Positions 1-64,000 of a stretch of DNA of 64,000 nucleotides are shown piece by piece. Position 1 is the stretch's first letter. The number at the start of each line of letters is the position of its first letter. The notes beneath the pieces were generated by a model. That model was given only the letters and a program-made list of their open reading frames with translations, had not been told where the DNA came from and did not search any database. The stretch covers positions 62,001 through 126,000 of the forward strand of contig NZ_JARXHY010000012.1 in assembly GCF_031127815.1 (NCBI RefSeq), given 5' to 3'. The position numbers and the translations under genes are program-made. This DNA is from Pelagicoccus sp. SDUM812003. Its GTDB lineage: Bacteria; Verrucomicrobiota; Verrucomicrobiia; Opitutales; Opitutaceae.

Positions 1-746
1 TGCTCGGCGACCACTTCCGCGCTGCTGTGTCCAGATATGAGCTGCAAGATGCTAGCCACCGCGGCCACGCTGAGCCCGATGCGCAAGCCCATGGGACTGG
101 TGTTGGGATGACGTTTCTTGAGAATGTAGTAGGCGCTGACGCTGACCAGCAGCCAGGCCCCGGCCTGCCAGCAGCCGATGATGGTGTGGGACAGTCGGTC
201 CATCGAAGACGGATTGAAGACCATGGCCCAGAAGTCCGTAATTTCCGCTCGCGCGTCTATGCCTTCGCCCACGATCTGGTAGCCCGCTGGCGTTTGCTGC
301 CAAGAGTTCGCCACCACGATCCAGACGGCGCTGAAGTGGGCGCCGAAACAGACCATCAAGGTGGAGAAGTAGTGCAGCTTCGGTCCGACCTTGTCCCAGC
401 CGAAAAGCAGGATGGCGAGAAAGCCGGATTCGAGAAAGAAGGCGAAAACCCCTTCAGCCGCCAGAGCGCTTCCAAACACGTCGCCCACGTAGCGCGAGTA
501 GGTGGCCCAGTTGGTGCCGAACTCGAACTCCATCACGATGCCGGTCGCCACCCCGATGGCGAAGGTGAGGGCGAAGATGCGGGTCCAAAACTTCGCCATG
601 CGGCGGTAGATCTCGTTGCGCGTCTTCAGATAGATGGTCTCGATAATGACGAGACACACGCCGAGTCCGATGCTGAGCGGCGGATAGATGTAGTGAAACG
701 CGATCGTAAACGCGAATTGGATACGTGAGAGTATTTCGACGTCCAT
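1..746 (-). CDS. cydA: Cytochrome bd ubiquinol oxidase subunit I, N-terminal part (runs off the left edge)
   Basis: Translating the minus strand from the ATG at 746 gives an uninterrupted 248-codon frame that leaves the window. It opens [20 protein letters not shown], the hallmark start of CydA, with the heme b595/d-ligating His near residue 18. It continues through [16 protein letters not shown] and the [19 protein letters not shown] segment, both conserved in the family. The protein is a multi-pass inner-membrane quinol oxidase subunit that reduces oxygen at high affinity. The gene for CydB would lie outside the window. No Shine-Dalgarno sequence is visible before the ATG. It is transcribed in the same direction as the pyruvate:ferredoxin oxidoreductase upstream of it, but a terminator at 921-955 separates the two. 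The identification is firm; only the C-terminus is missing. Confidence 0.95.
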
Positions 747-920
747 TTGGTGTAAAAAGGAGCGTTGTCAGTTCAATCGAAGGAGCTCTGCAGGATTTCC
801 CCTTTGAGCAGCAATTCAACCATTGAGCCGGAAACGCGCAGACTATTAAGACGCGGAATGACGTTGATTAGCAAATGGCGCGGATAGCAGTTTTCGATCC
901 GATTGTCTGGCTCCGTCCGC

Positions 921-955
921 AAAAAGGCCGCCATCGCGCGTGCGAGAGCGGCCTT
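921..955 (-). terminator. Rho-independent terminator after the pyruvate:ferredoxin oxidoreductase gene
   Basis: On the minus strand AAGGCCGC pairs with GCGGCCTT (arms 948-955 and 924-931). The loop between them is itself GC-rich, and a T run (the A run at 921-925 on the plus strand) follows. It lies about 70 bases after the stop codon at 1026, so it ends that transcript before cydA. Confidence 0.75.
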
Positions 956-1025
956 GTCGTGTGATAAGTCGGCGCAGGAGCGGCCAGGCTGTTGGGTGGC
1001 CTAGGCGCTCGAGCGGTTTCGCCGA

Positions 1026-4000
1026 TCAGGCATTCGCTTGTTGGCTCTCTTCTAGAAGCTTTCGACCTTTGGCCTTCAAGTCCTCTACGCTGATCTCGCC
1101 TTTGTCGACCTTGGCGAGCAGCTCCTTTTGAGCCTTGTAGTCGAGGTTTTCGATGCCGGCGTGGCTCTGCAGCATGCGCCAAGCCTTGCGGCGCTCGATG
1201 TTGAAGAGCACCATCTGGCGGCTCATTTTCATAGGCACGCGTTTGCCGTTGCCCGCGTCGAAGAGGATGTAGACGCCGAAGTCCGGGATGTAGGCCCGGC
1301 TCTTGGGATCGTTGAAGCGACGATAGATGACATCTTGCTGAGTCACGCGCAGCAATACGTCCTCAAGATGCTCCATGCGCTCAATCTCTTCTGTCGTGGC
1401 TTTCTTGATATGCTGACGGAAGCGGGCTTCGGTACAGGCCCAATGGGCGATGGTGAAGGAGTAGCTTTCCTTGGAATCGCTGTATTTCGCCTGCCACCAG
1501 TCGCGGTCGATATTCTTGTTTCCCTTAAGGCTGAGGGCTTCCTGATAGGACTCGCCCAGCTGCGGGTTGAAGACGAACTCCGGCAAGCAACGGCTCTCGC
1601 GCACCAAGCCGGCCTGGTGGGTGGCCATATTGTCCGCTACGCCGTGCTCTGGCTGGCAGGTGGTGTAGCACTGGAAGAAGGCGGTGCCGCGGTATTGCAG
1701 GCCCTCCAGAATGCTGGTGTAGAGCTTGGCCGAGTCGGCCATGGAAACTTGAGCCAGGTAGGGCGAGCCGTGACCGTTGAGGAAACACTCGGTCACGTTC
1801 TTCATCTCGGTCAGCTTGCCTTGCGACGCGGCGCCGGCCTGATTCATGTCGAAACCGCCGGTCATGGGCGAGTGGTCGGAGTTTTGGCCACCAGTATTTG
1901 AATACACCTGAGTGTCCAGCATGAGCAGCTTCACGTTCGGACGGTTTTGTAGGATGACCTTGGATACGTTTTGGAAACCAATGTCGCCCATGCCGCCGTC
2001 GCCGCCCACGCACCAGACCTTTGGCAGCTCCTTGATCTCTTGATCGGTCATCAAGGCGTCGGTGAAGTGAGTGTAGTTGAAGTAGACCGCTTCGTCGAGC
2101 AAGTCGCCGTCGAGCAGGTGGTCCACCATGCGCTCGGGGATGATGGACTTGTGAGCGTTGTCCACCATGAAGCTCTCGCCCATCATCCAGCTGATGGTCG
2201 CTCCGTCCTGGAAGAGGGAGTTGAGCCATGGATACGGGTGAGGATTGTTTGGCGGAGTGGAGCCGTAGACGGTGTTGCAACCGGTGTGGGCGCCCATGGC
2301 CATGACGGACATGCCGTTGGCTAGGCGACCATCGATGGACTGCAGATCGCGGTGGTTGAAGGCATCCTTCTTGAGGGCGGCCTCGATGGCCTTGAGGGCT
2401 TCCTCGTCGGAAACCTCGCCGTGGGCTGCTAGGCGCTGGTTGGTATCTTCGTCGCTGTCTCCGCCCAGTCCCATGATGATGTGAGCCACGATGCGTTTCC
2501 AGTTGGCGTAGGCCTTGGGATCCTCGGCGGCCAGTTGCTTGAGTTTTTCCGGACCTTCGGCGACCAGTTTGGCAGCCTTTTGCTGCAGGCGATCCGCCTT
2601 CTTGTGGAAGATGGGACGCATGTAGGCTTCGGTCACGGAAGCCAGGGCGTGCAGTACCGGTTTTTCGCCGCAGCCTGCGCAAGCTCCGTCGCCAGAGGTG
2701 AGGGCGTCGTAGTTGCGATTGACCATGAGGTGGTTTCGCCACGCGGCGGGGCGAGACTCTTCTGGAGCATCGTCCTTGTAGAGGCCGAGGTAGCGCTGGT
2801 CGGTATCGGGCAGAAGCTTGAGGAACTCGGTGGCGGAGAGGATCTCCGCGTTGTAGTCCTCGGTGTCCTCCACCATGCGAAGGGCGTCGTGATCACCACA
2901 CTCGACCACGCATAGACCGCAGCCTTTGCAGAGGTCGGAAACGAAAATGGAGAAGATGCCGCCGGACCCCTTTTCCTTTCGCTCAAGCGACATGAAGACT
3001 GCGGTGACCTTGAGGTAGGAAAGTGGCAGGATGGCCAGGATGGCGTCGAGCTCCGCGATGGATTCTGGGCTGACCGTATCCGTTTCCTTGAGACGGCTCA
3101 TGACGAGATCGCGCACGGATTCGCCGTCCTTCTTCTTGGCGTTGGCCAGCATGGTTTCGCGGATGGCTTCGTCGATATCCGGAATGGCGGCCCTGATCGC
3201 TTCGCGTTGCCCCTCGTCGGTCACGTAGTTGTCCACCGCGGTATTCAGAATCGTCTGCAGATCCTGGGCGGTGTTTGGCAGAGCGGTATCCGGGCAGGAG
3301 GTGATGCACTCCATGCACTGGGTGCAGTTTTCCGGATAGTAGCGCGGCGTTTCGCGGCGGGCTCCGTACTTTGAGGCGGTGGCTCCGGTGGCGGAGGCCA
3401 TGATGCCGATGGAGGCGAGCGGAGAGGCAGGCTGGTCGTAGCCCAGCCCGGCGCGATATTCCTTGTCGAAGGTTTCGGTCTTGTAGAGTGGTGCTCGGTC
3501 CGACTGAGGGCCGGAGGTCATCTTTTCGGCCGCGGAGCTGCCGCTCTGATTCGAAAGCGACTGGACGCCGTCGTGAGGCGAGACTTCATGCCCGGCTGGC
3601 TGATGGGCGGAGTGGGTGAGATCGGTCTGGGGCAGGCAGCCGCAGGCCCCGCCGCAATCGGTGTTTTTCGGCAGAAGCATGGCCCCGCGCATGGAGGAGA
3701 GGTCGGTTTCGTTCACGTCGCCATAGGGCACTTCCTTGATCAGGGAGCCGCCTTGAGTCATGACCTCCATATTGGAGTCGACCACCGCTTCCCCGAACTT
3801 TCCGAACTTCTTGTCGTACTGGGCCCGTACCACTTCGCGGAAATGGTTTTCGTCGATGCCAAAGGTCTGGAGGAAGGGGCTGACCTTGAAGAAGGCGCCC
3901 AAGAAGGAATTGCCCTGCATGCGTAGCTGCAGATCGGGGCGGTTGGTGGCTTTTTTGGCGATGTTGAAGCCGGGCAGGATGAAAACGCGGATCTTCTTGT

Positions 4001-5801
4001 CGATGATCTCCTGACGGTACTTCTGCGGGATGCGTTGCCATGCCTTGGCTGGTTCCTCGGCGGATTCCCATACGAAGGCGCCGCCTTCGACAAGGCCATC
4101 AAGCGGATTGATGTGGGTGAAAGCTTTCGGGTCGCAGCACAGCACCACGTTTACATGCTTGAGGTCGCAATTTACCCGTACCCGCTCCGGAGCGGCGGTG
4201 AGGAAGTAGGAGGTCGGCGCCCCTTTCTTCTCCGAGCCGTACTTCGGGTTGGCGGATACGTGGATAACCTCCTTCGGGTTGCCGTTATCATCGACCTCTC
4301 CATCGCGTTCCGCCACGTAGGTGCCTAGCTCGCCGATGATTTCCGCCAGGTTTTTTCCGGTGGTGATCATGCCCCAGCCGCCGATGGAGTGCAGGCGCAC
4401 CGCGATGGCGTTTTCCGGCAGCAGCGATGGCGTTTCGTCCGCGCAAACCGAATACGGGTGGTCGACGCCGAGATTGAAGAACGTGACCCCGTCGCCGGCG
4501 GTTTTCCCATCCTGTCGGGCCCGACCTTCGGCCACGAATTCGTAGGCTCCGATGACGTGCTCGGGGCGGAAGTCGCGCGAGCCCAGACCGTAGCAGCCCG
4601 AAAAGTTGCGCGGCACGTCCTTTTGCTCGATGACCGGGAGGTCGTCACGGTGCGGGAAACCTGGGTGGATGTAGGCCTTGGTCAAGGCGGCGCGCACTTC
4701 GCGGGCCAGCGGATTGTCGCCTGCGAGCGGCTCGTCGGTGCGTTCGAGGATGATGCAAGCCTTCTTGCCCTTGAGAGCGTTGACGATGGCTGCCTGGGGG
4801 AAGGGGCGAATGACGTTTACGTGCACCGAACCGACCTTGGCGCCGCGGGTTTCGCGCAAGTGATCCACTGCCGCTTCGATGTTTTCCGCTGCGGAGCCGA
4901 GGGTGACGAAGGTGAATTCCGCGTCGTCGTTGCGGTATTCGGAAACCAGTCCGTAGTGGCGTCCGGTGAGGTTTCCGAACTCGTTGTAAGCCTCTTCGAG
5001 GAAGCCGAGGATGGGTTCGATGAAATTGTTGCGGCGGGCCACTACGCCGTTCATGTAGTGCTCCTGATTCTGTACCGGGCCGATGAGGGCGGGGTTGGTG
5101 AGATCGATGGTGCGAGGGATGCGCCGGCGGGTGGGGCCGAAGAGCTCCTTTTGGGCGTCAGTCGGGCACTCGATGATGTCGTCCGGCGAACCGAGAAACT
5201 CGCGCAGCAGCTCGGACTCGTGCTTGAGGAAGGTGCGTTCGAGGTGGGAGGTCAGGAAGCCATCCTGAATGTTCATGCCCGGAGTGAGGGCCTTTTCCGT
5301 GACCTTGCGCAGGATCACCGCCTGGTCGGCGGCCTGCTGAGCGTCTTTTGCGAAGAGCATGATCCAGCCCGTGTCGAGGGCGGCGTAAATGTCGTCGTGG
5401 CCACAGTGCACGTTGAGGGCGTGCTTGGTGAGGGCTCGGGCCGCTACTTCTAGGACCATCGTGCTGAGCTTTCCCGGAGCGTGATAGTACTGCTCCACGC
5501 CGTAGACGATGCCTTGTCCGGAAGTGAAGTTAACCGTGCGCTTGCCGGTGACGGACTGGGCGATGGCTCCGCCCTGCGCGGCATGTTCGCCCTCCGCCTC
5601 GATGGCGAGGGTCGGGCGGCCGAAGACGTTTAGCTGTCCCTTGGCGCGGGCGAACTCGAACATTTCGCCCATCTCGGTGGAGGGAGTGATCGGGTAAAAT
5701 ACGCCGGCTTCCGCGATGCGCGCCTCGGTGTATAGCGACACCAGCTGGTTTCCGTTGGTCGTAATCCGGATGCCGGGGTATTTCGGTTTGGATGCAATCA
5801 T
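1026..5801 (-). CDS. nifJ: Pyruvate:ferredoxin (flavodoxin) oxidoreductase, enlarged single-chain form
   Basis: The enzyme decarboxylates pyruvate oxidatively to acetyl-CoA and reduces ferredoxin or flavodoxin in the cytoplasm. At 1591 residues it is about 400 longer than the usual 1170-1200. The N-terminal pyrimidine-binding domain carries YPITPSTEMGE near residue 36, followed by the transketolase C-terminal-like and gamma domains to about residue 700. Two [4Fe-4S] motifs follow: CTQCMECITSCP (residues 826-837) and CKGCGLCVVEC (958-968). They are separated by about 120 residues, much more than usual. Cysteines of the proximal cluster region (ACAGCGE near 1040) and the thiamine-diphosphate motif GGDGGMGDIGFQN are present. 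Extra segments include a Ser/His/Gln-rich linker around residues 720-800, acidic helical stretches around 1065-1150, and a charged C-terminal tail of about 60 residues. No frameshift is seen. The ATG start at 5801 is well supported by the conserved N-terminus. Confidence 0.95.
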   Translation of the reverse strand: MIASKPKYPGIRITTNGNQLVSLYTEARIAEAGVFYPITPSTEMGEMFEFARAKGQLNVFGRPTLAIEAEGEHAAQGGAIAQSVTGKRTVNFTSGQGIVYGVEQYYHAPGKLSTMVLEVAARALTKHALNVHCGHDDIYAALDTGWIMLFAKDAQQAADQAVILRKVTEKALTPGMNIQDGFLTSHLERTFLKHESELLREFLGSPDDIIECPTDAQKELFGPTRRRIPRTIDLTNPALIGPVQNQEHYMNGVVARRNNFIEPILGFLEEAYNEFGNLTGRHYGLVSEYRNDDAEFTFVTLGSAAENIEAAVDHLRETRGAKVGSVHVNVIRPFPQAAIVNALKGKKACIILERTDEPLAGDNPLAREVRAALTKAYIHPGFPHRDDLPVIEQKDVPRNFSGCYGLGSRDFRPEHVIGAYEFVAEGRARQDGKTAGDGVTFFNLGVDHPYSVCADETPSLLPENAIAVRLHSIGGWGMITTGKNLAEIIGELGTYVAERDGEVDDNGNPKEVIHVSANPKYGSEKKGAPTSYFLTAAPERVRVNCDLKHVNVVLCCDPKAFTHINPLDGLVEGGAFVWESAEEPAKAWQRIPQKYRQEIIDKKIRVFILPGFNIAKKATNRPDLQLRMQGNSFLGAFFKVSPFLQTFGIDENHFREVVRAQYDKKFGKFGEAVVDSNMEVMTQGGSLIKEVPYGDVNETDLSSMRGAMLLPKNTDCGGACGCLPQTDLTHSAHQPAGHEVSPHDGVQSLSNQSGSSAAEKMTSGPQSDRAPLYKTETFDKEYRAGLGYDQPASPLASIGIMASATGATASKYGARRETPRYYPENCTQCMECITSCPDTALPNTAQDLQTILNTAVDNYVTDEGQREAIRAAIPDIDEAIRETMLANAKKKDGESVRDLVMSRLKETDTVSPESIAELDAILAILPLSYLKVTAVFMSLERKEKGSGGIFSIFVSDLCKGCGLCVVECGDHDALRMVEDTEDYNAEILSATEFLKLLPDTDQRYLGLYKDDAPEESRPAAWRNHLMVNRNYDALTSGDGACAGCGEKPVLHALASVTEAYMRPIFHKKADRLQQKAAKLVAEGPEKLKQLAAEDPKAYANWKRIVAHIIMGLGGDSDEDTNQRLAAHGEVSDEEALKAIEAALKKDAFNHRDLQSIDGRLANGMSVMAMGAHTGCNTVYGSTPPNNPHPYPWLNSLFQDGATISWMMGESFMVDNAHKSIIPERMVDHLLDGDLLDEAVYFNYTHFTDALMTDQEIKELPKVWCVGGDGGMGDIGFQNVSKVILQNRPNVKLLMLDTQVYSNTGGQNSDHSPMTGGFDMNQAGAASQGKLTEMKNVTECFLNGHGSPYLAQVSMADSAKLYTSILEGLQYRGTAFFQCYTTCQPEHGVADNMATHQAGLVRESRCLPEFVFNPQLGESYQEALSLKGNKNIDRDWWQAKYSDSKESYSFTIAHWACTEARFRQHIKKATTEEIERMEHLEDVLLRVTQQDVIYRRFNDPKSRAYIPDFGVYILFDAGNGKRVPMKMSRQMVLFNIERRKAWRMLQSHAGIENLDYKAQKELLAKVDKGEISVEDLKAKGRKLLEESQQANA

Positions 5802-6108
5802 TTGTATTGATGTCGTCCCGCCAGAGACGGGAGGGGTTCGGAATAATGTTAGTTAGCGTAAAATAGCGCGCTACGGGCGAAAGGCGTGTCGCGACGAATA
5901 CTCTTCAATAAAGACAAGGATCTCTTCAATTGAGCGATCAGCGCCTTTTCGTGAGCAAGGTCGCGGGGTAGCATTTGGCCGAGCGAGTGCCGGTATTAGA
6001 TGCGCGAATGGTTATCTTGGCAAGCGTCTAGATTGCTTCATGCGAGCCTGTTGAGTGATAAGAGTCTTCCGTCCCGATGCAGATGGAGCTTGAACCCAAG
6101 GGTGATCG
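5802..6108. other. Divergent intergenic region between the oxidoreductase and the LpxC-like gene
   Basis: This 307-base gap must hold both divergent promoters. It is less GC-rich than the genes, for instance around 5845-5870 and 5900-5935. I could not pick out a convincing -35/-10 pair, operator, hairpin or small coding frame. Confidence 0.5.
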
Positions 6109-7176
6109 ATGGAGTGTAGGTCGTTTTTTCATACAATGGCCACCTCCTGCGATTTCAATTTCGGCATGATACTGGAAGGCGATCCGAGCGCCTTAGCGGA
6201 TGCTTATCAGCGATTTGCCCAGGTGCCGGTCGATCTCGACTGGTCTCGCCAGTCGCCCGCCGAGCGTCTCGTGGCGCCTCGCACCATCGCCAAGCCCGTT
6301 TCGGTCAGCGCCCCGGGCACCTTCTCGAAAAACGCCATTCGCACCCTGCGCCTGGAGCCTACGGAGCGCCCGGGCTGGTGGCTGGAGCGCACTGACATCC
6401 CGGATTCCCGCCCGATCAAGGTTTCCATCCGCAACGTCTGGACCACCGGCGAAATCGTGAGCAACATCGTACTGCGCTCCGGTTCGATCCACAACTACGT
6501 TCGCCTAGTGGAGCACATCATCGCTCTCAAGCAGGGCATGGATGTCGACAACCTGGTCATCAAGCTCGATTCGGGCGACCCACCGCTCTTCAACGAAGGC
6601 TCGAAAGAGCTGGTTGAAGCCATCAATTCCGCAGGCCGTCGCGAGCTGCCGGATCAGGAACAGGTGCGCTACTTCACGGTGAAGCAGCGCGTCTCGCTGC
6701 TGACCCCGCACAACGGCTTTCTGGTCATCGATCCGGTGGAGGAGGGCAGGTTCGCTCTGGACATCGATTGCGTGCGCGACTTTCCCAACGCCATCGGCCA
6801 GCAGCGCATAAAATTCGTGCACAACGAACGCTCGTTCCACTACGGCGCCACCGCTCGGACCAACAGCACAGCTCGGCAGAAGCTGATGGTCACGACCTTG
6901 GGAAAACTGTTTCCCGAGTCGCGAAACCTCGGCTACAATCGCAAGAACGTGCTCATCGCCGGCAAGCGCCGGTACGTGAACGAGCCGACGCACTTGGAGA
7001 ACGGCAAGTCGCTGGAAGCCGCGTGGCACCGGGCCATTCTCGATCTGCTCGCCGCCTTGGCCTTGATCGACGAAGGCCGCTTCGTGGGTCGGATCATCGA
7101 CTACAAAGGCGGCCACTATCCGGATGTGGAAATGGTCAAGCTGCTCTACGCCAACCAGCTGCTGGTCGAGGTCTAA
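6109..7176 (+). CDS. LpxC-like protein (UDP-3-O-acyl-GlcNAc deacetylase family), divergent
   Basis: The 355-residue protein has the two-domain layout of LpxC, the zinc deacetylase of lipid A synthesis. Recognisable landmarks are RLVEHIIALKQGMDVDNLVI (the Glu-His pair at 135-136, matching the catalytic Glu and first zinc His), an ALDIDCVRDF stretch, TART at 248-251, and a C-terminal YKGGH with His336 matching the catalytic His. The usual HKxLD zinc motif reads HRAILD (307-312), so His and Asp are one residue further apart than the family's H-x3-D, and ARTFGF reads ARTNST. These changes suggest a paralogue with altered or lost activity rather than the housekeeping LpxC. The ATG at 6109 has AAGGGTG upstream at good spacing. 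A second ATG at 6136 is possible. It stands alone, divergent from the oxidoreductase. Confidence 0.7.
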   Translation: MECRSFFHTMATSCDFNFGMILEGDPSALADAYQRFAQVPVDLDWSRQSPAERLVAPRTIAKPVSVSAPGTFSKNAIRTLRLEPTERPGWWLERTDIPDSRPIKVSIRNVWTTGEIVSNIVLRSGSIHNYVRLVEHIIALKQGMDVDNLVIKLDSGDPPLFNEGSKELVEAINSAGRRELPDQEQVRYFTVKQRVSLLTPHNGFLVIDPVEEGRFALDIDCVRDFPNAIGQQRIKFVHNERSFHYGATARTNSTARQKLMVTTLGKLFPESRNLGYNRKNVLIAGKRRYVNEPTHLENGKSLEAAWHRAILDLLAALALIDEGRFVGRIIDYKGGHYPDVEMVKLLYANQLLVEV

Positions 7177-7533
7177 GGTCGCGGTACCGTCCGTAGGGCG
7201 CGGCGTTGACCCGCTGTCTCCCGTCTGCTGCCTCTCGAAGCGATAGGGTTGGCTTGTCGCCTCGGCGCGACGACCGACAGTGGGCTACGGCGTGAAGATC
7301 CGTGGGGATAGCCGCGGCCTTTCTTCAAATACCTAAGAGAAAAGACTAAAGTTTTTTCGAAGAGCGCCGATTAGGTAGGGTATCCTAATGGGCTTTTAGG
7401 CTTCCACTCCTAAGCCCGGAAGGGTCGCAGACCCGTAGCTGGTCCCCGCCAGCCGCATGTTTCGCGTCGTTTAGCAACAGCTCGCTCAGTTTTGGAATCC
7501 ACCCGAGCTCTAACTCTAAACCCGAATCATGAC
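7177..7533. other. Intergenic region holding a cluster of RNA hairpins
   Basis: This 357-base gap contains a run of short perfect stems at 7370-7453, listed separately. The first part (7177-7340) shows nothing I can name. AT-rich sequence at 7325-7360, immediately before the hairpins, is a plausible promoter location, but no clean -35/-10 pair is visible. Confidence 0.5.
7370..7453 (+). ncRNA. Candidate structured leader RNA (four consecutive hairpins)
   Basis: Four stems follow each other closely. ATTAGG (7370-7375) pairs with CCTAAT (7384-7389). GGCTT-tt-AGG (7391-7400) pairs with CCT-AAGCC (7409-7416). GGGTC (7422-7426) pairs with GACCC (7430-7434) around a GCA loop. GCTGG (7438-7442) pairs with CCAGC (7449-7453) around TCCCCG. 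TTAGG and CCTAA occur in both of the first two stems, so 7371-7375 could instead pair with 7409-7413, as in a switching element. The cluster ends about 80 bases before the ATG of the secreted protein at 7534. I do not recognise it as a known riboswitch class. Confidence 0.45.
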
Positions 7534-7926
7534 ATGCAAAAAAAGCTTTTAACCTCGATCCTCTCTGCCGCGCTTTTTCTGAGCGTCGCCTTCGTGCAGG
7601 CGGACATGGAAACCGAGACGCCGGAGCAAGGACTTAGCGAGATCGTCGAGCTCTACAAGAGCCAGGACTGGGAGACGCTGGTGAGAAATCGCTGTCTCGA
7701 TAGCAAGCACGCCGAATCGGAGGCCGCTCTGCAGGCCTTGATCGCCAGCGTGAGCAGGCAGTTTTCCGACAAGGATCTACGCGAAGCCATCGTGAGCAGC
7801 TACGAAGCGGCTCTTAAATCCAAGCCGCGCATCGAAGCGGAGGGCACCGTAGCCATATTTTCCTGCGATCTCGGATCCGTGAAGCTTTCCAAGATGGACA
7901 GCGGCGTCTGGGGTCTTCGGTTCTAG
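7534..7926 (+). CDS. Small secreted protein of unknown function
   Basis: This 130-residue protein begins MQKKLLTSILSAALFLSVAF, a clear Sec signal peptide probably cleaved after VQA. The mature part is acidic, helical and about 110 residues long, with two cysteines (in NRCLD and FSCDL) that could form a disulfide in the periplasm. I chose the ATG at 7534 over an in-frame TTG at 7492 because the signal peptide starts there. No Shine-Dalgarno sequence is visible. A strong terminator follows at 7985, so it is a single-gene unit, and a hairpin cluster lies in its leader. I recognise no family. Confidence 0.75.
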   Translation: MQKKLLTSILSAALFLSVAFVQADMETETPEQGLSEIVELYKSQDWETLVRNRCLDSKHAESEAALQALIASVSRQFSDKDLREAIVSSYEAALKSKPRIEAEGTVAIFSCDLGSVKLSKMDSGVWGLRF

Positions 7927-7984
7927 TTCCAGGACCGGGTTGTTTTCTAGAGTTTGTTTAGTTAGTTTGTTTGATCTGAATGAT

Positions 7985-8017
7985 AAGCCTCCGGGGTTGG
8001 TAGCCCGGAGGCTTTTT
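7985..8017 (+). terminator. Rho-independent terminator
   Basis: An 11-bp perfect stem, AAGCCTCCGGG (7985-7995) with CCCGGAGGCTT (8004-8014), has an 8-base loop and is followed by a run of five T (8013-8017). It ends the transcript of the secreted protein and isolates topB. Confidence 0.9.
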
Positions 8018-8102
8018 CGCGTCCGGAGAAATGGGTCTGGCCGCGGCGACGAGACGTTGACATCCCCGCGTCCGCCGCTTGGCTCTGCAGCCTCCCATTT
8101 TC

Positions 8103-10478
8103 ATGAAAGTTGTCCTCGCCGAAAAACCTTCCGTCGCCCGCGACATCGCCAAGCATCTCAAGGCGAACCAGCGCCGGGATGGCTATCTGGAAGGGGACGA
8201 CTGGGCCGTCACCTGGGCTTTCGGGCACTTGGTCGAGCTGAAGGAGCCTGAGGAGTACAGACCGGAATGGAAGGCTTGGAAGATCAGCACCTTGCCCATG
8301 ATCCCGGAGCGATTCGAGTTGAGAGCTCGTGGCGACGACGGGGCCCGCAAGCAGCTCGAGACAGTGAAGCGCCTGTTCGAAGCTTCCGAGGAGATCGTTT
8401 GCGCCACGGACGCTGGCCGAGAGGGGGAACTGATTTTTCGCTACATCCTGGAATGGGCCGAATGCCTTGGGAAGCCGATCAAGCGCCTCTGGATCAGCTC
8501 GCTCACCGGGGCGGCCATCGCCAAGGGCTTCGCGGAGCTGAAGGACGGAGCCACCTTCCAAAACCTGTACCTAGCCGCTCGCTGTCGCAGCGAAGCGGAT
8601 TGGATCGTGGGCATGAACGCCACGCGCTACTTCACCGTCGAGCACGGCAAGCGAAACCTGCTTTTCAGTCTGGGACGAGTGCAGACGCCGATCCTCGCCA
8701 TGATCGTGGGGCGCGATCTGGAAATCGAAGGCTTCAAGTCCGAAGACTACTGGGAGGTTCACACCAAATGCCGCGAGACCCGATTTCGCCATCTGGGCGG
8801 AAAGATCGAAAAGGAGGAGCAGGCCAAAGCGCTGCTCGAAAAGGTGGTCGGCCAGCCGCTGGTGGTGAGCGACGTGCAAAAGAAGGACGAGCGAGCAAAC
8901 CCGCCGCTGCTCTTCGACCTGACCGAGCTGCAACGCGAAATGAATCGCCGGCACGGGTTCACCGCCGACCAAACCCTTCGCATCGCACAGAACCTCTACG
9001 AGCAAAAGCGCATCACTTATCCGCGCACCGACAGCCGATACCTTTCGAGCGATCTTCAGCCGACCATCGGCCCTTTGCTGCGAACGCTCCAGCCGCTGAA
9101 GCGAGAGGAGATCGGCCGTCTCGATCTCGAGGCTCTGGAGTTTAGCAAGCGCATCGTGGACGACTCGAAGGTTTCCGACCACCATGCCATCATCCCTACC
9201 GACGACCTTCCAGGGAATCTGAACGAGGACGAAAGCAAGGTCTACGAGGCTATCGTTACGCGATTGATTTCCGTTTTCTATCCGCCGTGTATCAAAGCGG
9301 TCACTACGGTCGAAGCTCAGGCTGCGGGCGAGGGCTTTCGGGCGCGCGGCACGGTGCTGGTCGATCCAGGCTGGCAACTGCTCTATCCCTATCTGATGAG
9401 CGGGACAGGCGCTCAGGCAGCTAAGAAGAATGCTAAAAGCAAAGCCCGGAAAACCGCTGAGCCTGAGGAAGAGGAATCCATGATGCCGGATTTTCAGGTG
9501 GGCGAAAGCAATCCTCACGATCCGTGTATCGAGAAATTTAAGACAAATCCGCCGCGCCGCTTCACCGAAGCTACCTTGCTCGCTCTCATGGAGACGGCGG
9601 GCAAAATCGTCGACGACGAGGAGCTGAAGGAGGCTTTGAAGGAAAAGGGCGTCGGCACGCCAGCCACGCGTGCCTCGATCATCGAAGTGCTGATCCAGCG
9701 TAAATACGTCGAGCGCAAGCGAAAGAATTTGATCAGCACCGACAGCGGGCGGCACTTGATCGCCTTGATCAAGGACGAACGGCTCAAGTCTCCCGAGCTG
9801 ACGGGCGAGTGGGAGTTTCGTTTGAAGAAGGTGGAGCGTGGCGAATATGATCCTGAAACCTTCATGTCGGAGGTTGTTGAATACACGCGTGAGATCCTAA
9901 GCAGCAAGTCCTCCGATACCATTGATTTGAAAAACCTCGGCCCTTGCCCGATCTGCAGAGCTCCCGTCATGCGCGGACATTCTGGATACGGATGCTCCCA
10001 ATGGCGCGAGGGGTGCGGGTTTGTCATCAAGGACGGAACGCTGGGGCTAACCTTTAGTCCGGAGCTCATGCGAGAGCTGCTGTTCAATGGACGCACTTTG
10101 GAAGCCCATGCGCTGCAGGAGAAGGGAAAGAAGCTCTTCGGCCACATCGCGCTCGGAAAAAAAGGGAAACTCGGCTACGAGCTCATCGAGATGGCCAAAG
10201 GCCCGGGCGACGATAGCGAAATCGGGGCCTGCCCCGTTTGTCGGAGCGCCGTCGTGGAGGGTCCCAAGGGCTACGGCTGCTGCAACTGGAAAAATGGCTG
10301 CAAGTTCGTTATCTGGAAGGAAGTCGCCAAACGTCCAGTGAGTCTGGAGGAGGCCAAGCTCTTGCTCGAAAAAGGGGAGACCGAGGTTCTGGAGGGCTTC
10401 ACCTCCAAGGCGGGCAAATCCTTCTCCGCGAAGTTGAAGGTTGTGGGAGCGCGCGTTCAGTTTCAGTTCGTGGACTAG
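8103..10478 (+). CDS. topB: DNA topoisomerase III (type IA)
   Basis: The 791-residue protein relaxes and decatenates DNA by passing single strands. The N-terminal Toprim domain starts MKVVLAEKPSVARDIAKHL and carries ATDAGREGELI with the acidic metal ligands near residues 103-108. The catalytic tyrosine is Tyr306 in RITYPRTDSRYL, and GVGTPATRA further on is also typical. After the catalytic core come two C-terminal topoisomerase zinc-finger-like repeats. Both have CPxC...C...C spacing, near residues 625-655 (CPICRAPVMRG) and 710-740 (CPVCRSAVVEG). A Lys/Ala/Glu-rich linker lies near residues 445-470. The ATG at 8103 is preferred over an upstream TTG because the family consensus starts there. 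It stands alone between terminators. Confidence 0.95.
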   Translation: MKVVLAEKPSVARDIAKHLKANQRRDGYLEGDDWAVTWAFGHLVELKEPEEYRPEWKAWKISTLPMIPERFELRARGDDGARKQLETVKRLFEASEEIVCATDAGREGELIFRYILEWAECLGKPIKRLWISSLTGAAIAKGFAELKDGATFQNLYLAARCRSEADWIVGMNATRYFTVEHGKRNLLFSLGRVQTPILAMIVGRDLEIEGFKSEDYWEVHTKCRETRFRHLGGKIEKEEQAKALLEKVVGQPLVVSDVQKKDERANPPLLFDLTELQREMNRRHGFTADQTLRIAQNLYEQKRITYPRTDSRYLSSDLQPTIGPLLRTLQPLKREEIGRLDLEALEFSKRIVDDSKVSDHHAIIPTDDLPGNLNEDESKVYEAIVTRLISVFYPPCIKAVTTVEAQAAGEGFRARGTVLVDPGWQLLYPYLMSGTGAQAAKKNAKSKARKTAEPEEEESMMPDFQVGESNPHDPCIEKFKTNPPRRFTEATLLALMETAGKIVDDEELKEALKEKGVGTPATRASIIEVLIQRKYVERKRKNLISTDSGRHLIALIKDERLKSPELTGEWEFRLKKVERGEYDPETFMSEVVEYTREILSSKSSDTIDLKNLGPCPICRAPVMRGHSGYGCSQWREGCGFVIKDGTLGLTFSPELMRELLFNGRTLEAHALQEKGKKLFGHIALGKKGKLGYELIEMAKGPGDDSEIGACPVCRSAVVEGPKGYGCCNWKNGCKFVIWKEVAKRPVSLEEAKLLLEKGETEVLEGFTSKAGKSFSAKLKVVGARVQFQFVD

Positions 10479-10645
10479 TCCTGTCCAATAGTTAGACTGA
10501 GCAAGGCTCGTCATTAGTCTCGTTCGCTCCCGTAGACGTTTACTAACGTTTTCCCAAGTTTCGCGGCATTTGCGCCTGCGAAGCAGGGACTGGCGCGTTC
10601 GCCCTCTGGATCAACCCCGTCTCACCAAGTCACACCCAAATACCT

Positions 10646-12457
10646 ATGACCAAAACACCTCTGAAATCGCTGCTTAGCTGCATACTTTTCTTTCTGAGCA
10701 TCGGCGCCCTCGCTCATGGCGCTCCTTCCGGCGGCCCTTATGGCCCGCTGCAACTCTACTACGAAACCCCGGACGTTGAAGGCGTCATCTACTACGTGTC
10801 CCCGGACGGCGAAGCCTCGGCTGACGGCTCCTCCATCGAGTCGCCCACCAGCATCGAAGAAGCGTTTTCTCGAGTGAAGACCGGCGACGCCATCGTGCTG
10901 CGAGGAGGAATCTACCGTACCGGCGATCTCGCTTTCAACCAGGGCATCACCATCCAGCCCTATCAGGATGAGGCTCCCGTTCTCAAGGGGACCTACCTTG
11001 CTGAGGAGTGGGAAGCCCTCCGCGATGGGCTTTGGCGCACCAAGTGGGATCGCCTTTTCCCAATGAAGCCGCAAGGCTGGTGGCGACGCCATCGCGAGGC
11101 CGCTCGCACTCCGATCTACAAGTTCAACAACGATATGGTTTTCGTGGACGGCGAGATGCTGCAGCAGGTCGGCTGGCCTGGTGAGCTGGATGAAGGATCC
11201 TTCTACGTGGACTACGAGGAGGGCTACATCTACACCGCGACCGATCCAGAGAGTCGCTCCATTGAAATCACCGCGTTCGACAACGCCTTGACCCGTGTCG
11301 TCGGCGAAGTTCACGGAAAAGTCTCCGACAAGATAGGCCCCAAGGTTCGCGGCATCGTTTTCACCCAGTACGCCTACCGAGCCATCGAGATCGAAGGCTA
11401 CGATCCGGAAGGCGTGTCTCCAGAATCTGAACACGGAAAAGACGTGGTCGGCAGCCTCTTCGAGCATTGCACTTTCAGCTTCTGTTCCCGCGTGGGCGGC
11501 TACTTCCGCGGCGACGACCTGGTGATCCGCAATTGCCTGGTCAGCGACACCAGCACCGAAGGCATTTTTATCCTGGCCTCGAACGACGTGCTGTTGGAGC
11601 GCAATATCGTGACCCGTAACAACATAGAGAGCATCACTGGCTACTACGCTTCCGCAGTGAAGATCTTCAATCAGTGCTACCGAGTGGTCTGCCGCGACAA
11701 TCTGGTCATCGACAACGAGCTTTCCAATGGCATCTGGTACGACGTGGGAAACATCGACGGCCTGTTCGTGGATAACTGGATACAAAACACCGACGACGGA
11801 TTCTTCTTCGAGATTTCCAAGGGCGCCATCTGCGCCGGCAACGTCTTCGTGGACTGCAACAAAGGCGTGCGTTCTTTGAATAGCGAGCGGGTTCGCGTTT
11901 ATCAGAACACCTTCGTCAACAGCATGGCCAGTTTCGAACGCACCGAACGCAGCGCCGTGGGCGACCACTTCGGATGGCACCCGCGCACTGGACCGGAAGT
12001 GGAAGAGCGTTTCGGGCACGTCTTTATGGGCAACCTGGTGGTGGTCGACGAGGATCATTGGGGGCCGCTTCTCAACTTCGAGCAACGCGAAGTCCTCCGC
12101 GAGCGCCTCACGGATTCGCAGGCCAAGGCCATCGACTACAACGTCTACGTGCGCCAGGGCTACGAGACCGAGTATCCGCTCATCGTGTGGAGCCCGTCGC
12201 AGATCGAGGAGAACCTCATGCCTTTGGAAACACCTGCCGACCTGACGAAACTGTTCCCCAAGTTCGAAAGCAACAGCCAGTGGTTCGTGAACTACAACGG
12301 CCCCGTGTTCAAGGGCGCCCAGCTGAGCCGCTACGAGCTGTTGCCGGAATTCCCCGCAGCGCGTTTCGAGCCTCAGCTCCCCAAGGAAGCCCTCAAAGCC
12401 CTTGGCAAAAAGCAAAAGGATATCGCTCACCCAGGCGCCTTTCCCGTCGTGGACTAG
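10646..12457 (+). CDS. Secreted right-handed parallel beta-helix protein, possible polysaccharide-active enzyme
   Basis: The 603-residue protein has a signal peptide (MTKTPLKSLLSCILFFLSIG, cleaved near AHGA). A DUF1565-like opening follows, in which YYVSPDGEASADG and EEAFSRVKTGDAIVLRGGIY match the first turn of pectate-lyase-type beta-helices. Residues 270-430 contain repeated short strands such as DDLVIRNCLVSDTSTEGIFI, typical of parallel beta-helix coils. Such proteins act outside the cytoplasm as polysaccharide lyases, epimerases or binding proteins. I see no sequence motif that fixes the substrate, so the enzymatic role is inference. It has no enzyme neighbours, so it is not in an obvious polysaccharide utilisation locus. 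A terminator follows at 12524. Confidence 0.7.
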   Translation: MTKTPLKSLLSCILFFLSIGALAHGAPSGGPYGPLQLYYETPDVEGVIYYVSPDGEASADGSSIESPTSIEEAFSRVKTGDAIVLRGGIYRTGDLAFNQGITIQPYQDEAPVLKGTYLAEEWEALRDGLWRTKWDRLFPMKPQGWWRRHREAARTPIYKFNNDMVFVDGEMLQQVGWPGELDEGSFYVDYEEGYIYTATDPESRSIEITAFDNALTRVVGEVHGKVSDKIGPKVRGIVFTQYAYRAIEIEGYDPEGVSPESEHGKDVVGSLFEHCTFSFCSRVGGYFRGDDLVIRNCLVSDTSTEGIFILASNDVLLERNIVTRNNIESITGYYASAVKIFNQCYRVVCRDNLVIDNELSNGIWYDVGNIDGLFVDNWIQNTDDGFFFEISKGAICAGNVFVDCNKGVRSLNSERVRVYQNTFVNSMASFERTERSAVGDHFGWHPRTGPEVEERFGHVFMGNLVVVDEDHWGPLLNFEQREVLRERLTDSQAKAIDYNVYVRQGYETEYPLIVWSPSQIEENLMPLETPADLTKLFPKFESNSQWFVNYNGPVFKGAQLSRYELLPEFPAARFEPQLPKEALKALGKKQKDIAHPGAFPVVD

Positions 12458-12797
12458 GGCGATCCAGCGAGGGAATGCAAGCGACCTGACGTGGTCCGCC
12501 GCTTCGGATAGCATTTGCGATTGGGCCGCCTCCCTGACGAGGCGGCCTTTTCCATTTTATCCAGTTGCGGCCTTCCAGTCGCGTTGTCGGCTGCGAAACG
12601 CCCATCTGATGGAGAGAGGAGGGCTCTGTTTACGGAGTTCTCCCATCCGTAGAAGTTCGTAAATCCGACTTGCCAGGCCATGGCGCTACTACTAGGTCTT
12701 ACCCCAGCTCGCAGTCGTTCGTCTCATTGTTGAACTGTGGCCCGCGAAATGCGGCCAGGACGGCCTGCTCTCTCGAATCAGGTAACAACAAACATAG
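12458..12797. other. Intergenic region with one terminator
   Basis: The 340-base gap holds the terminator at 12524-12551. A smaller 6-bp stem, TACGGA (12631-12636) with TCCGTA (12646-12651), has no T run. The remainder shows nothing I can support as a gene. Confidence 0.5.
12524..12551 (+). terminator. Rho-independent terminator after the beta-helix gene
   Basis: A 9-bp perfect stem, GGCCGCCTC (12524-12532) with GAGGCGGCC (12539-12547), encloses the loop CCTGAC and is followed by TTTT. Confidence 0.88.
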
Positions 12798-13454
12798 ATG
12801 ATAAAACCGATCGTATGCCTTCTCGTTCTCGCAGTCTGCTCGCAGATTCATGCGACAGATATAACGAAACTGGTGCAGGAGACTCAGAAAATCGCCCAGA
12901 CGCCCGGAAACATGAGCCTGGTCTGGTGGATACCTCTCGAATTCTGGGAGGAAAGCTTAGATCAGGATCCGAGAATGACCGAAGAGCAGAAGGCCGATTT
13001 CATCGAAATCCTCGAGGAGTACACGGTCTTTGCGGTCGTGGAGAGCGAGATTGGCACATTCGGATCCTTCAAGCACAAGCCGAAGAGCGAGATACGGGAC
13101 AATGTGAAATTTGAAATAGATGGGGATGAGATCGAGCAGATCCCTTACATCGCCGTGAATCAGGACGCTTCAAACTTCTTCATCACGATGAAGCCCTTGA
13201 TGGGGCAGATGATGGGAGAGATGGGCAAAGGAATGGAGTTTATCGTGTTTCCCAACGAGATCGGCGGAGAAAGGCTATTGGACCCCCGCTCGGAGGGAGC
13301 GTTCACCTTCACTTCCTTCGGCAACGAATTCAAGTGGAGGCTTCCGTTGGGCTCGCTGATGCCCCCGATGATCGATCAGTCGACGGGCGAGGAATTTCCG
13401 GGCAACTACAGCTTCAATCCATATAATGGCAATGAACTGGTGCGAAAGGAATAA
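12798..13454 (+). CDS. Secreted protein of unknown function
   Basis: The 218-residue protein starts MIKPIVCLLVLAVCSQIHA, a short signal peptide. The mature region is acidic, and the segment around residues 130-145 is methionine-rich (MKPLMGQMMGEMGKGM). A second motif, LPLGSLMPPMID, lies near the C-terminus. The length, signal peptide and conserved-looking hydrophobic core support a real exported protein, but I recognise no family. It stands alone between the terminator at 12524 and the GNAT gene. Confidence 0.7.
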   Translation: MIKPIVCLLVLAVCSQIHATDITKLVQETQKIAQTPGNMSLVWWIPLEFWEESLDQDPRMTEEQKADFIEILEEYTVFAVVESEIGTFGSFKHKPKSEIRDNVKFEIDGDEIEQIPYIAVNQDASNFFITMKPLMGQMMGEMGKGMEFIVFPNEIGGERLLDPRSEGAFTFTSFGNEFKWRLPLGSLMPPMIDQSTGEEFPGNYSFNPYNGNELVRKE

Positions 13455-13547
13455 TCGCTTCGCCTAGCCCTCGCGGAAACCAAAGGAAACAGCCGACGAG
13501 ACGCGTCGGGACCCTCTGTATCCGCCATCTCAACACGCAATAGCAAC

Positions 13548-13985
13548 TTGGATACGGAGTTTCGGCAATTCACTACCGATGACGCGGAGTATCAGCAGTC
13601 GCTGGAGCTGCGAAACGCCCAGTTGCGGGCGCCTCTGGGGCTGGAGCTGAGCGAAAGCGATACGGCCGGCGAGCGAAGCCAGCTGCATTTCGGGCTTTTT
13701 CGAGAGCGACGACTCCTCGCGAGCGTGACCCTTAAGAATCTGGGAGACGGTCGGATGAAGCTGCGTCAGATGGTGGTGGAGCCATCGGCGCGCGGGATGG
13801 GGCTGGGCAGGGCGCTGATCGAAAACGTGGAGAAGCGTCTGCGCTCCATGGACTGCGTGGAGATCGTGCTGGCGGCCCGAGTCAACGCGGAGCGATTCTA
13901 TGAGACGCTAGGATACCGTTCCAGCGGAGAACGCTTTCGCGAAGTCGGCATTGATCACCTCTCTATGACTAAATGCCTACCGTAG
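13548..13985 (+). CDS. GNAT-family N-acetyltransferase
   Basis: This 145-residue protein has the GNAT fold from residue 5 to the end. LRQMVVEPSARGMGLGRALI supplies the strand-4 and acetyl-CoA pyrophosphate-binding loop (R-x2-G-x-G), and NAERFYETLGYRSSGERF is the typical C-terminal motif. The length and sequence suit the ElaA/PhnO-like single-domain group. The acceptor is unknown. The only start before the conserved region is a TTG at 13548; the next in-frame Met is residue 69, inside the domain. A hairpin terminator follows at 14109. Confidence 0.82.
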   Translation: MDTEFRQFTTDDAEYQQSLELRNAQLRAPLGLELSESDTAGERSQLHFGLFRERRLLASVTLKNLGDGRMKLRQMVVEPSARGMGLGRALIENVEKRLRSMDCVEIVLAARVNAERFYETLGYRSSGERFREVGIDHLSMTKCLP

Positions 13986-14108
13986 GACGCTTCTGGGTTC
14001 CGACGCCGTTCGGCGACGGCTTGGGGCGGCGATCGTACCAGCTTTTGACAGCCGAGGGACCCGCTCGTTGGTGGAGTCTCTTGATTCTCCCGATCCGGAC
14101 GTAGAAAA

Positions 14109-14138
14109 GGCGGGCCGCCTACCCCTAAGCGACCCGCC
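14109..14138 (+). terminator. Terminator-like hairpin after the GNAT gene, possibly bidirectional
   Basis: GGCGGG-c-CGC (14109-14118) pairs with GCG-a-CCCGCC (14129-14138) with a single mismatch. The plus strand continues ATCATTTTCT, and on the minus strand TTTTC follows, so it could act in both directions. Confidence 0.65.
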
Positions 14139-14160
14139 ATCATTTTCTATATTACCCCAA

Positions 14161-14189
14161 ATGTAGCCTCGCTAAGCGAGGTCTTACAT
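14161..14189. repeat. Perfect inverted repeat, 29 bases
   Basis: ATGTA and CCTCGC (14161-14172) pair with GCGAGG and TACAT (14176-14189) around a TAA loop, with a small internal bulge. No T run follows, so a termination role is doubtful. It resembles an extragenic palindrome, but I see only one copy. Confidence 0.6.
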
Positions 14190-14445
14190 TTATCTAAGAC
14201 GGATAAGCGCCAAAAACGTTCAGCATTTCCCCATCTTTTTTGAAAAAAAAGGATTTCAGGCCTGGCCCCGCGACGGGCAGTTTTGCCTGTGAACTACTTT
14301 AGTCGTTGAAAAGCAGTTGGTTGCGACGTTCTAAGGTCGATTTCTGTTGCGGGCCCTTGGGATGAACACGCTTCGAGATATTCCTGCGACGCGGCCGAGC
14401 CAGCCTTCATGAGTGGCGGCGGGAGTGGGATCGCTGCCGCAAGAC

Positions 14446-14479
14446 AAGAAAAGCCCCCCATCGGCTATCGATGGAGGGC
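14446..14479 (-). terminator. Rho-independent terminator for the Dabb-domain gene
   Basis: On the minus strand GCCC-t-CCATCG (14479-14469) pairs with CGATGG-g-GGGC (14463-14453) around ATAGC. TTTTCTTG follows. It lies about 50 bases after the stop of the minus-strand gene. Confidence 0.82.
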
Positions 14480-14528
14480 GAGAACGTGTGACTAAGGTTT
14501 GAAAATCGTTAGCGGCGCTTGCGGCTCG

Positions 14529-14927
14529 CTAGGAATTGGTGATGTCGAAGGTGGTGCTGCGGTCGCGGGCGGGCAGGTAGACTTTGTACCACTTCTTTTG
14601 AGCATCGCTGCCAGCGTAGTCCTTCAAGGCTTGCTCGCTCTTGAATTCCATCACGAACGCATGGCTTCGTTCGCCTTGGGCTTTGATGGTTTTGATCCAG
14701 ACCCGCTCGATGCCGTCGAATTCCTTGGCCAAGGTGACGACTCCGTCCAGCGCGGCTTGGATATCGGCATCGCTGGCGTCGGACTTCCAGGAAACGGTGA
14801 CCACGTGGATCACGGAGCTTGGCGTGATTTCGCTGTGGTCCATGTCCTCGTGGTGAGCGGCTTGGACCGCTACGGGAGCGATGGCGATAGCGATGAGGGC
14901 GAGAAGGCTAGGGATTAGTTTTTTCAT
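14529..14927 (-). CDS. Exported Dabb (stress-responsive alpha/beta barrel) domain protein
   Basis: The 132-residue protein begins MKKLIPSLLALIAIAIAPVA, a signal peptide cleaved near VQA. The next residues are His- and Asp-rich (HHEDMDHSE), a possible metal-binding patch. Residues 38-130 match the Dabb ferredoxin-like fold: VIHVVTVSWKSDAS opens strand 1, and FVMEFKSEQALKDYAGSDAQ is the diagnostic end of the domain. Dabb proteins are small dimers with varied or unknown roles, and export is less usual for the family. It is a single-gene minus-strand unit with its own terminator at 14446. Confidence 0.82.
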   Translation of the reverse strand: MKKLIPSLLALIAIAIAPVAVQAAHHEDMDHSEITPSSVIHVVTVSWKSDASDADIQAALDGVVTLAKEFDGIERVWIKTIKAQGERSHAFVMEFKSEQALKDYAGSDAQKKWYKVYLPARDRSTTFDITNS

Positions 14928-15125
14928 ACGAAGGCGTTTTGAGTTAGGTCGTTTATTTGCATGTGGATACGCGACAGGCGCGCGCAGAGAAAACGGGGGG
15001 TACTGGAAATCGATTGCTGCAAAAGCGAAGCTTCGGCGACGCGACGCGAACGTTTTCCTGAATCGAGGTCGACAATGCCGGCCGACTCGGTGAGACCCTT
15101 TGAACAGACCGTTTCTTTACACCCT

Positions 15126-16031
15126 ATGAGCAAGACCTTGATCGAAACTTTGAAAGAGCGCGTGCTGGTCTCCGACGGCGCGATGGGAACGCAGCTGATG
15201 GCTGCCGGGCTGGAATCCGGAAATAGCGGAGAGCTGTGGAACCTCACCCATCCGGAGCGGGTTTTGGAGATCCAGCGCCGCTATGTGGCATCCGGATCGA
15301 ACTGCATCATCACCAACACCTTTGGAGGAAACGGTCTGATGATGCGCCGCCATGGACATTTCGATCAGCTGGCCGAAATCAACCAGGCAGCGGTCAAGAT
15401 CGCTCGACAGGCCTTCGACGGTCAGGAGGGATTCGTATTTGGCGATGTCGGGCCTGTCGGCGGCGTCATGGAGCCCTACGGCGACTTGAAAGCGGAAGAC
15501 GTGCGCGAAGGCGTTCGCATCCAGATCCAATCTCTGGTCGAGGCGGGGGTCGATGCTATCATTATCGAGACGCAAACCGCCTTGGAGGAGATCGCCCTCG
15601 GGGTGGAGGCTGCCAAGGCCTACGGCGCTCCGTGCATCATCGCCTCGCTGGCCTACGACAAGTCGCACGACGGCACCTTCTTTCGCACCATGATGGGCGT
15701 CTCGCCCGAAAAGGCGGCCGAGGAGCTGACTGATATGGGTGTCGACGTGCTGGCCCTAAACTGCGGCACCGGCATCGACATGAACGTGGCCCGCGAGATC
15801 ATCGAGGAATACAAGGACAGCTCCGACGCCTTCACCATGGCTCAGCCCAACGCTGGACTGCCTGTTTTGGAGAACCTCAAAGCGGTCTACAAGCAGACGC
15901 CGGACGAGATGGTTTCCTCTCTTGACGCCCTGCTGGAGGCTGGAGTGAACATCGTGGGCGGCTGCTGCGGCTCGAACCCGGACCACATTCGGGCTATTCG
16001 CCAGAAGGTGGACGCTTGGAACGCCCGCTAG
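15126..16031 (+). CDS. Stand-alone homocysteine S-methyltransferase domain (MetH N-terminal-type)
   Basis: The 301-residue protein matches the homocysteine-binding TIM barrel of cobalamin-dependent methionine synthase. VLVSDGAMGTQLMA lies at the N-terminus. The three zinc-ligating cysteines are Cys213 (ALNCGTG) and Cys280-281 (GGCCGS). It would transfer a methyl group from methylcobalamin or another donor to homocysteine thiolate. It lacks the folate, cobalamin and activation domains, so it is either one piece of a split MetH or a corrinoid-free enzyme. An ASKHA activator and a MetH-activation-like protein lie 5-8 kb downstream on the same strand, which favours the split-MetH reading. The ATG at 15126 is chosen because the family consensus starts just after it. 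I saw no cobalamin riboswitch in the 198 bases upstream. Confidence 0.87.
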   Translation: MSKTLIETLKERVLVSDGAMGTQLMAAGLESGNSGELWNLTHPERVLEIQRRYVASGSNCIITNTFGGNGLMMRRHGHFDQLAEINQAAVKIARQAFDGQEGFVFGDVGPVGGVMEPYGDLKAEDVREGVRIQIQSLVEAGVDAIIIETQTALEEIALGVEAAKAYGAPCIIASLAYDKSHDGTFFRTMMGVSPEKAAEELTDMGVDVLALNCGTGIDMNVAREIIEEYKDSSDAFTMAQPNAGLPVLENLKAVYKQTPDEMVSSLDALLEAGVNIVGGCCGSNPDHIRAIRQKVDAWNAR

Positions 16032-16102
16032 GGCGCTTTCTAAAAAACGATCAAAAGGGGGGGACGGTTGGAAAAAACCGAAACCCTTTCCATAGGTGGG
16101 GC

Positions 16103-16831
16103 ATGTTTCGCTCTTGTATGCGCCCCGTTTGGACTGGTGCGGCGATTTTCTTGATTTCGCTTTTATCCGGGCACCCGCGTAGCTTCGCCGGTTTCGTCGA
16201 CGTCAATTTCTATCCGGAACTGACTGAAGTGAACACGGACTCCGTGCTCACGGTGAATGTCTTCTCGAAACTGCCTGGACGCTTCCAGTATTTCAGCCTG
16301 ACCAATGTCATCAACACCGACCGCTCGACGGAGCTTTCGGGAGAGGTGGACCTCTACACGGAGCAAAACCTTCGCTGGCAGGTCGCCAAGGACTCTCCCT
16401 TCGATCTGACGGTCCAGCTCAACTTTCGTTCGGGACGCGAAAACGACCGCCACCGGCTCGGGGCTCGCTGGCGATTTGACGACACCCCGGTCCTGACGCC
16501 GTTTTTCGACGCGCTCAACCTCAGCTATTCGATCAACTTCCACCTGATTCAGTTCGATCATGAAGCGGCGGACGTCTGGCAGATGGAGCACGTGGTGCGA
16601 AAGACGTTTCCAGGGATCTCCGATCGGCTCTATCTGGCGGGTTTCGTCGACCACACCTTTGGGCAGGATCTACCTGCCGGCTATCCCAGCGCCCCGATCG
16701 TCGCCGAGTTTCAGCTCGGGTGCCGTTTGGTCGATCAATTCCACCTGATAGCGGAGTACCGAATCAACGAATACAGACGAACCGACACCCGCAACCTCGC
16801 TATCGGGCTGCAATACATCGCAAAATGGTAA
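16103..16831 (+). CDS. Exported beta-rich protein, probable outer-membrane barrel
   Basis: This protein is 242 residues from the ATG at 16103. A long signal peptide (RPVWTGAAIFLISLLSGHPR, ending near SFA) is followed by FVDVNFYPELTEVNTDSV. The mature sequence is a succession of alternating-hydrophobic strands with polar turns, ending in [12 protein letters not shown], an aromatic-terminal strand that fits outer-membrane barrels. I recognise no named family. It ends inside the start of the binding-protein gene (overlap 16825-16831), so the two are translationally coupled. The start is uncertain: an AGGTGGGG lies immediately before 16103, and in-frame alternatives exist at 16016 and 16118. Confidence 0.65.
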   Translation: MFRSCMRPVWTGAAIFLISLLSGHPRSFAGFVDVNFYPELTEVNTDSVLTVNVFSKLPGRFQYFSLTNVINTDRSTELSGEVDLYTEQNLRWQVAKDSPFDLTVQLNFRSGRENDRHRLGARWRFDDTPVLTPFFDALNLSYSINFHLIQFDHEAADVWQMEHVVRKTFPGISDRLYLAGFVDHTFGQDLPAGYPSAPIVAEFQLGCRLVDQFHLIAEYRINEYRRTDTRNLAIGLQYIAKW

Positions 16832-17997
16832 ACGCAAAGACAACGAATGGTAGATTGCGAGTCGCGCGTTCGCTCTGCGCGCTCTCGCTGGTCGCGGGAA
16901 TCGCCTTGCTGCTGGCTTCTTGCCAGCCGAAGGAGCCGAGGGCGATCGCCATCGGTTTCATCGGTCCGCTGAGCGGAAACGCGGAGGATCTGGGCTCGGG
17001 CCCAGCTAAGGCCATGGAGCTGGCGGTCAAGGAGTACAACGCCAGTCGCCAGGAGCATCAGCCGAGGGTGAGCCTGCACGTTCGGGACGACAAGTGGGAC
17101 GGAAGCAACGCTTTGCCGCTCTACCGGGACCTCAGGGATGCCCACGGAATCGAGCTGCTCTTCATGAGCCATACCGACGGCACCATCGCTCTGCAGGACG
17201 ACGTCCAGCGGGACAAGGTGGTTCTGGTGAACTCGCTCAACAACGATGCCCTGCTGGCCAGCATGAACGAATACACCTTCACCGTGGGAAAGAAAACCGA
17301 GGAGGCGGCCCAGGTGGTGGCAGGTCGGGCTATCGAGCTGGGGCGAAAAACCGTTCGCGGATTCCACGTGACCAACAAGTTCATGAGCATCTTCGCCGAT
17401 ACGTTCACCGATCAGGCGGCGAAGTACGGACTCGATGTGGAAGTGGTGCCAGTGGATATCGGGAAGACCGACTATCGCGAGGAGTTGGCCCGCTTTCAGG
17501 ATCAAAGCTGCGACGCGTTGGTGTTTTTTGGATACAAGAACCTGGGCTTCGCCATGAAGCAGGCGAAGGAGATGGGCCTCGAAGTCCCGTTTCTCGGATC
17601 GACCACGATGCTGGGCGACGGGTTCTACGAGAACTCCGAGGGAGCGCTGGAGGGCACCGAATTCTCTTACTTCACCGAGAACGACGGAAACTACGTGCTC
17701 GCCCGAAACTTCCTCGAGCGCTACGAGCGAGCCTACGGCCATGAGCCCTTTTCGGTATGGCCGGCCATGCAGGCCTACGACGCCATGAACATCGCTCTGG
17801 GCATCCTGAAAAACGCCTCGCAACGCCCGGAAAAGACCGAGTTCAGCCGATGGCTCCGCAACGAGCTCCACAAGGTGAGATTCTACCAAGGCGTTTGCGG
17901 CAACCTGGCCATTCTCGATGACGGCACCTCGCGCGGGATCTATTTTTCGCTGTACGAGGTGCGGGGGCATGGAAAGGTCGACAAGGTCAAGCGATAG
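16825..17997 (+). CDS. Periplasmic-binding-protein lipoprotein (branched-chain amino acid-type fold)
   Basis: The 390-residue protein has a signal peptide ending in the lipobox LLASC, so it is predicted to be anchored to a membrane by lipidation. The rest is a type I periplasmic-binding fold like LivK/AmiC, opening [20 protein letters not shown] with a two-lobed pattern ([20 protein letters not shown] in the hinge region and a C-terminal [17 protein letters not shown]). No ABC permease or ATPase is nearby. The next gene, three bases on, is a hybrid sensor kinase with a periplasmic domain, so it more likely presents a ligand to the kinase, as LuxP does to LuxQ, than feeds a transporter. The ATG overlaps the previous stop (ATGGTAA). 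Confidence 0.8.
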
Positions 17998-17999
17998 CG

Positions 18000-20840
18000 A
18001 TGAGCATAAAAGCGAAGCTGACGCTTATTTTCGCCCTGCTTTTAGGGGTAGTCGCTCTAGTGGTGGCCTTGAATCAGGGCATCGCTCGGGACGCCCGCGA
18101 CGAGCTGGAAACCTACTTGGTGGACATCGCTCCGGCGATCGAGCTGGCCCGCGAAATCCAGTACACATCCGAGGAGCTGAACCTTCTGCTGCTGGGAGAA
18201 TTCAGCGACCCGAGCGGCTTCGACTTGAAGGAATCGACGCGCCTGAAGGGCTTGTTCGAGGTGGAGCTTCCTTATCAGAAGTCGAGATTGAGCGAAGTGC
18301 GCCAGGCCGAGTTCCTGGAGCCGGTCGAAGTCGAAATCCTCGATCGCATCCGTGGCGATATGAATCAGCTGATCACTGTTTCTCAGGAAACTTACGGTCT
18401 TCTCGAGCGGAGAAATCTGGATCTCGTGGATGATGGCATCGTGACTCAGCGTGCCCAAACATTGGAGACGCAGATCGAGCGGCTCTCTCGGAGCCTAGAA
18501 ATCGCTGTGAGCGACCTGCTTCTTCGGTTGGAGGCGAGAAGCCTGAACTCCCAGCGCGAACTGACGGAGAGCTTGCATCGCGTGAGCAATGTGGTGCTCT
18601 ACGCTGGCTTGATCGGCGGTTTGGTCGCCTTGGTCCTGATCGCGCGGGTTCTGCTGGGTTTCTCATCGCAGATCGGCTGGCTGACCGAGGGAACCAAGCG
18701 AGTCCGTGATGGCGAATTGAATACGGTGGTTCGTTCAAGCGGAAGGAACGAGCTCGCCGACCTGGCGGAGTTTTTCAATCATATGACCGCTTCGTTGAAG
18801 GAGTCTACCGCTCGTCAACGCGAAGCCAAGGAAGCCGCGGAAGCTGCCAATCGGGCCAAGTCGGAATTCCTGGCAAACATGAGCCATGAGATTCGAACGC
18901 CGCTCAACGGGGTCATCGGTATGACCAATCTCCTTCTGGATACCAAGTTGACCGAAGACCAGTATCGCTATGTCAAAAGCGTCAGTCAAAGCGGCGATTC
19001 CTTGATGCTGATCCTCAACGACATTTTGGACTTTTCGAAGATCGAAGCGGGCATGCTGGCCATCGAGACCATCGACTTCGATCTGCTGGAGGTCTTGGAC
19101 GAAGTGGTCGGCCTGCTAGGGGCGAAAGCGCAGGAAAGCGGGCTCGAACTGGCGAGCGGCTGCGACATCAAGACGCCACTGAAGCTTCGAGGGGATCCTG
19201 GCCGCGTGCGGCAGGTCCTGATGAATCTGGTGGGCAACGCCATCAAGTTCACCGAACAGGGCGAGGTGGTCCTATGGGTATCGGTGGCGGAGCGAAGCGA
19301 GAGCCAGTGCCTGCTGAAGTTTTCCGTCAAGGATACCGGGATCGGCGTGCCGGAGGGCATGTTGGACCGCGTTTTCCGAAAATTCAGCCAAGCGGACGCG
19401 TCGCATACGCGCAAGTTCGGCGGCACCGGACTCGGTTTGGCCATCTCGCGCCAGTTGTCTGAGCTGATGGGCGGGGAGTGCGGCGTGCTCAGCCCTTGCC
19501 GCGAGCAGCGATCGGAAAACGGCGGGGGCGGTCCTGGCTCGGAGTTCTGGTTCACCGTTCGCCTCGGCATCGTCGAACAGGAAAACCCCTTGCCCGATGA
19601 CGCCTCCGACTGGAAGGGCAAGCGCTTGCTGCTGGTCCACCATCACCCGCTGCAGCGCAGCTATTTGCTCAATCGCCTGCAAAGCTGGGGCATCGATGCC
19701 AGGCCGGCCGCCGACTCGAGCGAAGCCTTGCTCATGGTCGCCGAAGAAGGCTTCGACGCCGCGATCGTCGAGGTGGAGTCACCCGGATCCGACGGATTCG
19801 ATCTCTGCGAGCGCTTGCGAAAGCTCCCGGCGAGCGAAGGCATCCATCTGGCCGTGGCGAGTTCGCTCAAGGATTCGCCGCAACGGGCTCGGTTGGCCGC
19901 GGCGCAAATCACCTGTTTCCTCTCGACGCCGATTCGCCACGACGAGCTTTGCTCGCGCCTGAGCGTTCTGTTTCGCGGAGATAGCTCACAGCTGCGGACG
20001 GTCGAGCCTCAAGGCATCAGCGGTCTGGCCAGCTGTCGGCTGCGCGGCATCCGCGTGCTGCTGGCGGAGGACAATCTGACCAATCAGCGTGTCGCCTTGG
20101 GAATCCTCTCAAAGCTCGGGGTGGTGGCGGAAGCCGTGGAGAACGGGAGGGAGGCGATTGCCGCGCTGGAGCAGTTCGACTACGATCTGGTCTTGATGGA
20201 CATGCAGATGCCGGAGATGGATGGCCTGGAAGCCACGCGAAGGATTCGAAGCGGGGCGAGCAAGGCGCGAAACCCGAATCTTCCGATCGTGGCGTTGACC
20301 GCGAACGCCATGTTGGAGGACCGGGCGCGTTGCATCGAGGCTGGCATGGTCGATTTCATCTCCAAGCCGGTCGAAGTGCAGGCTCTTGTGAAAGCCATGG
20401 AGGGAGCCTTGTCGGTTTCTGGCCAAGCGCATCGGGTGGCGTCAGGCCATGACCTCGCCGCGGAGTCGAAATGGGTAGCGCGGCGGGGCGCGCCGGTATC
20501 GGATCCCGTGTGGGATCAACCTTCGTTTCTGGCCCGAGTGATGGGCGATCGCTCCGTCGCGGACGCGGTCCTAAGGGCTTTTCTCGGCGAGCTGGGCAAG
20601 CAGATCGACGACTTGGAAAACTGCTGGGACAATCGGGATCGAGTCAAACTGGAAGGCGTTCTGCATCGGCTCCGCGGTTCGAGCGAGAGCGTCGATGGTA
20701 GCGGGCTGGCGCAGGTTCTCAGGTCCATCGAAGAGGATTTGAGCGCGGGTGAACTGGATTTCGAAACCGACCGTTTGCAGTCGGTTCGGGCCCGCGGTCG
20801 AGAGCTGACCGACACCATCGCGACGTATCTCGGCGCGTAA
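18000..20840 (+). CDS. Hybrid sensor histidine kinase with pseudo-receiver, receiver and HPt domains
   Basis: The 946-residue inner-membrane kinase has a first membrane segment (about 7-25), a helical periplasmic domain (30-195), a second segment (198-220), and a HAMP region to about 275. The HisKA box [19 protein letters not shown] places the phospho-accepting His at 296. The ATPase domain has [13 protein letters not shown] and [10 protein letters not shown]. The first receiver-like domain (about 538-660) lacks the acidic pair and phospho-Asp: [11 protein letters not shown] replaces the usual VDD, so it is probably non-phosphorylatable. The second receiver (about 682-800) is intact, with LAEDN and phospho-Asp near 734 in [13 protein letters not shown]-terminal HPt has His near 889 in [10 protein letters not shown]. 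It starts two bases after the binding-lipoprotein gene. The output regulator is not in this operon. Confidence 0.92.
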
Positions 20841-20994
20841 GCGATTTCGATGGACGTGCCCTTCGGTTGCGTTCAACGGGTAATTGTTTTCCCGTTGCTC
20901 AGCGAAACGCGGTCGCTACGTAACGAGGTTCTGCCATTTCCCAACTGCTCCGCGGTCGAGTCTGCTGAGTTCGCCCCAAGCGCGATCCGAATCC

Positions 20995-22644
20995 GTGCCA
21001 ATTCATCTCCATATCAACGAAACGCCTGCCGACGGTCCGCTGGGCGCCTCCCTGTTCGAGGCTGCGGAGTCGATCGGAGTGCGCGTGCCTACGTCCTGTC
21101 GAAAGTCGGGCAAATGCAAGGAATGCCTGGTCGAGGTCAGCGAAGGCATGGAGCTTCTCACCCCGCGCGGCGAGGAGGAGGCCCACCTGAAGGATGCCTT
21201 CCGCCTATCGTGCCGCTGCCGTGTGGCTGCCGAAAGCGGGGTGGTGCGCTGCCACACGATGCGGCGCGGCCAGATGCGGATCGAAAGCCATTCCGTCGAG
21301 CTGCTGGGAAACCGAGAGAGACTCCCGCTCAATCCGGCGGTCACGCGCGACGGGCACCGCGTCCTGCTCGATGGCGAACAGATCGATTCCGGAGAGGGTC
21401 CGATCTACGGCATCGCCATGGACCTGGGCACCACCACGGTGGTGTTGCGGCTCATCGATCTTGAAAACGGAAAGGTCGTGGCTGACGCGTCCTTCGAAAA
21501 TCCGCAGCGCTTCGGCGGATCCGACGTCATGTCGCGCATCCAGTACGACACGGAGCAAAAGGGAAGGGTGCTTCAGCGCGCCTTGCTGGGCTATCTAAGC
21601 CATGCCATCGAGGAGTTTCCGGTCGATCGACAGCGAATCTACGAGGTAGTGGTGGCGGCCAACTCCACCATGCGGGACATTCTCTTCGGCTTGGATGTCT
21701 ACTCCATCGGCCAGAATCCCTACCAATCGCTCAGCGAAATCGAGATGGCCCAGGGCAAGCGCTCTTCCACCAGCCTCTCGACGACGGCGAAGCAGCTGCG
21801 CTTGCCGATTCATCCGAAGGCCCGGGTGCACGGATTGCCCATCGTGAGCGGCCACGTGGGAGCGGATGCTGCGGCCTGCATGCTAGCGGTGGATTTCGCC
21901 AATGAGAAACGCGCTGTGGCCTTGATGGATATCGGCACCAACACCGAGCTGATCGTGGGAAACCGAGGTCGGCTCATCGCGGCATCCTGCCCGGCCGGAC
22001 CGGCCTTCGAGGGAGGCGCCATTCGCTTCGGCATGCCCGGGCTGCCTGGAGCTATCGAAAAGGTTCGCCTCGACGATTTCGGCGACGAAGTCGAGTCGTA
22101 TTCAGTGATTGGTGACGGCGAGCCGGTGGGAATCTGCGGGTCCGGTTTGATCAGTCTGCTCAGCGAACTGCTGCGCACGGAAAAGATGAACGCCCTCGGA
22201 CGCTTCGAAGACGAACCGGAAATCGCCCTAGCGGAAACGGATGGGGAGAGGATAGTGTTCACCGAAGGCGACGTCAACGAACTCGCCCAAGCCAAAGGGG
22301 CGAACGTGGCCGGTTTGCGCATCGCGTTCAAGGAGCTGGGGATTCGTTTCGAAGACCTGGACATGTTCTATCTGGCGGGGGGCTTCGGGCGCCATCTCGA
22401 TCTGGAAGCTTCCAAACGCATCGGACTGATCCCCAATCTTCCCGACGAACGCATTGCCCAAGTCGGCAACGCTGCGGTTGAAGGAGCCTGCATCGCTTTG
22501 CTTTCAGTCGACAAACGGGCGGAGCTGGAGGCGATGGTGAAGCGGGTTCGCCATTGCCGCCTCGAGGCGGACGCGGGCTTTTTCGACTTTTTCGTGGAAG
22601 GGTGCCAGTTTAAGCCGGTGCAAAGCGAGGAGGCGATGTGCTGA
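20995..22644 (+). CDS. [2Fe-2S] ferredoxin-ASKHA ATPase, corrinoid protein reductive activator (RACo/RamA-like, DUF4445)
   Basis: From a GTG at 20995 the protein is 549 residues. The N-terminal plant-type [2Fe-2S] domain (about 1-85) has Cys35, Cys41 and Cys44 (C-x5-C-x2-C) and a fourth Cys at 73. A linker domain is followed by the ASKHA ATPase: AMDLGTTTVVLRLID supplies the phosphate-1 loop and LMDIGTNTELIVGN the phosphate-2 loop, with YLAGGFGRHLDLE near the C-terminus. RACo-type proteins use ATP to drive reduction of inactive Co(II) corrinoid to Co(I). It overlaps the next gene, a MetH-activation-domain-like protein, which ties it to corrinoid reactivation for methionine synthesis. The upstream in-frame TTG at 20884 would add 37 unconserved residues, so GTG is preferred. 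There is no [4Fe-4S] RamA C-terminal cluster. Confidence 0.85.
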   Translation: MPIHLHINETPADGPLGASLFEAAESIGVRVPTSCRKSGKCKECLVEVSEGMELLTPRGEEEAHLKDAFRLSCRCRVAAESGVVRCHTMRRGQMRIESHSVELLGNRERLPLNPAVTRDGHRVLLDGEQIDSGEGPIYGIAMDLGTTTVVLRLIDLENGKVVADASFENPQRFGGSDVMSRIQYDTEQKGRVLQRALLGYLSHAIEEFPVDRQRIYEVVVAANSTMRDILFGLDVYSIGQNPYQSLSEIEMAQGKRSSTSLSTTAKQLRLPIHPKARVHGLPIVSGHVGADAAACMLAVDFANEKRAVALMDIGTNTELIVGNRGRLIAASCPAGPAFEGGAIRFGMPGLPGAIEKVRLDDFGDEVESYSVIGDGEPVGICGSGLISLLSELLRTEKMNALGRFEDEPEIALAETDGERIVFTEGDVNELAQAKGANVAGLRIAFKELGIRFEDLDMFYLAGGFGRHLDLEASKRIGLIPNLPDERIAQVGNAAVEGACIALLSVDKRAELEAMVKRVRHCRLEADAGFFDFFVEGCQFKPVQSEEAMC

Positions 22645-23897
22645 GGTTTTTCGACCAGACGCCTGAGTTCGCTGTTCCAGATCGTGAATACGCGCGACTG
22701 CTCGGATTTCCCGTCGAACGGCTCACGCAAGGCCGTTCTTCGGAAATCGCTGCCATGACGCGAGATTGGTATTCAAAAAATGGCGACCCTTGGGTCTTCG
22801 CTAACCAGATCGACTCCCTGAAGGTCACGGACCATGGTTTGGCGCTGGATGGCGTACCCTTCCAATCGCAAGCCCTGCAGGACAGTTTCAGCAAGGCGGA
22901 AGCCCACTCGGCTGTCCTGGTGGCGCTCAGCGCGGGCGATGCGGTGACGCGACGCTCCGCCGAGCTATGGAATCAGGAGAAGCCGGACGAGTACTTCTTC
23001 ATGGAGATGTTCGGCGGCGCTGTGGTGGAGGCGTTGGTCACCCGCGCTGGCGCCAAGCTTTGCGAGTGGGCGGACCCGCAAGGCATGATCGTTCTTCCGC
23101 ATTGCAGTCCTGGCTATCCCGAATGGGATGTTTCTCAGCAGAACAAATTGCTGGAACTGATCGCTGGTCGAAGCGAAGGGGCTCTCGATGGTAGGCTAGG
23201 GGTTCTGGACTCCGGCATGCTGGTGCCGAAGAAATCGCTGCTGGCTGTATTCGGCATTTCCCGACAAGTGGAAAAGGCGACCAAGGTCGGCTCGTTGATT
23301 CCTTGCCAAGGCTGCTCCCTGGAAGGCTGCGCCTACCGACGTAAACCTTACTTTTTGGATACGGTGAAAGACTTGTCTGACGATCATGAACCGGTCGTCC
23401 CATTCGAAGAAAACTCGAGTCCGCTCACGGTCGATGCCCGTTATTCGACCAGCACGCGAGCCTTGCGCAAGTGGGCTGATTCTCGCCTCACGCTCCAGCC
23501 TAAGAATGATGGCGGCTACGAAGCGGTTTTTGCCTACGATGGCACCACCTGCTCGAACATGGGGCACCCTATCCGCTACCTCTACCGCATATCGGTCGCG
23601 GGTCCGGAAAACGAATACAAGGTTCTGGCCGCTCGCTGCCATCCAGCGGAGGACGATTTCGGCCACGAGAAGCAATGCGAATACCTGAAAAACGCCTCCG
23701 CTCTGGATCGCGCCATCGCCCAGGAGACCCCGCTTGTCGGCCAGCCTTTGGAAGCCGTGTTGAGCTGGAGTCGCCCGGCGAGCTCCGCGGGTTGCTTTTG
23801 CGAGGCGGGCAGTCGCGAACGCAAGTGGGCTATCGCCTACGAGGTCCTGCACTTTCAAATGGCGCGCCTGGAGAAGGAGCGTCGCCCGGCCAGCTAG
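22638..23897 (+). CDS. MetH activation-domain-like protein with cysteine motifs
   Basis: The 419-residue protein starts at GTG 22638 with a strong AGGAGG just upstream, and overlaps the ASKHA gene by 7 bases. Residues 110-207 resemble the vitamin B12-dependent methionine synthase activation region. HCSPGYPEWDVSQQ (155-168) matches the S-adenosylmethionine-binding GYP motif, and SGMLVPKKSLLAVFGI (192-207) matches the following strand. Beyond that is CQGCSLEGC (Cys223, 226, 231), then a C-terminal part with GTTCSNMGHPI, two scattered cysteines and SAGCFCEAG. These cysteines could bind a metal or cluster. I infer that it holds the cobalamin protein in its reactivation state while the ASKHA partner delivers electrons. 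The C-terminal domain is one I do not recognise. Confidence 0.75.
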   Translation: MLRFFDQTPEFAVPDREYARLLGFPVERLTQGRSSEIAAMTRDWYSKNGDPWVFANQIDSLKVTDHGLALDGVPFQSQALQDSFSKAEAHSAVLVALSAGDAVTRRSAELWNQEKPDEYFFMEMFGGAVVEALVTRAGAKLCEWADPQGMIVLPHCSPGYPEWDVSQQNKLLELIAGRSEGALDGRLGVLDSGMLVPKKSLLAVFGISRQVEKATKVGSLIPCQGCSLEGCAYRRKPYFLDTVKDLSDDHEPVVPFEENSSPLTVDARYSTSTRALRKWADSRLTLQPKNDGGYEAVFAYDGTTCSNMGHPIRYLYRISVAGPENEYKVLAARCHPAEDDFGHEKQCEYLKNASALDRAIAQETPLVGQPLEAVLSWSRPASSAGCFCEAGSRERKWAIAYEVLHFQMARLEKERRPAS

Positions 23898-24000
23898 TGA
23901 ACGTTTTCACCCTTTGGCGTTTCCATTTCGCGGCCCGCCTGTAGAACGGAGCTCAGTTTTCCACTTCATCCCGTAGCCGATCCCCCAAATATTCCCCTCT

Positions 24001-24336
24001 ATGATCAAAGTTTGCGATATCGATCCTGCCGCCAAGGAGAAGCTTCCGCCACGGTTCCAGGACAAGTCCGGCATCGGCGTGCACTACGTCGACGCCTTCA
24101 TCAAGCCCATGAAAGTGAAGCTGGACGACGGCACGCGCATCCAATGCAAGCGAAAGGGGCTGCAGCTGCAGCTTCGGGTGGGAAAAAAGCGCGGTTCCGG
24201 GCTGATGCGTCGTCTGGAAGTGAGCAAGGATCCGGTTGCGATGCTCGCCGCCGCACTGAAGGAAGCCGCCGACGAAGCTGGGGTGGAGCTGAAGCTGACC
24301 GAATCGGAGATTCTGATCTCCGGGCACGACGCCTAG
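24001..24336 (+). CDS. Small basic protein of unknown function
   Basis: This 111-residue protein has no signal peptide or membrane segment. The central part is basic (IQCKRKGLQLQLRVGKKRGS) and the C-terminal third is a predicted helix plus strand (AMLAAALKEAADEAGVELKL), giving a compact alpha/beta look that might bind nucleic acid. I recognise no family. Its codon use and base composition match its neighbours, and the frame is well filled between flanking genes, so it is probably real. Its stop overlaps that of the convergent acetyltransferase gene. Confidence 0.65.
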   Translation: MIKVCDIDPAAKEKLPPRFQDKSGIGVHYVDAFIKPMKVKLDDGTRIQCKRKGLQLQLRVGKKRGSGLMRRLEVSKDPVAMLAAALKEAADEAGVELKLTESEILISGHDA

Positions 24337-24860
24337 CGTAACGCCTTTATCATGGCGATTTCCGAGGGGTCTTTGGACTTTGGAAACGGCTTGGGGTCGC
24401 TGGGGATGGCAAAGCCTTGGCTGAGGTAGAATCCGACGGATGGACCAGTTGGCGGGCTGAGCACGAACAGCGACTTCGCCTTGGCGCCCTTGGCCGCGGA
24501 TTCCATCTCCATGAAAAGCGACTTGGCCACGCCGCGCATGCGGTAGTCGATGCTGACGTAGAGAGCCAGGATCTGGGAAAGGTCCTTGCGGGCTCCGTTT
24601 TTGAGCAGAGCGAAGCCGCACATGCGATCTCCGTCGAAGGCTCCGAACGCGACCGCGTCCGCCTCCAGTTCCCTTTGCCATACAGGAAGGCGTTGGTCCC
24701 AGAACGCTGGATCGGATGCGATCTCCGATTCCTCCTCGAAGCACTTGAGCTGATCGCCGACTCGCCGGTATCGCGTCTGCACGACCTCGTAGCGGTCGAT
24801 ATCGTAGACGCGTTTGAGTTCGTCGCTGCCAAGTTTCCTGAATTCGAGTGGAATGATCAT
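24333..24860 (-). CDS. GNAT-family N-acetyltransferase
   Basis: The protein is 175 residues from the ATG at 24860. The acetyl-CoA-binding region is LALYVSIDYRMRGVAKSLFM (R-x-R-G-x-A in place of the more usual R/Q-x2-G-x-G), followed by a strand and FYLSQGFAIPSDPK, the typical C-terminal motif. The N-terminal half, with many charged residues, should form the substrate site. The acceptor is unknown. A GTG at 24911 would add 17 residues that look unlike the family, so the ATG is preferred. It is divergent from the XRE/metallo-beta-lactamase gene with only 71 bases between starts. Confidence 0.78.
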   Translation of the reverse strand: MIIPLEFRKLGSDELKRVYDIDRYEVVQTRYRRVGDQLKCFEEESEIASDPAFWDQRLPVWQRELEADAVAFGAFDGDRMCGFALLKNGARKDLSQILALYVSIDYRMRGVAKSLFMEMESAAKGAKAKSLFVLSPPTGPSVGFYLSQGFAIPSDPKPFPKSKDPSEIAMIKALR

Positions 24861-24931
24861 TCGCTGGGTCGGAGAAGAGAAATCAGATCCATTGCTTGCA
24901 AGAAGATTCACCCGTCTGTAACGCAGGGCGG

Positions 24932-25753
24932 ATGATTCTTCCCCTAGAAGACGGTTGTGGCGACATTTTGAGCAAAGCCCAGAAAGGGCTCGGCATCAGC
25001 ACCGAAACGCTCGCGGAGCGGACGGGCGTTTCCGAGAGCATGATCCGGTCCATGCGCAAGGGCGACTACGATTCCGAGGCGGCGGCCCGCTTGGCGGCTG
25101 CTCTGCAGCTGAAACCGCAAGCCTTGCAGGCGATCGCGGAGGGACGTTGGCGCCCTGAGGAGCCCGCCGAGCTGACTGGTTTCGCTCACTTCTCCACCCC
25201 TTTCCACGATTGGCAGGTGAACGCGTTTCTAGTCTGGGACGAAGCGACACGAGCCGCGGTGGCCTTCGACACGGGCACCGATGCCAGCCCCATGGTCGAG
25301 ACGCTCGAGCGAAAGGGGCTGAAGTTGCAGGCCCTGTTTCTTACTCATGCCCATCGCGACCATGTGGCTGGCATTCCCGCTTTGCGGGCCAAGAGGGAGT
25401 TTCCGATATATTTGAGCGCCTCCGAGCCCGGCGGGCCGAGGGGGGGCACCCGCATCGGCGCCGGAGAAACGAAACGCTTCGGCGGGCTCAGTATCGAAGG
25501 ATTCGAAACCCCGGGGCACACCGAGGGCGGCATGAGCTTTCGCGTTGGCGGGCTCGGGCGGGGGATCGCCATCGTGGGCGACGCGCTGTTTGCGGGATCC
25601 ATGGGAGGGACGTCGATCGAGGCCTACGAGCGCGGTATCGATTCGCTGCAGCGCATCCTCGAACTCCCTGAGCAGACTCGGCTCGCGCCGGGGCACGGGC
25701 CGCTGACCACGGTTGCGGAGGAGCTCCGGATGAACTGTTTCTATCGCGGCTAG
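24932..25753 (+). CDS. Fusion of a helix-turn-helix (XRE-like) domain and a metallo-beta-lactamase-fold hydrolase
   Basis: The 273-residue protein joins two domains. Residues 10-70 form a Cro/CI-type helix-turn-helix: GISTETLAERTGVSESMIRS is the recognition core. Residues 85-270 form a metallo-beta-lactamase hydrolase related to glyoxalase II. THAHRDH (138-144) supplies four metal ligands, with His196 in ETPGHTEGG, Asp217 in IVGDALF, and His255 in APGHGPL, so both zinc sites look complete. Stand-alone hydrolases of this group cleave thioesters. Fusion to a DNA-binding-like domain suggests the enzyme may be tethered to DNA or regulated by substrate, but the helix-turn-helix could serve only in dimerisation. 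The ATG at 24932 lies close to a GGGCGG; a TTG at 24896 is the alternative. Confidence 0.82.
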   Translation: MILPLEDGCGDILSKAQKGLGISTETLAERTGVSESMIRSMRKGDYDSEAAARLAAALQLKPQALQAIAEGRWRPEEPAELTGFAHFSTPFHDWQVNAFLVWDEATRAAVAFDTGTDASPMVETLERKGLKLQALFLTHAHRDHVAGIPALRAKREFPIYLSASEPGGPRGGTRIGAGETKRFGGLSIEGFETPGHTEGGMSFRVGGLGRGIAIVGDALFAGSMGGTSIEAYERGIDSLQRILELPEQTRLAPGHGPLTTVAEELRMNCFYRG

Positions 25754-25817
25754 CCTGGTCGCCTCACCAGCCGTTTACGCCTTGCCTTGCAAATCGAGGC
25801 CCACCTAGATTTCGCCC

Positions 25818-26921
25818 ATGCCTAGTCCTCAGCGCACGCCCTTGTTCGACTTCAACGCCTCCCACGGAGGCAGAATGGTGGATTTCGCCGGTTGGGAGAT
25901 GCCGGTGCAGTTTCAGAGCATCGTGGAGGAGCACAAGGCGACTCGGACGGCCGCGGGTCTGTTCGACGTGAGCCATATGGGGGAAGCGACGGTGGAAGGC
26001 CCGCAAGCGGAAGCGTTTCTCAACTACGCGCTTACCAACGACGTCTCGAGCATGGACGACGGGAAGGCCCTCTACAGCCTGATGTGCTATCCGAACGGCG
26101 GGGTGGTGGACGACCTGCTGGTCTACCGGAGAGCGGAGAACCGATACCTGCTTTGCCTCAACGCCGCAAACGCCGAGAAGGACCTGCGCTGGCTCGCCAC
26201 GGAAGCGGAGAATTTCGATGTGGAGGTGAAGGACGTTTCCTCCTGTTACGGATTGATCGCGGTGCAAGGACCCAGGGCCTTCGAGATTCTGGAGCCCCTG
26301 GCGGATAGGGACTTGTCCACGCTCGGCTACTATCGCTTCGTCGAGGGCAAGATCGACGGAATCGATTGTCTGATCAGTCGAACGGGCTACACCGGGGAAA
26401 AGGGAGTGGAGCTGTTTGTGAGCTGGGAGGAAACGCAAGCTCTGGCCGAGGCCGTGCTGCGAGCGGGCGCTGATCTTGGCTTGGCGCTCGCGGGGTTGGG
26501 AGCCCGCGACAGCTTGCGCTTGGAGGCGGGTTATTCGCTCTATGGCCACGAAATCGACGAAAAGATTTCCCCGGTGCAGGCGGGACTGATGTGGACGGTG
26601 AGCCTCAAGAAGCCCGGCGACTTCATCGGCAAGGACGCCTTGCTCAAAGAAAAGGCGGAAGGGCCCACCCAGCGCATCGTGTTTTTCAAAACCGGATCGC
26701 GGCGCATCGCTCGTCCTGGAACTCCGGTGGTCCAGGAGGGCGCCTCGGTCGGCTCCGTCGTTTCCGGCACCTTTTCCCCGATCCTGAACGAAGCGATCGG
26801 ATCCGCTTTGGTGGACGCCAGCTTGGTTAAGGCGGAAAACCTGGCGGTGGATCTGCGTGGGAAGGCCTTTACGATCGAGCTCACCAAACCGCCATTCCTC
26901 GCCCTCAATCCGCAGGGCTGA
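25818..26921 (+). CDS. gcvT: Aminomethyltransferase, glycine cleavage system T protein
   Basis: The 367-residue protein takes the aminomethyl group from the lipoylated H protein and makes methylene-tetrahydrofolate. MVDFAGWEMPVQFQSIVEEH and GLFDVSHMGE at the N-terminus and YTGEKGVELF in the middle are diagnostic folate-binding landmarks. LGARDSLRLEAGYSLYGHEI contains the catalytic Asp region. The C-terminal barrel (GTFSPILNEAIGSALV) is complete. The length is normal for the family. It is followed after 83 bases by gcvH, but gcvP is not in the window. I saw no glycine riboswitch: only 64 bases separate it from the preceding gene. Confidence 0.95.
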   Translation: MPSPQRTPLFDFNASHGGRMVDFAGWEMPVQFQSIVEEHKATRTAAGLFDVSHMGEATVEGPQAEAFLNYALTNDVSSMDDGKALYSLMCYPNGGVVDDLLVYRRAENRYLLCLNAANAEKDLRWLATEAENFDVEVKDVSSCYGLIAVQGPRAFEILEPLADRDLSTLGYYRFVEGKIDGIDCLISRTGYTGEKGVELFVSWEETQALAEAVLRAGADLGLALAGLGARDSLRLEAGYSLYGHEIDEKISPVQAGLMWTVSLKKPGDFIGKDALLKEKAEGPTQRIVFFKTGSRRIARPGTPVVQEGASVGSVVSGTFSPILNEAIGSALVDASLVKAENLAVDLRGKAFTIELTKPPFLALNPQG

Positions 26922-27004
26922 CCATTTCTAACTTGTCCGCCGCATTCGGCCTGACAAATATCGGCCCCGCTTTCTCCTTTTATCCACAAACCTTTGTCTC
27001 CTCC

Positions 27005-27388
27005 ATGAGCATACCGACTGACCTGAAATACACCAAAGACCACGAATGGCTGAAACTGCTCGATGACGGCTCCGCCATCATCGGAATCACCGATTTCGCC
27101 CAAAACAGCCTTGGCGATATCACCTTCGTGGAAGTGCCGGAGGTCGGGGACAGCTTTTCCGCAGGAGACACCTTCGGGGTGGTCGAGTCGGTGAAGGCCG
27201 CGTCGGATCTCTACATGCCGGTCGACGCGGAAGTGGTGGAGGTGAACGAGGGACTCGAAGACGCTCCGGAAAGCGTCAACTCCGATCCATACGAAACCGG
27301 CTGGATCATCAAGGTGAAGCTCTCCGAAGAAGCGAACCTGGACGACCTACTCGACGCCAAGGCATACGAGGAAATCGCTCAAGACTAG
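27005..27388 (+). CDS. gcvH: Glycine cleavage system H protein
   Basis: The 127-residue protein is the lipoyl carrier that shuttles the methylamine intermediate between the P, T and L proteins. YTKDHEWLKLLDDGSAIIGI opens the domain. The lipoylated lysine is Lys64 in VESVKAASDLYMP, and NSDPYETGWIIKVK completes the fold. The ATG at 27005 fits the family start; an upstream in-frame start at 26933 would add 24 unrelated residues. It is probably co-transcribed with gcvT and is followed by two terminators in tandem. Confidence 0.96.
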   Translation: MSIPTDLKYTKDHEWLKLLDDGSAIIGITDFAQNSLGDITFVEVPEVGDSFSAGDTFGVVESVKAASDLYMPVDAEVVEVNEGLEDAPESVNSDPYETGWIIKVKLSEEANLDDLLDAKAYEEIAQD

Positions 27389-27403
27389 CGGCGCGCCCAT
27401 CTG

Positions 27404-27442
27404 AAAGGCCGCGCTCGAAACCGCAAGCGCTTCGGCCTTTTT
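27404..27442 (+). terminator. Rho-independent terminator after gcvH
   Basis: AAGGCC (27405-27410) pairs with GGCCTT (27434-27439), with an inner GCGCT/AGCGC stem, and is followed by TTTTT. It is the first of two tandem terminators. Confidence 0.82.
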
Positions 27443-27461
27443 CATGCGCTCAAAACGTAGC

Positions 27462-27496
27462 AAAGCCCGGAAGCGCTCTCCCGGGCTTTTCTTTTG
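27462..27496 (+). terminator. Second terminator between gcvH and the TonB-C-like gene
   Basis: AAAGCCCGG (27462-27470) pairs perfectly with CCGGGCTTT (27481-27489), followed by TTTTCTTTT on the plus strand. On the minus strand only TTT follows, so it acts mainly for gcvTH but could also serve the convergent gene. Confidence 0.8.
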
Positions 27497-27518
27497 CGCC
27501 GATCAGCGTCAAAAGCTG

Positions 27519-28268
27519 TCAGCGGTTTATGAATACGAACTCCTGGGCCAGCTTTGTGCGCGTGGGGCGGGATCCCGAGGTCGGGCGTGTGAACTGCCAT
27601 TGCGAAAGGGCGTCCTGAGCGGCGAGCACCATTCCGAGCTCCACGTCGCCGTCTATCCGGTCCAAGGTCGGCATGCGAACCTTTCCCCATTCGTCCACAA
27701 AGAAGGTGAACCTAGCCTTGGATCCTTCGTGTTCTTTGATGGCTTCCAGCGGTACGGCAGGATTGACCTGGTGAATTGGACGAATCGGCGTATCCAGCTT
27801 ATGGGCACTCGTGAGCTCCTCCTTTTCTCGATTGTATCCAAAGATCTGATTCATGCGGGCCATGTCCATTCCCGTCGTCAGATCGAAGCTCAATACAGCG
27901 CCTTTGGCGGAAAAGTTGATATCCAGATAAGTCACGACGGTGCGACTCTTTCCATTGATTTTGGGAGGCGAGAACTCCCAACTGTGGATGACTCTGGCTA
28001 TGGCTTCCACGAAATCGGGGTGACTCGCTTCGAGGTCCATCCAATCGCGCAGTTCGCCGGTGTGGTCGACTTCCATGGCGATGCGTACCTTTCCCTCCAG
28101 GTAGCCTTCGTTGAGCATGGATGGGGGGAACAATGGGCGACGGGTGACGTCGATCGTAAAATCGATACCGTGGGTATCGAGCGTGTAGTGTTCAGTCTCT
28201 GCTCTAGCGACTGCGCTCGCAAGGCCCGCTAGGAGACAGAGGCCCGCAATTAGACGTGTTTTCATCAT
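27519..28268 (-). CDS. Exported protein with two TonB C-terminal-like domains (paralogue 1)
   Basis: The 249-residue protein has a signal peptide (MMKTRLIAGLCLLAGLASAV, cleaved near ARA) and no proline-rich linker. Residues 45-115 and 165-245 each show the TonB_C pattern: a proline-rich entry, then strand-helix-strand. RRPLFPPSML and DFVEAIARVIHSWEFSPPKI form the first copy; FFVDEWGKVRMPTLDRID and AAQDALSQWQFTRPT form the second. Classical TonB has a membrane anchor and one such domain, so energy transduction is unlikely here, and the domains may bind outer-membrane partners or peptidoglycan. A GAGGAG lies 7 bases before the ATG. It is followed on the minus strand by the gcvTH terminators, and its paralogue is just upstream. 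Confidence 0.72.
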   Translation of the reverse strand: MMKTRLIAGLCLLAGLASAVARAETEHYTLDTHGIDFTIDVTRRPLFPPSMLNEGYLEGKVRIAMEVDHTGELRDWMDLEASHPDFVEAIARVIHSWEFSPPKINGKSRTVVTYLDINFSAKGAVLSFDLTTGMDMARMNQIFGYNREKEELTSAHKLDTPIRPIHQVNPAVPLEAIKEHEGSKARFTFFVDEWGKVRMPTLDRIDGDVELGMVLAAQDALSQWQFTRPTSGSRPTRTKLAQEFVFINR

Positions 28269-28417
28269 CGGTAAACTCCTCTTTTTTCGTATTTTCGTTA
28301 GGTGGGGCCCTATCGTGTATACGCTTGGCAGGCGCGGATCACTTCACCGAATGCGCTGTTTTTCTCCTTGTGTATCGAGCGAGTAAATACATTGCGAAAA
28401 GGGCGAGGTGAAGATGT

Positions 28418-28465
28418 AAAAAAAACGCCCCGCTCGAAAAAACGGCTTCGAGGGCGGCGAGCGGG
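28418..28465 (-). terminator. Rho-independent terminator between the two TonB-C-like genes
   Basis: On the minus strand CCCGCTCG (28465-28458) pairs with CGAGCGGG (28436-28429), followed by GCG and eight T (28425-28418). It lies just after the stop of the upstream paralogue, so the two genes are probably separate transcripts. Confidence 0.82.
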
Positions 28466-28481
28466 CGAACGGATCGGGCCG

Positions 28482-29252
28482 CTATTTTACAACTCCCACG
28501 CCGTTTTTGTTTTTGAAGCGAAAGGGCTGAGCCACGCGGGAGACCACGGGCTTGCCGTCCACTGTGGGGGTGTTGAAGCGCCACTTTATCAGGGCGTCTT
28601 GAGCGATGACCAGCAGCCGCTCGTCGACCTTGTCGTCGGCTTCCCGCAGCGTGGGGATGCGGACTCGGCCTTCCGTATCGATGAAAAAGTCGAAAATCGC
28701 GTTCACCTGCTCGCGCTCCTCCAGAAGGTCCACATGAAACTCCGGTTTCGCGATTTCGATGGGCTCGGGCACCTTGTCCAGTTCCCATACGCCGTAGATC
28801 CGGTACTCGTCGTCGGTCAGGATGTCGTTTCCGAACGGCAGGACGAGGTGGAATCCAGTCGTTTCGTAGACGACTCCGTCGAGGCGGAAATTGATCACCA
28901 GTCGGCTGGCGACTGGAGCTGGCTCGCCATCGGCGTAGGGGACGGAGAACTTCCAGCGATCGATCACGCGTTCCACCGAACTGGCGAATTCGAGATGGCT
29001 CGCTTCGATCAGAAGGTAGTCCGCGAGCTCGCCGAACTGGTTGACGAAGACGGCGAACACCGCCTTGCCCTTGAAGACGCCACGCTGCTTCAGAGCGGGC
29101 GGAAAGATCGGGTCTGGCCTGTTTTCGATGGCGAACTGGATCCGCGTCCGGGCGTTCGCGTCATAGCGATGCACCTCGGGCTCCTCCGATGAAAGAGGGC
29201 TGATAAACGCCATGCAGGCCGCTAGCAGGATCGTTATCTGTAGGAATCTCAT
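28482..29252 (-). CDS. Exported protein with two TonB C-terminal-like domains (paralogue 2)
   Basis: The 256-residue paralogue of the neighbouring gene has the same architecture. The signal peptide is MRFLQITILLAACMAFISPL. A first TonB_C-like unit follows (FPPALKQRGVFKGKAVFAVF, SSVERVIDRWKFSVPY), then a linker with a charged stretch, then a second unit (FFIDTEGRVRIPTLREAD, IAQDALIKWRFNTPTVDGKP). The two proteins align along their whole length with modest identity, so this is an old tandem duplication. Both have lost a TonB-type anchor. The function is unknown. Confidence 0.72.
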   Translation of the reverse strand: MRFLQITILLAACMAFISPLSSEEPEVHRYDANARTRIQFAIENRPDPIFPPALKQRGVFKGKAVFAVFVNQFGELADYLLIEASHLEFASSVERVIDRWKFSVPYADGEPAPVASRLVINFRLDGVVYETTGFHLVLPFGNDILTDDEYRIYGVWELDKVPEPIEIAKPEFHVDLLEEREQVNAIFDFFIDTEGRVRIPTLREADDKVDERLLVIAQDALIKWRFNTPTVDGKPVVSRVAQPFRFKNKNGVGVVK

Positions 29253-29425
29253 TGGGAGCGAGGCGTCTCGGTTCGCTGATCGCGGGGATGAAACATAACA
29301 GCTTTACGCCAGCGCAAGGAAGATCCCTTCACTTCTACAAAATTTGAAGGGGTGCTTGTCTTTAGGGGGTATCTCGATGGTAATTCTCTGCCTCCGAATC
29401 GCTTCGGAGCTCTGACCTCAACCCC

Positions 29426-30190
29426 ATGCAAATGCCAGACGACAAGGACCTCGACGAAGTGATGGATCGCTGGGACGCGGATTTCCGCAGCGACTCCAAT
29501 CTCGCCTTTCGCGTAGTCGCGGAGGGAGCTCGGCGTCAGCGCGCCCAGGGCGCCACGGATTCGCTGATCGACTGGCTGAAGACGGCGCTGGAGCGCCCGG
29601 GGTTGGCGGCCGCGTTCGCGATTCTTTTCATCCTGGTGGGCGTTGGCATCGGACAGTTCCTGCAGCTTCGGGCTCGTTCTACGGAGGAGGATCTAACTTT
29701 GACCTATCGGCTTACCATCGATCCTTTGTATCGCTTAAAAGCGGTGGCCGGGGTGGATGACTTGAACAGCAGCGACGCCTTGAAGTCGCCTCGGCTCACC
29801 GAGGAACAGGCCAATGTGCTGTTGAGCAGTCTAGGTTGGCTGCAGGGGGAGCTCGGACTCTCGGAGCCTCAGTACGAGAAGATCTCCGCCCTGCACAGCG
29901 ACTACGAGCGCGAGTTCGACGCCTTGTTCGTTGAACTCATTCAGTCGCACCAAGCGTACCAGGAAATCGATAGCAAGCGGCTCGCAAACGATGTCATCGA
30001 CTATTTCGAGCTTTATCAACTGCTGCAGGAGCAGCGTCGCTTGAGCGAGGAATCCTCGCGACTGACCTCCGAGCTGATGCAAAAGGTTTCCCAAATCATA
30101 GAGCCTGCCCAGCGTGAGCGCTATCGTAAGCTTTTGCACAACGTATACCCCAACTTTGCCAAAGCTGGCGATGCCCGCAGGGATGTCTGA
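29426..30190 (+). CDS. Membrane protein, possible anti-sigma factor, with a periplasmic helical domain
   Basis: The 254-residue protein has an acidic cytoplasmic N-terminus of about 58 residues (DKDLDEVMDRWDADFRSDSN), one membrane segment (LAAAFAILFILVGVGIGQFL, near 60-80), and a periplasmic helical part rich in Glu, Gln and Leu. That part has a CpxP/Spy-like look: LGLSEPQYEKISALHSDYER and IIEPAQRERYRKLL. The gene directly overlaps an ECF sigma factor, which is the main reason to suspect an anti-sigma role; I see no canonical zinc-binding anti-sigma (ZAS) motif. The order is reversed from the usual sigma-then-anti-sigma. Confidence 0.65.
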   Translation: MQMPDDKDLDEVMDRWDADFRSDSNLAFRVVAEGARRQRAQGATDSLIDWLKTALERPGLAAAFAILFILVGVGIGQFLQLRARSTEEDLTLTYRLTIDPLYRLKAVAGVDDLNSSDALKSPRLTEEQANVLLSSLGWLQGELGLSEPQYEKISALHSDYEREFDALFVELIQSHQAYQEIDSKRLANDVIDYFELYQLLQEQRRLSEESSRLTSELMQKVSQIIEPAQRERYRKLLHNVYPNFAKAGDARRDV

Positions 30191-30857
30191 ACGCGACGTA
30201 ACGGATCGAGACCTGATGCAGGCGTTGGTTGCTGGCAACCAGCGGGCGCTTGATCGCATCATCGAGAGATGGGAACGTCCGCTCTATTCCTTCGCCTTCC
30301 GCTACCTGCAAAACGAAGCCCTGACCCGCGACATCGTGCAGGAGACCTTCGTGCGCGTCTACACGAAGCGCGAACGCTACAATCCGGACTTTCCGCTTTC
30401 CTCGTGGATTTTCACGATCGCGGCCAATCTTTGCAAAAATCGAGCTCGCTGGCGCATGCGCCATCCTGAGGTCTCGCTGGAAACGCCGATCGGAGGCGAG
30501 GATGGCAAGGACGCCCTGCGCATGGAGGACGTGGTCGCTACGGAACAGCCGCAGCCCGGGGAGCGCTTGCAAGCCGACGAGGAGCTGAGGGCCCTCAAGC
30601 GAGTAGTCGCCAGCTTGCCCCACGATTTGAGAACCGCCGTGCTGCTGCACCACTACGAAAACGTTTCCTACAAGGAAATCGCCGATATCGTCGGCTGCTC
30701 GGTGCGTGGGGTGGAGACCCGTCTCTACCGGGCTCGAAAGCTCCTGCGGGTTCGGATGAAACAGGTTTTAGGAAGCGAAGACGCAGCGGAAAAAAAAACG
30801 ACATTTCCCGCTAGCTCCTTCTCGCTTTCCGAACTGGGCCATCTAGCCGACGGCTGA
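30183..30857 (+). CDS. RNA polymerase ECF-type sigma-70 factor
   Basis: The 224-residue protein has sigma region 2 at about 10-85 (PLYSFAFRYLQNEALTRDIV, then SSWIFTIAANLCKNRAR) and region 4 at about 140-195. The region 4 helix-turn-helix is YKEIADIVGCSVRGVETRLY. A linker of about 45 residues separates them, and a Ser/Lys-rich tail of about 25 residues follows. It directs transcription of a stress or envelope regulon. The ATG at 30183 overlaps the upstream stop by 8 bases, so the two genes are coupled; a second possible start is at 30171. The target promoters are not identifiable here. Confidence 0.92.
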   Translation: MSERDVTDRDLMQALVAGNQRALDRIIERWERPLYSFAFRYLQNEALTRDIVQETFVRVYTKRERYNPDFPLSSWIFTIAANLCKNRARWRMRHPEVSLETPIGGEDGKDALRMEDVVATEQPQPGERLQADEELRALKRVVASLPHDLRTAVLLHHYENVSYKEIADIVGCSVRGVETRLYRARKLLRVRMKQVLGSEDAAEKKTTFPASSFSLSELGHLADG

Positions 30858-30962
30858 GAGCGAGAGGAGCTTCGGAAAAGGTCGCGTGAGGACAGCGGGC
30901 CCGGAGTGGCGAGAAACGAGGCCTTGTTGGTTCGAGCCTTGTCGAAGCAGCGTCGGGCGCCG

Positions 30963-31607
30963 CTAACGCATCGGGCTGAGTCCCAGTCGGACGCGCTTGC
31001 GCAAAGCGATGGATTGAGCCTCGATCTTGTCCTCGGCGCAGAAGATGCGGTTTCGCAGGGAATGCTCCCTCGAATGGGTCCTCAGAAGCTCGTCGACGCA
31101 ATTCGCCTCGAGTTGCGAAAACGTTCGATCCAAATGCTTGCCTTTGAAGATGAAGCGAAACTCCAAGCCATGGGAGTGGTTGTTGACCTCGATCGATAGC
31201 TCTTCGATCTGCCGGCAGAAGCGAGTGACCATGGTCAGATCGTCGGCAAATTCCACCATGCGAAGCGAGGCTTGCTGGTCGAGATTCGCTTTGATGCTTT
31301 CCTGAGGCGCCCGATTCGAGAAGCCGTAGGAAATGCCAAGGCTGGGAAGCCGTTCGGCGGCCCAGGCCTTCACGGCATGCGGACTGGAAAGCGAAGCGAG
31401 TCGAATGGCATCGGCGTATCGAACGTGAGCTTCGATGAATTCCTCCAAGGCGAGGTCCTCCGAGGATCTCGCTTCATCGCCAATGATATCCGGCAGCATC
31501 CGGTCCGCTAGACTGCGAAGCGAACGACCGAGCGGGACCATGTTGGCTCCGGGACGGGCGCTCGTAACGGCGGGAGGACCGCCTGGTTTTGGAAAAGGTG
31601 CGATCAT
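30963..31607 (-). CDS. Protein of unknown function
   Basis: This is a 214-residue soluble-looking protein, starting from the ATG at 31607 (a longer frame to 31679 lacks a persuasive start). A low-complexity N-terminal stretch (PFPKPGGPPAVTSARPGA) leads into a helical domain. FIEAHVRYADAIRLASLSS and RFCRQIEELSIEVNNHSHGL are the clearest helices, and the C-terminal end is basic. There is no signal peptide or membrane segment. I do not recognise the family. It stands alone, convergent with the sigma gene, with the repeat-bearing region 31637-31719 upstream of its start. Confidence 0.6.
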   Translation of the reverse strand: MIAPFPKPGGPPAVTSARPGANMVPLGRSLRSLADRMLPDIIGDEARSSEDLALEEFIEAHVRYADAIRLASLSSPHAVKAWAAERLPSLGISYGFSNRAPQESIKANLDQQASLRMVEFADDLTMVTRFCRQIEELSIEVNNHSHGLEFRFIFKGKHLDRTFSQLEANCVDELLRTHSREHSLRNRIFCAEDKIEAQSIALRKRVRLGLSPMR

Positions 31608-31636
31608 AAAACAATTCTCTTTCTTTACGAGTTGGT

Positions 31637-31719
31637 TAGATCGCCAGGTGGTATCCAAGCACCTGACGTTTGTATCCACATGTTCGGGACCTAGCGGTCC
31701 ACATTAGTAGATCGTCAGG
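31637..31719. repeat. Pair of near-identical direct repeats upstream of the unknown gene
   Basis: TAGATCGCCAGG (31637-31648) and TAGATCGTCAGG (31708-31719) match at 11 of 12 positions, 71 bases apart, and each is followed 5-6 bases later by a CCAAG. The GGACC/GGTCC hairpin lies between them. They sit 30-112 bases before the minus-strand start at 31607, so they could be operator sites. Confidence 0.5.
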
Positions 31720-32064
31720 AAAACAACCAAGTATTCGGGAAACTGCAGAATTTTGATAAAAATCACATCCCGAGCCCTGCCCTTGCGAACTCGACGAGCT
31801 GCTGGAACGGAGAGCCTTTAAGGGCTACTGAGTAGCGTTCCCATTTTCCATAGGGAAGCCAATCCAGGCCGCCCGAAGCTTGCTTCTCTAGTTCGCTGGA
31901 TCGCTCGCGTTTGAGCCAAGTCACCCGAGCTCTCCGGAGCGCGCGCTTTCCAGCTTGCTCGGCTAGCGATGAGAAAAACCTCCAGCTCCCAGCAGCGGCA
32001 CTGGCTCGTCGATTCTGCGATTCAGCGACGACATATTTAGGAGAGTATTCAAAGATTAACTACG

Positions 32065-32152
32065 CTGCGCCTCTCCAATCGCCGAGTCGAGTCTCCCTCC
32101 CGATGGGGACGGTGGGGCGATGCCCTGCCGGAGAGGTTCGCCGCTGGCGCAG
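32065..32152. ncRNA. Candidate structured RNA with nested stems
   Basis: Complementary arms nest in order. CTGCGC (32065-32070) pairs with GCGCAG (32147-32152). CTCTCC (32071-32076) pairs with GGAGAG (32130-32135). ATCGCC (32078-32083) pairs with GGCGAT (32116-32121). GTCTCC (32091-32096) pairs with GGGGAC (32105-32110) through one G-T pair. An 11-base bulge breaks the 3' side. Four nested stems in 88 bases are more than expected by chance at this GC content. It is 200 bases before the methyltransferase start, so it could be a leader or an independent RNA; the strand is undecided. Confidence 0.4.
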
Positions 32153-32353
32153 GGGGCGGTTTAAAAATGAAGATTCATTCTACGACGATCGTGTAAAGAA
32201 CTCCTCATTTTCTAATCGCGAATATCAATTTCACTTTACACTCCGACCCGAACTCTAATTAATGAACAGCGTTTCTTAGGTATACATTCGTACGCCTGCT
32301 GAAGCCTCGCGAAAGCGTGCTTCAACCCTCCGTCATCCCCCACACACAGCAAG

Positions 32354-33223
32354 ATGTCTAAATCCTCATCCGACAAGGCGAGCAACGATCGCGCCCTAAG
32401 GTTTTATCGCGATGTGCTTGGCCTCGAACGGCTTCACTACGGTATTTGGAAAGAAAGCGACGAGTTGACCTTCGACGCTTTGAAACGAGCGCAGCAGCGC
32501 TACGAGGATCTGTTGATCGACAGCATCCCTGAAGACTGCTCGTTGGTGCTGGATGTTGGCTGCGGAACGGGCGAGATGTGTATGAACCTGCAGAAGCGCG
32601 GTTTTCAGGTGGAGGGACTCTCGCCAGATCGCAACCAGAAGAAGATGTTCGCGGAAAAGATAAAGGCTCCGTTCCACCACACCAAGTTCGAGGAATTCGA
32701 ACCGGAGGAGGATCGCTACGATTGCATCATCATGAGCGAATCCGCCCAGTACATCCCGATGGAGCGCCTTTTCAAGGTTGCCCGCAAGGCGCTGAAGCCG
32801 GGTGGGCATCTGATCGTTTGCGACTATTTCGTGCGTGACCACGACGCGGGAATCTTGTCCAAAAGCGGCCATTGCTACGAGACCTTTCAAAAGCTTTCCG
32901 CTGATCAGGGCTTCAAGGTCATCCATCGCGAGGACATCACGGAGGCCACTGCCAAGACACTTGAAATGGGCAAGGAGATCGTGGATCGGCTCCTGGCTGG
33001 CTTGGATATCTTCACGGAGCGTTTCCGTGAGCGAAACCGTTTGTCCTACCGGTTCGTCTGCTGGCTTTTAAGGAAGAAGATCAAGAAGGCGCAGGACCAG
33101 TTGCCCTTGCTCGATGCCCAACGATTCTGCGAGGTGAAGCGCTACGAGTTTTTCCTTTTCCAAGCGTTGCCGACGGCCAGCGCGATCGACGAAGACGAGG
33201 AATTGGCGGCCGGAGCGGCCTAG
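32354..33223 (+). CDS. Class I SAM-dependent methyltransferase
   Basis: The 289-residue soluble protein has a Rossmann-like methyltransferase core. LVLDVGCGTGEM (about 64-75) is motif I, VEGLSPDRNQ gives the acidic end of strand 2, and YDCIIMSESAQYIP and LKPGGHLIVCDYF are motifs II-III. The N-terminal FYRDVLGLERLHYGIWKESD resembles enzymes that methylate small molecules such as sterols or cyclopropane-fatty-acid-synthase relatives. The C-terminal extension is basic (LLRKKIKKAQDQ) and may contact membrane or nucleic acid. The substrate is unknown. It lies upstream of the DAHP synthase gene with a gap of 114 bases. Confidence 0.82.
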   Translation: MSKSSSDKASNDRALRFYRDVLGLERLHYGIWKESDELTFDALKRAQQRYEDLLIDSIPEDCSLVLDVGCGTGEMCMNLQKRGFQVEGLSPDRNQKKMFAEKIKAPFHHTKFEEFEPEEDRYDCIIMSESAQYIPMERLFKVARKALKPGGHLIVCDYFVRDHDAGILSKSGHCYETFQKLSADQGFKVIHREDITEATAKTLEMGKEIVDRLLAGLDIFTERFRERNRLSYRFVCWLLRKKIKKAQDQLPLLDAQRFCEVKRYEFFLFQALPTASAIDEDEELAAGAA

Positions 33224-33337
33224 CGTTTGCCCCGAAAGTGACGGCACGCGAGCTGTCTTGGCTTTGCGAATACGGCGGAATCGCGACGAAGTCCCAATCT
33301 GGTTTGAGCTTTGCTCGGATGTGGATTTAGTGGACGC

Positions 33338-34369
33338 ATGATCATTCCTAAGACCCCGAAGCTCTCGCCGGAACAGATAAAGGAACTGCGGGACATTGTT
33401 GGCGAATTCCAATGTTCCATCCAGGAGATTGTGGGCGCTGGGCAAAACGTTTACGCCATCGTAGGCGACGAGCGTCACGAATTGATGATCAATCGGATCG
33501 AAGGGTTGAGCTACGTCGATCGGGTGGACACGATTCAGTCGCCGCACAAGCTGCTTGATATCAGGTCGGAGCTGCGCAACCACCGCGTTCGATTCGGCGG
33601 GGTGGAGTTGGGCAAGGAGCTGCTGCTGATCGGCGGTCATTGCACGATCTCTCCCAAGGAGCCAAACCTGTTCTACGAGACCGCTCAGGCCCTGAAAGAG
33701 GCGGGCATCCACGGTTTGAGGGGGGGCGTTTGGAAGCCGCGCACGAATCCGTATTCATATCAAGGAGACGAAAAGGCTTTGGAGATTCTCATGGAAGCCT
33801 CCGTTAGGACGGGGTTGCCGGTGAACACCGAGGTGATGAACGAAGAGCAGTTGGACATCGCTCTGGACGCAGGGGTTCACATGCTGCAGATCGGGACGAG
33901 AAACGCATTGAACTATTCGCTGCTGCAGCAAGTCGGGAAGCGTATCGCCCAACGTGATACGGTAGTGCTGCTGAAACGCGGGCGTCACATGGGACCGGTC
34001 AACGAATTCATCTCCGCTGCGGAATATATCGTCAACTTCGGCAATCCGAACGTGGTGCTCTGTCCGCGCGGGACTTTGCCTGGCTTGGAAGGCTATCGGA
34101 ATCATCCCGACGAATCGGTGACGCCGCTGCTTCGGGAACGCACCTGGGCTCCGGTGGTCGTCGACCCTTCGCATTCGGTGGGCAAGGCGATGTATGTCGA
34201 ATCCTGCAGCATGGCCGCGGTGGCCTACGGGGCGGACGGGTTGTGTATCGAATCGCACCTCGATCCGGTGTCTGGCCTTGGGGACGACCCTAAGCAAGCG
34301 ATCACCCCGGATGCGTTCAAGGCCCTGGCTGAAAAGTGCCGAGCCATCTGGAAGCTGAGGAATCCGTGA
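33338..34369 (+). CDS. aroF: 3-deoxy-7-phosphoheptulonate synthase (DAHP synthase, type I-beta)
   Basis: The 343-residue enzyme condenses phosphoenolpyruvate and erythrose-4-phosphate in the first step of the shikimate pathway. An N-terminal ferredoxin-like regulatory domain (about 1-75) precedes the barrel. The barrel carries LLLIGGHCTISPKEPNLFYE, where His replaces the more usual Pro-Cys residues, GLRGGVWKPRTNPYSYQG (the PEP-binding loop), LLKRGRHM, and VVVDPSHSVGKA. The type I-beta layout resembles KDO8P synthase and the Thermotoga enzyme. The ATG at 33338 fits the family start. It is followed by the inositol monophosphatase-family gene after 68 bases. Confidence 0.93.
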   Translation: MIIPKTPKLSPEQIKELRDIVGEFQCSIQEIVGAGQNVYAIVGDERHELMINRIEGLSYVDRVDTIQSPHKLLDIRSELRNHRVRFGGVELGKELLLIGGHCTISPKEPNLFYETAQALKEAGIHGLRGGVWKPRTNPYSYQGDEKALEILMEASVRTGLPVNTEVMNEEQLDIALDAGVHMLQIGTRNALNYSLLQQVGKRIAQRDTVVLLKRGRHMGPVNEFISAAEYIVNFGNPNVVLCPRGTLPGLEGYRNHPDESVTPLLRERTWAPVVVDPSHSVGKAMYVESCSMAAVAYGADGLCIESHLDPVSGLGDDPKQAITPDAFKALAEKCRAIWKLRNP

Positions 34370-34437
34370 GCCAATGTTTGCGGAAGGAGCGAAAGTTTAG
34401 CCTTTCAATCGCTGGCCCCTTCGGGTGTCTTGCGGTC

Positions 34438-35250
34438 ATGGATGATGCTCTAGAGGCTAGAATCGCTCTCGGAAAGACCTTGGTCAGGGAGCAAGTCGAA
34501 TATTTTTCCGCCCAGTTCGGAAACGTCGCGAGCGAGTGGAAGCACGATGGATCCCGAGTGACGGAGGCGGATATTCACCTTTCGCTGGTTTTCGCGGACG
34601 CCATTGGCGAAGCCTTTCAGAAGGACCAGTTTTTCAGCGAGGAGCTGGACCATGGTCAGAAGTCGATCCCTGCTACCTCGACCTACGCGTGGTTGCTGGA
34701 TCCGATCGATGGCACGAACAACTTCGCTCGTAGGATTCCAACCTGCTCCATTTCTCTGGCCCTTCTGAAGGATGGGAATCCGGTCTACGGTTTCATCTGG
34801 GACCATGCATCAAGAAAGCTGATACACGGCGGGTCGGGAGCGGGGTTGTGGCTTGACGACAAGAAGGTCGAGCGGACCGATGCGCCATTGAACGGTCAAA
34901 GCCTGATCTGCGTACAAGGTCAGGGGCATGAGGAGGCCATCGCGGACGAGAACGCCTTGCAGCGCACTTTCAAGTTGAGAGGGTTCGGGAGCAGCGCCCT
35001 TCACATGGCCTATGCCGCTTTGGGCTGGACCGACGGCGTGATCGCTCATCGCGTCAAGTCCTGGGATATCGCAGCCGGTATGGCTCTCTTGTCGGCCGTC
35101 GGTGGCTGCACCCGATTTTTCGATACCGAAGTCTTTCCCATCCGCTCCTTCAACTCGAAAGCTGAAGGCTTCGGGCATATCGCTGGCACGGTAGAGATGT
35201 GCGATCGAATCGAGAAGGCGACCGGCCGGACTTGTCGCTACACCTTCTAG
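34438..35250 (+). CDS. Inositol monophosphatase-family phosphatase
   Basis: The 270-residue protein belongs to the lithium-sensitive, magnesium-dependent phosphatase family. DGSRVTEADIHLS supplies the metal-binding entry, FFSEELD the next acidic residues, and LLDPIDGTNNF (motif A) is perfect. SWDIAAGMALLSAVGG is motif B. The family includes inositol-phosphate, histidinol-phosphate and 3'-phosphoadenosine phosphatases; its position after DAHP synthase does not settle the substrate. Cytoplasmic. The ATG at 34438 is preferred over a GTG that would start inside the previous gene. Confidence 0.9.
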   Translation: MDDALEARIALGKTLVREQVEYFSAQFGNVASEWKHDGSRVTEADIHLSLVFADAIGEAFQKDQFFSEELDHGQKSIPATSTYAWLLDPIDGTNNFARRIPTCSISLALLKDGNPVYGFIWDHASRKLIHGGSGAGLWLDDKKVERTDAPLNGQSLICVQGQGHEEAIADENALQRTFKLRGFGSSALHMAYAALGWTDGVIAHRVKSWDIAAGMALLSAVGGCTRFFDTEVFPIRSFNSKAEGFGHIAGTVEMCDRIEKATGRTCRYTF

Positions 35251-35328
35251 CGCCCGTTTCGTTCGCTCGCCGCCGCGGCTCGGGCAAGCGCGAGCTTTGT
35301 TCAATCTGCCAAAAGAGCGAGGCCCCCT

Positions 35329-37125
35329 CTAGAATTTCCAGATCATCGGGATGATGACCATGGCGACCACGAAGCAAAGCAGGTTGAGCGGTCCACCGAT
35401 TTTGGCGAAGTCGGAGAATCGGTAGCCGCCCGCGCCGTAGACGTAGGTATTGGTTTGGTACCCGATCGGAGTGGAGAAGCTCGCTGAGGCGGCGATCGCC
35501 ACGGTGAAGATGAAGGGCCGCATGCTGACGCCGAGGGTTTCGGCGATGCCGATGGCGAGGGTGGCCATAAGGACGGCTGCGGCGTTGTTGGACAGGATCT
35601 CGGTGAGCACGTTGGTCAGGAGATAGACGCAGGCCATCATGACCAGCGGGCGCCAGGTTTCGTTTGTGAAATAGGTCACGCCGTCGATCAGCTTGTCCGC
35701 GAGCAAGGTGGACGCCCCGGTTTCGGACATGGCCATGCCGAGGCTCAACATGCCAAAGATGATGAAGAGGATGTTCCATTGCACCGCCGCGTAGCCGTCC
35801 TTGGGGCGAATGCAATGGGTGACGAAGAGGGCCACCACCGCCACCACCGCAGCGACCTCGATGCGAGCGATACCGGTAGAGGCGCAGGCTACGACAGCGG
35901 CGATGGCCGCCACTGCGGTGAAGCTTTTCTTGTGGTCGGAGCGCGAGGGAATCGCCTGGTGTTCCATCAGGATGATGTCTTCGCTGCCGCTCATGTTCTG
36001 GATCGCCTCCTCGGTGCCCAACAGCAGCAAGGTATCGCCAAATTCCAGCCGAAGCGTTCCAAGCTGGTCGCGCAAATTGCGTCCGTTTCGGTGGATAGCG
36101 AGCACCACGAGTCGGTAGCGCTGGCGGAAGTTCACCTCCTCGAGCGTCTTGCCGAGGATTTCGGAATTAGGGCCCAGAATGCCCTCCACGATCAGCCCCT
36201 CGTGCGCGTTGATGTGTTCCAGTCCCAGTTCGCGTTCCGCGGCAAGATCGATGCCGTCGATGCTACGAGCTTGAGCGAGTCCCGAGGCCCTGCAGGCTAG
36301 GAAAAGCCGGTCCCCGGCGGAGAGTTTGACGCTATTCATGCGCCCTTGCAGGGAAACGCCCGAGCGCACAAGATCGATGACTCGCATCCCGCTGGTTCGC
36401 TTGAAGCCGGCTTCCTTGAGCGTCTTGCCGATCGCTTCCGATCCGGTGCTGACGAAGGCTTCGGCGATGTATTCCCGACGTTCTTCCTCCGACAGGATGG
36501 AGGTGAGGGTCTCTCGCCAAGGAAGTAAGCGGTTTCCGAATACGAGCAGATAGATCAATCCAGCGATGAAGATTGGGATGCCGACGTAAGCGAACTCGAA
36601 CATGCCGAGCGGCTCTTCGCCAGCGGTCTCAGCGATGCCGCTCACGATGATGTTGGTGCTGGTGCCCAGCAGAGTGCAGGTTCCGCCCAGAATGGAAGCG
36701 TAGGAAAGCGGTATCAAAACTTTGGATCCCACTACGCCGATCTTGTTGGAAAGCATCAGCACGATCGGCATCATCACCACCACGACCGGCGTATTGTTGA
36801 TGAAGCCGGACACGATCCCGGCGATGAGCATGATGACCAGCAGGAACGGGCGATAGCTGAACTTGCTCAATCCCTGCATGCGACGCGTCAAGCTGTTGAT
36901 CACTCCTGTCTTTTCCAACGCGGCGCTGAGAATGAACATCGCTCCCACGGTGATGGGAGCTGGGTTCGAAAAGACCGAGAACGCCTGCTTCGAATCCAGG
37001 ATCCCGGTCGCCAGAAGAATGGCGAACACGCTGAGAGCAGTGACGTCCGCTGGAAGCTTCTCCCAGATGAAGCTCGCCAGAGCGAAAAGGAGCAGGGCGA
37101 AAACGAATGCGATTTCCCAAGTCAT
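35329..37125 (-). CDS. DASS (SLC13)-family anion transporter with two TrkA-C domains
   Basis: The 598-residue inner-membrane protein has about 11 membrane segments split by a cytoplasmic insert. The first half contains FINNTPVVVVMMPIVL and GTSTNIIVSG, typical of the Na+/dicarboxylate-sulfate symporter family. Residues 215-380 hold two TrkA_C/RCK_C-type ligand-binding domains (KTLKEAGFKRTSGMRVIDL and GKTLEEVNFRQRYRLVVLAI). The second half repeats the transport motif as SNNAAAVLMATLAIGIAE and SFSTPIGYQTNTYVYGAGGY. The substrate may be a dicarboxylate, sulfate or phosphate; the sequence does not say which. The RCK domains suggest nucleotide control. Confidence 0.9.
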   Translation of the reverse strand: MTWEIAFVFALLLFALASFIWEKLPADVTALSVFAILLATGILDSKQAFSVFSNPAPITVGAMFILSAALEKTGVINSLTRRMQGLSKFSYRPFLLVIMLIAGIVSGFINNTPVVVVMMPIVLMLSNKIGVVGSKVLIPLSYASILGGTCTLLGTSTNIIVSGIAETAGEEPLGMFEFAYVGIPIFIAGLIYLLVFGNRLLPWRETLTSILSEEERREYIAEAFVSTGSEAIGKTLKEAGFKRTSGMRVIDLVRSGVSLQGRMNSVKLSAGDRLFLACRASGLAQARSIDGIDLAAERELGLEHINAHEGLIVEGILGPNSEILGKTLEEVNFRQRYRLVVLAIHRNGRNLRDQLGTLRLEFGDTLLLLGTEEAIQNMSGSEDIILMEHQAIPSRSDHKKSFTAVAAIAAVVACASTGIARIEVAAVVAVVALFVTHCIRPKDGYAAVQWNILFIIFGMLSLGMAMSETGASTLLADKLIDGVTYFTNETWRPLVMMACVYLLTNVLTEILSNNAAAVLMATLAIGIAETLGVSMRPFIFTVAIAASASFSTPIGYQTNTYVYGAGGYRFSDFAKIGGPLNLLCFVVAMVIIPMIWKF

Positions 37126-37159
37126 CTGTGGGTAAGGAGGTCTCGCTAAAGGAGGAGCG

Positions 37160-37597
37160 CTAGCTCTGAGCTGGCGGGTACCAAACGTAGAGGAAGAGAT
37201 AGACCAGCACTCCTGTCACCGAAACGTACAGCCAGATCGGATAGGTTACGCGGGCCCACTTCTTGTGCAAGGCGCGGCGGTCCTTTATTCCCAGATAGGC
37301 TGTTCGCAGCACCAGAACGGGAATGGTCATGGCTAGAATGATATGCGAGATGAGCATGCTGTAGTACACCACCCGAATGAAGCCTTCGCCGTTGAAAGGC
37401 GTGTGCACCGTATTGGCGATGTACTTATGGTAGAGGTAGCCGATGAGGAATATCGCGGAAACGATGATCGACGAGCCCATCAGGGCGCGGTGGGCCTTTT
37501 CGGCTTTCGATTTGATAGCGATCAATCCCGCCACGATGAGGACGGTGGCGATCGCATTGAGGGCCGCGTTCAGAGCTGGAATATCGCTTACGTTCAT
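37160..37597 (-). CDS. DUF420-family membrane protein
   Basis: The 145-residue protein has four membrane segments, typical of DUF420 proteins found with heme-copper oxidase assembly genes. IATVLIVAGLIAIKSKAEKAHR and IIVSAIFLIGYLYHKYIANT match the family, with conserved histidines in the segments around SHIILAMTIPVL and RRALHKKWARVTYPIWLYVS. It follows ctaB with no gap. An upstream GTG at 37612, immediately after the ctaB stop, would add five residues. The role in oxidase assembly is inferred from neighbours. Confidence 0.85.
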   Translation of the reverse strand: MNVSDIPALNAALNAIATVLIVAGLIAIKSKAEKAHRALMGSSIIVSAIFLIGYLYHKYIANTVHTPFNGEGFIRVVYYSMLISHIILAMTIPVLVLRTAYLGIKDRRALHKKWARVTYPIWLYVSVTGVLVYLFLYVWYPPAQS

Positions 37598-37612
37598 GAA
37601 TGGAAAACCCAC

Positions 37613-38524
37613 TTATGAGAGTATCCAACGATCGATTACGAGCGAAAAGAGCACCGCAGGCAGATAGAGAATGGAGTTGAAAAACAGCTTTCTGGCTGCG
37701 AGATCGCGATTGACGGACGTCGCGAATCGGTAGGATCTCACGAGAATCCAGATGCCGAATACGAGCGCCATCGATCCATAGATCCATGAGCATTGTCCCC
37801 AAAGGATCGGCAGCAGGCTGATCACGAGCAGCGCCACGGCGTTCGCCGTAGCCCAAGCCCCGGCCTTGCGGCCGCTCGGATCGATCACGGTGAGCATGGG
37901 GAAGCCGGCGGATTCGTAATCCTTGCGAAAGGTCCAGGCGATAGCCATGAAATGGGGAATCTGCCAAACGGTGAGGATGCCGAAAAGCACCCAGCCTAGC
38001 GAGCTGATGGCCCCTTCCGCCGCGGCCCAGCCGATCAAGGGGGGCAAGGCGCCGGCGATCGCGCCCACCTCGGTGGCCCAACGGGTCCTGAGCTTGAGCG
38101 GGGTGTAGAGCGCGATGTAGCTCAGGATGGTGCCCAGTCCGAGCATGCCTGCCAGCAGGTTCGCTCCGAGGCTCAGCTGGCAAACCCCTACGACAGAGAG
38201 GGCGACGCCCAGCCAAAGGGCTGCTCGCGAGCTCACCTGGCCAGATGGCAGGGGGCGCTCCCGGGTGCGCTTCATGATGGCGTCGGTTTCCCGCTCGTAC
38301 CATTGATTGAGCGTAGCGGCACCCGCGGCGCACAAGGCGGTGCCGACCAGAAAATTGAAGAGCAGCCAGAGATCGCGTTCCGGCAAGGCAGCGAGATAGC
38401 CCACCAGGGCGGTGATGACCGAGAGCAGACTCAAGCGCGGCTTCGTGAGCTCGTAGTATGCGGACCAAGCGATGGCTTTGGTGCTCGAATCGCTACCTAG
38501 CCTGGCCGGTGTGGGCAGGCTCAT
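37613..38524 (-). CDS. ctaB: Protoheme IX farnesyltransferase (heme O synthase)
   Basis: The 303-residue enzyme adds a farnesyl group to protoheme to make heme O for cytochrome oxidase. It belongs to the UbiA family, with LTKPRLSLLSVITALVGYLA opening and NQWYERETDAIMKRTRERPL as the prenyl-diphosphate-binding aspartate motif. WQIPHFMAIAWTFRKDYESA carries the second motif. The ATG at 38524 is preferred; the longer frame to 38668 overlaps the ctaA coding region. It lies downstream of ctaA by 20 bases. Confidence 0.93.
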   Translation of the reverse strand: MSLPTPARLGSDSSTKAIAWSAYYELTKPRLSLLSVITALVGYLAALPERDLWLLFNFLVGTALCAAGAATLNQWYERETDAIMKRTRERPLPSGQVSSRAALWLGVALSVVGVCQLSLGANLLAGMLGLGTILSYIALYTPLKLRTRWATEVGAIAGALPPLIGWAAAEGAISSLGWVLFGILTVWQIPHFMAIAWTFRKDYESAGFPMLTVIDPSGRKAGAWATANAVALLVISLLPILWGQCSWIYGSMALVFGIWILVRSYRFATSVNRDLAARKLFFNSILYLPAVLFSLVIDRWILS

Positions 38525-38544
38525 GCGTTCTGATTGCTTCACGT

Positions 38545-39606
38545 TCACGCTTGGACGGTGTGACCGAGGCTGGTGGCTTCGCCTTTGGCCGCGGGATTCC
38601 TCGCATCGGAGGCGGCGGAGGTTCGGTCCAGTTTGGATTTGAGGCTTCTGTACGTCATTGACCAGCAAAGGGCCAAGGTGAATGCCCCGTTGAGCATGTG
38701 CAAGGTCGTGACATGCTCATTGCGCACTTTCCAGATAACGAGGGCGCCAAGCGCGACTTGTATTAGGAGGAGAAATAGCAGGCCGATGGAGGACTTGAGC
38801 AAAGCGGCGCGAGCCGCGGGCTCCTTCCAGATGCGAACGCAGTAGGCGACAAGGGCCGCGGTGACCACGACGGCACCGACTCGGTGAGCGAAATGGATTG
38901 CGATTTCGAAAGTGAATACCGGCGGGATCAGGGTGTCGTGCGGGGTCAATGGGAAGGTGGGGATGGCCAGACCCGCGTGAGCGTGCCGCATGATGGCGCC
39001 TACGATCAGCTGGAGCACGATGGCGGCGCAGGCAAGCAAGCCCCAAGTGGAGAGCGAGGACCTCGGCTGCTGGGCGAAGCCGGCGTTGCGCTCGATCCAG
39101 GAGCGGCTGTTGGAGATCACGAAAGCGATAAGCAGGCAGAGGAAAAGTTGGGCCAAGGTGGCGTGGGCTACCGCGAAGCTCTGCGCGTAGAGATTGTGGT
39201 CGATGTCCAAATTCAGCTGATCGAGCTTCACCCGGAGTCCTCCCAGCAAGCCTTGGAAAATGACGAGTCCTACCAGCCAGTTTCCCATAGATCGAACTCG
39301 AGGCGCCGCCTTGGAGAGGTGGGCGAGCACGCACATGCCGATGGAGAGCAGGCCCATCACCATGCCCAGCAGGCGGTGCGAATGCTCGGCCGCCATGTCG
39401 CGATTTTCCAGCCAGCCCTCCGGGTTGATGGACCCATTGGAAAGCGGCCAGTCCAGAAAGGCCATGCCGGCTCGGATGGTGGTGGTGAAGCCCCCCGCGT
39501 AGAGGAGAAACGTGATCCATACGAGCGACGCCAGCCCGAACCAAAAAAGGGCGGGCTTGTAGTCGAAATCTGTCTTTCTGTCGGCTTTTACTGGCATTTT
39601 AGGCAT
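38545..39606 (-). CDS. ctaA: Heme A synthase (COX15/CtaA family)
   Basis: The 353-residue, eight-pass protein oxidises heme O to heme A. Conserved His pairs are visible in MAAEHSHRLLGMVMGLLSI, NLYAQSFAVAHATLAQLFLC, and AIHFAHRVGAVVVTAALVAY, with VTTLHMLNGAFTL near the end, matching the four heme-binding histidines. GGFTTTIRAGMAFLDWPLSN is the signature substrate-site loop. The ATG at 39606 is chosen; a GTG at 39645 would overlap the divergent sco gene. It forms an operon with ctaB and the DUF420 gene. Confidence 0.92.
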   Translation of the reverse strand: MPKMPVKADRKTDFDYKPALFWFGLASLVWITFLLYAGGFTTTIRAGMAFLDWPLSNGSINPEGWLENRDMAAEHSHRLLGMVMGLLSIGMCVLAHLSKAAPRVRSMGNWLVGLVIFQGLLGGLRVKLDQLNLDIDHNLYAQSFAVAHATLAQLFLCLLIAFVISNSRSWIERNAGFAQQPRSSLSTWGLLACAAIVLQLIVGAIMRHAHAGLAIPTFPLTPHDTLIPPVFTFEIAIHFAHRVGAVVVTAALVAYCVRIWKEPAARAALLKSSIGLLFLLLIQVALGALVIWKVRNEHVTTLHMLNGAFTLALCWSMTYRSLKSKLDRTSAASDARNPAAKGEATSLGHTVQA

Positions 39607-39630
39607 GGGCTGCTTCTTTAGCGAAACAGT

Positions 39631-40563
39631 ATGAACGCGCTTCACTTCTTTCTCGCGACGGCACGACGCTCGAACAGGACAGGCATTCTCCAGCTGCTGA
39701 CGGTCCTCGGGATCACAGCAGGGCTATTGGGATGCGCCCAAAAAAACGAAAGTCAAGAAGATGACAATGAGGAGGGTTATCCCTTAATCGGAGTAGTTCA
39801 ATCCGTTGATGCGGAACGGCTGCAAATGACGGTGGCTCACGAGGAGATCCCCGGCTTCATGGAGCCCATGACCATGGTCTTTCGCGTGGGCGCGGGAGAC
39901 ATAAAAGTGGTCGAGCCGGAGATGCGCATCAAGGCTCGCTTGGTGCGGGACGAGGATGGCGGTTTCCGTTTGACCAAGATCTGGCCCATCGACGACCGGG
40001 CGGCCAAGGAGATGCGTGAGGTTAATAAGCGCCTCGCGAAGCAGGCCGAAGCGCTCGGCTCTGGGTATTATCTCGCCGAGGGCGACAGCCTGCCGGATTT
40101 CGCCCTTTTGGACCAGTTCGGCGAGGTGGTGAAACCGGAGGACTATGAAGGAAAGGCCTTCATGATAAACTTCATCTTCACTCGCTGCACCGACGCCAAG
40201 ATGTGCCCGCTCTCCACCTCCAAGATGGCTCGCCTGCAGAAGATGGCCCAGGAGGCGGGGCTCTCGAACCTGGAGTTCATATCAGTGACTCTGGATCCGA
40301 AGTTCGACACGCCGGGAGTGCTGCATTCCTACATGGAAGCCTATGGGATCGACGGGCAGAACTTCCGTTTCGTGACCGGCGAAAAGGCTGCGGTTTACCA
40401 GCTGATTCGAAGCATGGGGGTGACCAATATTCAGGATGGCGAGGAAAACATCATCCATAGCCTCGCCACCAGTCTCGTCGGGCCCGACCGCAAGATCGTG
40501 ATGCGCTCCACCAAAAGCGCTTGGGAGCCGGAAGCGTTCCTGGAGGCTGCGAAAGCCCTTTGA
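39631..40563 (+). CDS. Sco1/SenC-type copper chaperone with an N-terminal CusF-like domain
   Basis: The 310-residue protein has a signal peptide ending in the lipobox LLGC, so it is a predicted lipoprotein. Residues 50-120 resemble the copper-binding domain of CusF-like proteins (IPGFMEPMTMVFRVG). Residues 145-305 are the Sco thioredoxin-like domain. Its copper ligands are in FTRCTDAKMCPLST, with a Cys-x5-Cys spacing instead of Cys-x3-Cys, and a His in GEENIIHSLATSLVGPDR. It delivers copper to the CuA site of cytochrome oxidase. It is divergent from ctaA with 24 bases between starts. Confidence 0.9.
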   Translation: MNALHFFLATARRSNRTGILQLLTVLGITAGLLGCAQKNESQEDDNEEGYPLIGVVQSVDAERLQMTVAHEEIPGFMEPMTMVFRVGAGDIKVVEPEMRIKARLVRDEDGGFRLTKIWPIDDRAAKEMREVNKRLAKQAEALGSGYYLAEGDSLPDFALLDQFGEVVKPEDYEGKAFMINFIFTRCTDAKMCPLSTSKMARLQKMAQEAGLSNLEFISVTLDPKFDTPGVLHSYMEAYGIDGQNFRFVTGEKAAVYQLIRSMGVTNIQDGEENIIHSLATSLVGPDRKIVMRSTKSAWEPEAFLEAAKAL

Positions 40564-40896
40564 GCTTGGATCGCGCGATCCGTGGCGTCTCCTGTCTGGC
40601 AACTCTTTTTTGCAACGTTGCAAAAAGGAGTGGCAGCTCGCGATTGGGTAGGGACTGAGCTAGGCCGTTGCGTCCGGCTGGAATCTGCTTCGCAGGGAAG
40701 CTCGATCGTTGATTCGCTTCGGGTCGATCGCTCCGCTGCTTGCGGCACGCTGTAGGTCGCCGGGTCGAGGCGACAAGGCGGAATGGCGGGTCAACGCCCC
40801 TCTTGCAGTGGGCGGTTGGCTTGGTTCAGGCGCCGCGCTCTCTGAGGCATTTCCCGAGCCTCGAATCGGTCGCCGGAGCCTTGCTCTCTGGCCCAC
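40564..40896. other. Convergent intergenic region with a long inverted repeat
   Basis: This 333-base gap holds the 30-base inverted repeat at 40602-40631. The rest (40640-40896) shows no gene or site that I can support; frames here start with non-ATG codons and look unlike protein. Confidence 0.5.
40602..40631. repeat. 30-base inverted repeat, possible bidirectional terminator
   Basis: ACTCTTTTTTGCAAC (40602-40616) is complementary to GTTGCAAAAAGGAGT (40617-40631) with one mismatch and no loop. It sits 38 bases after the sco stop and 265 bases beyond the end of the minus-strand permease gene. The T-rich arms could form a weak terminator in either direction, or a cruciform. Confidence 0.65.
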
Positions 40897-42145
<1,249 letters not shown>

Positions 42146-42153
<8 letters not shown>

Positions 42154-43429
42154 GACGCAAGGCGTTGGCGGGTTCGAGTTTGGAGGCCATGAGGGCGGGC
42201 ACGAATCCGGATAGGATGCCGGTGGCTACCGACAGCAGAAAGGCCACCGCCATCAGCTCGAAGGAGAGGCTCGCGGGGAAGGTCGGCAGCAGATGCTTGA
42301 CGAGAAACAGCGAGCCGTAGGCCAGGGTGAGCCCGATCACGCCGCCCAGCAGGCAGATGGAAACCGCCTCCATGAGAAACTGGGTGAGAATGGAGCTTCG
42401 CCGGGCTCCGATGGCTCGACGGGTGCCGATTTCCTTGGTGCGTTCCTTCACGCTGACGAAGGTGATGTTCATGATGCCCACCGCTCCGACGAAAAGCGAG
42501 AGGCCGGTGATCACGAATCCGGCGATGGCGATCCCTGCTTTGACCGGGCCGATGGTCTCTTCGATGGCGTCCGAGGCGTTGACCTCGAAATCGTTTTCCT
42601 CGCCCGGCTCCAGGCCGCGCACGCGCCGCATGGCGCCGATGATCTCGTCGCGCGCCGCTTCGCGATCGGTTTCCGGTTTCTTGACTACGCGAATTTCCGC
42701 CCCGTTCCAGCGCCGCCAGCCCACGAAGAACTTGCGGGCTGTCTGCAGCGGGAGGATGGCTTGGTTGTCGAAGCTGGCGAACCCGAGGAACTTTCCTTGC
42801 TCCTCCAAAGTGCCGATCACGGTGAAGGAGATGCGAGCCAGCTTGACCCGTTTTCCGATCGCGCGATCCTCCTCGCCGGGAAAGAGCGTCTTGACCACGC
42901 CTGCTCCGAGGATGACCACGTTTTGTCCGGACGTCGCTTCGGTGGGGGTGAAAAATCGACCTTGCTCGATGCTGGCGGTGTTGACGAAGGAAAAGTCGGC
43001 GTTGGAGGCGGTCATCTGGATGCCGTTCAGCGAGCGATCCTCATAGGAGATGCCGCGCTGGAAGCTCAGGATGGGAACCGCGATCATCAGTCCGGAATTG
43101 GGCGTGTCGGCGATGATCTCATTTAGCTCCTCGGCATAGCTGGTCTCGAGGTTGGGGCGATTGCGGTACTTTCTCCAATCGTCGCCTACGTCCTTCCAAG
43201 GGAATTTCTGAACGTAGAAATGGTCGTCGCCCAGCATGCTCATACTGTTGCGAAATCCTGTATTGATTCCGTTGATACCAATGCCGATCGATATGACGGC
43301 CCAAACGCCGATGATCACGCCAAGCGCGGTGAGCAAGGAGCGCACCTTGTGCTCGCGCAGCTGCTCTCCCGCGATACGGGCGCTTTCCTCGAGGTCGTTG
43401 ACGAGGCGTCTGAAGGCGGAGCGTTTCAT
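42146..43429 (-). CDS. MacB-type ABC transporter permease (first copy in the operon)
   Basis: The 427-residue protein has the same FtsX architecture as its neighbour. The first membrane segment is near residues 30-55 (LLTALGVIIGVWAVISIGIG), with a periplasmic domain between and the C-terminal block VKERTKEIGTRRAIGARRSS followed by membrane segments. The two permeases are clearly related but not near-identical, so the duplication is old. The ATPase gene stops two bases upstream. No ATP-binding domain is fused. Confidence 0.9.
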
Positions 43430-43431
43430 GA

Positions 43432-44136
43432 CTAGGAGGTGACCGGTCGCTCGATCGGAGTATCGCTTTCGATCAATCCGTCGCGGAGCCGGACCAACCG
43501 CCGGGCGTGTCGAGCGATGTCTTCCTCGTGCGTCACTAGGATAATGGTGTTTCCCTTTTCGTAAAGTCCTTCGAAGAGCTGCATGATCTCCTCTCCGGTC
43601 TTGGAGTCGAGATTTCCGGTCGGTTCGTCCGCCAGGATGATGGAGGGATCGGTGACGAGAGCCCGGGCGATGGCGACGCGTTGCCGCTGTCCACCGGAGA
43701 GCTCGTTCGGGCGATGGTCGATTCGATTGGCCAGTCCTACCTGGTCCAAGGCGAACTTGGCCCGCTCGACTCGATCCTTTTTGGCCATGCCCGCGTAGAC
43801 CAGCGGCAGCTCCACATTGCGCAAGATGGTGGCCCGAGGAAGCAGGTTGAAACTCTGGAAAACGAAGCCGATGCGGCGATTCCGTATGTCAGCCAAGGCG
43901 TCGTCGTTCATTTTCGCAACATCCTCGCCGCCGAAGAAATACTGGCCCTCGGAGGGCGTGTCGAGACAGCCAAGCATGTTCATCAAGGTGGACTTGCCGC
44001 TGCCGGAAGGCCCCATGACCGCCACGTAATCGTTCGGGTAGATTGGCAGATCGACGCCGTCCAAGGCGTGCACCTTGGCTTTTCCGAGGTCGTAGATCTT
44101 CTTAACCCCTGTGATTTGGATGATCGGGTCGCTCAC
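43432..44136 (-). CDS. ABC transporter ATPase, MacB/LolD type
   Basis: The 234-residue cytoplasmic ATPase has Walker [10 protein letters not shown] (near 41), the signature [15 protein letters not shown], Walker [14 protein letters not shown] and switch His in LVTHEED. It powers the two FtsX-type permeases downstream. It starts inside the end of the adaptor gene (overlap 44133-44136), so translation is coupled. The substrate may be a lipoprotein, peptide or macrolide; nothing here decides. Confidence 0.94.
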
Positions 44137-45449
44137 TTTTGGAAGCTAAACTCCTTCTTCGTCTCGGCCTTCTTGACCGGTTTGTCGTGTTCCAGCTCGC
44201 GAGTGAGGACGCGGTATCCGCCAGTTATGATCTCTGCGCCCTCCTCGAGTCCCGATTTGATTTCGATGGAGCGGTTGTCCGCCAGACCGGTTTCCACGCG
44301 CACCAGTTTGGCCACGCCGTCCTGGAAGAGAAAGACCACCCGTTCCAGTCGATCCGCTCCTCGGGCTGCCCCTCCGAAGCGAGGGCCGTCCTCGCGGGCA
44401 TTTTCTCCGGCAGGCTCTCGATCTTCTTCTGCCTCGTTCGTTCCAGAGCCATTTTCACCCAACTGCTCGGCCACGACGTCTCTGGAACGCACGGTTACCG
44501 ATTGCAGGGGAACCTTCACCACGTCCTCAACGGTGGCGGTGCGGATGTCGGCGGTGGCCGTCATGCCGGGACGAATGCTCGAGTCCGGACTTTCCAGCCT
44601 CACCTTGACCAGAAACGTGGTCATCTGGTCGCTGTTTCCCCCGTTGCCTTCCTCGTTGGCGGAGTTGGCGATTTCGGTGACCACGCCGTCGAACTTCCTG
44701 TCGTTGAGCGCCTCGATCTCCACGCTCGCCTTGTCGCCGATCTTGACCTGCGTGATGTCGGTCTCGCTCACCTCGACGCGCACTTCCATCTGTGAGAGGT
44801 CGGCCACGCGCAGGATTTCCGTGCCCTCGAACTGTCCGGTGCCCACGACGCGGTCGCCGAGCTCCGAACTGAGAACGGTGATGGTGCCGGCGATCGGGGC
44901 GAAGGTGGTGGCTTTGGCCAGGGAGTCCTTCGCTTCCTTGAGCGACATTTCCTGCTGTTCGATGCGGGATTGCGTCGCTCGGTAGGAGGCCTTGGCCACT
45001 TCGAGCGCGGTTTCCGCTTCATCGATCTGCTCCAGGGTGGCGTAGCCCTTGTCGTAGAGATTCTTCAGGCGCTTCAGGTCCAGCTCCGACTGCAGCATGC
45101 GGGCCCTGGCTTCCTCGGAATTGGCCTGCGTGGCTCGCAAGGCGGCTTCCTGCTGAAGCACCTGAGCCTCTAGGGTGTCCGGATTGACGCGAACCAGAAG
45201 GTCGCCCTTTTCCACTTTCTGGCCGTCCTTCACCGGCAGCTCCACGATTTCGCCGCCGACTTCGGAGGAAATCTTAACTTCCACCTCCGGGTAGATCTTG
45301 CCCGTCGCGGTGACCGTCGCCGTGATGTCACCGCGCTGGGCTTTGCCGACGGTGACCTCGGTGACGGTGTCGCCTTTCTTGAACTTGCTCACGGCGAAGA
45401 GAGCGACGCCGATGACGACGATTGCGGTGATCCAATAACGTTTTTTCAT
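44133..45449 (-). CDS. Periplasmic adaptor of an ABC efflux system (MacA/HlyD family)
   Basis: The 438-residue protein has an N-terminal membrane anchor ([19 protein letters not shown]). A lipoyl half-motif, coiled-coil hairpin (about 85-190, [20 protein letters not shown]), second lipoyl half and beta-barrel follow. An Asn/Glu/Arg-rich insert near residues 325-360 is unusual for the family. It bridges the inner-membrane permeases to TolC. A 27-base gap separates it from the tolC-type gene upstream. Confidence 0.92.
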
Positions 45450-45476
45450 GAGGACAAGGAAAGGGGTTGAAGGGGA

Positions 45477-47030
45477 TCAAGGCTCGATGGGGAGGTCCGC
45501 ATCGTCCTCGAGGGGAACGTTCCAATCGATGCCATGGCGTTCCAGTATGGTGCCTTCCACTCGGGCGAGGGTGATGTCGGATTCGATGGCTTCCAATCTG
45601 GCGTCGAGGAGCGAAAGCTTGGCTTGGTCGAGGTCCCTCTGGGCTTCCAGGAGGGTGCGAAAGGTGGAAAGGCCTTCGTCGTATTTTCCGCGCTCCTGCT
45701 CGTAGGTGGCCTGCTGGAGCTCCACCACCAGCTCCGCGGCGTACAGCCGCTCGGCGCTGGCCAGTCGATCTCGCCAGGCGCTGCGGGCGCTGCGCAAAAG
45801 GTTCTGTCGGATTTCCGCCAGCTGGATTTCGCCTTGCTCGATGCGCCATTCGGTCTGCTTGAGGGTCGCTTTGGCGGAGCGTTGCCCCCATGGGAGGGTG
45901 AAGCTCAGGCGCATGCCCCAGTCGTCGCCACGGCGATCGAACGCTTCGCTGAAGGCGTCCTCTCCGCTTATGGGAGAGAGGCCGTTGTAGGAGCTGGACA
46001 AGGTTAGGTCGACCTGGGGACGGCGTTCGTTCTTGGCCAGTATGCGCTGCTGCTCCAGCTGCTCCAAGAGCTCCTCCTGAATGTCGGTGTCGAAATTTCG
46101 CTCGAGCGCGGTTTGCAGAAAGTCCTGGTAGCGTTCCTCCGGACGAGAGGCTTCGGGCAACTGGCTGACCGTGAGTTCCTGCTCGATGGCCAGTTGCTCG
46201 TCCAGGGCTCCGATAACGGCCAGCAGATCGTCGGTGGCATTTTTGATCTGCTGCTCCGCCACGATGATCTCCTCCTGGCGCTGAGCGAGGTTGGCTTGGG
46301 CTTGCAAGGTTTCGATCCGGGTGGCTAGACCGAGTCGTTGCCGTTCCTCGGACTCTTCGAGCAAGCTTTGGGAAAGCTCGAGATTGGACCGTCGTAGCTT
46401 CAGTCGCTGATAAGCGTATGCAAGTCTCCAATACGCGGTTTCGGTTTCCTGCAGGAGGTCGAACACTGCGCTTCGGGTTTGCAGGTCCGCCACGCGGGCT
46501 TGGGACTTGGCCCGGCGTACGCCCGCCAGATTGACGTTTTTTCCGAAGTCGCGCAGCAGCGGCTGGGTGTATTCGAGACTGAGTGACGCTCGTTCGCTGA
46601 GGCCGCCGCCTACGAGCTGATTGAGATCGGGATTGAAACTGGAGCCGTCGCTGCGCGAATGGCGGGCGCTCGCTGTGAGCTGGCCTCCGATAGCGACCCG
46701 TTTGGATACGCCAAGCGAGTAGGAGCGCGAGTCGGAAATGGTTTGACGCAGGTTGCCGTCTTCGTCGGTCCAGTCCAGGTCGCTCTGATTGAGCGACGCG
46801 TTGGAAAAGAGCGTCGGGTCGAAAGCGGCTTGTTGGGCTTCGATGGACGCTTCGGCGATATCCGGCTCCATTTTCTGGATACGAAGGCTTAGGTTGGCCG
46901 CGAGTCCTTGTTCGATCGCTTCTCTCAGCGAGAGATCGAGCGACGCGTCCTGGGCGGGGGCGGTGGTCGAAGTCGCGAGGGCGAAGAGGGAAAGGATCGA
47001 GGCGATGGGGAGGAAAGGGGAGCGTTTCAC
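45477..47030 (-). CDS. TolC-family outer-membrane efflux channel
   Basis: The 517-residue protein begins with a signal peptide (MKRSPFLPIASILSLFALAT). It carries two repeated outer-membrane efflux domains with long helices: SLREAIEQGLAANLSLRIQK, LNLAGVRRAKSQARVADLQ and RSAWRDRLASAERLYAAELV. It is first in a five-gene minus-strand operon with the adaptor, ATPase and two permeases, so it is the exit channel of this tripartite system. The C-terminal tail ends in acidic DDADLPIEP. Confidence 0.92.
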   Translation of the reverse strand: MKRSPFLPIASILSLFALATSTTAPAQDASLDLSLREAIEQGLAANLSLRIQKMEPDIAEASIEAQQAAFDPTLFSNASLNQSDLDWTDEDGNLRQTISDSRSYSLGVSKRVAIGGQLTASARHSRSDGSSFNPDLNQLVGGGLSERASLSLEYTQPLLRDFGKNVNLAGVRRAKSQARVADLQTRSAVFDLLQETETAYWRLAYAYQRLKLRRSNLELSQSLLEESEERQRLGLATRIETLQAQANLAQRQEEIIVAEQQIKNATDDLLAVIGALDEQLAIEQELTVSQLPEASRPEERYQDFLQTALERNFDTDIQEELLEQLEQQRILAKNERRPQVDLTLSSSYNGLSPISGEDAFSEAFDRRGDDWGMRLSFTLPWGQRSAKATLKQTEWRIEQGEIQLAEIRQNLLRSARSAWRDRLASAERLYAAELVVELQQATYEQERGKYDEGLSTFRTLLEAQRDLDQAKLSLLDARLEAIESDITLARVEGTILERHGIDWNVPLEDDADLPIEP

Positions 47031-47213
47031 TGGGACTTGAGAACGGGTGTAGGCAGTTTTGTTTCTACCGTTAGCGAAGTTCTACGTAGATCCTGCGAGA
47101 TCGGTTGCGATTAGTTCAACGTAATTTCGCGTCCGCCTTCTAGAAGTTACGTTTATTCTTTTCGGACAGTGGGAATTCCAGCGAAAGCGACGTGGTTTCC
47201 CTGGCCGCAGAAA

Positions 47214-48935
<1,722 letters not shown>

Positions 48936-48944
48936 GCCGCTCGC

Positions 48945-49799
48945 TCAGTTTTCCGTGTCGATGAAGACTCCGCATACTTCGCGGTATTCGCGAAGCAGCT
49001 CTTCCATGATGTAGTAGAGGCGGGTTTCGTTTAGACCGCTGTAGTCCCAGGCGGCTTCGGAGAACTCCGGCACGAAACGATCGCCGGCGCTGCCCAACCG
49101 CAGGGATTGCACGATGAAGTTGGCGATGTGGATGAGGCTGACGTCCTTGACTTCGTGGCGGGCCAGCACCGGCTTGGCGTGGTAGCGCACCAGTTCCACC
49201 ACCGAGGACGGGAGACGCCAGTGCCGCATGGCGGAGGCGCCCAGCTCGTTGCAATCGAAACCGAGCACAGCCTGCTCGATCTGGGAAAGCTGTCGCTGCT
49301 CCTTGGCGGCTCGATCGAGCACCCGCTGGTAGTCTTCCGGAAACGCGTGGATGGCCAACAGACGTCCGATCTTGTGAAACAGTCCTGCCAGCAGGAAGCG
49401 CTCGGTATTGGTCTGCCGGAGATCGAGGGCCATGATGCGGGCGCAGATGCCGACTGCGATGCAGTTTTTCCAGAATTCGCGGGCATCCAGCAGCGGGGAG
49501 GCCAAGCCGCTGAAGATGCTCGGCACGGATACGGCGAGGGCGATGTTCTTGAATTGCTGCAGTCCGATGACGCTCAAGGCGTCGGGAACGGTGGTCACGG
49601 TGACCGGGTAGCTGTAGAAGGAGCTGTTGGCCAACTTCAGCAGGCGGGAGGAAAGGGTGGCGTCGCTCTCCACCAGCCGGGCGATATCCTCGAAGGAGGA
49701 CTCCGGGTTTTCCACCGCATCCTCCAGCACTCGGTAGATGTGAGGCAGGTCGGGCACGCCGTTTGGATCGACGAACAGGTTCTTGATGCGAAGATTCAC
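48945..49799 (-). CDS. HDOD-domain signalling protein
   Basis: The 284-residue protein is an HDOD domain across about 15-215. IARLVESDATLSSRLLKLAN is the signature start, ALSVIGLQQFKNIALAVSV and RFLLAGLFHKIGRLLAIHAF follow. FHKIGR keeps only part of the HD motif (His, but no adjacent Asp), consistent with HDOD proteins, which are non-catalytic signalling modules. The C-terminal 70 residues are unassigned. It starts with a GTG at 49799 that overlaps the stop of the small upstream gene (TCGTGAATC), and is followed by the hybrid kinase. Confidence 0.88.
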   Translation of the reverse strand: MNLRIKNLFVDPNGVPDLPHIYRVLEDAVENPESSFEDIARLVESDATLSSRLLKLANSSFYSYPVTVTTVPDALSVIGLQQFKNIALAVSVPSIFSGLASPLLDAREFWKNCIAVGICARIMALDLRQTNTERFLLAGLFHKIGRLLAIHAFPEDYQRVLDRAAKEQRQLSQIEQAVLGFDCNELGASAMRHWRLPSSVVELVRYHAKPVLARHEVKDVSLIHIANFIVQSLRLGSAGDRFVPEFSEAAWDYSGLNETRLYYIMEELLREYREVCGVFIDTEN

Positions 49800-50143
49800 G
49801 ATTCGGCAGACGGGGAATGGGTGGATTTGGCCGCTTGCAGCACGCTGACCTTCTTGATGATCTGCACGGCGGGATGGGACGACTTTGCGAGGCGGTAGCG
49901 CTCGTCGACCTCCGCCTGTACCTTGCGCACCACGCTCTGCGAGAACTGGCTCAGGTCGAATTGATCGTCGTCGCCGTTTTCTCCCTCGATGCGAACGGAT
50001 TCCACTCCCCACATCATGAGGATCTCGATCTGCCGCTCGCTGAGTTCCGCGCCCGTGGAAAACAGGATCTTGCCGTCCAGGTTGTAGACGTCTGCCGCGA
50101 GTTTCATTCCGGCTTCAAGATCGTGGGTCGATTTGTGCGACAT
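49796..50143 (-). CDS. Small protein upstream of the HDOD gene
   Basis: The 115-residue protein resembles a region found at the N-terminus of HD-GYP proteins and their relatives: LEAGMKLAADVYNLDGKILF followed by LSERQIEILMMWGVESVRIE. In those proteins the motif precedes the catalytic domain. Here it is separate and overlaps the HDOD gene. The middle is acidic (ENGDDDQFDLSQF), and the C-terminus is a basic helix. It leads the operon with the HDOD protein and hybrid kinase. The function is inferred only from this context. Confidence 0.75.
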   Translation of the reverse strand: MSHKSTHDLEAGMKLAADVYNLDGKILFSTGAELSERQIEILMMWGVESVRIEGENGDDDQFDLSQFSQSVVRKVQAEVDERYRLAKSSHPAVQIIKKVSVLQAAKSTHSPSAES

Positions 50144-50362
50144 GGTTTTATGCAGAGACTTTGGGGAGTCGGGCGGGGCGCGATTCGTGGCGGAGCGGGC
50201 GCCATGCGCAGCCCGAGAAGACTCGAACGCTAGCTAAGACGATTCGAGATTCAAGGCACGATATGCTGAACGCTACTGAAAAATAGCTTAGAAGGCGGTC
50301 GCTCGCCTGTATCGGAGACTTGGGTACGCGGGAAGAGGTTCCTCACCCCTTGCATGTTCTCC

Positions 50363-52255
50363 CTAGGCGGAGATGTTGCTTTTCCACATTCGCGGAGGAA
50401 TCATGGCCATGAGGATCAAGAGCATCTGCGAGCCGACGAAGGCGATCAGGGCGACAAAGGCCTCGCTCATGAAACCGTAGGAGTGCAGGCCGATGCCAAG
50501 CATGTTGGTCCCCATCCACGACCAGCTGGTGACCACGTTTCCGAAGACCGCCATGGCCATCAGGCCTCTGGTCTTGATGAATCCTCCCCAGCGCGCGTGC
50601 AGGATCAGAGCGTTCCAAAGCACGAGCAGGATGGCTCCGTTCTCCTTCGGGTCCCACCCCCAGAAGCGTCCCCAGGACTGGTCGGCCCAAATGCCTCCCA
50701 GAATGGTGCCCACGAAGCTGAACAGTGTGGAAAAGCAGACGATGCCGTAGACCATGCTCTTGAGCGACTTCTCGGCGCTCTTGTCGATCTTGGTGGTGAA
50801 AAGCCCCAGCAGAATGAAGACGATGGCCAGGAAACCGGAGAGGAAGGTCGACGCGTAGCCAAGAGTGATGATGATCACATGGGTCGACAGCCAGAAATTG
50901 GAGTCCAGCACGGCCCGCATCATCTCCAGGGTATCGCCATCGTCCCCGAGGTGGTGCGCCACGATGAGCGATGAAAATCCGACCATCGCGGCCACGAAGT
51001 TGCCGATGCCGTTCTTGTTGAGCTTTTCCAGCAGCAGGGCCAGGAAGACCGCCCCCCAGCCAACGAAGATGGCCGAGGAGTAGAGGTTGATCACCGGCGC
51101 GTAGCCGATGATGTAGATGCGGTAGAGGATGCCGGATGAATGAATGAGCAGGGCGACCGCAGTGGTCCAGAACGCGGCATGGTTGAGCGGCTCCTGCCAG
51201 CGTATCCACGAAACGATGACCAGCAGGAAAGTCATGACGTACCCGACCATCGAGACGTAGAAAGGGGACAGGTAGTTGAACTGCTGCTCTGCCTTCGACT
51301 TGCCAAACGCTTCCGGTGACACGGCGGCGATAGCGGTGTGCAGCTCCTGCACCGCCTGGTTGAACGTATCAGGATCGTCCTGACGGTATGCGTCTACGAT
51401 GCGGGCGTACTGGCGGGAGATCTCGCTCGGCTCGCCGTTGCGACTGATTTCCGCGAGCACGTGAGCGGCCTTTTCCCATTTCAGGTCCCCGCCTGCGCTT
51501 TCCTGAGGGTGGGTGAAGAAGTAGGCGTCGGATTCGAAGCGCTGGTAGGTCGCTCCAAACGACATCATTTGGGCCAGGGCCTGCTCGTTGAAAGCTTCGC
51601 CTCGTTCGCGGTTCTCGAAAGCTTCCATGCCCAGCGGCACTAGCGAGCTCAGCGCTTCCTGCTCCTCCACGAAGCTGGGCATTTCCCCATGGTGGATCGA
51701 GGCGCTCAATCGGTTGAACTTCACCATGTTGTTCGCCAAGTCGATGGCGGCGCTCTGATAGCGGGTGCGAAGCTTGGAATCGATCTCCGAGGCGGCGACG
51801 GCGTCCTTGCTGATCTTTTCGTAGAACGGACGCAGCTCCATGAAGGAGTAGTAGAACTGGCTGCTGCCCTTGCCGAAGAGCATCGCCTGGATCGCCGAGC
51901 GCTGCTCGCCCTCAGCCACTTTCTTGGCCGGGAGGATCGAGCGCAAGGTATCGTCGTAGATGCGGAAGACGGGGCGCTGGGCCGCGTCGAGAGGGGAAAA
52001 CATCAACTCCGAGAGCCATTCAATCGCTTGGTGCCGGGTCTTGTCCTGGTAGGTGGCGGTGCGTTTTCCGTTCATCGCGAGAAGCGAGTTGCGGGCCACT
52101 GAATCCAGTGGCTGGATACGCCCGTTGAGCACCACGGGGGTCCGGCCGAACAGGTCGAGATCGAACTCCGTGTCCGGAGTCTGTCTCTGGTAGTTGCTGT
52201 AGACGGTGTACAGCAGCAGAGTGATGGAAAAGATGGTGACTAGGCGGCGTTTCAT
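50363..52255 (-). CDS. ccsA: Cytochrome c biogenesis protein CcsA/ResC family (system II)
   Basis: The 630-residue protein has an N-terminal membrane segment, a long periplasmic insert (about 25-335) that is larger than usual for CcsA, and eight C-terminal segments. The WWD heme-handling motif is WGRFWGWDPKENGAI, and the conserved histidines are in STHVIIITLGYAS and LHARWGGFIKTRG. It carries heme to the outside and attaches it to apocytochromes with ResB. Its ATG overlaps the ResB stop by four bases. Confidence 0.9.
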   Translation of the reverse strand: MKRRLVTIFSITLLLYTVYSNYQRQTPDTEFDLDLFGRTPVVLNGRIQPLDSVARNSLLAMNGKRTATYQDKTRHQAIEWLSELMFSPLDAAQRPVFRIYDDTLRSILPAKKVAEGEQRSAIQAMLFGKGSSQFYYSFMELRPFYEKISKDAVAASEIDSKLRTRYQSAAIDLANNMVKFNRLSASIHHGEMPSFVEEQEALSSLVPLGMEAFENRERGEAFNEQALAQMMSFGATYQRFESDAYFFTHPQESAGGDLKWEKAAHVLAEISRNGEPSEISRQYARIVDAYRQDDPDTFNQAVQELHTAIAAVSPEAFGKSKAEQQFNYLSPFYVSMVGYVMTFLLVIVSWIRWQEPLNHAAFWTTAVALLIHSSGILYRIYIIGYAPVINLYSSAIFVGWGAVFLALLLEKLNKNGIGNFVAAMVGFSSLIVAHHLGDDGDTLEMMRAVLDSNFWLSTHVIIITLGYASTFLSGFLAIVFILLGLFTTKIDKSAEKSLKSMVYGIVCFSTLFSFVGTILGGIWADQSWGRFWGWDPKENGAILLVLWNALILHARWGGFIKTRGLMAMAVFGNVVTSWSWMGTNMLGIGLHSYGFMSEAFVALIAFVGSQMLLILMAMIPPRMWKSNISA

Positions 52256-53421
52256 GCGGCTGCTTTCTTCTTTCTTCTATCGCTGTACCGGATCAGTGAA
52301 TACCCAAACTGGTACATGAGGCCTAGGGTTATGACGGTGCAGGAGATGTACGGCAGGCTTCGTCCTGGATTTCTCACTACTTGCAAGATCGAAGTCGTGT
52401 CGTCGTTCATGAAGCCTTGCTGATAGAAGGTCAGGTCGTCGTAGCGCAAGGGGTTGTTCATGTAGATGAGAAACTCCTGCTCCTGTCCGGTGCGATTGTC
52501 CTTGAGCAGAACGTCGCTGGAAAAGTTCTTGGGTATGTTGGTCCCGAGGTACCGATCGTGGCTAAAGTCGAGCAGCGTGATTTCGTAAGGCACGTACTCG
52601 CGCTTGCGACGCACCTGCATCATGTAGTCCCGGCCTTCGTAGCTGAAGCTCTGCGGCGGCATGAATTCGCGGGCCAGCCAGGTGCCGATGACCTCGGATT
52701 CGCGCTGTTCGGTCGCCTTGGCGAAGAGCGTCACGAGCGCGGAGGGAATGTTTCTCTCGTCGGTCTTGCCCGTCTTGGGGATCTCGATCGCCACGTGGGA
52801 GAGGCCGATGCCTTTGTTGGCCAGTTTCATGGAGTTGGTAGGAAAGCTGCCGCGCCGCTGCAGGGCGGAATTGGGGAGGAACTCCTCGATGCTGACGTAG
52901 AAGGGAAGCTCTTCCACATTGATCTGCTGCTCGCGCTTCATCATCTCTTCCGGGATGGCGTAGACGCGGTCCTTTTCCGGATCGGTGGTGTCGATCAAGG
53001 CCAGCTCCGAGTAGCGGAAGCTCTCGGTGTAGCGAGCGGTCTCGCCTTCGTCGATGGTCATGCTGGCCTCCTCCTGAAAAACGCTGGAAATGAATTCGCC
53101 GATCAGCAGGAGAATGACGCCGAGGTGGATCATCCAGATGCCTAGCTTGCGGCGGTTGAAGGTGAAACGCGTGAAGGTGACGGTGACGATGTTGATCAGA
53201 AAAGCGAATCCGATCAAATAGCCCCCGGGCATGTAGGGAACGGAGATTCCCAGAGAATCGATGTAGCGATAGACGAAGACGGAGTAGAAATACTTTTCCG
53301 TAGCCCCGTGGATGCCCAGGTTGGCCTGGTCCAAGGTGCCGAAAAAGATGAGCACGATGGATAGCGAAAGGCAGAGGATCGTCAGCTCTAGCGACGAGAG
53401 AAACTTAAGGATCGGCTTCAT
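52252..53421 (-). CDS. resB: ResB-like cytochrome c biogenesis protein (system II)
   Basis: The 389-residue protein has membrane segments near 10-30 (SLELTILCLSLSIVLIFFGT), 68-85, 95-112, and one at the C-terminus (YISCTVITLGLMYQFGYSLI), with a large periplasmic domain between. LGTLDQANLG-type wording (GTLDQANLGIHGATEKYF) and YDDLTFYQQGF are typical of ResB/Ccs1. It partners CcsA. The lipoprotein gene upstream stops 34 bases before. Confidence 0.88.
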   Translation of the reverse strand: MKPILKFLSSLELTILCLSLSIVLIFFGTLDQANLGIHGATEKYFYSVFVYRYIDSLGISVPYMPGGYLIGFAFLINIVTVTFTRFTFNRRKLGIWMIHLGVILLLIGEFISSVFQEEASMTIDEGETARYTESFRYSELALIDTTDPEKDRVYAIPEEMMKREQQINVEELPFYVSIEEFLPNSALQRRGSFPTNSMKLANKGIGLSHVAIEIPKTGKTDERNIPSALVTLFAKATEQRESEVIGTWLAREFMPPQSFSYEGRDYMMQVRRKREYVPYEITLLDFSHDRYLGTNIPKNFSSDVLLKDNRTGQEQEFLIYMNNPLRYDDLTFYQQGFMNDDTTSILQVVRNPGRSLPYISCTVITLGLMYQFGYSLIRYSDRRKKKAAA

Positions 53422-53455
53422 GTTGTGATGTTCGGGAGCGATCAGCCGGAGCGGC

Positions 53456-54526
53456 TTACGGGTGATTGTGCTCGAAGGTCACGCTTTCGAGCAGGGCGCG
53501 GAATTTGTTGCGCTGCGTTTCTAGGAGCAATGCGTCGCCCCGAAGCTTGAAGAACCACGAGCGGCCGCCGTGTTCCAGGATGGCGACCAGGATGCGCTGG
53601 TCTCCCTCCGAGCGCTGGCCCTCGGCGCTCGATTTCAAATCGAAGCTCCTGAATTTCAATCCGTTGGCGGACGTGAAGGTCGTCATCGCCCCGGTGACCT
53701 GATCGGGACTCCAAGGCTCCAGTCCGATCTGGCGACGCCATCGGTTCACGTTGGCGGTAAGACCGCCGGTGTCGCCCGGGAAGGAGGTGATTGCGAAATC
53801 GGCCGGAGGCAGGCCTTCCTTTTCGATCTTGTAGCTGGCGATGCGAAGGGAGGATCCTTCCGATTCGACCCAGCCCTTGGGCGCGGTGAAATGGACATGG
53901 TCCGACTCGCTCATGTCGGGCTCCGCGGCCCCGGCCGCCATCTCCGGCTCGTCGAGTTGCAAGCCGCGCATCATCTCGTCGAATGCCGGGATCTGGCTTT
54001 CGACCGCTTGCGACGGGCCCGTCATTTTGAAGAACCAGCTCTGCCCTCCGTACATCAGCACAGCGGCGTAGATGCGCGTCGCCTGGGAATCGTCGGAGTC
54101 GCCGCTCAGGTCGACCACCACATAGCTCTCGCCGCTTGGGAGCTCGCGCTGATTCAGCAGTTCGATGAGCTGCGCTTGGTCAACCGTTTCCAGCTCCGCC
54201 TGGCCGAGCCAACGATTCACGTTCGCCAGCAGTCCGCCGGTGCTGCCCGGAAAGGAGGAGACGGTGATTTCGACTGGTTCGCCATCCTCCTGCTGAAAAA
54301 GGTAGTTTCCCTTGCGAAACGGGGTCGGCGGCAGCTCCTGCCACTGCTCGGCCTTTTGCCAAAGCACGTTGCCGCTCGGCGCTTGCGGGATCACACCGGA
54401 TACGCCCACTGGGTCGACGTCCTCCTTCGGAGCGTCGTAAACGCGCACTTCCTCGCGACAACCGCTGGAAGCGAGCAGGACGAACAGTAGAACTGGCAGG
54501 ACAGGACGGAATCGGCGTTCAATCAT
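53456..54526 (-). CDS. Lipoprotein with two repeated domains, first in the cytochrome c biogenesis operon
   Basis: The 356-residue protein, from the ATG at 54526, has a signal peptide ending at the lipobox LLASSGC. Two homologous units of about 140 residues follow. Each has a TPFRKGNYLF or APKGWVES entry, the phrase SSFPGSTGGLLANVNRWLGQ or TSFPGDTGGLTANVNRWRRQ, and a YGGQSWFFKMTG or HGGRSWFFKLRG end. I recognise no named family. The domain is a tandem duplication, and the gene lies directly before resB and ccsA, so it may assist cytochrome c maturation or oxidase assembly. Confidence 0.75.
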   Translation of the reverse strand: MIERRFRPVLPVLLFVLLASSGCREEVRVYDAPKEDVDPVGVSGVIPQAPSGNVLWQKAEQWQELPPTPFRKGNYLFQQEDGEPVEITVSSFPGSTGGLLANVNRWLGQAELETVDQAQLIELLNQRELPSGESYVVVDLSGDSDDSQATRIYAAVLMYGGQSWFFKMTGPSQAVESQIPAFDEMMRGLQLDEPEMAAGAAEPDMSESDHVHFTAPKGWVESEGSSLRIASYKIEKEGLPPADFAITSFPGDTGGLTANVNRWRRQIGLEPWSPDQVTGAMTTFTSANGLKFRSFDLKSSAEGQRSEGDQRILVAILEHGGRSWFFKLRGDALLLETQRNKFRALLESVTFEHNHP

Positions 54527-54692
54527 TTGATTTTTGAGGACATAAGTATCTCTAAACGGATAAATCAAGCAGGACCGGACGTAATCGGCCCAGATGAATC
54601 TGGCTAATGGTTGGCATAAGGCGGACGCATCCGAGTCGGCTCGAAAGGGAAGGGTTGCCTTGAAAGCCTGGTTGCGTTGAAGGTTTTCGCGA

Positions 54693-55871
54693 ATGGCAAA
54701 AAAAGCGTCTTCTCTTGATAGAATTCTCGGACGGATCGAATCGCTCGACGCGATCAACTTGACCAACCTCGCCCAGAAGCTTGCCCGCGAACGCGACTAC
54801 CTGGAGACGATTTTCAACACCGCTCTGGAGGGGATCCTAGTGGTGGACCAGGATGGCGTGATCGAATACGCCAACGAATCCAGCTTGCGGCTGATCGGCT
54901 TGCAGGAGAGCGAGTTGGGTTCTGCGGTCCTGTGGCGGCTCATCCCCGGTCTTCGGAGTTCGCTTGGCATGCTTGACGGCGAGATGCTGCAGGACTCCAT
55001 CAGCTCGCGCGAGCTGGAGATCACCTATCCCGAAAAGCGATACATTCGCATCTACATTCTTCCGTTCAAGGAGCCGATCGATGTGGAGGCGGAGGAGAAG
55101 CAGTTCGTGGTGATCCTTTCCGATATCACGAGCGAGAAGATCAGCAAGGAAGAGACCATCGAGTCGGAAAAGATCGCCTCCATCCTGCTTCTGGCGGCGG
55201 GCGTCGCCCATGAGCTCGGCAATCCGCTCAACTCGCTCACCATTCATCTGCAGCTTTTGAAGCGGCAGCTGGACAGGCTCGATGTTTCCACCCCGACTTC
55301 GGAGAAGATGCAGGATTCGCTAGAGGTCTGCCGGGGGGAGGTGGAGCGGTTGGATGGCATCATCAAGAACTTTCTGGAAGCGATCCGCCCGCAAAAGCCA
55401 GATTTCCAGGTGCTGAACCTGCACTCCATCCTAGAGGAGGTGTTGCAGTTCGTGGGCTCCGAATTGAACGATCGCGGCATCGCGGTGGAAGTGGAGGTCG
55501 AGTCCGCGCCGCCCATCGTGCGGGCCGACAAGAACCAGATGAAGCAGGTCTTTTTCAACCTGATCAAGAACGCCATGGAGGCCATGAAACCCGGCGGATG
55601 CCTGCGGGTGAAAACCAGGGACGACGAGGAGCGCATCTATCTGCAGTTCGGGGATTCCGGCACCGGAATAAAGCAGTCGGAGCTGTCCCGGGTATTCGAG
55701 CCGTACCACACCACCAAAAAGGGCGGCTCCGGTCTCGGCCTCATGATCGTGCAGCGCATCATGCGCGAACACGGAGGCCTAGTCGGCATCGACAGCCAGG
55801 AAGGCGTGGGCACGGTCGTCACCCTGGAGTTTCCGAAACGAAACCGCCAGGTGCGCATGCTGGAAGGTTAG
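54693..55871 (+). CDS. Cytoplasmic PAS-domain sensor histidine kinase (NtrB-like)
   Basis: The 392-residue soluble kinase has a PAS domain at about 35-145 ([20 protein letters not shown]). The HisKA box is [20 protein letters not shown] with His173. The ATPase domain contains [26 protein letters not shown] and [16 protein letters not shown]. The [11 protein letters not shown] variant is common in NtrB/AtoS-type kinases. A sigma-54-dependent regulator follows 233 bases downstream, so they probably form a two-component pair. Confidence 0.92.
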
Positions 55872-55974
55872 GTCCACGCCGCCAGCCCCACCTTGCCGTA
55901 TCGAACCCTTTTCTAATAGAGCAAGGACCGCCCCCGCGCGTCGCCACGCACCCGCGCCCGCCCGCCGACTCGTT

Positions 55975-56014
55975 TTGTCGTGTATGACTACAACGTTGTA
56001 GGCTTACGCGACAA
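55975..56014. repeat. 40-base imperfect palindrome between kinase and regulator genes
   Basis: The perfect 14-base core CTACAACGTTGTAG (55988-56001) is flanked by TTGTCG (55975-55980) and CGACAA (56009-56014), with mostly pairing bases between. It lies 103 bases after the kinase stop and 90 bases before the regulator start. It could be an operator or a hairpin. No T run follows, so it is not a standard terminator. Confidence 0.6.
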
Positions 56015-56104
56015 GGGAGGGGAGCGGGGCATGATTCTTTCGATGAATAAGTGAGACAAAACATCTCACTTGACCTGCAAGTTCCTGTATTCTAGGCATG
56101 CAGC

Positions 56105-57469
56105 ATGGTGCCATCTATTCTCATTGTCGATGACGAGCGGCATACCCGTGAGGGGTTGATGCAGATTTTGGAGGACTCCTACGACATTTATTTGGCGGAG
56201 GACGCGGAGCAGGCCTTCAACCTCATGGAGTCGGAAAAGTTCGATATCGTGCTCACCGATCTGCGCATGCCGGGCAAGTCGGGCATGAAGGTGATCGACA
56301 AGGCCTTGGCCCTTTCTCATCGCCCGCCGGTGATCATGATGACCGCTTACGGCGACGTCGATTCCGCGGTGGAGGCCATGAAGCGAGGGGCCTACGACTT
56401 TCTCACCAAGCCGGTGAATCTCGAGAAGCTGGAAATCCTGATCAAGCGGGCCCTGCAGTCGAAGAATCTGGAGACGGAGGTGCAACAGCTGCACGAGCGG
56501 CTCGACACCAAGTTCAGCTTCGAGGGCATCGTGGGAAACTCTCCTGAGCTGATCAAGGTCATCGACCGGGTGAAACTGGTCGCTCCGTCGAAAGCCAGCG
56601 TGCTGATCGAGGGCGAGACCGGTACCGGCAAGGAGATGATCGCTCAGGCCATTCACCAAAACAGCGGGCGGGCCAAGGGGCCTTTTGTGGCGGTGCACTG
56701 CGCTGCCCTACCGGCCAATCTGCTGGAGAGCGAGCTCTTCGGGCACGAGAAGGGCTCCTTCACCGGGGCTACCGAGCGACGCATCGGACGCTTCGAGATG
56801 GCGGAGGGCGGAACCTTGTTTCTAGACGAAATCGGCGAGATCGATCTCACCATACAGGTCAAGCTGCTTCGCTTCCTCGAGCAGCGCACCTTCGAGCGCA
56901 TCGGCAGCTCGAAGTCCATCAAGGTGGATACCCGCCTGGTCGCAGCCACCAACAAGGACCTGCTGGCCATGACCAAGGAGGGAACCTTTCGCGAGGACCT
57001 GTACTATCGGCTCAACGTGGTGCAGATTCGCATGCCGCCGCTGCGCGAGCGAGCGGAGGACCTGCCTCAGTTGCTCAACCACTTCCTCAACGAATTCGCG
57101 GAGGAAAACGGCATGGAGCCGCCGCAGTTCGAGCCGGGTGCCATCCAGTGCCTGCGCCGCTATTCCTGGCCGGGAAACATCCGCGAGCTGCGCAACTTCG
57201 CCGAAAACGCGGTGGTGCTGCATCGCGGCGGCGTGGTGCACGACTACGACCTGGAGTCGAAGTTTCGCGGCGAGAGCAAGTCCATCGACGGATCGGGCAA
57301 GGTGGTTTCCCCGTTGGACAAGGAGGAGAACGAGAAACGGCTCCTGCGCGAAGCGCTCGCCGACGCCAAAGGAAACCGCACTCGAGCGGCTGCATTGCTG
57401 GGAATCAGCCGGCGCACCCTGCATCGCAAGCTGCAGCAGTGGCCCGAACTCGACGTGCTGGACCGATAG
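56105..57469 (+). CDS. Sigma-54-dependent response regulator (NtrC family)
   Basis: The 454-residue regulator has a receiver (about 5-118) with phospho-Asp at 52 in VLTDLRMPG. The AAA+ domain (about 142-370) has Walker A GETGTGKE (170-177), GSFTGA (217-222, a Ser variant of the sigma-54-contacting GAFTGA loop) and Walker B LFLDEIG. The C-terminal Fis-type helix-turn-helix is [20 protein letters not shown]. It activates sigma-54 promoters. Its partner kinase is probably the PAS kinase upstream. Confidence 0.95.
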
Positions 57470-57547
57470 GAAGCGCCTCGTCCCGATGGCGGCTCGCGCC
57501 AGCATTCTGGATACGGCCGATGAAAGACGATTTTGCTCAATTTTCTG

Positions 57548-57576
57548 TTGACTTGGCTGTTTCGAAATGGATTCTG
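57548..57576 (+). promoter_or_regulatory. Possible promoter of the tRNA-Gly genes
   Basis: TTGACT (57548-57553) is followed after 17 bases by ATTCTG (57571-57576), about 20 bases before the first tRNA. The -35 is good and the spacing ideal, but the -10 is weak, so this is tentative. Confidence 0.4.
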
Positions 57577-57594
57577 ACGCACCTCTTCAACGAA

Positions 57595-57670
<76 letters not shown>

Positions 57671-57707
57671 TTTCCTCGTTATGGGGAGATTGGTCAAATC
57701 GTTGCAT

Positions 57708-57783
<76 letters not shown>

Positions 57784-57789
57784 TTTTCC

Positions 57790-57815
57790 GCCTCCCTGAA
57801 ACGGGAGGCTTTTTT
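57790..57815 (+). terminator. Rho-independent terminator of the tRNA-Gly unit
   Basis: GCCTCCC (57790-57796) pairs with GGGAGGC (57803-57809) around TGAAAC, followed by TTTTTT. Confidence 0.9.
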
Positions 57816-57862
57816 GCGTCTATTCGCTTGAGGAACAGGCGCTTGATCGCACAGTCGAGCGC

Positions 57863-58534
57863 ATGAAAGCCGCCGACCTATTCGAGTTTCCCGCCAGCAT
57901 CCCCTTCGCCGATTTCTTTCGCGCCGACGCCCTCCCTTGGCAATGGATCGGGCAAATCAAGAAAGCCTTGGCCAGCGGCTTCGAAACGAATGTTCCAGGC
58001 TCGATCCCGCCCGGCGTTCGCATCTCCGGAGAGGTCTACATCCATCCGAGCGTTGAGTTGCCGGCCTTTTGCTCCATCGAAGGTCCGGCGTGGATCGGGG
58101 AGGGCGCGCAGATCCGCCCGGGAGCCTACATTCGTGGAAACGTGATCATTGGCGCCGGTTCGGTGGTGGGAAACTCCTGCGAGTACAAGAACTGCCTTCT
58201 GCTGGAGGACGTGCAGACGCCGCACTTCAGCTACATCGGCGACTCCGTCCTGGGCAACGGTTCGCACTTGGGAGCGGGAGTCATTCTCTCCAACCTTCGC
58301 CTGGATCAGAAGCCGGTGAAGGCGCTGGTCGACGGCAAGTCGGTGGACACCGGATTGCGCAAGTTTGGGGCCCTGGTGGGCGACCAAGCGGAGGTCGGCT
58401 GCAACGCGGTGCTCAACCCCGGATCCATCCTAGGCAAACGCTCCCTTGTCGGACCGCTGACTCCCTTCAAGGGCACGCTAGGGCCCAACAAGCTGCTGGT
58501 CAGCAAGCCGGAAACCTCGATCCAGGAGCGATAG
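57863..58534 (+). CDS. Left-handed beta-helix hexapeptide-repeat protein (GlmU C-terminal-like)
   Basis: The 223-residue protein has an N-terminal helical segment (about 1-45). Hexapeptide-repeat coils follow: SGEVYIHPSVELPAFCSIEG, AQIRPGAYIRGNVIIGAGSV and GDSVLGNGSHLGAGVILSNL, ending VGPLTPFKG. It resembles the acyltransferase half of GlmU and related sugar-nucleotide enzymes, with no nucleotidyltransferase domain. The substrate is uncertain; a UDP-sugar or lipid A related acetyl transfer is possible. It lies after the tRNA terminator and before trpS. Confidence 0.8.
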   Translation: MKAADLFEFPASIPFADFFRADALPWQWIGQIKKALASGFETNVPGSIPPGVRISGEVYIHPSVELPAFCSIEGPAWIGEGAQIRPGAYIRGNVIIGAGSVVGNSCEYKNCLLLEDVQTPHFSYIGDSVLGNGSHLGAGVILSNLRLDQKPVKALVDGKSVDTGLRKFGALVGDQAEVGCNAVLNPGSILGKRSLVGPLTPFKGTLGPNKLLVSKPETSIQER

Positions 58535-58644
58535 GCCCCGTTTTCGCCGCAGCTTTCGCTTGAACAATTGCGGCGCTGCTTCTAAACCCCGCTGCTTCGT
58601 TTCCAGAAGCGTCGCCCTCAGCTTCCATCATCTTCCTTCCCGAC

Positions 58645-59610
58645 ATGAGAATTCTTTCCGGCATTCAACCCTCTGGCATCCTGCACGCAGGCAACTACTT
58701 CGGCATGATGAAGCCCTCCATCGAGCTTCAGGATCAAGGAGAAGCGTTCTACTTCATCGCCGACTACCATTCCATGACGTCGCTCACCGACGCGAAGTTG
58801 CGTCGTGAATACACCCAGCGGGTCGCCATCGACTTCCTGGCCTGTGGGCTCGACCCGGAGCGGGCGGTGCTTTTCAAGCAGTCCGACGTGCCGGAACACG
58901 TCGAACTCTCATGGATGCTTTCGACCGTTTGCCCAATGGGCCTTCTGGAGCGCTGCCACAGCTACAAGGACAAGATCGCCAAAGGCGTTTCGCCAAACCA
59001 TGGCCTGTTCGCCTACCCGGTGCTCATGGCGGCCGACATTCTCATCTACGACGCCGAAGTGGTGCCGGTCGGACAGGACCAGAAGCAGCACGTGGAAGTC
59101 ACCCGCGACCTCGCCAACAAGTTCAACGACCTCTACGGCGAAACCTTCGTCGTGCCGGAGCCGCGCATACGCCGGGACGTGGCCAAGGTTCCAGGGATCG
59201 ACGGCGGCAAGATGAGCAAAAGCTATAACAATACCGTCGACATCTTCGGCGACCAGAAGGCCATCAAGAAACGCATCATGAGCATCGTCATGGACAGCCG
59301 AAGCATGGAGGAGCCGAAGCCGGACGCAGAAGAGAATTTCGCCGTGCAGATCCTCAAGTACGTGACCGACGAGAGCACCTACCAGGAAACCCTGGATGCG
59401 CTCAAAGCGGGCGGCTACGGCTACGGGCACCTGAAAAAGAAGCTCTTCGAATGCTACTGGGAGTATTTCGCCGAGGCACGTCAGCGTCGTGAGGAGCTGA
59501 TGGCCAACCTCGACTACGTGCAGGAGGTGCTGGACAAGGGGGCGGAAAAGGCTCGCTCCATCGCTTCGGTCGTCAACAAACGGGCTCGGATCGCCTGCGG
59601 CTTGGAGTAG
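58645..59610 (+). CDS. trpS: Tryptophanyl-tRNA synthetase
   Basis: The 321-residue class I synthetase charges tRNA-Trp. It opens MRILSGIQPSGILHAGNYFG, where HAGN takes the place of the HIGH motif. KMSKSYNN is the second catalytic motif, and DQKQHVEVTRDLA is the family's substrate region. Length and motifs are normal for the single-domain bacterial enzyme. The ATG at 58645 is at the family start. It is probably monocistronic. Confidence 0.97.
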   Translation: MRILSGIQPSGILHAGNYFGMMKPSIELQDQGEAFYFIADYHSMTSLTDAKLRREYTQRVAIDFLACGLDPERAVLFKQSDVPEHVELSWMLSTVCPMGLLERCHSYKDKIAKGVSPNHGLFAYPVLMAADILIYDAEVVPVGQDQKQHVEVTRDLANKFNDLYGETFVVPEPRIRRDVAKVPGIDGGKMSKSYNNTVDIFGDQKAIKKRIMSIVMDSRSMEEPKPDAEENFAVQILKYVTDESTYQETLDALKAGGYGYGHLKKKLFECYWEYFAEARQRREELMANLDYVQEVLDKGAEKARSIASVVNKRARIACGLE

Positions 59611-59703
59611 GGACTGGAAAAACGTTTTTTACATTCCATTCACCACTGGCTGGCTTGAGATTCGCTCCGGTTGGGATGAGGTGAAAGAAGAGCTGCAACA
59701 CAA

Positions 59704-60828
59704 ATGGCCGAAGCACATAAAATCTCCGTGATGATCGTCGACGATTCGGCGACCGCTCGACGCATCCTGAGCGATATCGTCAAGCGAGGCAACAACATGG
59801 AGGTCATCGCAGCCGTCTCGGATCCCTACGAGGCGGTGGCCCAGCTGAAGCGACGCACCCCGGACGTGATGATTCTGGATGTGCAGATGCCTCGCATGGA
59901 TGGCATCACCTTTCTGAAGAAACTCATGGTGCAGCATCCGCTGCCGGTCGTCATGTGCTCGAGCCTCACCGAAGAAGGCTCCAAGATTTCCTTCGAATGC
60001 CTGGAGCACGGAGCGGTGGAAATCATCGCCAAGCCGCGCATCGCCACCAAGCGAGACATGCAGGAGCTGGAAATGCGCATCCACGACGTGATACGCTCCG
60101 CCTCGGTCGCTCGATTCCGTTCGCGCTCCGGTTCCCTGGTGAGCAGCCGAGCAGCGAAATCCGATCCTGCGCCGGCCTTCGAGCCCAAAGCCAAGCTTTC
60201 TCCTGACGAGGTGCTCGCCCGCCCGAGCCCGACCAGCATCGCGGGAATCCCTGCCACCCAGAAGATCATCGCCGTCGGCGCTTCCACCGGCGGTACCGAC
60301 GCGATTAAAACGTTTTTGGAAGGCATGCCGACCGACTGTCCCGGCATCGTGATCGTTCAGCATATGCCGGAACACTTCACCGCCTCTTTCGCTCGACGTT
60401 TGAACGAAACCTGCGCCATTCGCGTGCAGGAGGCCAAAAATGGCGATGTGGTGGAGCCGGGCTTGGCCCTGATCGCCCCGGGCAGCTACCATATGATGCT
60501 GCGTCGAGCGGGAAATCGCTACACCGTCGACGTGCGCGAGGGACCGCTGGTCAGCCGTCACAGGCCATCCGTCGACGTGCTCTTTCGCTCGGTGGCCGCC
60601 AGCGCGGGCCGCAACGCCATCGGCGTGATCCTCACAGGCATGGGCGACGACGGGGCTGCATGCATGGCGGAAATGAAGGCGGCAGGAGCCTACAACATCG
60701 CCCAGGACCGCGACACCTGCGTCGTTTTCGGCATGCCCAACGAGGCGATCAAGCACGGCGGGACCCACGAGACCTTGCCGCTTCAGAAGATCGCTCCCCG
60801 CGTGCTGGCGAAGCTGCGCGGAGAGTAG
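59704..60828 (+). CDS. cheB: Chemotaxis protein-glutamate methylesterase/glutaminase
   Basis: The 374-residue protein has an N-terminal receiver (about 7-125) with phospho-Asp 59 in VMILDVQMPRMDG. A linker precedes the methylesterase domain, whose catalytic triad is Ser (near 194, GASTGGT), His (in VQHMPEHF) and Asp (in GMGDDGA). It removes methyl groups from chemoreceptors. No cheR, cheA, cheW or receptor gene is in the window, so it is separate from its expected partners; a twitching or surface-sensing role next to the pilin genes is possible but unproved. Confidence 0.94.
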   Translation: MAEAHKISVMIVDDSATARRILSDIVKRGNNMEVIAAVSDPYEAVAQLKRRTPDVMILDVQMPRMDGITFLKKLMVQHPLPVVMCSSLTEEGSKISFECLEHGAVEIIAKPRIATKRDMQELEMRIHDVIRSASVARFRSRSGSLVSSRAAKSDPAPAFEPKAKLSPDEVLARPSPTSIAGIPATQKIIAVGASTGGTDAIKTFLEGMPTDCPGIVIVQHMPEHFTASFARRLNETCAIRVQEAKNGDVVEPGLALIAPGSYHMMLRRAGNRYTVDVREGPLVSRHRPSVDVLFRSVAASAGRNAIGVILTGMGDDGAACMAEMKAAGAYNIAQDRDTCVVFGMPNEAIKHGGTHETLPLQKIAPRVLAKLRGE

Positions 60829-60945
60829 GGGGCAAGCGGAGCTCGCGCTCTGGTCCCTCGCTCCCGGATCGCGATCCTGCCCCAGGGCGTTTTGCTCAAC
60901 TACGGGGTTACAAAGAGCCACGGAGGTGATATTAGCTACTGTCCC

Positions 60946-61506
60946 ATGTTGCGTACTGACATTTCCCTGAGTCGAGAGAGAGCTGCCCTCACTGTGATCG
61001 AGCTAGTACTGGTGATGGCGGTGGTGGGCATCCTCACCTCGCTGCTGGTAGTGGCGTTTTCGCAGACGCGGGTGGATTCGAAGATCAAGCGGGCCAACGC
61101 GGATCTGCACGTCATCCAAGTAGGGCTCGAGCAGTATCGAGGCAGATTCGGCGACTATCCTAGGATTCCCGACATCGACGGCGGAGCGGTCTTTCCAGAT
61201 CCAGTCACCTCCAACAACAGCTATCTGCTCAACGCCTTAAGCGGCAAGATCGGCCCGTCTCACGCGGTGGTGGACGATGTGCCCTCGATGCTCAACCATG
61301 GCTTGCTCACGCTTTCGAATCCAGAGGACGGATACCCCATGGAGGACGCGGTGGACAACGAGCTGGTTGATCCCTGGGGGCATGCCTACGCGTACGACTA
61401 TCGCCCAAAGGACGCTGGCTGGCTGATGTTTGGCTACAAGCTGTATTCGTTCGGTCCCGACGGGTCCGACGATTCCGGAGAGGGGGATGATATCGTCGCG
61501 GAATGA
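60946..61506 (+). CDS. Pseudopilin, GspG-like (first gene of the operon)
   Basis: The 186-residue protein has a prepilin signal RERAALTVIELVLVMAVVGI. Glu at +5 is kept, but the residue before the cleavage site is Ala in place of the usual Gly, which may slow processing. The C-terminal half contains GDYPRIPDIDGG and NELVDPWGHAYAYDY, the GspG calcium-site type region, ending YSFGPDGSDDSGEGDDI. A GGAGGTGAT lies at 60922, 16 bases before the ATG. Its stop overlaps the next start (ATGA). Confidence 0.85.
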   Translation: MLRTDISLSRERAALTVIELVLVMAVVGILTSLLVVAFSQTRVDSKIKRANADLHVIQVGLEQYRGRFGDYPRIPDIDGGAVFPDPVTSNNSYLLNALSGKIGPSHAVVDDVPSMLNHGLLTLSNPEDGYPMEDAVDNELVDPWGHAYAYDYRPKDAGWLMFGYKLYSFGPDGSDDSGEGDDIVAE

Positions 61507-62216
61507 GAGGACTTGCTAAAACGGGATTCACTTTGTTCGAGGTGCTCGTTGCCTTGGGGATCATCGCGATCATCTCCGGCGCGGGTTTGTATTCGCTAGG
61601 AAGAGGCGAGGATCGTCGAGCACTCAATAAAGCGGCAAGAAGCATGCACGCCATGATTCGCGTCGCTCGAACCCAAGCCATCACCAACGGCGTGCATTCT
61701 CGCCTGATCATCAACTACGACCCCAGCGACCGCCAAAGCTGCCTGCGACAGATCGGGGTGGTGGTTGAGGATCCGAACGCAGGGAAGGATCGCTGGAGAG
61801 CCGTCGAGCGCGGGACCATGCTTCCGCAAGGCGTCTTCGTCGTGCCGTGGAGCGGAGATGCTGTTTCGTTCTCCGAAGATTGGACTTCTCAAGAGCGGCG
61901 CAGCTGGTACCGCATCGATCAGAACGAAGCGGAAAATTCGGCAGTGTTCAAATACGACTATCCCCTGAAAGCGGCGGTGCCGGAGGGGCAGGGCCAGGAT
62001 TGGATCGTCTATCAGTTCGCCCCGAACGGCAGGGTGTCGCCGGCCCAATGGGGCGGTGGCGACCACCAACCCGCAAATCGCATCGTGCTCGCCAACGCGG
62101 GATGGGACGCTGATAAGATCGCTTTTCGCACGCCGGAGCGGTTGATCGCGATTTCCTTCAAGCTATCGGGCGCCAGTATCCAAAACGAACTGACGGAATT
62201 GGAGGAGATGGAATGA
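61503..62216 (+). CDS. Pseudopilin, GspH-like
   Basis: The 237-residue protein has a perfect prepilin signal, KTGFTLFEVLVALGIIAIIS, with Gly at -1 and Glu at +5. ALNKAARSMHAMIRVARTQA and HSRLIINYDPSD match the GspH pattern. The C-terminal part is larger than usual for GspH and has no family I recognise. Its start overlaps the previous stop and it ends inside the next gene (ATGA overlap at 62213). Confidence 0.85.
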   Translation: MRGLAKTGFTLFEVLVALGIIAIISGAGLYSLGRGEDRRALNKAARSMHAMIRVARTQAITNGVHSRLIINYDPSDRQSCLRQIGVVVEDPNAGKDRWRAVERGTMLPQGVFVVPWSGDAVSFSEDWTSQERRSWYRIDQNEAENSAVFKYDYPLKAAVPEGQGQDWIVYQFAPNGRVSPAQWGGGDHQPANRIVLANAGWDADKIAFRTPERLIAISFKLSGASIQNELTELEEME

Positions 62217-62704
62217 CCCGGCATCGCCATCCTTTCGTCGACAGACGCGCTGCGTGGAAACGAAGCGCTTTCACCCTATTGGAAGTCGTGGTGACCCTTG
62301 CTATGTTGGCTGTCATCGCCATCCCAGCTCTTGGTCTCGCGACTATGGCGATTAGTCGCAACAAGGACCAGATGACCATCGGCAATGCCACCGAACTGAA
62401 AAACCGTATCGATCTGGCCCTCAAAGCGGATCGGGACCTGACCTCAGGCGTTTTCGAGGAATCCTTCCTGCAAAGCGGACCGTTCGTCATTTTCGCGAGC
62501 GAAGACCTCGAGTACATCGAGCACGGAACGCTCAGCGAGGAGAACGACCAATTCTATCGCATATCGGTCTCCGAGCCTGCTGGCTATCGCTATGCGGATG
62601 AGGACGCCTATCGGGTGATGACTTACGAGTTCGTGTGGCCTTGGAACGGAGAAAATCCGGATCGGAACCAGCTTTTCTTCACGACCGTATTCAGAAAGTT
62701 ATGA
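62213..62704 (+). CDS. Pseudopilin, GspI-like
   Basis: The 163-residue protein has a prepilin signal WKRSAFTLLEVVVTLAMLAV, with Ala at -1 and Glu at +5. The helical stem (AIPALGLATMAISRNKDQMT) is followed by a small beta domain containing FVIFASEDLEYIEHGTLSEE. It is coupled by ATGA overlaps on both sides. The minor-pseudopilin assignment is from position and size. Confidence 0.82.
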   Translation: MTRHRHPFVDRRAAWKRSAFTLLEVVVTLAMLAVIAIPALGLATMAISRNKDQMTIGNATELKNRIDLALKADRDLTSGVFEESFLQSGPFVIFASEDLEYIEHGTLSEENDQFYRISVSEPAGYRYADEDAYRVMTYEFVWPWNGENPDRNQLFFTTVFRKL

Positions 62705-63660
62705 CGAATTTCTCTAGAAACGGATTTACGCTGATCGAGCTGATCGTCGCGATGGCGATCTCAGTGGTGATCGCGGCTTTCGTTTTCAGTTTTGGCTCGA
62801 GCCTAGCCGGCATTTGGAAAAACGCCAGCGGGCAAATCGATGCCGAACTCGATGCCAACCTCGCTCTGGATCAGATCGCCCGCGATCTGGAGTCAGCGAT
62901 CATGCTGGAGAAAGCGAGTGGCGATGTGATGTTCGCTGTCGACATGCTGTCCAAGGAGGATATCTCAGCCATCCCCTTGAACGATCGCCTCTGGAAGATC
63001 GGCAGCGCCAGCCGGCCGGAAACGCTCGACGTGCATCTCTCGAACCACAACTACGGCTGGGCCGGCGCTTGGCTGCGCTTCTTTTCCTGCCAGCCGAGCG
63101 TGAACGCCGTTTCCTATCGCATCATTCGGAGGCCAGGCTTCACCGATTCCTCGACCGATCGCTATGTGCTCAACCGAAGCGTGGTCAGACAGGATCACAC
63201 GTTGGCTGCGGGCTGGGATATCACCAAGGGCGACTACGTGGATGGCTCGATTTCGAGAACGTCATACGATCTCGCTCCGAACATCAAGTTTCCCACCATC
63301 GACAACGCGTTTCTGGAAAACGTAGTGGATTTCGGGGTACGCCTCTATGTGTACGAAGCCGGAGCTCGGACGGAAGATGCTCCGTTCGGGATGCGGCTCG
63401 TCTTCCCTGCTGACGAGAATTCGCGACTGTCCGATGCGGATCGAACGCATCGGGGCCGAGCACGCCGCAACGTGACGAGTGAGAACCGTTATCCTGATGT
63501 CGTCGAAGTGTTCGTTCGAGTGCTCACCCAAAATGGAGCGGATCTCCTGAGAGAGCTAGAAAATGGAGCAGGGCAGTCCGACTACGAAGCCATCGTGTCG
63601 AGTCACAGCCGAGTCTACCGAAGGACGGTGAGCGTAGCGGGAACTCAATCGGAGCAATGA
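62701..63660 (+). CDS. Pseudopilin, GspJ-like
   Basis: The 319-residue protein has a canonical prepilin signal RNGFTLIELIVAMAISVVIA (Gly at -1, Glu at +5). The stem is followed by LDANLALDQIARDLESAIML, typical of GspJ. The C-terminal domain, with many Arg/Asp residues (ENSRLSDADRTHRGRARRN), is larger than standard GspJ. The ATG overlaps the upstream stop; the longer frame from 62635 is less likely. Confidence 0.85.
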   Translation: MTNFSRNGFTLIELIVAMAISVVIAAFVFSFGSSLAGIWKNASGQIDAELDANLALDQIARDLESAIMLEKASGDVMFAVDMLSKEDISAIPLNDRLWKIGSASRPETLDVHLSNHNYGWAGAWLRFFSCQPSVNAVSYRIIRRPGFTDSSTDRYVLNRSVVRQDHTLAAGWDITKGDYVDGSISRTSYDLAPNIKFPTIDNAFLENVVDFGVRLYVYEAGARTEDAPFGMRLVFPADENSRLSDADRTHRGRARRNVTSENRYPDVVEVFVRVLTQNGADLLRELENGAGQSDYEAIVSSHSRVYRRTVSVAGTQSEQ

Positions 63661-64000
63661 AACGGATCGAGACAGGAAAGCCGACGGTTTCGTTGCGTCA
63701 GCGAAAAGGATTTGCCATCGTATTGGTGGCGGCTCTCGCCGGATTGGTGTTTCTACTGGGGGCCTCGCTCGTCGCCGTGTCGCAACTACAGCGCGCTTCG
63801 GCCCAATACGATCAACGCATGCAGCTCGCCCGCGACCACGCCCGAGCATCCTTCGAAATGGCCTTGGGCGAGCTTCAGCGACATGCCGGGCAGGATACCA
63901 CGGTGACGTTCACCGCGGACGCTTATCGTTCGCCAAGGGATGAGGATTTCAATGCGCCGAGCGATCCTGCCACCTCGGGCGTTTATCAACCCTTCTGGAC
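63657..64000 (+). CDS. PilX/GspK-like pilus assembly protein, N-terminal part (runs off the right edge)
   Basis: The ATG at 63657 overlaps the previous stop (ATGA). The frame is open to the window end, giving 114 codons. It starts MKRIETGKPTVSLRQRKGFA, then IVLVAALAGLVFLLGASLVA, a prepilin-like hydrophobic helix after RKGFA. Ala and Val replace the usual Thr-Leu-Ile-Glu, as in GspK/PilX. The rest has a helical stem (MQLARDHARASFEMALGELQ). It is the fifth coupled gene of the operon and incomplete here. Confidence 0.8.
   Translation, partial: MKRIETGKPTVSLRQRKGFAIVLVAALAGLVFLLGASLVAVSQLQRASAQYDQRMQLARDHARASFEMALGELQRHAGQDTTVTFTADAYRSPRDEDFNAPSDPATSGVYQPFW

Follow-up and report, generated by a model that had tools for sequence, protein, structure and literature searches.

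The 357-base gap between an lpxC-like gene on its 5' side and the gene of a 130-residue exported protein on its 3' side is best explained by a sigma-28 (FliA)-type transcript whose structured 5' untranslated region (UTR) acts in cis on its own message, a reading to which we give a probability of about 0.6. The promoter is strongly predicted from its sequence and the structure moderately so; the mechanism is the part that we infer, as we do the start site, the partner and the post-transcriptional effect. What the comparison of sequences supports is the promoter match, the conservation of the leader, its co-occurrence with the gene and hairpins with some covariation. The gap was analyzed within a window of 64,000 nucleotides (contig C12:62001-126000 of the 5.75 Mb genome G000), and the comparison set consisted of eight genomes of the genus, that of the window included.

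A preliminary description of this DNA had placed four consecutive short stems at 7370-7453 and read them, together with a competing stem, as the geometry of a switching leader. All four stems are present as drawn, and so are the doubled motifs on which the competing stem was built: TTAGG at 7371-7375 and 7396-7400, and CCTAA at 7384-7388 and 7409-7413. On this single sequence the folding is only slightly above chance (for 7365-7460 the MFE is -38.4 and z is -1.69, with 12 of 200 shuffles equally good), and one sequence does not prove a structure; the MFE fold contains hairpin 1 but has hairpin 2 in a different register. It is through comparison with relatives that the region becomes significant, but its boundaries differ from those first proposed. 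Stem 1 overlaps the predicted -10 element; stems 3 and 4, in the form drawn, are specific to G000; and further downstream, outside the interval, is a longer stem, P4. The features are collected in Table 1. The comparison supports the original claim of a conserved, structured leader that precedes the gene of an exported protein, matches nothing in Rfam and shows some covariation; it does not support the switching geometry.

Table 1. Features of the gap and of its flanking genes, in window coordinates.
Feature	Position	Strand	Remarks
lpxC-like gene	6109-7176		PF03331 match
CTAAAG	7346-7351	+	overlaps start of -35 octamer
-35 octamer, TAAAGTTT	7347-7354	+	part of predicted sigma-28 (FliA)-type promoter, 7346-7373
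Promoter spacer, N11	7355-7365	+	
-10 octamer, GCCGATTA	7366-7373	+	
Hairpin 1, preliminary description	7370-7389	+	ATTAGG 7370-7375 / CCTAAT 7384-7389
Hairpin 2, preliminary description		+	TGGGCT 7389-7394 / AGCCCG 7413-7418; TAGG 7397-7400 / CCTA 7409-7412
Hairpin 3, preliminary description		+	GGGTC 7422-7426 / GACCC 7430-7434
Hairpin 4, preliminary description		+	GCTGG 7438-7442 / CCAGC 7449-7453
Predicted 5' UTR, ~155 nt	7379-7533	+	start placed ~6 bp after -10 octamer
Three-codon frame, ATG GGC TTT TAG	7388-7399	+	at leader start, in 5' strand of P2
Hairpin P2	7389-7418	+	in 6/6 leaders, region folded alone
P3 region	7422-7453	+	in G000 two short hairpins, 7422-7434 and 7438-7453
Hairpin P4	7469-7521	+	stems 7469-7474/7516-7521 and 7479-7484/7504-7509
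Conserved P4 loop, CTCAGTTTTGGA	7485-7496	+	
Gene of 130-aa protein	7534-7926	+	N-terminal hydrophobic signal-like segment, judged by eye
Probable terminator of unit	7987-8017	+	GCCTCCGGG...CCCGGAGGC-TTTTT, read directly from sequence

The sigma-28 consensus is TAAAGTTT-N11-GCCGATAA, as given in PMC2859248 (also PMC7286023 and PMC8325347). With TAAAGTTT-N11-GCCGATTA, the site at 7347-7373 matches 15 of the 16 consensus bases at the exact spacing, and it is the sole site with at least 13 matches in the 64-kb window (spacers of 10-12 scanned). Ten simulated windows of equal dinucleotide frequencies, searched on both strands with a spacer of 11, yielded no site with 15 matches and one with 14. 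This strong match to the consensus predicts a sigma-28 (FliA)-type promoter that would overlap hairpin 1. A sigma-70 scan of 7100-8150 found no housekeeping promoter. The other five leaders score 11, 11, 12, 11 and 12 of 16 and fit the E. coli -10 element less well (for example GTCGAATG in G004); TAAAG, the N11 spacing and CGA are kept in all six, and the 14-base stretch from CTAAAG to the -10 octamer has a mean identity of 34% among the six genomes.

Flagellins (38 matches) are found in all eight genomes, including G002 and G005, which are without the leader-gene unit. A close version of the promoter lies 134-136 nt upstream of one flagellin gene per genome, and these eight sites score 12 of 14 in seven cases and 11 of 14 in one. 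The scan covered 30 of the 38 flagellin loci; 22 of the 30 have no site at that distance, four of them with an 11-scoring site elsewhere. Random 330-base stretches, drawn from a pool that includes the flagellin loci, scored at least 12 in 29 of 2000 cases and at least 11 in 121 of 2000. The strict pattern CTAAAG-N14/15-CCGATW occurs at four sites in the window's own genome versus two in a reversed control: at the leader, at fliD (CTAAAG-N15-CCGATA, 41 nt before the ATG), at a gene of no known function for a 72-residue protein, and once within a reading frame. No flagellin gene of this genome matches it. The gene of the 72-residue protein (L116 1261-1479, minus strand, on G000:C23) has its sigma-28-type site 21 bases before the ATG; the protein has no Pfam match above the cut-off, and an anti-sigma factor is one guess. 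Upstream of the 6S RNA, TTGAC is found instead of a sigma-28-type site in all eight genomes, and a conserved AAAAAA...CAAA stretch lies upstream of this promoter in each of them (L060-L067). A 6S identity for the leader itself was ruled out, as the 6S RNA lies elsewhere in 8/8 genomes.

The aer promoter of E. coli has its start 6 bp past the -10 octamer (PMC2859248). With the same spacing here, we predict a start at about 7379, uncertain by a few bases. The first TTAGG is located in and just after the predicted -10 element. The core of hairpin 1 (4 bp, UAGG/CCUA) is kept in five of the six leaders and broken in G004; this hairpin is probably not an RNA stem of the predicted transcript, because its 5' arm overlaps the -10 element. 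A promoter element can mimic one arm of a switching hairpin.

The leaders of G000, G001, G003, G004, G006 and G007 align over their full length, those of G001, G003 and G007 being near copies of each other. From the -10 element to the start codon, the mean pairwise identity is 71% (15 pairs, six genomes). The values for comparison are 46.5% in the 150 bases upstream of the promoter (mean of 15 pairs), 68% in the coding sequence, 42% at its third positions and 34% at fourfold-degenerate sites. A model of the leader, R1, searched with strict filters, matched 6 of 250 genomes of the family, all of the window's genus, and a profile of the exported protein found the same six among 252 genomes. Four R1 matches outside the family (E 0.054-0.076, in 372 genomes of the order) and a second match in G006 (E 0.088) were taken as chance. 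The motif is present in one copy per genome, before the same gene in all six, and so far only in some genomes of the Pelagicoccus group; it is lineage-specific. In G001, G003 and G007 the lpxC-like neighbor is on another contig while leader and gene stay together; thus, the leader travels with the exported-protein gene and not with lpxC. Elsewhere in the gap, a dispersed short repeat, about GTCGCCTCGGCGCGACGACCGACAGTGGGCTA, was observed at 7248-7283; it has several copies each in G000 and G004 and one match each in G003 and G012.

No homologue of the protein was found in G002 or G005, nor any degraded leader (best E 2). The gene after the exported-protein gene (8103-10475) is, as we take it from its sequence, a topoisomerase. 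In a topoisomerase tree rooted on paralogues, some nodes of which are weak, G005 branches first and G002 is placed among the carriers. The G002 gap between the lpxC-like gene and the topoisomerase (L046) contains, by eye, a GCCTCC...GGAGGC hairpin with a T-rich tail, resembling the terminator-like hairpin that follows the exported-protein gene. Because G002 sits among the carriers and keeps this similar hairpin, the sequences suggest that leader and gene were lost together, at least in G002.

The small exported protein named in the preliminary description is a 130-residue product predicted, by eye, to carry a signal-like N-terminal segment. Homologues of 60-63% identity are present in five of the seven other genomes of the genus (G001, G003, G004, G006 and G007); weaker protein matches, including one in G005 at E 0.03 with an internal stop, were not counted as homologues. 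Scanning genome contigs with the single protein query gave no match, and scanning with the protein alignment gave four named records, three of Pelagicoccus and one of Verrucomicrobiae bacterium DG1235. Pfam returned nothing above the cut-off, and a sequence search of solved structures nothing below E 0.8. The AF2 model (pLDDT 80.8) had no Foldseek match at E<=0.001. With VIA-align it matched many NTF2-like/ketosteroid-isomerase chains at Z 5.3-6.3, below the level proving relation, and the top row of the comparison reached Z 7.9; a common arrangement alone can produce values of this size. From the model, the protein perhaps has an NTF2-like fold. The probable terminator hairpin of the unit was not listed by the terminator scan, and in G003 and G004, too, the gene has a hairpin of this kind after it.

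P2 and P4 are the dominant hairpins of the ensemble in all six genomes when folding of the whole leader begins at the predicted start, with 7-13 and 11-16 expected pairs, respectively. Folding the sub-regions alone gives the long P4 in 6/6 leaders and P3 in 5/6 (not G000). In the five relatives P3 is a single hairpin ending in ACGCATGT or GGCATGT; in G003 it is absent from the best fold of the full leader. G006 loses P4 when upstream bases are added to the fold. The z-scores of P2 are -2.0 to -3.1 in the five relatives and -1.4 in G000. Those of P3 (-2.8 to +1.1) and P4 (-0.6 to -3.0) are mostly ordinary, and the whole leader scores -0.7 to -2.9. The P4 loop, CUCAGUUUUUGGAUAC, is nearly invariant while its stems change.

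The structure drawn on alignment A4 was derived from the same six sequences on which it was tested, three of them near copies, and it pairs 82.2% of 230 cells, compared with 79.1% in shuffled alignments (4 of 500 as high) and at most 45.8% when the structure is slid along the alignment. Covariation in homologues, which the preliminary description had named as a check, is seen to some extent: eight pairs are changed on both sides among the six leaders, compared with 3.0 in shuffles (5 of 500 as high) and up to 6 in slid versions. The covariation score is equaled by 17 of 500 shuffles, and the count of further pair types (24; 157 of 500 as high) is not above shuffles. An earlier drawing that included hairpin 1 gave 86.7% paired cells versus 84.7% shuffled (46 of 500) and 4 doubly changed pairs versus 1.4 (8 of 500). 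For alignment A1, in which upstream bases are present, RNAalifold returned a covariation term of +0.5. Overall, the aligned sequences lend the leader structure moderate support; the covariation is modest because the six leaders are few and related.

We propose the following mechanism. The promoter at 7346-7373 would start a transcript at about 7379, probably a single-gene one, and its 5' UTR of ~155 nt would fold into P2, P3 and P4, presenting conserved loops, chief among them CUCAGUUUU(U)GGA, which caps P4. A little-structured start region would come next, and then the small exported, perhaps NTF2-like, protein. A trans-acting partner (an RNA-binding protein or a small RNA), or the ribosome itself, would read the loops and thereby adjust translation of the message, or its stability, as part of the motility programme. 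The terminator scan listed none within the leader; control of translation or stability is therefore likelier than attenuation. Pairing of the P4 loop with the start of the gene beats most shuffles only in G006 of the six genomes, where 0.016 of loop shuffles and 0.058 of start shuffles are as good.

The main rival makes the leader a precursor from which a small RNA acting in trans is derived, with the P4 loop as a seed that pairs with other messages. E. coli MotR derives from the sigma-28-driven 5' UTR of motA (PMC10578931), so promoter type and origin would be alike, and a seed would be well served by a loop that stays conserved and unpaired while its stem changes. However, the terminator scan lists none within the leader, the leader precedes the same gene in 6/6 genomes, and against the start regions of flagellin or fliD, the only targets tried, the P4 loop paired no better than shuffles in 7/7 tests. 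We regard this alternative as doubtful.

We also considered roles for translation within the leader. A frame of ATG, two codons and a stop is present in all six leaders, with TGA for TAG in G006. A ribosome at this frame could open P2 and couple translation to folding of the remaining leader. However, in a transcript from the predicted start the ATG would follow after only 9 bases, and most of a Shine-Dalgarno-like sequence would be missing. The start and stop codons occupy positions that may be conserved for other reasons, from which conservation of the frame could follow, and two codons give no codon-level signal; this coupling seems to us quite improbable. A broader version, in which the leader is a genus-restricted RNA element of the flagellar regulon whose three-codon frame and P4 loop jointly gate translation of the exported protein, is one on which we would place a low expectation; if true, it would link motility state to envelope export post-transcriptionally. 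A short protein encoded in the leader was rejected, as only the three-codon frame is kept across the six and indels do not come in threes. Four of the six leaders have a four-codon frame (M-A-R-M or M-A-G-M before the stop), which was taken as chance.

Conservation could instead act mainly at the DNA level, through the promoter and a regulator site near +1 (the TAGG...CCTAA inverted repeat), the remaining leader being incidental. The stretch from -10 to about +15 ranks among the most conserved parts of the leader and contains an imperfect inverted repeat. However, ~150 bases are conserved, as far as the start codon, and within them the loops stay the same while the stems change; we give this explanation little credence.

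There remains the ligand-binding riboswitch of no class known to us that would switch by exchange of TTAGG and CCTAA. The leader appears structured, and the preliminary statement that it fits no riboswitch class familiar to its author agrees with Rfam 15, in which a search of 7170-7560 found nothing up to E 10; the gathering-score matches in the window are two tRNAs, both away from the leader. These are adjacent genes of equal score (57595-57667 and 57708-57780). Besides the doubled motifs, the reading is favored by RNAalifold, which, given the six leaders with upstream bases, picks the competing pairing, in which the first UAGG pairs with the second CCUA, GCCG/CGGC extends this stem and the first CCUAA pairs with the second UUAGG, and by G001, whose best fold with upstream bases adopts it. 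However, the competing stem of 7371-7375 with 7409-7413 has 0.0 expected pairs from the predicted start in all six leaders, because its TTAGG lies before that start and hence outside the RNA; read-through from an upstream start could still yield an RNA that includes it. Even with upstream bases, the pairing reaches 0.6 (G007), 1.0 (G003) and 1.6 (G001) expected pairs and stays at 0.0 in G000, G004 and G006. It was rejected as kept mainly in the three near copies and dependent on bases upstream of the start. Both CCTAA copies are invariant in 6/6, leaving no compensatory change, and the sole compensatory cell comes from a misalignment of G004. G004 breaks the first TAGG, and G006 the second TTAGG. 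Among the six leaders, no mutually exclusive pairings maintained by covariation were found. With one copy per genome, before one gene in one genus, and no terminator listed within it, the leader is unlikely to be a ligand riboswitch, and the TTAGG/CCTAA exchange strikes us as very improbable indeed.

As a cis-acting element, the leader would be a candidate for post-transcriptional control in flagellar regulation of a verrucomicrobial genus, and an orphan exported protein tied to motility would gain a testable function. Literature searches found no paper on small RNA in Pelagicoccus; those on Verrucomicrobia with sigma28/flagella or structured RNA did not describe the element among the matches listed, and among the papers on Pelagicoccus with flagella, one on rhodopsin had nothing on the locus in its accessible part. 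The candidate promoter resembles the sigma-28 (FliA) promoters of class-3 flagellar genes in 15 of 16 bases and in exact spacing, and similar sites precede flagellin and fliD in the genus. Unlike known FliA promoters, it would drive this exported protein, which was found in six of eight genomes of one genus. The riboswitch leaders of Rfam 15 are likewise structured, conserved 5' UTRs, but the present leader matches none of them at the gathering level or at E<=10 and is confined to one gene in one genus. The small RNAs that E. coli derives from UTRs under sigma-28 control, MotR among them (PMC10578931), would share with it a sigma-28-type promoter followed by a UTR RNA; the leader described here differs in having no listed terminator. 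Campylobacter CjNC1 and CjNC4 are sigma-28-dependent non-coding RNAs (PMC4626219) and are alike in placing an RNA under a flagellar promoter. There the RNAs are called non-coding, whereas here the RNA would be the leader of a gene.
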